From Bacteroidota bacterium (lineage in GTDB: Bacteria; Bacteroidota; Bacteroidia; Chitinophagales; UBA10324), in contig BJGQ01000038.1 of NCBI GenBank assembly GCA_014190575.1, positions 1 through 33,710 of the forward strand: a DNA stretch of 33,710 nucleotides, given 5' to 3'. Shown here piece after piece: positions 1 through 33,710 of the stretch (positions within the stretch are counted from its first letter, which is position 1; the number at the start of each line of letters is the position of its first letter). The notes beneath the pieces were generated by a model. That model was not told the origin of the DNA. It saw only the letters and a program-made list of their open reading frames with translations, and searched no databases. Position numbers and translations under genes: made by a program.

Positions 1-2
1 TT

Positions 3-35
3 CCGGTTGATGGTGGAAGAACTGGTTCATTGTAA
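3..35 (+). CDS. 3' end of a probable short-chain dehydrogenase/reductase (partial)
   Basis: The first bases read in frame 3 as PVDGGRTGSL followed by a TAA stop at 33-35. A V-D-G-G near the C-terminus is the usual end of short-chain dehydrogenase/reductase (SDR) proteins. The gene runs off the left edge, so neither catalytic nor cofactor residues are visible. It is co-directional with the aldehyde dehydrogenase that starts 12 bases later, suggesting one operon. The call rests on ten residues; frame 1 is also open up to base 51, so it is tentative. Confidence 0.4.
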   Translation, partial: PVDGGRTGSL

Positions 36-47
36 AAAGATTTTGAA

Positions 48-1487
48 ATGAAAATTTTAAACTACATAAACGGAGAACTGAAAGAACCCATTGGCAATTT
101 GTGGATTGATAATTACGAACCGGCAACTGGAGAAATTTATTCTCAGATTGCCGACAGTGATTTGCGCGATGTGGAACTCGCTGTTGCTGCAGCTGAAAAT
201 GCTTTTGAAAGTTGGTGTAACACTCCGGCAGAAGAGCGTGCAAAAATTTTATTACGCATTGCTGATATCATTGACAGCAAATTGGATTTTCTTTCTGAAG
301 CAGAAAGCCGTGATAATGGCAAGCCGGTGAAACTCGCTTCAATCGTTGACATACCAAGAGCATCGAGCAACTTTCGATTTTTTGCAGCTGCCGCCATGCA
401 GTTTTCTTCTGATGCTCACATCACTGAAAACACTGCGGTGAATTATACCATTCGCCAACCGATAGGAATTGTTGGTTGCATTTCGCCGTGGAATCTTCCG
501 TTGTATTTATTCACCTGGAAAATAGCGCCTGCACTTGCTGCCGGAAATTGTGTGATTGCAAAACCATCGGAGATAACTCCGCTCACAGCTTTTGAATTGT
601 CGAAGATTTGTATTGAAGCCGGGTTGCCTGGCGGAGTTTTAAATATTGTTCACGGCAACGGACCACGATGCGGAGCCGAAATTGTAAATCACCCGAAAGT
701 GAAAGCAATTTCATTTACCGGAAGCACGCGCGCAGGAAAAGAAATTGCAAGTGTAACAGCGCCAATGTTTAAGAAAGTTTCGCTGGAGTTAGGCGGAAAA
801 AATCCGAACATCATTTTCGCTGATTGCGATTTTGAAAAGATGATTCACACCACCATCAATTCTTCATTCAGTAATCAGGGAGAAATTTGTTTGTGTGGTT
901 CGCGCATTCTGATTGAGCGCAGCATTTATGAAAAATTCAAAACAAGATTTGTAGAAGAGACCGCAAAGTTGAAAGTCGGCGACCCGAATGAAAAAGGAGT
1001 TCGCCTCGGAGCCATTGTTTCGAAAGTGCATTTCGAAAAAATCACTTACCACATCAATCTGGCGAAAGAAGAAGGTGGAAAAATTTTATTCGGCGGTGAG
1101 CAAGTGAAGGTAGATGGAAGATGCAAGAATGGTTTGTTCATTCAACCAACTATTATCGAAGGGTTGAAACAAAACTGCCGCACTAATCAGGAAGAAATTT
1201 TTGGTCCTGTTGTTACACTACAACCATTCGATACTGAAGAAGAAGCATTGCAATTAGCGAATGAATCTTCTTACGGATTATCAGCAACCATCTGGACAGA
1301 AAATCTGAATCGCGCACATCGTGTTGCAGCAAAAGTTCAAAGCGGAATCATTTGGATTAACTGCTGGTTGTTCCGCGATTTAAGAACTCCGTTCGGCGGA
1401 ATGAAAAATTCCGGTGTTGGTCGCGAAGGAGGAAATGAAGCGATGCGATTCTTTACTGAACCAAAAAATGTTTGCATAAAACTTTAA
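48..1487 (+). CDS. NAD-dependent aldehyde dehydrogenase, probably 2-aminomuconic/2-hydroxymuconic semialdehyde dehydrogenase
   Basis: A full-length (479 aa) aldehyde dehydrogenase superfamily protein, oxidising an aldehyde to the acid with NAD(P)+ in the cytosol. Visible landmarks: the SPWNLPLYL segment near residues 146-154, the AKPSE cofactor segment near 171, FTGSTRAGKEI at 223-233 of the Rossmann fold, general-base Glu247 in LELGGKNPN, and catalytic Cys281 in NQGEICLCGSR. The NQGEICLC form of the cysteine motif is typical of the muconic-semialdehyde subgroup (ALDH8A1-like). The ATG at 48 gives the expected N-terminus. Ten bases separate it from a RidA-family gene; in aerobic kynurenine catabolism 2-aminomuconate semialdehyde dehydrogenase acts just before a Rid-type 2-aminomuconate deaminase. 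Family assignment is secure; the exact substrate is inferred from the motif and neighbour. Confidence 0.9.
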   Translation: MKILNYINGELKEPIGNLWIDNYEPATGEIYSQIADSDLRDVELAVAAAENAFESWCNTPAEERAKILLRIADIIDSKLDFLSEAESRDNGKPVKLASIVDIPRASSNFRFFAAAAMQFSSDAHITENTAVNYTIRQPIGIVGCISPWNLPLYLFTWKIAPALAAGNCVIAKPSEITPLTAFELSKICIEAGLPGGVLNIVHGNGPRCGAEIVNHPKVKAISFTGSTRAGKEIASVTAPMFKKVSLELGGKNPNIIFADCDFEKMIHTTINSSFSNQGEICLCGSRILIERSIYEKFKTRFVEETAKLKVGDPNEKGVRLGAIVSKVHFEKITYHINLAKEEGGKILFGGEQVKVDGRCKNGLFIQPTIIEGLKQNCRTNQEEIFGPVVTLQPFDTEEEALQLANESSYGLSATIWTENLNRAHRVAAKVQSGIIWINCWLFRDLRTPFGGMKNSGVGREGGNEAMRFFTEPKNVCIKL

Positions 1488-1497
1488 TCAAAAAATT

Positions 1498-1911
1498 ATG
1501 TCAGAAAAATTTTCTACTGATAAAGCGCCGAGGGCAGTTGGTTTGTATCCACATTCTCGCAGAGTTGGAAATCTTTTATTTCTCTCCGGAATTGGTTCGC
1601 GTGAAGCAGGAACAAATAATATTCCCGGGAACGAATATGATTCAAATGGCAAACTGATTAATTACAGTATTGAGTTGCAGTGCCATTCTGTTTTCAAAAA
1701 TGTGCGAACAGTTTTAGAAGAAAGCGGAAGCAGTTGGGACAAGTTGATTGATGTAACAGTTTTTCTCACTAACATGAAGGATGATTTTGAAACTTACAAT
1801 AAAATTTATGCAGAATATTTCAAAGACAATCAACCTTGCCGCACCACAGTCGAAATAAAATCTTTACCAACACCGATTGCCATTGAGTTGAAGTGCATAG
1901 CAACTATCTGA
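1498..1911 (+). CDS. RidA (YjgF/YER057c/UK114) family protein, possible 2-aminomuconate deaminase
   Basis: A 137-aa single-domain Rid protein, a usual length for the family. Rid proteins are trimers that hydrolyse enamines/imines or deaminate related compounds at subunit interfaces. The C-terminal signature is present: Arg115 in PCRTTVEIKSLP, which binds the substrate carboxylate in the family, and Glu130 in IAIELKCIA. The start ATG follows the aldehyde dehydrogenase stop by ten bases, so the two are almost surely co-transcribed. Next to a muconic-semialdehyde-type dehydrogenase, a role as 2-aminomuconate deaminase in tryptophan/kynurenine breakdown is more likely than general RidA detoxification. 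That specific role is an inference from gene order. Confidence 0.88.
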   Translation: MSEKFSTDKAPRAVGLYPHSRRVGNLLFLSGIGSREAGTNNIPGNEYDSNGKLINYSIELQCHSVFKNVRTVLEESGSSWDKLIDVTVFLTNMKDDFETYNKIYAEYFKDNQPCRTTVEIKSLPTPIAIELKCIATI

Positions 1912-1913
1912 TT

Positions 1914-1946
1914 CTTCGACAACACTTCGACAAGCTCAGTGTGACA
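1914..1946. repeat. Short intergenic repeat-like element with CTTCGACAA copies
   Basis: The spacer between ridA and recX contains CTTCGACAA twice (1914-1922 and 1925-1933). The second copy continues into CAAGCTCAGTGTGACAG. ACACT (1922-1926) and AGTGT (1938-1942) could form the base of a small hairpin. From memory, words of the type TTCGACAAGCTCAGTG recur between genes in many draft bacterial genomes, so this may be a member of a dispersed extragenic family. No further copy was seen in this window. Confidence 0.4.
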
Positions 1947-1953
1947 GACACCA

Positions 1954-2436
1954 ATGACAGAGAAAAAAAAGAAAGCACCATTAAATTATGCAGAGGGTTT
2001 AGCAAAAGCCCGCAGGTGGTGTGCCATACAGGAGCGCAGTCATAATGAAGTGAAAGAAAAATTACTGACTTACGAAGTTCCTTACAGAGACATTCAGCTA
2101 ATCATCACCGAATTAATCGGTGAAGGATTTTTAAGTGAAGAGCGATTTGCAAAAGCATATGCCGGTGGAAAATTCAGAATGAAGCAGTGGGGGAAAAATA
2201 AAATTACTCAGCAGTTACAGCGCAAAGGTGTTTCAGAAAAAAATATTGAAACCGGACTGAAAGAGATTGAAGAAAAAGATTATCGTACCACCATTAAAAA
2301 ACTGATTCAGAAAAAACTCTCCTCAGTAGAAGAGCTGAATGATTTTCAGAAAAAGGGAAAACTTGCGCAGTTCTTAATGACAAAAGGATATGAAGCGGAA
2401 TTGGTTTGGAATATTTTGAATGATATAATTGAATAG
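1954..2436 (+). CDS. recX: RecX family regulatory protein
   Basis: RecX modulates RecA by capping or destabilising its filaments on single-stranded DNA. This 160-aa protein shows the three-helix repeat pattern of the family: RRWCAIQERSHNEVKEKL near residues 21-38, then FLSEERFAKAYAGGKFRMKQWGKNKI at 55-80 and the GVSEKNIE turn. It is within the length range of Bacteroidota RecX proteins. recA is not in the window, which is normal for this phylum. It starts at ATG 1954 after the repeat-like spacer and ends three bases before the stop of the convergent corA, with no terminator visible. Confidence 0.88.
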   Translation: MTEKKKKAPLNYAEGLAKARRWCAIQERSHNEVKEKLLTYEVPYRDIQLIITELIGEGFLSEERFAKAYAGGKFRMKQWGKNKITQQLQRKGVSEKNIETGLKEIEEKDYRTTIKKLIQKKLSSVEELNDFQKKGKLAQFLMTKGYEAELVWNILNDIIE

Positions 2437-2439
2437 TTA

Positions 2440-3522
2440 TTACAGCCACTTCTTCTTCCTGAAATAATAAATCATTCCAATGGCAATACCTGCCATAATC
2501 AGCATGATTAATTGATAGCCGTATCGCCAATGCAATTCAGGTAATGTGTCGAAGTTCATTCCGTAAATGCCAACGATAAATGTGAGCGGCATAAATATCG
2601 TGGAGATGATGGTGAGCACTTTCATCACATCATTCATCTTAAAACTCTGCACCGAAAAATTTACATCGAGCACACTCGCTAATGTATCACGATAAGATTC
2701 CACTGAATCAATTACCTGAACAGTATGGTCGTACAGGTCGCGGTAAAACAAAAGTGTTTCAGGTTTTATTTCTTTCACTTCGCCGCGCAATAAAGTATTA
2801 ATCACTTCGCGCAGTGGCCAGATAGTTTTTCGCAACAGAATTAATTCGCGACGCAGGTAACTGATGTCGCGTATAAATTTTGTATCCATTTTAGTGAGAG
2901 CGCTGTCTTCAATTTCTTCCACGCGCTCGCCCATTTTTTCCATGATGACAAAATAATTGTCTATCACTTTATCCATTAAAGCATAAGCGAGGTAATCGGT
3001 TCCATACTTGCGAATGCGCGAATCAGGATTGCGAACACGATTGCGAACCGAGTCGAAAATATCGCCGATGTTTTCCTGAAATGAAATGAGATAATTTTTT
3101 CCGACAATCAGCGAGAGTTGCTCCACTTCAACATTTTTTGTTTTGTTGTTGTAGTCGAGCATTTTAAAAACAATAAAGTTATATCCCTTTCCTTCTTCCA
3201 CTTTCGGGCGCTGTTCGGTATTCACTATATCTTCGAGAAACAGCGGATGAATATTAAATCCCGCTCCGATTTTATCTACCACATCGGTGTGATGAATGCC
3301 ATCAATATTTATCCATGTAACAGTTTCGGTTTCTTTAAAAGCAAAACAATCTTTCAGGTCTTTTACTTCGCGCTCCACAAAATTTTCCGCATCGTAATCA
3401 ATCACCGTAATGCGAACGGGAGCGGGATTTTCTTTCCCGATATATACCAATCTCCCCGGGGGCAAACCGGTTTTGCTGGCTGCATGCGAGTTTTCTTTTA
3501 TTCTGTTTGTGATGTTCTGCAT
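2440..3522 (-). CDS. corA: CorA-family magnesium/cobalt transporter
   Basis: An inner-membrane pentameric divalent-cation channel, mainly for Mg2+. The 360-aa protein has the long cytoplasmic N-terminal domain followed by two membrane segments at the C-terminus. The first membrane helix ends in the diagnostic GMN motif (Gly321-Met322-Asn323), the second lies near 336-354, and a basic tail RKKKWL closes the protein, as is typical for the family. ATG lies at 3522 on the minus strand. A near-consensus -7 box lies 15 bases upstream (3538-3545). It is convergent with recX with a gap of three bases. Confidence 0.94.
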   Translation of the reverse strand: MQNITNRIKENSHAASKTGLPPGRLVYIGKENPAPVRITVIDYDAENFVEREVKDLKDCFAFKETETVTWINIDGIHHTDVVDKIGAGFNIHPLFLEDIVNTEQRPKVEEGKGYNFIVFKMLDYNNKTKNVEVEQLSLIVGKNYLISFQENIGDIFDSVRNRVRNPDSRIRKYGTDYLAYALMDKVIDNYFVIMEKMGERVEEIEDSALTKMDTKFIRDISYLRRELILLRKTIWPLREVINTLLRGEVKEIKPETLLFYRDLYDHTVQVIDSVESYRDTLASVLDVNFSVQSFKMNDVMKVLTIISTIFMPLTFIVGIYGMNFDTLPELHWRYGYQLIMLIMAGIAIGMIYYFRKKKWL

Positions 3523-3537
3523 CCGAACAAATGTGAT

Positions 3538-3571
3538 TTATTTCAATGAAAACTAAATGGAATCTAATCAA
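3538..3571 (-). promoter_or_regulatory. Possible Bacteroidota promoter for corA
   Basis: Read on the minus strand, 3545-3538 is CACATTTG, seven of eight matches to TAnnTTTG. A TTG (plus-strand CAA at 3569-3571) lies 23 bases further upstream, at the edge of the accepted spacing. The box ends 15 bases before the corA ATG. Moderate support only. Confidence 0.4.
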
Positions 3572-3585
3572 CAACTTTGATGTTC

Positions 3586-3593
3586 TATTTTTG
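3586..3593 (+). promoter_or_regulatory. -7 promoter box (TATTTTTG) for the NifU-like gene
   Basis: TATTTTTG is a perfect match to the Bacteroidota -7 consensus TAnnTTTG and ends 16 bases before the ATG at 3610. No clear TTG was found at the -33 position, so the call rests on the -7 box and its placement. Confidence 0.55.
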
Positions 3594-3609
3594 CCGCAAC
3601 AACTAAACG

Positions 3610-4209
3610 ATGGAAACAACAGAACTTGTACCTACAAATGTTTATACCGAAATGACTCCGAATCCGGAGACCATGAAATTTGTAACCGATAAAATTTTAG
3701 TGCTCGATAATTACATTGAGTTCAAGGATATTGAATCAGCGAAGGTTTCTCCGCTTGCGATGGAATTGTTTTCATTTCCGTTTGTGAAGGGAGTTTTCTT
3801 CATGAACAATTTTGTGACTGTTACAAAAGATTTGAATACCGAGTGGATGGACATTAATACTTCGCTCAAAGATTTTATCAAACAATATTTTGATGAAGGA
3901 AAACCGATTTTCGAAAAAGGATTTAAGCCAACACCAAGTGCGGAAATAAAATCTGATCCGGTGGCTTCTTCTGATACTGAAATTGTTTCGAAAATTAAAG
4001 AGATGCTCGAAACTTATATTAAGCCCGCAGTGGAAATGGATGGCGGTGCTATTCAATTCAAATCATATAACGAAGGACGAGTTTCGCTTTTGTTGCAGGG
4101 AAGTTGCAGTGGTTGTCCGTCATCAACCATCACACTGAAAGCAGGTATCGAAGGATTATTAAAGCGAATGGTACCTGAAGTAACTGAAGTGGTTGCGGAA
4201 AACGAATAG
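3610..4209 (+). CDS. NifU-like iron-sulfur cluster carrier (Nfu type)
   Basis: A 199-aa two-domain protein. Residues about 13-105 match the Nfu/NifU N-terminal scaffold domain (TPNPETMKF near 16-24 is its usual beginning). Residues about 124-195 form the NifU C-terminal domain with the cluster-binding pair Cys166 and Cys169 in SCSGCPSS. Such proteins hold a 4Fe-4S cluster between two subunits and pass it to client enzymes. The start ATG follows a perfect -7 box. It is convergent with the SIMPL-domain gene with one base between the stops. Domain assignment is firm; client proteins cannot be read from the sequence. Confidence 0.93.
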   Translation: METTELVPTNVYTEMTPNPETMKFVTDKILVLDNYIEFKDIESAKVSPLAMELFSFPFVKGVFFMNNFVTVTKDLNTEWMDINTSLKDFIKQYFDEGKPIFEKGFKPTPSAEIKSDPVASSDTEIVSKIKEMLETYIKPAVEMDGGAIQFKSYNEGRVSLLLQGSCSGCPSSTITLKAGIEGLLKRMVPEVTEVVAENE

Positions 4210-4210
4210 A

Positions 4211-4951
4211 TTATTTCAGGTCGTACTCAAGTGTAACAGTTATCGAAATGGTTTTCTCTTTTGAAGTGGTGTTATAACTGCCGCCATATTCATAATCTTC
4301 ATTGGAGTTTTGTGCGGTGATTTGAAAAACACCCATGTACGATTGCACAAGATTCGATAATCCGCTTCCTGCACTTTGTGTAATTGTTTCGGCGCGCTTC
4401 CGTGCATCTTCGGTTGCGGATTTCAGTAATTCAATTTTAATATCAGAAAGTTTGGTAGAGAAATATGAAGGTTCGCTGCTATAAAACTCAACGCCCTGAT
4501 TAATCAACTCAGTTATTTCGCGCGAAATCTGTTCCACCTTATCCACTTCTTTTGATTCGATAGATACACTCTGTGTCAGTTCGTATCCTTTAAAAACAGT
4601 TTGCACCACATATCCCTTGTCGTTATAAATGCTTTCAAATTTTTTATCAATCGTTATAGAAGAAAATTTCAGCTCTTCTTTCTTCAATCCTTTTTCCTGC
4701 AGGTAAGCATTCACAACATCCTGATCTTTTTTCAGCAACTGATAAGCATCAGATAGGTTATCCGATTTTTTGCTGAACGAACCACTCCACACAATTAAAT
4801 CACTCGTGAAATTCCGATCCGCTTTACCGGTTACCCGAATGGTTGATTTGTTCGAATCATTCAGGTGCGATTTCACCCACGCACCTGAAAGTAAAAATGC
4901 AGTGACAACAATACTCAAACCAATGACGATGGAACCAATGTGATTTTTCAT
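4211..4951 (-). CDS. SIMPL domain (DUF541) protein, membrane-anchored or exported
   Basis: A 246-aa protein with one hydrophobic segment near residues 7-26 acting as signal or anchor, followed by a SIMPL/DUF541 domain covering the rest: STIRVTGKADRNFTSDLI near 36-53, and the ATEDARKRAETITQSAG segment in the C-terminal half, which is the most conserved part of the family. SIMPL proteins are periplasmic or surface proteins linked to stress and immune-signalling phenotypes, without a defined activity. It follows scpB on the same strand with a 24-base spacer, so co-transcription is likely although the functions seem unrelated. Confidence 0.88.
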   Translation of the reverse strand: MKNHIGSIVIGLSIVVTAFLLSGAWVKSHLNDSNKSTIRVTGKADRNFTSDLIVWSGSFSKKSDNLSDAYQLLKKDQDVVNAYLQEKGLKKEELKFSSITIDKKFESIYNDKGYVVQTVFKGYELTQSVSIESKEVDKVEQISREITELINQGVEFYSSEPSYFSTKLSDIKIELLKSATEDARKRAETITQSAGSGLSNLVQSYMGVFQITAQNSNEDYEYGGSYNTTSKEKTISITVTLEYDLK

Positions 4952-4975
4952 ACTAAAGTTTTAAACGAAAACATT

Positions 4976-5545
4976 TTAGTTTTCTGATATCACGCCAATC
5001 GAATTTTCCTGCGGCTGTTCTATTTCTTTCAGCTTCGGTAATTCATCTGCCGAATTAATTCCGAAATAATTCATGAAGAACGGACTCACCGCATACAATA
5101 TCGGGTGCCCTACCTGCTTGCTCCGTCCGCTGATGGAAATTAAATCTTTCTCCAATAATTTCTGAATCGAATAATCGCAGTTCACACCGCGGATAGATTC
5201 TATTTCTGGTTTGCCAATCGGTTGTTTGTAAGCAATAATCGAAAGCACTTCGAGCTGATTAGTGCTCAGTCGTTTGTTCAGTTTGCTCTTCAGCATTTCA
5301 GCCACGGTGCCTGCATATTCATTCTTGGTCATAAACTGATAACCACCCGCAATGTGCACCACCTGAAACGGAAATTCATCGCCGGCATACTTCTGCACCA
5401 AATCATTCAGATGATTTTCAATTTCAAACTGCGTCACCTCCACGCCAGCAAGTTTGCTCAGGGTGGCTTGCAGCTCATTTACTGTTACAGGTTGGTCTGC
5501 CGCAAACACCAGTGCTTCAATATGCGACTTCAGTTGTTCTAACAT
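4976..5545 (-). CDS. scpB: Segregation and condensation protein B
   Basis: ScpB is the winged-helix dimer that, with ScpA, bridges the heads of the SMC complex for chromosome segregation. The 189-aa protein shows the standard ScpB features: LKSHIEALVFAADQPVTVNEL at the N-terminus, the KLNKRLSTNQLEVLSIIAYKQPI segment near residues 89-111, and VGHPILYAVSPFFMNYFGI in the second winged-helix domain. scpA and smc are not in the window. It begins at ATG 5545 on the minus strand; no -7 box was found upstream. Confidence 0.95.
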   Translation of the reverse strand: MLEQLKSHIEALVFAADQPVTVNELQATLSKLAGVEVTQFEIENHLNDLVQKYAGDEFPFQVVHIAGGYQFMTKNEYAGTVAEMLKSKLNKRLSTNQLEVLSIIAYKQPIGKPEIESIRGVNCDYSIQKLLEKDLISISGRSKQVGHPILYAVSPFFMNYFGINSADELPKLKEIEQPQENSIGVISEN

Positions 5546-5810
5546 TTAATAGTTGGTTGTGCGGTAAAAGTCTTAAATCAGTTCTCCTTTCCCAACTTAT
5601 TCTGATAATATTTTATAAACAAGTAATCAACTTTTTTGAAATTGAATTTCTGTTTTCTTTTCATTCAATAGAGCTATGACCAACGAATTAAATCTTGCTT
5701 TAAAAATCCTGAAGTAATGAAACACCTATGTAAATATAAATCATGGCTAAAAAACAACTGATTATCAATCCCAATTTAGCACAATTATTAAAATATATTA
5801 AAACAAAAGT
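5546..5810. other. Intergenic region between scpB and the rplM promoter
   Basis: Between the divergent scpB and rplM genes (gap of 319 bases counting to the GTG start). It is A/T-rich with no tRNA, hairpin terminator or tandem repeat that I could see. A small open frame from ATG 5743 runs through the rplM promoter into the start of rplM and is judged spurious. The only clear signal is the promoter at 5811-5840. Confidence 0.5.
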
Positions 5811-5840
5811 TTGGAAAAGTGAACTGAGCATTTACATTTG
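5811..5840 (+). promoter_or_regulatory. Promoter of the rplM-rpsI-rpsB-tsf operon (TTG-N19-TACATTTG)
   Basis: TTG at 5811-5813 and TACATTTG at 5833-5840 are separated by 19 bases, an exact match to the Bacteroidota promoter consensus TTG-N17-23-TAnnTTTG used by the phylum's primary sigma factor. Transcription would begin near 5845-5850, leaving a leader of about 15-20 bases before the GTG start of rplM at 5865. The TTG at the end of the box (5838) is open in the rplM frame and can be mistaken for its start codon. Confidence 0.8.
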
Positions 5841-5864
5841 CCGTCCCTTAAAAAAAGAAGAAAA

Positions 5865-6305
5865 GTGGATACGCTTAGTTACAGAACCAAACACGCCAAT
5901 TCGGCAACAGTAAAACGCGAGTGGCATCTGGTAGATGCTGAAGACAAAGTTCTTGGTCGGCTCGCCTCAAAAATTGCCATGATTCTCATGGGCAAAAACA
6001 AACCATCATACACCGCGCACTGCGATACCGGTGACTTTGTAATTGTGCTTAATGCCGGCAAAGTAAAACTGACCGGTAAAAAGATGGACACCAAGGAAGT
6101 GATTCACCACACGGGTTACCCCGGTGGTCAGCGGTCAGAAATTGCGCGCGATTTATTAGAGCGTATTCCTGAGCGCATGATTGAAAATGCGGTGAAGGAT
6201 ATGCTCCCTCACACCAAACTTGGAAACGCCATGTTCAAAAAGCTGTTTGTTTACGGCGGCAGCGAACATCCTCATAAAGCTCAACAACCAAAAACCATCA
6301 AATAA
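5865..6305 (+). CDS. rplM: Large ribosomal subunit protein uL13
   Basis: A 146-aa ribosomal protein of the 50S subunit with the full family pattern: [36 protein letters not shown], the HTGYPGG motif, and the HPHKAQQP tail. The frame stays open upstream to a TTG at 5838, but that TTG is part of the -7 promoter box and would lie upstream of the transcript start. The GTG at 5865, preceded by a purine-rich AAAAAAAGAAGAAAA, gives [12 protein letters not shown], which matches the N-terminus common in the phylum. It is followed by rpsI after six bases. Confidence 0.95.
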
Positions 6306-6311
6306 TATAGC

Positions 6312-6701
6312 ATGGAAAAAACGATAGCACTCGGAAGAAGAAAAGAGGCCACAGCCCGTGTAAACATTGTTTCTGGCGGCACAGGCAAAATCACCATCAA
6401 TGGTGTTGAATACAAAAAATATTTCCCGCAGGCCATTTACCAGCAGTTACTCGAGCAACCATTTATGTTGTTGAATATTGTTGGGCAGTATGATGTGGAA
6501 GCGAACACTGCAGGGGGCGGTGTGAAAGGCCAGTCTGAAGCCATTCGCCTTGGCATATCACGCGGCTTATTGAAAATAAATCCGGAATACCGTACGGTGT
6601 TAAAACCGAATGGATTACTTACCCGCGACCCGCGTTCTGTTGAGCGTAAAAAACCAGGTAAGAAAAAAGCACGCAAGAGCTTCCAATTCAGCAAGCGTTA
6701 A
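6312..6701 (+). CDS. rpsI: Small ribosomal subunit protein uS9
   Basis: A 129-aa protein of the 30S head. It starts with IALGRRKEATARVNI, contains GGGVKGQSEAIRLGISRGLL in the core, and ends in the basic tail KKARKSFQFSKR, whose terminal Lys-Arg contacts P-site tRNA in known ribosomes. ATG at 6312 lies six bases after the rplM stop, so the pair is translated from one transcript, the conserved rplM-rpsI arrangement. Length and sequence are entirely ordinary. Confidence 0.97.
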   Translation: MEKTIALGRRKEATARVNIVSGGTGKITINGVEYKKYFPQAIYQQLLEQPFMLLNIVGQYDVEANTAGGGVKGQSEAIRLGISRGLLKINPEYRTVLKPNGLLTRDPRSVERKKPGKKKARKSFQFSKR

Positions 6702-6738
6702 TCTTTTCAATTTAAAATCTACAATTCATTACATCATA

Positions 6739-7719
6739 ATGGAAAAACTAACCCACACCGATTTATTAGACGCAGGAGTTCACTTCGGGCACTTGCGCAA
6801 AAAGTGGAATCCGAAAATGCTTCCTTATATCTTCATGGAGAAAAAAGGAATTCATTTAATTGACCTGAATAAAACCATCGAAGCTTCTGAAGCGGCTGCA
6901 GCTGCATTGCGCAGTATTGCTCGCAGTGGAAAGAAAATATTATTTGTTGCAACCAAGAAACAAGCGAAAGCAATTGTGGCTGATGCAGCAACCCGCGTAA
7001 ACATGCCTTTCGTAACTGAAAGATGGTTGGGTGGAATGCTCACTAACTTTTCTACCATTCGTAAGTCGATCAAAAAAATGCAGAGCATTGAGAAGATGAT
7101 GGCCGATGGTACCTTTGAAAACATTACTAAGAAAGAGCGTCTGCAATTAGAGCGTGAAAGAGCTAAGCTTGAAAAAGTATTGGGAGGTATTGCGCAACTA
7201 GGTCGTTTGCCTGCTGCAATATTTTTAGTGGATATCACTCACGAACACATTGCATTGGCAGAAGCAAAAAGATTAAACATTCCAACTTTCGGAATGGTTG
7301 ATACTAACTCTGACCCTACAACCGTTGACTTTGCAATTCCTGCAAACGACGATGCGACTAAATCAATTTCTATCATCACCAATTTCCTTACTGCAGCTAT
7401 GATTGAAGGATTGGGAGAAAGAAAGAAAGATAAAGACGAAGCTGCTGAAGGCGGAGATGAAAGCGAAGAAGGGGCTGACGGACACGGAGCATTTGCCGAA
7501 GTGGAAGAAGGGGCTGATGGCGAAAAGAAAAAAGGGCCAAGAGGAGCAGGCGGTGGTCGTGGTGGTGTAGGTAAATCAGGCGGTGGAACTCGTGGTGGCA
7601 GCGGAAGCGGCGGAGGTCGTGGTGGTAGCGGAACAGGAGGAAATCGTGGTGGTGGAACCGGAGCCGGTGGTGGCGCAGGTCGCCCTGGTGGTGGTGGTGG
7701 AAATCGCACCCGCAAATAA
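6739..7719 (+). CDS. rpsB: Small ribosomal subunit protein uS2 with a long Gly/Arg-rich C-terminal tail
   Basis: Residues 1-228 are a standard uS2: DLLDAGVHFGHLRKKWNPKM at 8-27, RWLGGMLTNFSTIRKSI at 95-111, and IPTFGMVDTNSDPTTVDFAIP at the end of the core. After this come an acidic linker (about 231-265, rich in Glu, Asp and Gly) and a tail (about 266-326) of Gly, Arg, Ser and Thr with four RGG triplets, ending NRTRK. A typical bacterial uS2 ends near 240-260 residues. The ATG at 6739 is chosen because it gives MEKLTHTDLLDAG; the frame is open further upstream into rpsI. The spacer to rpsI is 37 bases. The tail may bind RNA, but this is inferred from composition only. Confidence 0.96.
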   Translation: MEKLTHTDLLDAGVHFGHLRKKWNPKMLPYIFMEKKGIHLIDLNKTIEASEAAAAALRSIARSGKKILFVATKKQAKAIVADAATRVNMPFVTERWLGGMLTNFSTIRKSIKKMQSIEKMMADGTFENITKKERLQLERERAKLEKVLGGIAQLGRLPAAIFLVDITHEHIALAEAKRLNIPTFGMVDTNSDPTTVDFAIPANDDATKSISIITNFLTAAMIEGLGERKKDKDEAAEGGDESEEGADGHGAFAEVEEGADGEKKKGPRGAGGGRGGVGKSGGGTRGGSGSGGGRGGSGTGGNRGGGTGAGGGAGRPGGGGGNRTRK

Positions 7720-7756
7720 TTTCAATTACATAACTAATTAAACAAGAAAAATTAAA

Positions 7757-8584
7757 ATGGAAATAACTGCATCAGCCGTTAACGAACTTCGCAAAAAAAC
7801 AGGCGCAGGTTTAATGGATTGCAAAAAAGCTTTGGTGGAAGCCAATGGAGATTTTGAAGCAGCCATAGATTTGCTTCGCAAGAAAGGACAAAAAGTAGCA
7901 GCGCTTCGATCTGACCGCGATGCGAAAGAAGGAGTTGTAATAGCCATCACTTCAATTGACGGAACATCAGGTATTGCATTGAACCTTGGTTGCGAAACCG
8001 ATTTCGTTGGAAAGAATGAAGAGTTTGTTGGTTTTGCTAAAGAAGTGGCTGAACTCGCTTTGATTAACAATGTAAAAACTGTTGCAGAAGCAATGTCTCT
8101 TCCTTATGAAACACGCACAGTAGCAGATAAAATTTCTGACCTGGTTGGAAAAATCGGTGAGAATATTTCAATCAAAAAATTTGAGCGCATTGAAGGAGCA
8201 CTTGTTGTTCCTTACATACACACCGGTTATAAAGTTGGTGTGTTGGTTTCGTACAGCATAAATTCACCTAAGTTAGAAGGAACCGGAAAAGACATTGCCA
8301 TGCAGATTGCAGCCATGAGTCCGGTTGCAGTTGACAAAGATGATGTGCCACAAGCTACAATTGACCGTGAATTGGATATTGCCCGCGAACAAATTAAAGC
8401 CGAAGGCAAACCTGAAAACATGATTGATAAAATTGCTGCTGGTAAATTGCAGAAATTCTTTAAAGAAAGTACTTTGGTGAATCAGCAGTTCGTAAAGAAC
8501 CCTGATAAAACTGTGGCCGATGTGTTAAAAGATATTGACCCGAATTTAAAAGTCAATTCTTTTATAAGAATGTCACTGAGCTAA
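7757..8584 (+). CDS. tsf: Translation elongation factor Ts
   Basis: EF-Ts exchanges GDP for GTP on EF-Tu. The 275-aa protein has the N-terminal UBA-like domain with VNELRKKTGAGLMDCKKAL at residues 8-26, then the conserved TDFVGKNEEF at 81-90 that contacts EF-Tu, and two core subdomains. It follows rpsB by 37 bases in the universal rpsB-tsf order and ends directly before a strong intrinsic terminator, closing the operon. Start ATG 7757 is preceded by an A-rich stretch, as usual where Shine-Dalgarno sites are absent. Confidence 0.97.
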   Translation: MEITASAVNELRKKTGAGLMDCKKALVEANGDFEAAIDLLRKKGQKVAALRSDRDAKEGVVIAITSIDGTSGIALNLGCETDFVGKNEEFVGFAKEVAELALINNVKTVAEAMSLPYETRTVADKISDLVGKIGENISIKKFERIEGALVVPYIHTGYKVGVLVSYSINSPKLEGTGKDIAMQIAAMSPVAVDKDDVPQATIDRELDIAREQIKAEGKPENMIDKIAAGKLQKFFKESTLVNQQFVKNPDKTVADVLKDIDPNLKVNSFIRMSLS

Positions 8585-8590
8585 AAAGAA

Positions 8591-8622
8591 AAAAGCTTCG
8601 ATTTTGTCGAAGCTTTTTTTTT
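8591..8622 (+). terminator. Intrinsic terminator of the rplM-tsf operon
   Basis: An 11-base perfect stem, AAAAGCTTCGA (8591-8601) with TCGAAGCTTTT (8607-8617), five-base loop TTTTG, and a run of nine T at 8614-8622. It lies six bases after the tsf stop codon. Confidence 0.92.
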
Positions 8623-8635
8623 GTGATTACTTTTC
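8604..8635 (+). promoter_or_regulatory. Weak candidate promoter for pyrH
   Basis: TACTTTTC at 8628-8635 matches TAnnTTTG in seven of eight positions, with TTG at 8604-8606 spaced by 21 bases. The -33 element would lie in the loop of the preceding terminator. The predicted leader before pyrH is about 70 bases, longer than for other genes here, so support is weak. Confidence 0.25.
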
Positions 8636-8710
8636 GCCGCGAAAATAATTATCAGCAAAAATCTTCCATCCTCCAGCTCCCAACTTCCAGCCTACAAACA
8701 CCAACAAATC

Positions 8711-9424
8711 ATGCCTTCGAAATACAAACGAATACTTTTAAAGCTCAGTGGAGAATCTCTGATGGGCAAGCAGCAATTCGGAATTGATCCGGAAATGACG
8801 AAGCTCTATGCGCAGGAAATAAAAAGTGCAGTGAATGCCGGAGTGCAGGTTGCAATAGTAATTGGTGGAGGAAATATTTTTCGTGGAATGGATGCCGAAG
8901 GAAGCGGCATTGACCGTGCGCAAGGTGATTACATGGGCATGCTTGCAACATTAATGAACGGCATTGCCTTGCAAAGTATCATTGAACATTCAGGAGTTCC
9001 AACTCGGTTACAATCGGCAATAAAAATTGAACAGGTGTGCGAACCATACATTCGTCGTCGTGCTATTCGCCATTTGGAAAAAGGAAGAGTAGTTATTTTC
9101 GGAGCAGGAACAGGCAATCCATATTTTACAACTGATACTGCTGCTGCTCTTCGTGCCATAGAAATTGAAGCAGAAGTTTTATTAAAAGGAACCCGTGTTG
9201 ATGGAATTTATTCTGAAGACCCAGAGAAAAATAAAAACGCAAAAAAATTTGAAACCATTTCGTTCAAGGAAGCCTATCAGAAAAACCTGAATGTAATGGA
9301 TATGACTGCGTTCACTTTATGTCAGGAAAATAATTTGCCCATTATTGTTTTCAATGCCAACGAACCCGGCAATCTTTTAAAAGTATTACGAGGTAATAAA
9401 ATTGGAACATTGGTGAAGAATTAA
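8711..9424 (+). CDS. pyrH: UMP kinase (uridylate kinase)
   Basis: Phosphorylates UMP to UDP with ATP; hexameric bacterial enzyme of the amino-acid-kinase fold. Visible motifs: KLSGESLMG at 11-19, IGGGNIFRG at 51-59 (phosphate binding), [19 protein letters not shown] (nucleotide and UMP site), and [12 protein letters not shown]. The 237-aa length is standard. The usual bacterial order is rpsB-tsf-pyrH-frr; here a terminator separates tsf from pyrH, and frr is not next. Confidence 0.96.
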
Positions 9425-9507
9425 GCTAATTCAGTCTTTGAAAAAAAGAATTTGTCACTTGCAACTATTTACTCAATAGCATAGTCTATGTTGTTGAATT
9501 TCAGAAA

Positions 9508-10125
9508 GTGTATTTCATAAAAACCCCAACTCTCCTTAAATCATTGTTTCCGCAGCAGGTATGGAATATTCCTGTGGATGAAAAATCTGCTTTCCTCACA
9601 TTTGATGATGGCCCAACTCCCGGGGTTACTGAATGGGTGTTGGATACTTTAAAAAAATTTGAAGCTAAAGCCACTTTCTTTTTAGTTGGAAAAAATGCGG
9701 TGAATCATCCTGAGATTGTTGAGCGGATTTTAGCTGAAGGTCATTCTATCGGCAATCATACTTTCACTCATTTGAATGGATGGAGAACGACTTTACCCTC
9801 ATATACTAAGAGTGCATTAAAATGTGGTGAAAGTGTTCCGAGTAATTTATTTCGTCCGCCTTATGGTCGCATTACCAGAGCACAAGCGCGCCGGTTAGGT
9901 AATCGTTTTCGTATTATTATGTGGGATGTGTTGAGCGGCGATTTTGATACTGAATTGCCGAAAGAAAAAGTAGTTAAAAATGTTTTGAATAATACCGAGC
10001 CGGGTTCCATTATTGTATTTCACGATAGCGTAAAAGCTGAGCCGAGATTAAAATATGCTTTGCCTCGTGTATTAAATTTTCTGAAGGATGAAGGATACAA
10101 CTTCAATTCAATAGAAATGAAGTAA
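9508..10125 (+). CDS. Polysaccharide deacetylase (NodB homology domain, CE4 family)
   Basis: A 205-aa single-domain carbohydrate esterase 4 protein that would remove N- or O-acetyl groups from a glycan such as peptidoglycan or chitin oligomers. Motif 1 is TFDDGP (31-36, Asp33/Asp34), motif 2 is the zinc-binding H84TFTH88, motif 3 is RPPYGR at 116-121, and IVFHDS carries the late His172. No signal peptide is visible. The start is GTG at 9508; no in-frame ATG lies upstream, and MYFIKTPTLLKSLFP resembles the N-terminus of related short deacetylases. It ends two bases from the stop of the convergent M64 gene. Confidence 0.92.
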   Translation: MYFIKTPTLLKSLFPQQVWNIPVDEKSAFLTFDDGPTPGVTEWVLDTLKKFEAKATFFLVGKNAVNHPEIVERILAEGHSIGNHTFTHLNGWRTTLPSYTKSALKCGESVPSNLFRPPYGRITRAQARRLGNRFRIIMWDVLSGDFDTELPKEKVVKNVLNNTEPGSIIVFHDSVKAEPRLKYALPRVLNFLKDEGYNFNSIEMK

Positions 10126-10127
10126 GC

Positions 10128-12998
10128 TTATTGCTTAATTATTTTACTGTAATTATTTCCTTCCTGAGATTTTATTTGCAAAAGATAAGTTCCTGCTGAA
10201 TAATCGGATAAATCAAATTCAGTATTCAATGAAGTTGATTCAGCAATTGTTTTTCTGAACAATTCTTTTCCCAATACATCACTCACAATTAAAATTGTTT
10301 TTCCATCTGAATTCAAATTATTGCTCAACATAATTTTATCGCTTGTTGGGTTCGGATAAATTTTCCATGAAGAAGAAATATTATTTTCATTCTCTTCCAT
10401 TTTTACGATTGAAGATGTGGTAAAATACTGACTTCCGGTAAAGGAAGAAAAATCTATCACTGCAGAATCACAAACAGATTTCATTATCCATTGATAAGTT
10501 GTGTTCGGCAATAAATTATTCAATGTGTATTGGTTTAAGTCTCCTGATAAATTTACAAAATGCCATGTACCATTAGCAATTCTGTATCTTAGTTTATTGT
10601 AAAATGAATTATTGTTTGTACTCCATAAAAGTGTTGCTGAAGTTGAAGAAATCGATGTAGCACTTAAACCTGATGGAACTATACAGGAATTTGATGTAGT
10701 GAAATATATAGAATAAGAATATCCTGACGAATCAGTTTTACTGCTGTTGCAATAACTCATAACTTGTACTTCATAAGTTTTTCCTGATTGTAAGTTGCTA
10801 AGCGATTTTGAAACTAATGTTCCATCCAATTCTGAATATTTCCAAATGGTTTCTGTTGTAGCTTTTCTTCTTAACTTAATAAATGATGCGCATGAATTTG
10901 CATTCCAATTAACAACTGCTGATGATGAATTAACATTTGTAATTGATATTCCTGAAACAACATTACAGGCAGGAGCAGTAAGTGAATTATTTTTTATTGC
11001 TGAACATCCTGAAGAATTTGAAACTGATACTGAATAATTTCCTGCCAAAACATTTTGAAGATCTTGAGTCGTAGTTCCATTCGACCATGAATAAAAAAGC
11101 GTTTGACCTGATGGTGAAATAGAAACATCAATCAATCCGTCGCTTGAAAATGGACATGATGTTGGAGTTGATGTTGCAGAAATTACCGGAGTTGTTTTTA
11201 CTGATAAGATTTTTGCTGCAAGGGCTGTGCAACCATTATTATTTCCGGTAATTGTGTATGAAGTTGTTGTTGTTGGCGATGCCGTTACGCTCGCGCCGGT
11301 TGCAGAATTTAAACCTGTTGAAGGCGACCATAAGTAAGAGATGGCTCCGCTTGCTGTTAAAACCGTATTGCTTCCTTTACAAATTGAAGTTGCTCCTGTT
11401 ACACTTATTATAGGTAATGAATTCACAAAAACAAAAACAGTTTGACTTTTTGTGCAGCCGTTTGTATTACCAATAACTGTATATGCTTGATTTGATGTTG
11501 GCGATGCAACTACACTCGCACCAACAGTTGCATTCAATCCAATTGACGGCGACCAAGAATATGTTGTAGCTCCACTTGAAATTAAATTGGTTGATGAACC
11601 AACACATATTGTTGCGTTTGCAGAAACTGAAACATTCGGTTGCGCATTCACTGTTAATAATTGCACGGCTGATGAACCGTTGTATGTGTAAGTGATTGTA
11701 TGTATTCCCGTTCCGGCTTGAGATGGATAAAAATATCCGCTTGTAACTCCTGGGCCACTGTAAGTTCCACCTGATGGACTTCCACCGGTCAATATAAATT
11801 CAGTTGCGTTTGAACATACCGGATTAAATGGATTGAGCGTAACTGTTGTTCCGGTTTTTGTAATGGTCCAAACTGTTGTGTACTGTGCCATTTGTTTTTT
11901 CGATAAAGAACTTGTATCACTTACTGTTAAAATTAAAGTGTGCGTTCCGGTTGAAAGATTTGTTCCGAGAATTGTGTATGAAGTAGTGTTAACTGACCCA
12001 ACAACATTATCAATTTTCCAGGTGATGAATAATGAGTTCGGAATAGGTAATACAACACTTGTTGTAAATACTTGCGACTGTCCGTTTGATAAAGTGATTG
12101 AAGAATTTGTTGGCGTTATTGACTCAATCAGATTAATTGAATTTGAAATGCAATAAACAAATTCCTGTGAACACACTTCGCAAAACGGATTGTTCAATTG
12201 ATTCATTTTACAATTGCACTTCGGTCGATACCAACTCGTGTTGCAATAATTCGCACCAAGATATAATCCAATAGAAGAACAGTTTGATCCTGCCGGAGTT
12301 GGAATTGTAATTCCATTGGGGAACCAGTTTTTCCATTTTATCAAAGTTGGATTTGTTTCTTGTGTGCAATTGGGTTTTTCTGTTCCACCACAACTCGTTC
12401 CACCGTATTCATCTCCCAATGCTGCGAACGAATGACCGAGTTCATGAATCATAATTTCTGCGCTGTTTGATTCAACCGAACAGGTTGGAAATGTGCCACC
12501 CGAACCTCCATAGTAAGGTGAGTTAACAACTATTAAAGCCTTATCGTAAAACGGCGCATATGATTGAAGTATGCTATTTATGTTTGTTGTATTGGTACAA
12601 TAAAGCAAGCGATGGATTCCACCATAATCGAACTGCGCACCAAGCATGGTATTAACTGTTGCATTCGGAACTTGTGGATTTGCCGAACCACAATCGGCAG
12701 CAGTGTGCGCATGGTCAGCACCGCTTTCAACCGAAACAACTTTAATGGCATACACATTAAAAAAGTTGGTGTAATGATTAAATGGGGGTGTGATAAATAA
12801 TTTATTCACTATGGTATTTACATCAGAAATAAATTGCGATTGCTGTGCTGTTGTATAACCATCACCCATAAAAACAAGGTTAATGCGATTGTTTTTGTTC
12901 CCGTTGTTAATCAAAGTATCAACGCCAATAACAACCTGTGCCGATGTACTTCCAATAAAAATTCCCTGTAGAAACAGGGCGAACAACCAATATTTCAT
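10128..12998 (-). CDS. Secreted M64-family metallopeptidase with Ig/PKD-like, SprB-like and Fn3 modules and a T9SS sorting domain
   Basis: A 956-aa multidomain exoprotein. Residues 1-20 are a signal peptide ending STSA-Q. Residues about 21-285 are a peptidase M64 (IgA-peptidase-like) domain with the zinc motif H185-E186-L-G-H189 and third ligand Asp196 in HELGHSFAALGDEYGG. Then follow a PKD-like segment (290-380), a PVCSNATEF module (388-452), two tandem about 72-aa repeats (455-526, 529-600), a SprB-like repeat (608-672), and two Fn3-like domains (about 680-768 and 772-862). The T9SS type A C-terminal domain starts at WKIYPNPTSDKIML near 878 and ends SKIIKQ. It would be exported by Sec, crossed over the outer membrane by T9SS, and anchored or released as a protease. 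Substrate unknown. Confidence 0.9.
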   Translation of the reverse strand: MKYWLFALFLQGIFIGSTSAQVVIGVDTLINNGNKNNRINLVFMGDGYTTAQQSQFISDVNTIVNKLFITPPFNHYTNFFNVYAIKVVSVESGADHAHTAADCGSANPQVPNATVNTMLGAQFDYGGIHRLLYCTNTTNINSILQSYAPFYDKALIVVNSPYYGGSGGTFPTCSVESNSAEIMIHELGHSFAALGDEYGGTSCGGTEKPNCTQETNPTLIKWKNWFPNGITIPTPAGSNCSSIGLYLGANYCNTSWYRPKCNCKMNQLNNPFCEVCSQEFVYCISNSINLIESITPTNSSITLSNGQSQVFTTSVVLPIPNSLFITWKIDNVVGSVNTTSYTILGTNLSTGTHTLILTVSDTSSLSKKQMAQYTTVWTITKTGTTVTLNPFNPVCSNATEFILTGGSPSGGTYSGPGVTSGYFYPSQAGTGIHTITYTYNGSSAVQLLTVNAQPNVSVSANATICVGSSTNLISSGATTYSWSPSIGLNATVGASVVASPTSNQAYTVIGNTNGCTKSQTVFVFVNSLPIISVTGATSICKGSNTVLTASGAISYLWSPSTGLNSATGASVTASPTTTTSYTITGNNNGCTALAAKILSVKTTPVISATSTPTSCPFSSDGLIDVSISPSGQTLFYSWSNGTTTQDLQNVLAGNYSVSVSNSSGCSAIKNNSLTAPACNVVSGISITNVNSSSAVVNWNANSCASFIKLRRKATTETIWKYSELDGTLVSKSLSNLQSGKTYEVQVMSYCNSSKTDSSGYSYSIYFTTSNSCIVPSGLSATSISSTSATLLWSTNNNSFYNKLRYRIANGTWHFVNLSGDLNQYTLNNLLPNTTYQWIMKSVCDSAVIDFSSFTGSQYFTTSSIVKMEENENNISSSWKIYPNPTSDKIMLSNNLNSDGKTILIVSDVLGKELFRKTIAESTSLNTEFDLSDYSAGTYLLQIKSQEGNNYSKIIKQ
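11199..11636 (-). repeat. Two tandem coding repeats of about 215-220 bp in the M64 protein
   Basis: Residues 455-526 and 529-600 are clear copies of each other: both carry ATxxCxGS, a YxWSPSxGLN core, GASVxASPTxxxxYTxxGxxxGCT, and a valine-rich end. These are Bacteroidota surface-protein Ig/PKD-like modules, likely spacers between protease and cell surface. Confidence 0.8.
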
Positions 12999-13079
12999 TT
13001 TTAAAAATTTATTATCTTAAAAAATTAAACCTTTTAATTGTTGCTGTTTTATAAGACGCATTTGCTTGTTTTATTTTTC

Positions 13080-13559
13080 TTATTTCAAAACAAATGTGGC
13101 TAACAACGAAAGTGTTTTGCGTTCATTCAGCTGATAAACTTCAACCCGCTGTGCAGTTATGTTGTACGGAAGACGAACATTAAAATTCGCCTCCTGACTT
13201 TTGATGTCTGTTGATTCTATGTGACCATCAAGCGAAGGCACTTCTAAATGTTGGGTGAAGGGAGATGAGATATTCTGTTGCGAAATAATTTCACCTGATG
13301 CATTTTTTAAAAGCACTAATACACCATTTGCTCCAACTTGTTTTAACGAAACAAATTCCTTAGTGCGATATGGAAGCACTGTAAAATCTTTAAGTTCCAC
13401 TTCATTTCTACCTATAGAAGTTTCTTTCATGTGAAAATTCATAGCGATCGATTTTTCTCCTTTTACTGAAAGATTGTTCAATTCTTGTGAAAAAGTTTTT
13501 TCATTCAGGTAGCAAAAAATAAAAAGTGAAAGCGCTGCAAGTCGTAAAATATTCCGCAT
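13080..13559 (-). CDS. Small secreted protein of unknown function
   Basis: Not recognised. The 159-aa product begins with a signal peptide (hydrophobic stretch near 5-18, likely cleavage after TFSQ). The rest is mostly short beta-strand-like segments, with no Cys pairs in the mature part and no T9SS C-terminal motif. It lies 81 bases upstream of the M64 peptidase gene on the same strand, so it could share its transcript, but no functional link is visible. ATG at 13559; no -7 box upstream. It could be a small periplasmic or surface accessory protein. Confidence 0.65.
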   Translation of the reverse strand: MRNILRLAALSLFIFCYLNEKTFSQELNNLSVKGEKSIAMNFHMKETSIGRNEVELKDFTVLPYRTKEFVSLKQVGANGVLVLLKNASGEIISQQNISSPFTQHLEVPSLDGHIESTDIKSQEANFNVRLPYNITAQRVEVYQLNERKTLSLLATFVLK

Positions 13560-13780
13560 GAGATTGTAAAAATTTCATTGCGTTACGATTGAATATCAAG
13601 TAGGTTTCATTCCTAAAAACAAGATTCTCTTATGAATGATGTTTGAATAATTTTTTTTTAAAAAATAACCTGAATCAAAAAAATTTATAATTCAAAAGAA
13701 AAGATACTGCTTCTAAAATTTTAAAACATGAATACCTGAATTTCGACTCGAAAAGTTTAATAAAAAATGCAATGAATTCA

Positions 13781-13809
13781 AAAAATAAAAAAGCAATCCA
13801 TTGGATTGC
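13781..13809 (-). terminator. Intrinsic terminator of the frameshifted surface-protein gene
   Basis: Seven-base stem GCAATCC (13793-13799) with GGATTGC (13803-13809) and a three-base loop. Read on the minus strand it is followed by TTTTTTATTTTTT (13792-13780), a typical U-rich tail. It lies 28 bases beyond the stop codon at 13837. Confidence 0.8.
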
Positions 13810-13836
13810 CTTTTGACGATATGTTTTTAATGAAAA

Positions 13837-15621
13837 TTAATTCTTCAAAAATTTTTTCAATACCGGAGTCTGTCCTTCAGCACCAAACTTTACAAAGTAA
13901 AATCCGGTTGGCAGGTTTTCAAGAGGTAGTTTAAATTGGTTTTGTCCTTCGTAAAAACTTTGAGATTGACTGTACACTACTCTGCCTGATAAATCAATAA
14001 TCTGAATTTCCTGGTCACCTTCTTTTTTCATTTGTACTGCCACATTAATTTCTGTAGTTGCTGGATTAGGAAATACATTAACATCGTCGGCAGTTAAAAC
14101 AACCTGAGCATTGTTCAGCGATTGAATTGGACTATATGAAAATGGACCATCAAAGTCAACCTGTTTTAATCTGTAATAAGAGGTGCCCTCTAAAGGATTT
14201 TCATCTCTGAAACTGTATTCGTTTTTAACAAGGCTTGTCCCGTGTCCTTCAACTCTTCCGATTGTTTCAAAATCTTTTCCATCAGCACTGCGCTCAATTG
14301 CAAAATATTCGTTATTCAATTCTGCCGAAGTAATCCATTCGAGATTTACATATTCATTATCAACCAAACTTACATTTAATAACGAAAGGGTTATTGGTAA
14401 TGTGCTTCCACCACCATAACCACCACCGAAATCAGAGAAGCCGGTTAAGCCAGATGCTGCAAATTGAATAGGACTTCCGCTTGATTGACCATTAACGGTT
14501 ATTTGTGTTCCAAGTGCCTGCCAAGGGTTTGATGAATTTACACGCTTAAGTAAATAGTATTTTGTGTTTGTATTTAGTCCTGTATTCGTATAGCCGGTTA
14601 GCAAACCTGTAGCAGTATATGTGCCCCCAGACATTGCTGAGTTTGGGGTCATGGTCCAGTAACCATAGTTAAGCATATTATTTACTGCAACGCCACTAAC
14701 AGTAATTCCTGTTGGAGTTCCCGGGGAAGCTGCATTAAAATAAACCAGCAAACTTGTTACACCTGTTTGCGATGTAAAATTTACATTCATCTGTTGGTAA
14801 TTAGTTGTAGTTCCAACAGGAAAATAATAAGAACCAGAAGTGTTTACGCTTCTTCGTAAGTTTCCGTTAATATAATTAGATGATGAGTAACCGCTGATAG
14901 CTGATGCAGATGTATTGGTTATATTCAATTCATAATTCCCAGTTGTTATTTTTCCGGAAGTAAGAGTTAATGTACCTGTAATCGCTACGGTTTGACTTAA
15001 TGTTACCCCTGCAGCATTATTAATAGTTAGATTATTTATTGTGGCTGGCAAACCAGCGCCAGTAACTTGCGCGCTACTTCCATTAAAAGTATAATTACCT
15101 GTGGTACTTAAGGTGCGTGTGCCTGAAACCTGAATATTTCCAGTTGTGCCACTTGAAGATATTCCGGCTGTTGAACCAAAAATTACCTGACCGCCACTAT
15201 TTACAGTAAAATTATTACCCTTAACTATATTGGTTCCTAAATCAAGAATAGAACCACTATTTACTGTATAATTTATATTTCCTGTAACTGTATTTCCTGA
15301 GGCTGTAAAGGTTTGAGCACCTGAATTATTGAAGGTAAAATCAACTTTAGTATTTGGATTTCCTAAATCGGTAAGTGTTCCACCGGTATGAGAAAAATTA
15401 CCTGATAGGTTTACAAAGAATCCTGCATTTGATCCTGCATTTCCTAATTGTTCCAATATTCCACCAGATAAGTTGAAGTTTCCTGTAATATTTAAATATG
15501 CTGAACTGTTGTTTGACGAAGAACCGGAAAGTGTTCCACCTGACTGAGAATAATTTCCTCCAATAGTTAGTGTTGAACCACCTGAAGAAAGTTTGACATC
15601 ACCTGATCCAGTGCTTGTCAT
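13837..15621 (-). CDS. C-terminal part of a T9SS surface protein (second frame of a frameshifted gene)
   Basis: Open frame holding the second part of the protein that starts at 17036. The first methionine is at 15621, but the frame is open back to 15666 and reads SLAGALTTVTGNF before that methionine, so the true start is not here. The first 330 residues or so are short Gly/Ser/Thr/Asn-rich strands (GGSTLTIGGNYSQSGGTL, NNLTINNAAGVTL) that look like a beta-solenoid adhesin. From residue 408 (LPITLSLLNV) comes the module with ELNNEYFAIERSADG and YYRLKQVDFDG, then a T9SS type A sorting domain from VNVFPNPATTEINV to LKKFLKN. No signal peptide, as expected for a downstream fragment. Confidence 0.75.
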   Translation of the reverse strand: MTSTGSGDVKLSSGGSTLTIGGNYSQSGGTLSGSSSNNSSAYLNITGNFNLSGGILEQLGNAGSNAGFFVNLSGNFSHTGGTLTDLGNPNTKVDFTFNNSGAQTFTASGNTVTGNINYTVNSGSILDLGTNIVKGNNFTVNSGGQVIFGSTAGISSSGTTGNIQVSGTRTLSTTGNYTFNGSSAQVTGAGLPATINNLTINNAAGVTLSQTVAITGTLTLTSGKITTGNYELNITNTSASAISGYSSSNYINGNLRRSVNTSGSYYFPVGTTTNYQQMNVNFTSQTGVTSLLVYFNAASPGTPTGITVSGVAVNNMLNYGYWTMTPNSAMSGGTYTATGLLTGYTNTGLNTNTKYYLLKRVNSSNPWQALGTQITVNGQSSGSPIQFAASGLTGFSDFGGGYGGGSTLPITLSLLNVSLVDNEYVNLEWITSAELNNEYFAIERSADGKDFETIGRVEGHGTSLVKNEYSFRDENPLEGTSYYRLKQVDFDGPFSYSPIQSLNNAQVVLTADDVNVFPNPATTEINVAVQMKKEGDQEIQIIDLSGRVVYSQSQSFYEGQNQFKLPLENLPTGFYFVKFGAEGQTPVLKKFLKN

Positions 15622-15656
15622 CGTAAAGTTTCCAGTAACAGTTGTGAGTGCACCAG

Positions 15657-15666
15657 CTAATGAAGA
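15657..15666 (-). other. Frameshift site joining the two halves of a surface-protein gene
   Basis: On the minus strand the first frame reads GCT AGT CTT CAT TAG, stopping at 15657-15659. The second frame is open from 15666 and reads TCT TCA TTA GCT GGT. A step back of one base after CTT, or one missing T, gives TASLSLAGALTT, a natural continuation. The sequence is not a known -1 slippery heptamer, so a one-base deletion or a sequence error is more likely than programmed frameshifting. Confidence 0.75.
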
Positions 15667-17036
15667 CTAGCAGTTTGTGAAGCACAATTCCATGTAAAAT
15701 TTGAAAATGACTGCCCAATGTTGGAAGGAACATTAGCGGTTATGCCTGAAATAATACAAGTTGAACCAGTTTGCCAAGTACATGTCGGTAAGGGCACTCC
15801 GGCTCCGGCTCCACCATTCCTATTATACTTATATGTTCCGGTGCTTCCAATAATAATTGTTCCACTATTGGTAACTTGTCCTATTTGTTCAAAAATTCCA
15901 TTGATTGTTAATGAACTTCCGGTTCTTATAGTAAGAGAACCTGCAGATGTAATTTGCAATGTGTTTCCACTTGGAATATATAATCCATCAATGCTTACTG
16001 TAGTACTTATTGTACTGGTGGTGGAGCCACCGATGAATACATGTGTCCTACCCGAACTAACACCTGTTGAAGAAGTTGTAAAATTTCCTGCCTTATCTTT
16101 CATGTAAACTAAATAAGTATATGCTCCGGTAGAAAGTGTAGATGCATCAGAAAAAGTATTGGTATTTGTTCCATTATATACAACTGACCATGTTGTTCCT
16201 CCTGAAGTAATTGAAGTAGGGCCAACTTGTGAAGATGAAGCAGAATAAGTAGTTTGATTATTAACAGGAACATCTGTTGTAGTAATTCCTGAAGCCCTGA
16301 GAACGAGTGCTCCGTTTATGCCACTAGCTGCATCTGTACCTGCAGTCCAATTTAATGTTGGTGATGATCCTGAAACAGACGCAGAAAAAGTTGTTGGTGC
16401 ACCAGGGTCTGTAACATCAGAAGTTGAAGAAGTTGAAGTAAAAATTGTAACATCATCAATATAGATATTTCCGGTTCCGCTTGATTCCATTCCATAAACA
16501 ACAGGGTAGTAAATTTTGCTGTTTGTTGCAGCAACAGTATAGGTAACTTGTGTCCACGAAGAACTATTGATTGTTGTATAAGATGCTTGAGTAGACTCGG
16601 TACTAGTACTTGCGTTATATGCTCCTAATTTAACTCTGCCATTCGCATTGTTGCCTTTTGCCCAAGCAATTACTGTAATATAATTGGTGCCACTTGCAGG
16701 TGTATTTGCATTAGCGTTGTTATTATAATTTCTTGCAGCAGTGGTTGTTGCAGCGTTTTTTAAAGATGAAGTTCCGCTTCTGCAAGTTGTATTATCACTG
16801 CTCCAAGAACCTGCTGAAGAAGTCCAATCGCTTGTTCCATTTTCAAACCCCATGTTATTACTTGTTGAGGCAAATGCCTCATGAGAGTTACCAAAGTTTC
16901 CATACATGAAAACGCCGATTCCGAATAATAAAGCAACTGCGAGCATAGAGCCGCCTGCTAATAATCGTTGTCTGACTTGAGTTTTTGCCTTTAAGGTTGG
17001 GGTGAGTTGAAGCCTCATCCTGTTTTGACCTGACAT
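15657..17036 (-). CDS. N-terminal part of a T9SS surface protein (first frame of a frameshifted gene)
   Basis: Encodes 459 residues: a basic n-region (MSGQNRMRLQLTPTLKAKTQVRQRLL), a hydrophobic segment near 27-47 serving as signal or anchor, a jelly-roll-like carbohydrate-binding or adhesion segment (NMGFENGTSDWTSSAGSW near 61-78 through IYIDDVTIF), an Ig/Fn3-like segment (DPGAPTTFSASV to VYMKDKAGNF), then the start of the Ser/Thr/Gly-rich beta-solenoid region. It stops at 15657 without a sorting domain; the downstream frame supplies the rest. Together they would make a protein of roughly 1,065 residues. The basic start resembles that of the protein at 22069-24276. As it stands the gene is broken, unless the shift is a sequence error. 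Confidence 0.75.
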   Translation of the reverse strand: MSGQNRMRLQLTPTLKAKTQVRQRLLAGGSMLAVALLFGIGVFMYGNFGNSHEAFASTSNNMGFENGTSDWTSSAGSWSSDNTTCRSGTSSLKNAATTTAARNYNNNANANTPASGTNYITVIAWAKGNNANGRVKLGAYNASTSTESTQASYTTINSSSWTQVTYTVAATNSKIYYPVVYGMESSGTGNIYIDDVTIFTSTSSTSDVTDPGAPTTFSASVSGSSPTLNWTAGTDAASGINGALVLRASGITTTDVPVNNQTTYSASSSQVGPTSITSGGTTWSVVYNGTNTNTFSDASTLSTGAYTYLVYMKDKAGNFTTSSTGVSSGRTHVFIGGSTTSTISTTVSIDGLYIPSGNTLQITSAGSLTIRTGSSLTINGIFEQIGQVTNSGTIIIGSTGTYKYNRNGGAGAGVPLPTCTWQTGSTCIISGITANVPSNIGQSFSNFTWNCASQTASLH

Positions 17037-17110
17037 AATTTGGGTGTTTTATTACACCTCATTACTATTCAATTTTAAAAAAGTTTTATGTTGAAATATT
17101 TTATTGATTA

Positions 17111-17542
17111 ATGCACCTTCAGGATATTAAAGAATTATTACTTATGCTAATAAGTAACCTAAATGGTTTCCATTCGTTGAAAGCTGAAAAATCTCAATTA
17201 ATAAAAACTCTCTTTTTTTCATCCTTCATTCTTATAATTAGTTTAGGAATTTGCAATGCACAAACTTCAACTGTATCATCAGGAAAGCTAAATGCCAGAA
17301 CAGAAAGTATTACAAGCAACCTAAAGACCCAGTTGGGTTTAAGTCCGGTTCAGGAAGAAAAGGTTAAGAATTTATATCAGGAGAGTTTGCAACAAATTCA
17401 ACAAGCAGTTGAATCAAATAATGGCAATAAATCAGTAGCAAGTGATCAGATACAAACCCTGATACAACAAAGAGAAACTGTTTTGCAAACTATTTTAACT
17501 CCGAAGCAATTATCAATTTATAATACTGCAAGCAGAAAATAA
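17111..17542 (+). CDS. Small periplasmic Spy/CpxP-like protein
   Basis: A 143-aa exported helical protein. The hydrophobic stretch TLFFSSFILIISLGICNAQ (about 33-51) is a signal peptide. The mature part has the pattern of Spy/CpxP (LTXXQ)-like proteins: LKTQLGLSPVQEEKVKNLYQE, then QRETVLQTILTPKQLSIYN near the end. Such proteins are periplasmic chaperones or stress sensors. The start is uncertain: ATG 17111 gives a 30-residue n-region, ATG 17144 is shorter, and TTG 17177 would give a textbook signal peptide. It diverges from the surface-protein gene and ends ten bases before the convergent mqnC stop. Confidence 0.72.
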   Translation: MHLQDIKELLLMLISNLNGFHSLKAEKSQLIKTLFFSSFILIISLGICNAQTSTVSSGKLNARTESITSNLKTQLGLSPVQEEKVKNLYQESLQQIQQAVESNNGNKSVASDQIQTLIQQRETVLQTILTPKQLSIYNTASRK

Positions 17543-17552
17543 TCTTTCAGTT

Positions 17553-18677
17553 TCAATAAGTTATTAATTGTTGTTCGGTTTCAACCGGCAATTCCCTGAA
17601 GTCATATTGCTGAGTGCGCAACTGGGGAATAAATCCGGCGGAGCGAATACTTTCCTGAATTCCGTTTGATGTAAATCGATGAGGAGCTCCGGCCACACTC
17701 ACTACATTTTCTTCAATCATTATGGAACCGAAATCATTTGCGCCTGCATGCAAGCAAAGTTGTGCTACTTCTTTTCCAACGGTTAACCAACTCGCTTGTA
17801 TGTTTTTAATATTCGGCAACATGATTCTGCTCATCGCAATCATGCGGATATACTCATCACCTGTAACATGATTTTTTACTCCACGAACACGGCTGAGCAA
17901 TGTTCCTTCATCCATAAATGGCCATGGTATAAATGCTAAGAATCCCTTAGCATCTTTTGGTTTTTCTGATTGCACTTGCCGCAGCCAACTCAAATGCTCG
18001 AATCGCTCATATACAGTTTCAACATGACCGAACATCATGGTTGCCGATGTGGTAAGATTTAATTGGTGTGCGGCGCGCATTACATCCAACCATTCCTGTC
18101 CACCACATTTTCCTTTTGAAATTAAACGGCGAACTCTGTCGTTTAAAATTTCTGCTCCGGCTCCCGGCAATGAATCCAAACCGGCAGCAATTAATTTTTT
18201 CAGTACTTCAGTATGCGTGCTTCCTTCCAGTTTTGTAATGTGTGCAATTTCTGGTGGCCCGAGCGAATGCAATTTCAAATTCGGATAAAGCGATTTCAGT
18301 TGCCTGAATAAATCAACATAAAAACTTAACCCCAAATCGGGATGATGACCTCCCTGCAATAACAATTGTTCACCACCTAACCGAAATGTTTCTTCTATCT
18401 TTTGTTTGTATTGTTCAATGGTGGTGATGTATGCTTCGTTGTGACCGGGCCTGCGATAAAAATTACAGAATTTGCAATTTGCAATACACACATTAGTCGT
18501 ATTCACATTGCGGTCAATAATCCAGGTTACAATTTTTTCAGGTTTCTGTTTGAAGCGCAATTCATTTCCGATAAACATTAACTCAGCGGTGGGGGCATTT
18601 TCAAAAAGAAAAATTCCTTCTTCAATTGAGAGCCAATCGAAGTTGAGCGCTTTTTTATATAAATCTTTCAATTGCAT
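17553..18677 (-). CDS. mqnC: Cyclic dehypoxanthine futalosine synthase (MqnC)
   Basis: A radical SAM enzyme of the futalosine route to menaquinone that cyclises dehypoxanthine futalosine. The cluster-binding motif is C64-IAN-C68-KF-C71 in a CxxxCxxC arrangement, followed by FYRRPGH. LGGEQLLLQGGHHPDLGL and LDSLPGAGAEIL are characteristic of MqnC and separate it from the related MqnE. Start chosen at ATG 18677 (374 aa): the frame extends three codons further to a TTG at 18684-18686, but that TTG is the end of a perfect -7 promoter box. Other menaquinone genes are not in the window. Its presence implies menaquinone synthesis through futalosine, not the MenFDHCEB pathway. Confidence 0.95.
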   Translation of the reverse strand: MQLKDLYKKALNFDWLSIEEGIFLFENAPTAELMFIGNELRFKQKPEKIVTWIIDRNVNTTNVCIANCKFCNFYRRPGHNEAYITTIEQYKQKIEETFRLGGEQLLLQGGHHPDLGLSFYVDLFRQLKSLYPNLKLHSLGPPEIAHITKLEGSTHTEVLKKLIAAGLDSLPGAGAEILNDRVRRLISKGKCGGQEWLDVMRAAHQLNLTTSATMMFGHVETVYERFEHLSWLRQVQSEKPKDAKGFLAFIPWPFMDEGTLLSRVRGVKNHVTGDEYIRMIAMSRIMLPNIKNIQASWLTVGKEVAQLCLHAGANDFGSIMIEENVVSVAGAPHRFTSNGIQESIRSAGFIPQLRTQQYDFRELPVETEQQLITY

Positions 18678-18683
18678 CGGAAG

Positions 18684-18709
18684 CAAAAATAGGAGTTGGC
18701 AGTTTGCAA
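18684..18709 (-). promoter_or_regulatory. Promoter of mqnC (-7 box TATTTTTG)
   Basis: On the minus strand 18691-18684 reads TATTTTTG, a perfect TAnnTTTG. A TTG (plus-strand CAA at 18707-18709) lies 15 bases upstream, shorter than the usual 17-23. The box ends six bases before the ATG, so the transcript would be leaderless or nearly so. Confidence 0.6.
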
Positions 18710-18753
18710 ATTACAGTTAAGAGTATCTTTCTGAAAACTTAATTCCGAAATCC

Positions 18754-18761
18754 TATTTTCG
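18754..18761 (+). promoter_or_regulatory. Probable promoter of the M16 peptidase gene (TATTTTCG)
   Basis: TATTTTCG matches TAnnTTTG in seven of eight positions and ends five bases before the ATG at 18767. CTG at 18731-18733 is a possible -33 element at 20-base spacing. Transcription would begin at or just before the start codon. Confidence 0.45.
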
Positions 18762-18766
18762 CCGCA

Positions 18767-20002
18767 ATGATTCACTACGAGAAATTTACTTTGGATAATG
18801 GAATGCGCGTGTTGGTTCACCGCGATACAACGACACTGCTTGCCGCTTTTAATTTATTATACAATGTTGGCGCGCGTGATGAGACAGAAGATAAAACCGG
18901 ATTCGCACATTTGTTTGAACACTTAATGTTTGGTGGTTCTAAAAACATTCCGTCGTTTGATGAGCCGCTGCAACGCGCCGGTGGCGAGAACAATGCATTT
19001 ACCAGTAACGACATCACCAATTATTACGAAACTCTTCCGGCACATAATTTAGAAACTGCTTTTTGGTTAGAGAGTGATAGAATGCTGGAATTGGATTTTG
19101 AAGGTCGAGCATTGGAAGTGCAACGAAAAGTGGTGAGTGAAGAATTCAAAGAGCACTACATTAATCAACCTTATGGTGATGTGTGGCACAAGTTGCGCAC
19201 CCTTGCTTACACCACTCACACCTATAGGTGGCCAACAATCGGCAAAGAACTTTCTCATATTGAAAATGCAACCATTGACGATGTAAAAAATTTCTTTTTC
19301 AAAAATTATCGCCCGAATAATGCAATTCTTGTAGTTGCCGGAAATGTGGAAGTGAGTGAAGTAAAAAGATTGGCTGAAAAATATTTTGGAAACATTCCAT
19401 CCAATCCTACAATAGAAAAAGATATTCCTGCTGAACCAAAACAAACTGAAGAACGAAAACTGGAAGTAAGAGCTGATGTACCGTTGGATGCATTGTATAA
19501 AGTTTATCACATGCCGGGGCGATTGGATAAAAGATATTATCCGGTTGATTTGCTGAGTGATATTTTATCTGCTGGAAAATCATCGCGATTGTATCAAAGT
19601 CTGGTGAAAGAAAAAAAATTATTCAGCGAAATAAGCGCCTACATCACCGGAAGCATTGACCCCGGATTATTTGTGTTTGAAGGAAAATTAGTAAAGGGAG
19701 TGAAGATGGAAGATGCCGAAGCGGCAATGCAGCAAGAAATAAATCACCTGATGGAAAACGGTGTGGATGATACTGAATTAGAGAAAGTAAAAAATCGAGT
19801 AGAATCGCAAATTGAATTTGCAGAAATGGAAGTGTTACACAAAGCAATGAGCCTGGCTTATGCCGAATTGTTAGGCGATGCTGATTTGGTGAACACCGAA
19901 AAAAGTTTGTACCAGAAAGTTACAGCTGCTGAAATTCAAGCCGAAGCGAAAAACATTTTGCAAAAAGAAAACTGTTCAACACTTTATTACTACGCGAATT
20001 AA
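18767..20002 (+). CDS. M16-family zinc peptidase, catalytic subunit
   Basis: A 411-aa pitrilysin-type (M16B) peptidase. The inverted zinc motif HxxEH is intact: His48, Glu51 and His52 in GFAHLFEHLMFGG, with the downstream Glu ligand in the VVSEEFKEH segment near 122-130. RYYPVDLLSDILSAGKSSRLYQSL marks the second half. No signal peptide is visible, so it is cytosolic unless exported by another route. M16B enzymes often work as a catalytic plus non-catalytic pair; the matching partner lies at 24402-25682, separated by two cargo genes. It diverges from mqnC; the 89 bases between the two start codons hold both promoters. Confidence 0.93.
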   Translation: MIHYEKFTLDNGMRVLVHRDTTTLLAAFNLLYNVGARDETEDKTGFAHLFEHLMFGGSKNIPSFDEPLQRAGGENNAFTSNDITNYYETLPAHNLETAFWLESDRMLELDFEGRALEVQRKVVSEEFKEHYINQPYGDVWHKLRTLAYTTHTYRWPTIGKELSHIENATIDDVKNFFFKNYRPNNAILVVAGNVEVSEVKRLAEKYFGNIPSNPTIEKDIPAEPKQTEERKLEVRADVPLDALYKVYHMPGRLDKRYYPVDLLSDILSAGKSSRLYQSLVKEKKLFSEISAYITGSIDPGLFVFEGKLVKGVKMEDAEAAMQQEINHLMENGVDDTELEKVKNRVESQIEFAEMEVLHKAMSLAYAELLGDADLVNTEKSLYQKVTAAEIQAEAKNILQKENCSTLYYYAN

Positions 20003-20031
20003 ATTTAACATTTAACTGCCATCTCAATCAT

Positions 20032-20039
20032 TACATTTG
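20032..20039 (+). promoter_or_regulatory. -7 promoter box (TACATTTG) for the secreted deiminase
   Basis: TACATTTG is a perfect -7 box and is identical to that of the ribosomal operon. It ends 23 bases before the ATG at 20063. The -33 element is weak (TTA at 20012-20014, 17-base spacing). It would uncouple the cargo genes from the upstream M16 gene. Confidence 0.6.
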
Positions 20040-20062
20040 AAATACTTTTAAAAAAATAATTC

Positions 20063-21832
20063 ATGAAGAAAATTTTCTCCACTTTTTTCCTGCTGAACAT
20101 TTCAGTTTTTGTTTTTGCTCAATCGGTTCATGTAATGAATGAATCAGAAATAAATTCGGCTCCGGGATTTTTGCAGGAAAAAAGTTTTATGCAATACACC
20201 ACTCCACCAACTGTGGCGGTAAGAACACCTGGACAGTTTGAAGAAATGCAGGGCGTTTTTATTTCGTGGGAAACTTACACGCAAGGATCAAGTGGTCAAC
20301 TTCCAATACTTGCGCAAATTGTTGACTATGCACAGGAGGTTGGAATTGTATATATCGCCACTGAAGATTCAAATGCCACACGAAGTTATTTAACAAGTCA
20401 GGGTGTACCACTTACAAATATTAAATGCTTTCAGGTTTTAACCAATACTATTTGGGCTCGTGATTTTGGTCAGAATAATATTTATGAAAATGAAGTGAGC
20501 AATCTTTCCTTGGTTGATTGGAAATACAACCGCACCAATCGCGCTGCTGATGATGCGCAACCGGTGAATCTTGCAATGACAATGGGCATTCCGGTTTACA
20601 GTACAACAGTAGCACCAAATAAACTGGTTCACACAGGGGGAAACTGGATGGCCGATGGTCATGGAACTGCATTCTCTTCCAAGTTGGTTTTAACTGAAAA
20701 TTCATCAAGTGGAACATGGGGGCAAAACCTTTCTGAAGCCGATGTTGATTCCATTGAAAAACATTTCATGGGAATTACTCGGTACATTAAAATGACAACT
20801 TTACCCTACGATGGCATTCATCACATTGACATGCACATGAAATTACTGGATGAAGAAACTTTGTTGATGGGAGAATATCCAACCGGAGTTTCTGATGGGC
20901 CACAGATAGAAACGAATTTGAATTATGTGACTTCAAATTTTATGGATTGTTATGGACGACCATACAAAGTTATTCGTATACCACAACCGCCACAAACAAA
21001 TGGCGATTACCCGGGCAATGCATGGGGCAATGGCGATTATCTCACTTATACCAATGCGCTTATCTTAAATAATATTGTTTTAGTGCCAAGTTATTACACA
21101 CAATACGATACCACTGCTTTGCGCATCTGGCAACAAAGTATGCCCGGTTATCACATACACATGATAAACTGCAACAACATAATTGGTTACAGTGGTGCTA
21201 TACATTGCATCACTCACGAAATTGGTGTGGCTGATCCTATTTTTATTTCGCATGCTCATTTGCTGGACACATATGAATCTGTAAATCCTTATGAAGTTAA
21301 AGCTTATATTAAATCCACAAGTGGAGTAAATACAGCAAATGTTTTTTGGAGTATTGATACTTCATTAGGTTATAGTATGCTTAATATGACAATGGCTTTA
21401 AATGACACCTTCATAGCAAATATTCCTGCACAAGTAGCAGGAACAAAAATCTGGTATTATATTCAGGCAAATAGCATAAGTGGCCGAACTGTATCTAAAC
21501 CGTTAGTTGCTCCTGCAGGTGTATATGAGTTTAAAATTTTAGGAAATGTTGGAATTGTGAATGCCGAAAATGCATCTGAATTTTTTGAACCGTATCCGAA
21601 CCCTGCCAATGAATCTGTAACTCTTGGATATTATTTGCCAATGAATAATAATGTAACCATACAATTGTTAGACATCAACGGAAGTGAAATTTTTACAACG
21701 GATGAAAAGAATATTCCTGCCGGAACTCATACTCTACAACTTTCTACTTCAGCTTTATCAGGAGGTTTTTATTCTTTAACATTTAAAAGCGGAAATCGAA
21801 TTATTGTTCGGAAATTAGTGATTGTGAAATAA
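20063..21832 (+). CDS. Secreted agmatine/peptidylarginine deiminase-family protein with T9SS sorting domain
   Basis: A 589-aa protein. Residues 1-19 are a signal peptide (cut before QSVHVM). Residues about 50-400 form the Porphyromonas-type peptidylarginine deiminase / agmatine deiminase fold. All expected catalytic positions are visible: Asp134 in WARDFG, His254 and Asp256 in GIHHIDMHMK, Asn331 in TYTNALILNN, and nucleophile Cys382 in GAIHCITHEI. GGNWMADG at 192-199 is another family signature. Residues about 400-490 are a linker/beta domain, and the end from EPYPNPANESVTLGYY to RKLVIVK is a T9SS type A sorting domain. The family hydrolyses guanidino groups to ureido groups plus ammonia. Export by T9SS suggests it acts outside the cell on peptidyl-arginine or agmatine; which one cannot be read from the sequence. 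Confidence 0.9.
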   Translation: MKKIFSTFFLLNISVFVFAQSVHVMNESEINSAPGFLQEKSFMQYTTPPTVAVRTPGQFEEMQGVFISWETYTQGSSGQLPILAQIVDYAQEVGIVYIATEDSNATRSYLTSQGVPLTNIKCFQVLTNTIWARDFGQNNIYENEVSNLSLVDWKYNRTNRAADDAQPVNLAMTMGIPVYSTTVAPNKLVHTGGNWMADGHGTAFSSKLVLTENSSSGTWGQNLSEADVDSIEKHFMGITRYIKMTTLPYDGIHHIDMHMKLLDEETLLMGEYPTGVSDGPQIETNLNYVTSNFMDCYGRPYKVIRIPQPPQTNGDYPGNAWGNGDYLTYTNALILNNIVLVPSYYTQYDTTALRIWQQSMPGYHIHMINCNNIIGYSGAIHCITHEIGVADPIFISHAHLLDTYESVNPYEVKAYIKSTSGVNTANVFWSIDTSLGYSMLNMTMALNDTFIANIPAQVAGTKIWYYIQANSISGRTVSKPLVAPAGVYEFKILGNVGIVNAENASEFFEPYPNPANESVTLGYYLPMNNNVTIQLLDINGSEIFTTDEKNIPAGTHTLQLSTSALSGGFYSLTFKSGNRIIVRKLVIVK

Positions 21833-21862
21833 AAAAAGTATTGAAATAAAATTTATGCAAAA

Positions 21863-21892
21863 GGTAATCAACTCTGATTGCCATTTTTATTT
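21863..21892 (+). terminator. Intrinsic terminator after the deiminase gene
   Basis: GGTAATCA (21863-21870) pairs with TGATTGCC (21875-21882), eight pairs with one G-T wobble, four-base loop ACTC, followed by ATTTTTATTT. It lies 30 bases after the stop codon. Confidence 0.8.
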
Positions 21893-22068
21893 AAGAAATT
21901 CAAAGAATTGAAGGGATTGTTATCAAGCTGATATTGAATTCAGCTAAGAATTTATTTTCCTGTAAAAATAATATGGTTGCCATCAGGATTAATTCTGTTT
22001 CATATTTCAGAAACCTTTTTTGAATCGTCAGGTAAAGACACTTTCAATAAAACACAAAGTGCCATTTT

Positions 22069-24276
22069 ATGAGACTCAGACTTTTACAATTATCAAAAAT
22101 TAAACTGTCGTTAAAGCAACGATTATTATATAGTGCCATAGCATCGGCAATGCTTATTGGTGGAACTATTGGATTCATAATTTATTTCAATTCCATTCCA
22201 CAACAATCAAAAGGTGCAATTGGTATGCATGGTGCTAAAACCGTTTCGGCCATGAATACAATTGTTAATGAATACACTTCGTTAACAGCAAATGCTGCAT
22301 CTGGGGCAACTTCATTAACTGTTGCAAATTCTTCCTTAAATGCAAACAGCCGTTTTCCGGCCAACTTACAAGCTGGCGAATTAATTATGATAATTCAAAT
22401 GCATGGAGCAAATATTTCAAATGCGAGCAATTCAAACTTCGGAAGTGTTTCTTCATATAATAATGCAGGTAATTATGAGTTTAAAGAAGTATCAACAGTG
22501 CCTAATGCAAATTCCATTACACTTACTTCAGCGCTTATAAATAATTATACCTGGAACGATGAAGTACAGGTAGTGCGTGTTCCAAGATATTCTTCATTGT
22601 TGGTTCAAACAAATGCTTCTATAACTGCCTCTGCATGGAATGGAACAATTGGTGGAATTGTAAGCATTGAAGTAAACGGAGCAACCGTAATTAAAGGAAC
22701 AATTGATGTTAGCGGTCTGGGATTCAGAGGTGGAGCAACTGATAACAGTGCTGCATTACCCGGTACAAATATTTGGTCATCAAATAATGCATCAAGTGGA
22801 GCAGAAAAAGGTGAAGGCATTGCCGGATATCAGGGAGATTATAATGGAGTAGGGGGTAAATACGGAAGAGGCGCACCTGCCAACGGTGGCGGCGGAGGAA
22901 ATGCCCATAACGCTGGAGGAGGAGGGGGATCAAACGCAAACCCTGGAGGAACATGGACAGGAAAAGGCAAACCTTATAACAGTACTGCTAATTTTATAAG
23001 TGCCTGGAATTTAGAAGCAGCAAATTTTGCTTCAACCAGTTCACCCGGAGGTGGTAGAGGAGGTTATTCTTATGCCGATGCAAATAAAAATCCTACGACA
23101 GTTGCTCCTGGCAATTCACAATGGGCCGGTGATAACCGAACCGACAGGGGTGGATACGGTGGCCGACCGCTCGATTACTCAACCGGAAGATTATTTTTTG
23201 GAGGAGGAGGAGGAGCGGGTGATGGAAACGGAAATGCAGCAGGTGGAGGTGGTAATGGAGGTGGGCTTGTGTTTTTAATTAGTGCAGGAACTGTTTCAAA
23301 TACCGGAAGCATAAAGGCAAATGGAAATAATGGAAGCAATACAATTAACTCAGGAGCAATTACTGGAGAGGATGCTCCCGGTGGTGGTGGTGGTGGTGGA
23401 ACAATAATAGTTTATGCAAAAGCAACAATTAGCGGAGTTAGTTTTTTTGCAAATGGTGGCAATGGAGGTAATCAAAACATTAATACCTCTTCGTGGCCAA
23501 CGGAAGCAGAAGGTCCTGGTGGTGGTGGTGGTGGTGGTTATGTTGCTCTTTCTAATAATTCAGGATTATCAGTAAGTATTTCAGGTGGTATAAATGGAAC
23601 AACCAACTCTGCAGTAATGACCTTGTTTCCAGCAAATGGCGCAACACGAGGCGGATCAGGCCAATCAGTAGTTCCGGCTCCTACTCCCGCTTATCCATCA
23701 GCCAGTGTATTGCCAATTACGCTCGCTTTGTTTACTGCTACATTAAATAATACAGGTTCAGAAGTTGCAGTTTACTGGGTTACAGAAGCTGAATTAAACA
23801 ACGATCATTTTACTATTCAACGGAGTGCAAATGGAGTTGATTACGAAGAGCTGTCGGAAATTCCAGGAGCAGGAACTTCAAACAATCAACTTACTTATAC
23901 CTATATCGACTTACATCCATTAGCTGGAGTTTCATATTACAGACTAAAGCAAACTGATATTGGTGGTGAATATCACTACGGTGCTATTCAATCAGTCAAC
24001 AATGAATTTGTGCAACCAAATAATACCATTAATATATATCCAATTCCCGCTGCAAATCTTGTTTATGTTGATTTGAATATTTCTTCTTTATCATCATCTC
24101 AGATAATTATCGTTGACATTACCGGAAAAGTTGTGAAAAGTATTAATGCTGTTTTGAACTTAGGAAAAAATAAAATCAAACTCGATATCAGCGATTTACC
24201 AAACGGAATTTATTTTGTGAATTTGCAAGACGAAGCAGGAAATAAAATTTCACAAAAAATGATTAAGACCCAATAA
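22069..24276 (+). CDS. Glycine-rich T9SS-dependent surface protein
   Basis: A 735-aa protein without a recognised enzymatic domain. It starts with a basic n-region (MRLRLLQLSKIKLSLKQRLL) and a hydrophobic segment at about 21-40. Residues 60-255 are beta-strand-like with MIIQMHGANIS and NYTWNDEVQVVRVPRYSS. Residues about 260-525 are interrupted by poly-glycine runs of five to seven Gly flanked by Asn and Ala. From residue 548 (LPITLALFTA) comes the module with ELNNDHFTIQRSANG and YYRLKQTDIGG, then a T9SS type A domain from INIYPIPAANLVYV to KMIKTQ. N- and C-terminal parts resemble the frameshifted gene at 13837-17036. It is likely a secreted structural or adhesion protein; its own terminator follows. 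Confidence 0.82.
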   Translation: MRLRLLQLSKIKLSLKQRLLYSAIASAMLIGGTIGFIIYFNSIPQQSKGAIGMHGAKTVSAMNTIVNEYTSLTANAASGATSLTVANSSLNANSRFPANLQAGELIMIIQMHGANISNASNSNFGSVSSYNNAGNYEFKEVSTVPNANSITLTSALINNYTWNDEVQVVRVPRYSSLLVQTNASITASAWNGTIGGIVSIEVNGATVIKGTIDVSGLGFRGGATDNSAALPGTNIWSSNNASSGAEKGEGIAGYQGDYNGVGGKYGRGAPANGGGGGNAHNAGGGGGSNANPGGTWTGKGKPYNSTANFISAWNLEAANFASTSSPGGGRGGYSYADANKNPTTVAPGNSQWAGDNRTDRGGYGGRPLDYSTGRLFFGGGGGAGDGNGNAAGGGGNGGGLVFLISAGTVSNTGSIKANGNNGSNTINSGAITGEDAPGGGGGGGTIIVYAKATISGVSFFANGGNGGNQNINTSSWPTEAEGPGGGGGGGYVALSNNSGLSVSISGGINGTTNSAVMTLFPANGATRGGSGQSVVPAPTPAYPSASVLPITLALFTATLNNTGSEVAVYWVTEAELNNDHFTIQRSANGVDYEELSEIPGAGTSNNQLTYTYIDLHPLAGVSYYRLKQTDIGGEYHYGAIQSVNNEFVQPNNTINIYPIPAANLVYVDLNISSLSSSQIIIVDITGKVVKSINAVLNLGKNKIKLDISDLPNGIYFVNLQDEAGNKISQKMIKTQ
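23379..23538 (+). repeat. GGT trinucleotide tracts in the glycine-rich gene
   Basis: Two short microsatellites lie about 135 bases apart: five GGT units near 23380-23396 and seven near 23518-23538, each coding poly-Gly. Slippage would add or remove glycines in frame and would not switch the gene off. Confidence 0.7.
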
Positions 24277-24303
24277 AATTATTTTTAACCTGAAATAATC
24301 ATG

Positions 24304-24340
24304 AGCTCCTGAAATAATTTTTTAGGAGCTTTTTATTTAT
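24304..24340 (+). terminator. Intrinsic terminator after the glycine-rich gene
   Basis: AGCTCCT (24304-24310) pairs with AGGAGCT (24324-24330), seven perfect pairs with a 13-base loop, followed by TTTTATTTAT. It lies 28 bases after the stop codon at 24276. Confidence 0.82.
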
Positions 24341-24401
24341 TTAAAAAGTTGATAAAAATTCAAACTGAAACACTTCCTTCTTTTGCTTTCTTTGCAGCCC
24401 T

Positions 24402-25682
24402 ATGAATTTCGACAGAACAATTGAACCGCAATTAAAAGCAATAGAGAAAATTGAGTTGCTACCAGTAAATAAAATTTCGTTTATCAACGGATTAACCGCG
24501 CACATTATTAATGCCGGCGAGCAGGATGTTATAAAATTAGAACTGGTTTTTAAAGCCGGCCGCATGCACGAAAATGCTAAAGGTGTTGCCGGTGCAGTAA
24601 GTCAGTTGCTGCGCGATGGCACGAGCAAGCGCATCTCAAAAGAAATTTCAGAAACATTTGATTTTTATGGCGCATCAATCAGCACGCAGGCTTTTATCGA
24701 TACTTCTTCGGTTACTCTTTACACGCTCAACAAACATTTATCAAAGTTGCTTCCGTTATTGAAAGAAGTTTTAACCGATGCCATTTTTCCGCAACGCGAA
24801 CTCGATACTTACATTCAGAACAACAAACAAAAACTGTTAGTGAATTTAGAGAAGGTGGAATTTCTATCGCAACGGAAATTCACTTCGGCATTGTTCGGCG
24901 AAAATCATCCGATTGGTTACACCACTTCTGAATATGATTTGGATAATCTGAATACCGATTTGTTAAAACAATTTTATTCCTCCCGGTTTCAACCACAATA
25001 TTGCACAGCTATTATATCGGGAAGAGTGACTGATGAAACCATAAAACTGATTGAAGAATATTTTGGAAAAGATTTAATTGCTGATAAAAAGATTGAAACG
25101 CTTTCGACAGAAATTTCTCCATTAGCCGGAAATGAATTTTATGAATTTAAAACCGATGCCGTGCAATCAGCAATAAGAATTGGAAAAAGATTTATCAATC
25201 GCCGCCATGCTGATTATCATAAAGTAAAAGTGATGAATATGATTTTTGGCGGATACTTTGGCTCACGATTGATGTCTAACCTTCGCGAAGACAAAGGATA
25301 TTGTTATGGAGTTTATTCGTCAGTTGCTTCATTTTTAAACGATGCCTATCTGTGCATTGCAGCAGAAGTAAACGCTGATTCAACTGCCGATGCAGTGACA
25401 CAAATAAAAAATGAATTGAATTTACTGTGTACCGATAAAGTTTCTGACGAAGAATTAAAACTGGTTAAAAACTACATTATGGGAACCATACTTTCTGACA
25501 CCGACGGCCCGTTTAATGTTTCAGAAATTGTAAAGCATTTAGTAGTGTATGATTTGGAACTGAATGAATTTCAAAAAGGAATTACAGAAATGATGAGCAC
25601 CACATCAGACGATATTTTGCAACTCGCCAATAAATATTTTGTTCCTTCCACAATGAATGATGTGATAGTTGGGAAGAAATAA
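24402..25682 (+). CDS. M16-family peptidase-like protein, non-catalytic subunit
   Basis: A 426-aa M16 homolog in which the zinc motif is lost: aligned to the partner's HLFEH, residues 64-68 read GAVSQ. It keeps the feature usual for non-catalytic M16B partners, the GGYFGSRLMSNLREDKGYCYGVYSS segment near 280-305, whose Arg and Tyr position the peptide in the paired enzyme. It probably forms a heterodimer with the catalytic subunit at 18767-20002. It has no signal peptide. A TTTCTTTG box (seven of eight to consensus, 24387-24394) ends seven bases before ATG 24402, so it may have its own promoter after the terminator at 24304-24340. Confidence 0.9.
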   Translation: MNFDRTIEPQLKAIEKIELLPVNKISFINGLTAHIINAGEQDVIKLELVFKAGRMHENAKGVAGAVSQLLRDGTSKRISKEISETFDFYGASISTQAFIDTSSVTLYTLNKHLSKLLPLLKEVLTDAIFPQRELDTYIQNNKQKLLVNLEKVEFLSQRKFTSALFGENHPIGYTTSEYDLDNLNTDLLKQFYSSRFQPQYCTAIISGRVTDETIKLIEEYFGKDLIADKKIETLSTEISPLAGNEFYEFKTDAVQSAIRIGKRFINRRHADYHKVKVMNMIFGGYFGSRLMSNLREDKGYCYGVYSSVASFLNDAYLCIAAEVNADSTADAVTQIKNELNLLCTDKVSDEELKLVKNYIMGTILSDTDGPFNVSEIVKHLVVYDLELNEFQKGITEMMSTTSDDILQLANKYFVPSTMNDVIVGKK

Positions 25683-25823
25683 AAAACAATTTTAAGACCC
25701 TGTACTTAAATTGCTTCCATTCTAAATTGTTTATGAAAATAGTTTGGACAAAGCCGTAAGATTTTACAAGAAAACAGAAACAACTTCGTTACCGTATATC
25801 CTATCTTTACCAAACAACGATAA

Positions 25824-27581
25824 ATGAAGGTGATAAAAAATTTTTTCGTCGCACTGCTTTTCGCAAGTTGTTTTTCAGGTTTTGCAAAAGCACAAACTTT
25901 GCAGGCACCGGATTTACAGTGTGCGAATGCTTTAGCAAACGGAGATATCGTTTTAACATGGTCAACTCCACCATTAGATCCATGCGGTGCATTTACCGGA
26001 TATGTTATATGGGGCAGTCAAAACATTAATGGTCCTTATTCAATAATTACTACAATTATTTCTCAGGTTCAAACCACCTATACAATAACAAACCCGATTG
26101 CTGGAACTTGGTATTATTACATGGAAAGTTCTTATGCGTGCGCAGGTTATACTGCTCTTTCCAGCGATACTCTTGATACCGATAAACCACTGCCCCCGGT
26201 AATTGATTTTGTAACAGTTCAATCACCTGCAGAAGTGTTGATTCAATTTCAACCAAGCACTTCTCCTGAAGCATATTCATATATTATTTATGAAGTAATT
26301 GGAGGCTCCAATTTTCCAATTGATACAATTTACAATGGTAGTGCCACTCAATACATTGATACTGCCAGTACTGGAAGCGGAACACATACTTACTTGATTG
26401 CAACAATGGATAGTTGTGGCAACACTGGATTAATTAGCACCATTCCGCATAATACAATTTATGCCTATGCTGTAACTTCCAATTGTAATATTTCTGCAAA
26501 ACTCGTTTGGAATAAATATAAAAATTGGGTTGGTGGTGTAAATCATTACGATGTATTTGTTTCCATTAACAATCAGCCTTCAATTTTATTGGCAACTGTA
26601 ACTGATACTTCGACAAATTTTACCTACACAGCTGACAGTTTGTGCTTTACTATAGTAGCACATTCGGCCAATGGATTATTTATTTCTTCTTCAAATATTT
26701 ATTGTTTACCGCCGAATCCAAGCAGTCCCGTTCAGGATTTTTATATCCGAAATGTAACTGTGGCCGGTAATGGAATTATAGATGTGTACTACAGCATGAA
26801 TAAAAATTCTGATATACGCACTTTAAAAATAGAGCGCGGAACCGATGGAGTTACTTTCAATGCAATTGCAGTAATCGATATTCCAACAGATTTAACTATC
26901 GTAAATGTTTATTCTGATAGCACTCCACTGACAAATGAGTTGAGTTATTATTATCGTTTTGAAGCACTCGACAGTTGTGGAGTAAAATCAAATTCAACCA
27001 TTGGGAAAAGTATCTGGCTCGATGGTGGTGCATACAGCAATTTAGTTAACCATCTTAACTGGGAAAACTTTGAGTTGGATTTTGGGGAGGTAACTTCTTA
27101 TGTTGTCTTCAGAAAAATTATTGCAAATTTTGATTCTGTAATTACGATCTCCTCTTCAATAACAGATTATGAAGAATCAGTTGCTCAATATGTAGATCAA
27201 AATGGAACCATCTGTTATGTAATTGTTGCTACTGATACTTTAAATTTCCCCAATGGAATTATCGATACTGTGCAAAGCAGATCGAATGAAATATGTATTG
27301 ATCAGATAGTAAAAATATTAGTACCCAATGCATTTGCACCCAATGGAAAGAACAATACTTTTAAACCGGTGTTACGATTTGTCGATAACAAATCATACTT
27401 GTTTCAAGTGTATAACCGTTGGGGTGGACTATTATTTTCAACGAAGGATGCAACTGTAGGTTGGGATGGTTTTTATCAGGGGCAAATAGCTGAGCAAGGT
27501 GTTTATGCTTACTTAGTTCAAGTAGTGGACAATCAGGGCCACACAGCAGAACAAAAAGGAACTGTGATGTTGTTGCGTTGA
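25824..27581 (+). CDS. Secreted protein with gliding-motility-type (CHU_C) C-terminal domain
   Basis: A 585-aa exoprotein: signal peptide 1-24 (cut after FAKAQ), then several Fn3-like segments (DIVLTWSTPPLDPCGAFTGY near 44-63 and SPEAYSYIIYEV near 153-164 are typical strands), with no catalytic motif seen. From about residue 498 (ILVPNAFAPNGKNNTF) to the end it has the CHU_C/T9SS type B sorting domain, including YNRWGGLLFST, GWDGFYQGQ and GVYAYLVQV. Type B cargo often needs a PorP/SprF-like partner; none is in the window. The function is probably adhesion or matrix-related, but only the sorting domain is certain. A weak box TATCTTTA at 25802-25809 precedes the ATG. It is convergent with the propeller gene, one base between stops. 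Confidence 0.85.
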   Translation: MKVIKNFFVALLFASCFSGFAKAQTLQAPDLQCANALANGDIVLTWSTPPLDPCGAFTGYVIWGSQNINGPYSIITTIISQVQTTYTITNPIAGTWYYYMESSYACAGYTALSSDTLDTDKPLPPVIDFVTVQSPAEVLIQFQPSTSPEAYSYIIYEVIGGSNFPIDTIYNGSATQYIDTASTGSGTHTYLIATMDSCGNTGLISTIPHNTIYAYAVTSNCNISAKLVWNKYKNWVGGVNHYDVFVSINNQPSILLATVTDTSTNFTYTADSLCFTIVAHSANGLFISSSNIYCLPPNPSSPVQDFYIRNVTVAGNGIIDVYYSMNKNSDIRTLKIERGTDGVTFNAIAVIDIPTDLTIVNVYSDSTPLTNELSYYYRFEALDSCGVKSNSTIGKSIWLDGGAYSNLVNHLNWENFELDFGEVTSYVVFRKIIANFDSVITISSSITDYEESVAQYVDQNGTICYVIVATDTLNFPNGIIDTVQSRSNEICIDQIVKILVPNAFAPNGKNNTFKPVLRFVDNKSYLFQVYNRWGGLLFSTKDATVGWDGFYQGQIAEQGVYAYLVQVVDNQGHTAEQKGTVMLLR

Positions 27582-27582
27582 T

Positions 27583-30156
27583 TTAATGCATCACCACAAT
27601 TTTTTTCATCACCTGTTTTTCATTTCTTTTTATGGCGATGTAGTAAACTCCACTTGTATATTCACTCACATCAATTTTAGTTGAAGAGTTTTTTACAGAA
27701 AAAGTTTGTAGAATTTTTCCTTCTGAATTTAAAAGTGAAACAGTTGAATTCGCATCGGCGTTTTTAACAATCACATTTACAAATTCATTCGCAGGATTCG
27801 GAAACACAATATAAATATCACTTGCAATTTCATTGACAAAAGTTGTGTCAACAGTTGTGTCATTCGGAGCCACATATAACATTGAATCAACATCATAACT
27901 AAGCAATGAACGCGCGTAAGTGCCCGCTAATAATTTATGGTTCACACTGTCGTAATCAATATCGAGCACGGTGTAAACAGGCATGTTATTTCCCAGTCGC
28001 TCCCAGTGATTTCCTGAATTCATGGAGGCATAAACTCCGCCATCAGTTGAAACAAATAAAACACTATCCTCGTGATGCGGAAGAATGTAAATATCATTCA
28101 CCGCAATCTGCGGAAGGTCGCCTGAAATATCTGTCCATGTTGTTCCGTTATTATCCGAGCGATGTACATGCGCTATGAAATCATTTTCTTTATAACCGGA
28201 GTGTGTAACATAAACTCTTGCTGCAACAGTTGGCGATGCCTGCACACTTGTAACATAACGATCCGGTAAATTTCCAGTTACATTATTCCATCCCGCTCCT
28301 TGATTTAGTGAGCGCCATACATTTCCATCAGTAGTTCCTGCGTATAAATAATTTCCATTCACCCACGATTCGGCCATTGCCGATATATCATGAAATTGTT
28401 CGCCAAAAATATTTCCATCAGTTAAATCATTACTCATTGGAAAAGCACCACCACCAACATTGTACTGATAAACTTTATCGGTTGCGATGTATAAAATATT
28501 CGGATCGTGCACACTTATCAGATAGGGCATATCCCAGTTACGGCGATCATTCGGATCTAAATCATTGCTCACATCGTACCAGTTAAATCCTCCATCAATG
28601 GTTTCTACTATTCCACCATTTTGTGTTTCGTAATAAAAAATATTCGGATCAACAGGATTGTAGCGCGATTGAAATCCATCGCCACCATACAAACGAACCC
28701 AGTTATTTATTGTTGAAGCATTTCCTTCTGTTGTTCCATTGTCCTGCACACCACCCGAGTAAAATCCATTCCACGGATCAACAGTAATTCTGTAAAACTG
28801 ATTACAAGGAATAAGCTCTGCATCATTCCATGTAGAACTCGTAAAATCTTTTGAAAAAATTCCACCATCAGTACATGCAAAAACTTGTGAATTGCTGAAT
28901 ACAACATCGTGATGATCGCCGTGTACATCGTAAGTCCACCAATCGGGTGCACCTAATGCCCAATCAACTCCGCCATTGGTTGATTTCCATAAATCAACTC
29001 CGCACAACCAGAGTTCATTGTTGTTTGTTGGGTTCACAAAAATTCCACCACTGTACCAACCCTGTCCGTTGAATGGATTGTTCAAACCATTTGCGGCAAG
29101 TGTTGTCCAGTTGCTTCCGCCATCTGTTGTTTTATAAATGTTCAACAACTCGGCAGTGGTATCTGCATATGTACAGAAAATAATTTGCGGATTTGTAGCA
29201 CTCATGCTCATACTAATTCTGCATTGGTCGCCGGTTGGTAACCCATTGGTTAAAATATTCCAGTTCGCGCCACCATCAGTTGTTTTATAAATGTGTGCAT
29301 CTATTCCATGCCATATACTTTCATGATTGTTGCGAATACGATTCCATGTGGCTGCATACAATGTGTTCGGATTATTGTAATCCATTTCCAAATCAATTAC
29401 TCCGGTTGAATCATTTACAAACAATACTTGATTCCAGTTTGCTCCACCATCTGTTGTTTTATACAAGCCGCGAAAATTATTCCGTTCAAATGGCAAACCC
29501 ATTGTACCTACATAAATTTCCTGCGTGTTGGTTGGATTAATTTTTATTTCAGAAATAATTCGTTGCGCAGTCAATCCAAGATGAGTCCATGTAGTTCCAC
29601 CGTTTGTTGATTTATAAATTCCATCGCCGATGAAAGGATAACCACTGATGTTCACATCACCTGTTCCCACATAAATAATATTCGGGTCAACCGGATCAAG
29701 CGTTATGCAGCCGATTGATAAATAGGGTTGCGCATCAAAAACCGGAAACCATGTTGTGCCGCCATTGGTGGTTTTAAAAATTCCACCTGTTGAACATCCT
29801 GCATACATAATATTATTGTTCGCAGCATTTATTGCCATGCAATTAAAACGACCACCAATGTTATTTGGTCCTTCCAACACCCAAGGCAAATTAAATCCGG
29901 TTAAGGCTCTGCTTCCTTTTGAATCTTTTAATGCTTGTTGAATGGCTTTATCATAAGCCACCATATCAATGGAGTTATCGGGATAACTTCTTTGTAAAAA
30001 GAATTTTTCACTCACATCATTTTCTTCTTTTTCATTTTCAGAAAATTTTTCTGAACGAATCTTTTTGGCGTGGAAATTTTTCTCAGAATAAAAAAACGAA
30101 ACTGAAATGCTCACAAGCACAACCATTAGTTTTAAAAAGTAGGTATTGATTTTCAT
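27583..30156 (-). CDS. Secreted Asp-box (BNR/sortilin-like) beta-propeller protein with T9SS sorting domain
   Basis: An 857-aa protein. A hydrophobic N-terminal segment (about 7-23) serves as signal or anchor and is followed by a charged Lys/Glu-rich stretch. From about residue 85 to 760 there are at least ten Asp-box-like motifs of the form (Y/F)KTTDGGxxW, for example IFKTTNGGTTW, IYKSTNGGTTW, LYKTTDGGANW, VWRSLNQGAGW and VHRSDNNGTTW, each near the end of a propeller blade. The number suggests two propellers in tandem, as in Vps10/sortilin-like and xyloglucanase-like proteins. The end, from VFPNPANEFVNVIV to KKIVVMH, is a T9SS type A domain. No glycosidase catalytic residues can be assigned. 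Start ATG 30156. Confidence 0.87.
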   Translation of the reverse strand: MKINTYFLKLMVVLVSISVSFFYSEKNFHAKKIRSEKFSENEKEENDVSEKFFLQRSYPDNSIDMVAYDKAIQQALKDSKGSRALTGFNLPWVLEGPNNIGGRFNCMAINAANNNIMYAGCSTGGIFKTTNGGTTWFPVFDAQPYLSIGCITLDPVDPNIIYVGTGDVNISGYPFIGDGIYKSTNGGTTWTHLGLTAQRIISEIKINPTNTQEIYVGTMGLPFERNNFRGLYKTTDGGANWNQVLFVNDSTGVIDLEMDYNNPNTLYAATWNRIRNNHESIWHGIDAHIYKTTDGGANWNILTNGLPTGDQCRISMSMSATNPQIIFCTYADTTAELLNIYKTTDGGSNWTTLAANGLNNPFNGQGWYSGGIFVNPTNNNELWLCGVDLWKSTNGGVDWALGAPDWWTYDVHGDHHDVVFSNSQVFACTDGGIFSKDFTSSTWNDAELIPCNQFYRITVDPWNGFYSGGVQDNGTTEGNASTINNWVRLYGGDGFQSRYNPVDPNIFYYETQNGGIVETIDGGFNWYDVSNDLDPNDRRNWDMPYLISVHDPNILYIATDKVYQYNVGGGAFPMSNDLTDGNIFGEQFHDISAMAESWVNGNYLYAGTTDGNVWRSLNQGAGWNNVTGNLPDRYVTSVQASPTVAARVYVTHSGYKENDFIAHVHRSDNNGTTWTDISGDLPQIAVNDIYILPHHEDSVLFVSTDGGVYASMNSGNHWERLGNNMPVYTVLDIDYDSVNHKLLAGTYARSLLSYDVDSMLYVAPNDTTVDTTFVNEIASDIYIVFPNPANEFVNVIVKNADANSTVSLLNSEGKILQTFSVKNSSTKIDVSEYTSGVYYIAIKRNEKQVMKKIVVMH

Positions 30157-30298
30157 TTTATAAAAATTGGAAAGTGAAAGTAAGTCTCAGATTCATAAAA
30201 TGTTCATATCGCTTTGTCATATTCTTATCATTCGCATTACCATTTCAAAATTGATAAGTATAAAAATCACATAGTTCTATGCTTCACTATTTATAAAT
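30157..30298. other. Divergent intergenic region between the propeller gene and guaB
   Basis: A/T-rich spacer with no hairpin terminator or repeat. A CAAAATTG at 30246-30253 (seven of eight to a minus-strand -7 box) could serve the propeller gene, but no -33 element supports it. The plus-strand guaB box lies at its right edge. Confidence 0.4.
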
Positions 30299-30306
30299 TA
30301 CATTTG
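30299..30306 (+). promoter_or_regulatory. -7 promoter box (TACATTTG) of guaB
   Basis: A perfect TAnnTTTG, identical to the rplM and deiminase boxes, ending 22 bases before the guaB ATG. TTC at 30275-30277 is a possible -33 element at 21-base spacing. It likely drives guaB and the closely spaced pheS and dehydrogenase genes. Confidence 0.6.
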
Positions 30307-30328
30307 CGCGCAATCTAAAATTTTTTCT

Positions 30329-31795
30329 ATGCCACTGAGCAACTCCAAGATTGCACTCGAAGGTTTAACTTATGATGATGTATTAATGCTTCCTGCTTAT
30401 TCGGAGGTGCTTCCCCGCGATACTGATATAACCACCCGCCTTACCAACGACATTCAATTGCATGCGCCCATCATTTCGGCAGCAATGGATACTGTAACAG
30501 AATCTTCATTGGCTATTGCCATTGCACAAGTTGGCGGCATCGGTATTCTACATAAGAACATGACCATTGAACAGCAGGCCGAACAGGTTCGTAAAGTAAA
30601 ACGAAGTGAGAGTGGCATTATCACCGACCCGATTACGCTGAATGAGAATGACACCATTGGTCGTGCTGTGCAAATTATGAAGGAAAATAAAATCGGGGGC
30701 ATTCCTATTGTGAACAGCAAGAATGATTTAGTTGGCATACTCACAAACCGCGATTTGCGTTTCGAAAAAAACATGAAGCAATTGGTGCGCGATGTAATGA
30801 CGAAAGATAAACTCGTTACCGCACCCGAAGGCACCGACATGAAGAAAGCAGAATTGATTCTTCAGGATTACAAAGTGGAAAAACTTCCGGTAGTAAATAA
30901 AAAAGGAAAACTTGTCGGGCTTATTACTTACAAGGATATTCTGAAACTGAAAAGTTTTCCGAACTCATGCAAAGATTTTAAAGGAAGATTAATTGTAGGT
31001 GCAGCGGTAGGTGTAACAGCCGATACTTTCGACAGAGTGAGTGCATTGCTCGCGGTTGGTTGCGATGTAATTGCAGTTGACACTGCTCACGGTCATTCGC
31101 TCGGTGTGTTGAACATGGTGAAGAGTTTGAAAAAAGAATTTAAAAATTTACAACTCATAGCTGGCAATGTGGCAACCGGTGCCGGAGCAAAAGCATTGGC
31201 TGATGCAGGCGCTGATGCGGTGAAGGTTGGCGTTGGTCCCGGAAGTATTTGCACCACACGAATAGTAACAGGCGCCGGTGTTCCGCAACTCACCGCAGTG
31301 ATGGAAGCAGCTGCAGCATTGAAAGGAAAAATTCCGGTGATAGCTGATGGAGGAATTCGTTACACAGGTGACATTGTAAAAGCAATTGCTGCAGGAGCTG
31401 ATTGTGTAATGGCGGGGTCACTGTTTGCCGGAGTGGAAGAATCACCGGGTGAAACAATTATTTACGAAGGACGGAAATTCAAATCGTATCGCGGCATGGG
31501 CTCCATTGAAGCCATGCACGAAGGAAGCAAGGACCGGTATTTTCAGGATGCGGAAGACGACATAAAAAAATTGGTGCCTGAAGGAATTGTTGGTCGTGTT
31601 CCGTTCAAAGGAACTCTGGCTGAAGTGATGAATCAATACATCGGTGGATTGCGCGCGGGCATGGGTTACACCGGTTCGAAAAATATTTCCACTTTGCAAA
31701 AAGCAAAATTCGTTCGCATGACCAATGCCGGAATGAAAGAAAGTCATGTGCACGATGTGGTGATTACGAAGGAAGCGCCGAATTATAGCAGATAA
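30329..31795 (+). CDS. guaB: IMP dehydrogenase
   Basis: Oxidises IMP to XMP with NAD+, the first committed step of GTP synthesis. The 488-aa enzyme has the N-terminal [17 protein letters not shown], two CBS domains at about 95-205 inserted in the TIM barrel, catalytic Cys308 in [18 protein letters not shown], the [10 protein letters not shown] phosphate-binding turn, and the mobile flap RYFQ. The C-terminus is complete. Start ATG 30329 lies 22 bases after a perfect -7 box. It is followed after 12 bases by pheS. Confidence 0.97.
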
Positions 31796-31807
31796 AAAAT
31801 ATTTCTA

Positions 31808-32806
31808 ATGGACATATTCGAAAAAGCAAAACAATTAAAATCAGAAATTGAAAATCAGTTGCCTGATGCGGCAGAAGCATTGGAACAATTCAGAATAAAA
31901 TATCTCGGCAGTAAAAATGTGCTGAAAGATTTATTCAACTCCATTAAAGAAGTTCCGAACGAACGGAAGAAGGAATTCGGTCAAGTAGTGAATGAACTCA
32001 AACAAATTGCAGAGGAGAAATTCAATTCGTTAAAAGAAAAAATTGGGGGAGAAAAAAAATCTTCTGTTCAAAATAATATTGATCTCACCATGCCCGGCGA
32101 CCCGATTTGGAAGGGCTCACGCCATCCGGTGAACATTGTGAAGAATGAAGTAATAGAAATTTTTGCACGCATTGGTTTCACTGTTGCTGAAGGTCCCGAG
32201 ATTGAAGATGAGTGGCACAACTTCACTGCTCTCAACACACCTGATGACCATCCGGCGCGCGACATGACCGATACATTTTACATTCAACAAGACCCTGCTC
32301 TTGTGTTGCGCTCGCAAACATCAACGGTGCAGGTACGGGTGATGGAAACAACTAAACCGCCAATCAGAATTATTTCTCCTGGAAGAGTTTATCGAAACGA
32401 AACCATTTCATACAAGCATCATGTTTTCTTTCATCAGTTGGAAGGATTATACATTGACCACAAAGTTTCGTTCGCTGATTTGAAGCAGACTCTTTACTAC
32501 TTCGTGCAGGAATTTTTTGGTGAAGATTTCGAAATTCGTTTTCGTCCGAGTTATTTTCCGTTCACTGAACCATCAGCGGAAATGGATATAAGAAAAAAAG
32601 GAACAGAGCGATGGATGGAAATTTTGGGTTGCGGAATGGTGCATCCGAAAGTGTTACAGAACTGCAACATCAATCCAGAAGAGTTCAAAGGTTTTGCATT
32701 TGGAATGGGAATAGAACGACTCGCCATACAGCGCTTCGGCATTCCTGATATCAGAATGTTGTTTGAAAATGATGTTAGGTTCTTGCGGCAGTTTTCTAAT
32801 GCATAA
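31808..32806 (+). CDS. pheS: Phenylalanine-tRNA ligase alpha subunit
   Basis: The catalytic alpha subunit of the (alpha-beta)2 PheRS. The 332-aa protein has the N-terminal coiled coil (1-85), GSRHPVNIVKNEVIEIF, class II motif 2 (ISPGRVYRNE ... VFFHQLEG), the PSYFPFTEPSAEMDI segment, and motif 3 (GFAFGMGIERLAIQRFG). pheT is not next to it, so the two subunit genes are split in this genome. The next gene starts 12 bases downstream in the same frame. Confidence 0.96.
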   Translation: MDIFEKAKQLKSEIENQLPDAAEALEQFRIKYLGSKNVLKDLFNSIKEVPNERKKEFGQVVNELKQIAEEKFNSLKEKIGGEKKSSVQNNIDLTMPGDPIWKGSRHPVNIVKNEVIEIFARIGFTVAEGPEIEDEWHNFTALNTPDDHPARDMTDTFYIQQDPALVLRSQTSTVQVRVMETTKPPIRIISPGRVYRNETISYKHHVFFHQLEGLYIDHKVSFADLKQTLYYFVQEFFGEDFEIRFRPSYFPFTEPSAEMDIRKKGTERWMEILGCGMVHPKVLQNCNINPEEFKGFAFGMGIERLAIQRFGIPDIRMLFENDVRFLRQFSNA

Positions 32807-32818
32807 ATATTTCTTAGT

Positions 32819-33682
32819 TTGAAATCTCTCTCTGAAATAAAAACAATTGCAATTGCTGGTGCCGGCACCATGGGAGCTGGCATTGCGCAAGTGTGTGCAC
32901 TATCAGGATACGATACCTGGTTGTATGATGTAGCTGAAACTGCATTGCAAAAAGGAATGATGCTGATAGAAAAAAATCTTTCTGTAGCTATTGAAAAAGG
33001 AAAACTAAGTGAAGAAGAAAAACAGAAAACACTTTTAAAAATAAAAACCAACACTGCAATTACAGATTTGAAATGTGATGTGTTGATTGAAGCGGTGTTG
33101 GAAAAATTAGAAGTGAAACAGGAATTATTCAGAAAAGTGATTGAAGTAAATGGTGATGATTGCATTCTTGCCACAAACACTTCTTCCATTCCAATCACAA
33201 AAATTGCTGAAGGAATTTCTCATCCGGAAAGAATTGTAGGAATGCACTTTTTCAATCCGCCTCACTTAATGAAATTAGTGGAAGTGGTTTCCGGAAAAGA
33301 AACTTCACTTAAAGTGGCGCAACTGATTTTTGATTTGTCAAAAAAATTGGGCAAGCATCCGGTGATGGCGAAGGACCGTCCAGGCTTTATTGTTAACCGC
33401 ATCGGCAAACTTTATCACACCGAGCCGATAAAAATTCTGGAAGAAGGAATTGCAGATGTTGAAACCATTGATGCATTGATGGAGGCAAGCGGTTTTAAAA
33501 TGGGTCCGTTCAAACTGATTGACCTGATTGGAGTAGATGCAAATCTCAATGTCACCAAATCATTGTATGAATTGATGGAGCTTGAAGAAAAATTCAAACC
33601 GAGTATTACACAACAAAAATTGGTAGATGAAGGAAAACTCGGTAAAAAATCCGGCGAAGGATTTTATAAATACAACAAGTAG
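32819..33682 (+). CDS. 3-hydroxyacyl-CoA (3-hydroxybutyryl-CoA) dehydrogenase
   Basis: NAD-dependent oxidation of 3-hydroxyacyl-CoA to 3-oxoacyl-CoA, in beta-oxidation or butyrate/PHB-type metabolism. The 287-aa protein has the dinucleotide-binding IAGAGTMGAGIAQ at 12-24, NTSSIPITKIA, the catalytic His in VGMHFFNPPHLMKLVEVV, and KDRPGFIVNRI at the start of the C-terminal domain. TTG at 32819 is used as the start because the frame upstream holds only ATA, TTT, CTT and AGT before the pheS stop, and the first ATG lies inside the nucleotide-binding motif. It is probably co-transcribed with pheS. The symbol is withheld because chain-length preference cannot be told. Confidence 0.92.
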   Translation: MKSLSEIKTIAIAGAGTMGAGIAQVCALSGYDTWLYDVAETALQKGMMLIEKNLSVAIEKGKLSEEEKQKTLLKIKTNTAITDLKCDVLIEAVLEKLEVKQELFRKVIEVNGDDCILATNTSSIPITKIAEGISHPERIVGMHFFNPPHLMKLVEVVSGKETSLKVAQLIFDLSKKLGKHPVMAKDRPGFIVNRIGKLYHTEPIKILEEGIADVETIDALMEASGFKMGPFKLIDLIGVDANLNVTKSLYELMELEEKFKPSITQQKLVDEGKLGKKSGEGFYKYNK

Positions 33683-33689
33683 CAGTACT

Positions 33690-33697
33690 TACATTTG
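33690..33697 (+). promoter_or_regulatory. -7 promoter box (TACATTTG) for the next gene
   Basis: A perfect TAnnTTTG eight bases after the dehydrogenase stop and five bases before an ATG at 33703. No TTG was found at -33. The identical octamer precedes rplM, guaB and the deiminase gene. Confidence 0.5.
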
Positions 33698-33702
33698 AAG
33701 CG

Positions 33703-33710
33703 ATGTCTTT
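33703..33710 (+). CDS. Possible start of a gene running off the right edge
   Basis: ATG TCT TT follows a perfect -7 box by five bases, as seen for mqnC and the M16 gene in this window. Only two full codons are visible, so nothing can be said about the product. Confidence 0.3.

Follow-up and report, generated by a model that had tools for sequence, protein, structure and literature searches.

Two codons compete as the start of mqnC, a gene of the menaquinone pathway, in the stretch of Bacteroidota DNA analysed here (33,710 nucleotides, referred to as the window), and the question is whether the upstream one, a TTG, is a start codon at all or rather the end of a promoter element. The longest open reading frame of the gene, positions 17553–18686 on the minus strand, begins with this TTG and encodes 377 aa, and an ATG follows at 18677–18675. 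Read along the minus strand the sequence runs CTCC, TATTTTTG, CTTCCG, ATG and then CAATTGAAAG / CAATTGAAAGATTTA. The first-pass annotation had described the TTG as the end of a perfect -7 box with the ATG six bases downstream, and both positions are exact, the box being found at 18691–18684 and separated from the ATG by six bases. The product translated from the ATG scores 429.3 bits against TIGR03699 (MqnC), the cut-off being 428.1. We consider it very probable that TATTTTTG is a housekeeping-type -7 element of mqnC giving a leaderless or near-leaderless mRNA, with the TTG outside the transcript, on its upstream side, and therefore untranslated (Table 1).

Table 1. Features of the mqnC and rplM regions, with positions in the window
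Feature	Position	Strand	Sequence or basis
Putative -7 promoter element of mqnC	18684..18691	-	TATTTTTG; exact TAnnTTTG, 5–6 nt before ATG in 6/6 genus genomes
In-frame TTG, apparent mimic of a start codon	18684..18686	-	last three bases of the TATTTTTG box
Predicted transcription start of mqnC, leader 1–2 nt	18678..18679	-	published box-to-start spacing
mqnC, cyclic dehypoxanthinyl futalosine synthase, 374 aa, ATG start	17553..18677	-	TIGR03699 MqnC
TTTG, weak -33 candidate (about -31 to -28)	18707..18710	-	sequence position
M16 (pitrilysin-type) peptidase gene	18767..20002	+	divergent from mqnC across 89 bp; below curated cut-offs of named subfamilies
One-letter box variant 5 nt before the M16 peptidase ATG	18754..18761	+	TATTTTCG
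rplM box	5833..5840	+	TACATTTG; TTG 5838 in frame with the GTG start 5865
rplM (L13) from GTG start	5865..6305	+	TIGR01066, 180.8 bits for the longer frame

The promoter region of mqnC

The -7 element of F. johnsoniae is reported as TAHHTTTG with 4–5 nt from box to transcript start (PMC6847099), and for F. psychrophilum the box is given at -12 to -5 (PMC9723704). With a spacing of 4–5 nt the first nucleotide of the mqnC transcript would be 18679 (2 nt ahead of the AUG) or 18678 (1 nt ahead); the earlier proposal that transcription begins at about the ATG agrees with this published spacing. The mqnC box resembles the promoters of the Bacteroidota primary sigma factor (sigma-ABfr) in being an exact match to the consensus TAnnTTTG/TAHHTTTG with T at both free positions, in that the motif is avoided elsewhere in the window and in that the distance between box and ATG fits the published transcript start. 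It differs in that the TTTG upstream of mqnC lies a few nt nearer than -33, in that the transcript start is here a predicted one and in the position of the box, 6 nt from the ATG compared with 16–26 nt for the larger group of boxes in its own genome. The -33 element is described as much less evident in F. johnsoniae (PMC6847099), and the -33 region of 42 mqnC loci with a close box (see below) revealed no clear motif.

The window contains 12 occurrences of TAnnTTTG, whereas 100 dinucleotide shuffles average 44.06 (sd 6.25), a 3.7-fold avoidance which looks as if selection acted against spurious promoters. Five of the 12 precede a gene start on their own strand by at most 60 nt, out of 28 starts chosen by the authors from the list of open reading frames, with rplM set to GTG and mqnC to ATG. 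The mqnC box is the sole minus-strand TAnnTTTG between 14372 and 20965, the latter being the position of the next one upstream.

The neighbouring M16 peptidase gene is divergent and 89 bp away, and mqnC therefore needs a promoter of its own. The one-letter variant TATTTTCG is found 5–6 nt before the ATG of the peptidase gene in all five genus genomes that carry it (L084–L087, L089), and for this reason both genes of the divergent pair look leaderless, as judged from these spacings; in the sixth genus genome the peptidase gene was not found at the locus. A strict box at 4–6 nt precedes the M16 gene in L032, L034, L076 and L080, four of the 36 rows listed.

It could also be that the box is a promoter but a minor or inactive one, and that the main mqnC transcript comes from further upstream with an ordinary leader. 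Such an arrangement would be in line with the reports that most transcripts in the studied Bacteroidota have leaders (PMC6847099, PMC9723704, PMC7366714), a pattern search would miss promoters that deviate from the strict consensus, and the -33 element of the mqnC box is poor. However, only 89 bp are available up to the divergent gene, no second minus-strand TAnnTTTG appears before 20965 and the position of the box recurs against drifted flanks, and we regard an upstream start as unlikely.

In the preferred reading, with TATTTTTG as the -7 element, the primary sigma factor would recognise the mqnC box, as consensus and recurrence suggest, RNA polymerase would start at one of the two predicted positions and the ribosome would take up the near-terminal AUG of the mRNA directly, while the TTG upstream of the transcript would not be translated. 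The TTG resembles a start codon only through the last three letters of the promoter consensus, which here happen to fall in frame. Between the box and the ATG no Shine-Dalgarno-like sequence was found; Bacteroidota ribosomes are reported not to recognise such sequences (PMC9976891). The layout in this genome is sufficiently explained by constitutive expression in compact form from the short region between two divergent genes, and leaderless initiation may also serve to regulate mqnC.

The start codon of mqnC

Box and ATG are kept in all six genomes of the genus, with a distance of 6 nt in four of them and 5 nt in two, and the residues LYKKA (6–10) keep their distance to the ATG throughout. In the two genomes with 5 nt, L087 and L088, the TTG is out of frame. 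Since these genomes keep both box and ATG, the comparison argues that the TTG is not a start codon and that the ATG is the start of mqnC, as the first-pass annotation had proposed when it assigned the TTG to the -7 box. The start site of the gene is corrected accordingly in Table 1.

That the TTG at 18686–18684 is nevertheless the genuine start, with the box likeness due to chance and the protein three residues longer, appears very improbable. In its favour, the longest mqnC frame opens with this codon, and annotated genes of the phylum do include TTG starts, 10 among the 353 CDS of a sample of RefSeq plasmid records from Spirosoma, Persicobacter and Flammeovirga (three Cytophagales genera). 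On the other hand a TTG conserved in frame, the mark of a gene starting with TTG, was not found in these loci: besides being lost from the frame in two of the six genus genomes it shares the frame of the gene in no more than 13 of the 42 loci with a close box, namely at distances 3 and 6, the third that would be expected in the absence of constraint (p 0.87 against one third). Moreover, in L032, L034 and L037, which group with Pedobacter on the protein tree, the box ends in A with the ATG in the same place, so that there is no TTG at all, and a TTG start would lie upstream of its own predicted transcript.

Recurrence of the layout among mqnC loci

The comparison comprised 80 named loci collected by protein similarity (the best 80 of 594 confirmed), 30 from the genome itself and its relatives and the first locus of the genome itself, in total 111, from which one without an in-frame ATG near the start and four identical copies were removed, leaving 106 mqnC loci. 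The nearest named relatives by MqnC, among the best 80 of the 594 confirmed loci, are Chitinophagales-type metagenome bins, so that an assignment to this order would be tentative. A strict TAnnTTTG 3–7 nt before the ATG was found in 42 of the 106, where composition predicts 0.3% per locus. The distance between box and ATG is 3 nt in 6 of these loci, 4 nt in 16 (the mode), 5 nt in 10, 6 nt in 7 and 7 nt in 3, so that 6 of the 42 have only 3 nt, less than the published 4–5. Among the 64 loci without the layout the box is located at 8–12 nt in 6 and at 13–60 nt in 34, and 24 have none.

Because presence of the box was the criterion by which the 42 loci were selected, its own identity is no evidence, and the flanks and the free positions were analysed instead. 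The 45 nt upstream of the box show a mean identity of 29.5% (27.2% when shuffled) and 88% of the pairs fall below 40%, which indicates that the position of the box has been kept while the flank has mostly drifted. At 45% identity the 45-nt flanks form 24 clusters, the largest with 10 members, and recent kinship thus explains a part but not most of the recurrence. At the free positions of the box G occurs in 0 of 84 cases in the 42 loci, the signature of TAHHTTTG (p 7e-7 if the loci are independent).

On a quick protein tree with 105 rows, 31 of the 36 members of a mostly Sphingobacteriaceae clade (Pedobacter, Mucilaginibacter, Sphingobacterium) carry the layout, and three of the five exceptions show TAnnTTTA in the same place with the same ATG. 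The layout label changes 9 times on this tree compared with 33.3 times in shuffles, none of 500 being as low, a clustering to which near-copies among the rows contribute. The layout thereby recurs in many relatives, and what appears to be conserved with it, a point that the first-pass annotation had not noticed, is a leaderless-type promoter of mqnC, leaderless being the state that the spacing predicts.

Distances between box and start codon in other genes

In a sample of 2.26 Mb (the 80 named loci, 40 stretches of the genome itself and the window, with mqnC excluded) TAHHTTTG was found 3–7 nt upstream of 47 of 1606 ATG codons, counted up to and including the first ATG of a gene, and of 15 of 1945 GTG, TTG, CTG and ATC codons together (p 1e-6, kinship ignored). 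At 15–35 nt, too, boxes are more frequent before ATG (128 of 1606) than before the other codons (63 of 1945), as true starts would give; this weakens the 3–7 nt comparison and makes the peak at 4 nt the better evidence. Exactly 4 nt upstream the box is present at 20 of the 1606 ATG and at 3 of the 1945 other codons (p 6e-5, kinship ignored), by codon 20 ATG, 1 GTG, 0 TTG, 0 CTG and 2 ATC. Five permuted motifs used as distance controls, with mqnC included, gave no peak at 4 nt. Without mqnC there are 55 boxes 3–7 nt before an ATG-started reading frame compared with a mean of 4.4 per distance at 9–80 nt, though some of the 55 have the appearance of fortuitous sites within genes. A whole-genome count of TANNTTTGN{3,7}ATG gave 226 matches and the reversed control 324, a comparison that is uninformative alone, given the avoidance of the box within genes and a pattern blind to reading frames.

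In a sample of the genome itself the distances from box to first ATG are bimodal, with 17 at 4–7 nt, 10 at 8–15 nt and 52 at 16–26 nt. The simplest reading of these distances would be two classes of transcript, one leaderless and the other, more numerous, with leaders of about 12–22 nt. In the annotated Cytophagales plasmids the box is found at 3–7 nt in one gene of 353.

Mycobacterial leaderless transcripts likewise have a promoter element adjoining the start codon, as in mqnC; the consensus differs and such transcripts are common there but a minority here. Reported figures for the Bacteroidota are a leaderless share of 5.5% in F. psychrophilum (PMC9723704), 3.7% of 5' UTRs shorter than 10 nt in B. 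thetaiotaomicron (PMC7366714) and 13% with leaders of at most 10 nt in F. johnsoniae (PMC6847099). Like these leaderless mRNAs mqnC has an AUG start (ATG in all six genus genomes), a predicted leader of 1–2 nt and no Shine-Dalgarno-like sequence. It is unlike them in that transcript mapping revealed them, in a minority of genes, while mqnC is predicted from sequence, and in that its layout is predicted to be kept across a clade of family rank and in a separate genus. Leaderless mRNAs are already known in the phylum and mqnC would add a recurrent case. In the literature searched, with most subscription journals outside its scope, nothing was found that treats mqnC as leaderless.

Comparison with other gene families

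Among the 36 loci of the clade 21 gene families were present in at least six genomes, the starts being taken as the first or second ATG of the frame. A box 3–7 nt before the start was found in 29 of 34 mqnC genes compared with 20 of 260 members of the other 20 families together. These are distributed over a PdxH-like family (7/7), a nucleotidyltransferase-like family (5/7), a ScpB-like family (5/18), the M16 peptidase (2/13) and one further family (1/7), and the remaining 15 families have none; the names PdxH-like, nucleotidyltransferase-like and ScpB-like are what we take these families to be from their sequences. Boxes at 8–60 nt were seen in only 22 of the 260, and 8 of the 15 families lacking a close box are without one anywhere in the 60 nt, like genes internal to operons. 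With so few boxes upstream, many of these members are probably not the first gene of their transcript. Among other genes having a box the leaderless distance is not rare, and it is clearly concentrated in few families.

The PdxH-like gene is situated near mqnC in the Mucilaginibacter-type loci L036, L040, L042, L047, L051, L058 and L078, and all seven have the close box. In six of the seven listed it reads TAAGTTTG, with G at a free position, against the TAHHTTTG rule.

Other genes of the futalosine pathway were considered as leaderless partners and rejected. In sets of 30 loci listed for each gene from 60 relatives, the genomes differing between the sets, a box 3–7 nt before the nearest ATG was found for mqnE in 1 of 30, for mqnD in 3 of 30 and for mqnC in 10 of 30, where the starts of mqnE are less certain as many of its alignments begin at residue 10 or later. 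Within the genus the close box was found in 0 of 5 mqnE, 0 of 5 mqnD and 6 of 6 mqnC.

A wider proposal would be that a small stable set of genes (mqnC, the PdxH-like and the nucleotidyltransferase-like gene) has been kept leaderless for the depth of a family, in Sphingobacteriaceae and some relatives, because leaderless initiation regulates them, the ribosomes of this phylum making no use of Shine-Dalgarno sequences; taken as a whole we find this rather doubtful. With a layout recurring across a family-level clade, mqnC offers a sequence-defined test case for leader-free initiation by Bacteroidota ribosomes.

TTG codons, boxes and annotation

The first-pass annotation had further suggested that boxes ending in TTG mimic start codons and lead to a systematic misannotation in the phylum. 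In a sample of the genome itself (833.7 kb, 656 non-overlapping open reading frames of at least 100 codons) 16 of the 137 longest frames beginning with TTG (11.7%) end a TAnnTTTG box with that codon, compared with 46 of 4526 internal TTG (1.0%), an odds ratio of 12.9 (p 1e-11), while about 6 are expected when the upstream 60 nt are shuffled. The 16 frames, only some of which were compared with homologues, make up 2.4% of the 656. Among TTG codons located out of frame in the 60 nt preceding the first ATG or GTG, 78 of 648 (12.0%) close a box, a like proportion, which argues that the frame is incidental. In the plasmid sample 3 of 58 TTG-first longest frames end a box.

The mimicry thus holds when the longest frame is read but was not seen in annotation, where 0 of the 10 annotated TTG starts among the 353 plasmid CDS end a box (upper 95% bound 31%) and, of five plasmid genes with an open in-frame box TTG 21–66 nt upstream, none is annotated there (upper 95% bound 52%). 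The enrichment of TAnnTTTG over annotated TTG starts that had been expected was consequently not observed in this small sample, and the broad claim of misannotation, on these plasmid records from another order, is not supported so far. That annotation pipelines are systematically misled by such boxes would be compatible with TATTTTTG being the promoter of mqnC, and the reading of longest frames is indeed misled in the genome itself and in the plasmid sample, but the RefSeq plasmid records have avoided the error in both respects and we think it improbable. Within the same limit, most subscription journals lying outside, no literature was found on Bacteroidetes start codons misannotated through a TTTG promoter.

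The rplM box

The gene rplM had been named as the same kind of case and this is borne out, its box TTG at 5838 being in frame with the start GTG at 5865, which lies 24 nt after the box. Four of the same-genus loci have the box in frame; in the remaining one, L253, it is out of frame at a distance of 26 nt. The aligned start is GTG in 23 of 28 loci (L250–L277), with two TTG, two ATG and one unclear. From the 24-nt spacing a normal leader of about 20 nt is expected for rplM, which would accordingly not be leaderless. In 18 of the 28 rplM loci TT[TC]G is followed after 2–5 nt by CCC, at about the predicted beginning of the transcript (5841–5867 on the plus strand in the window).
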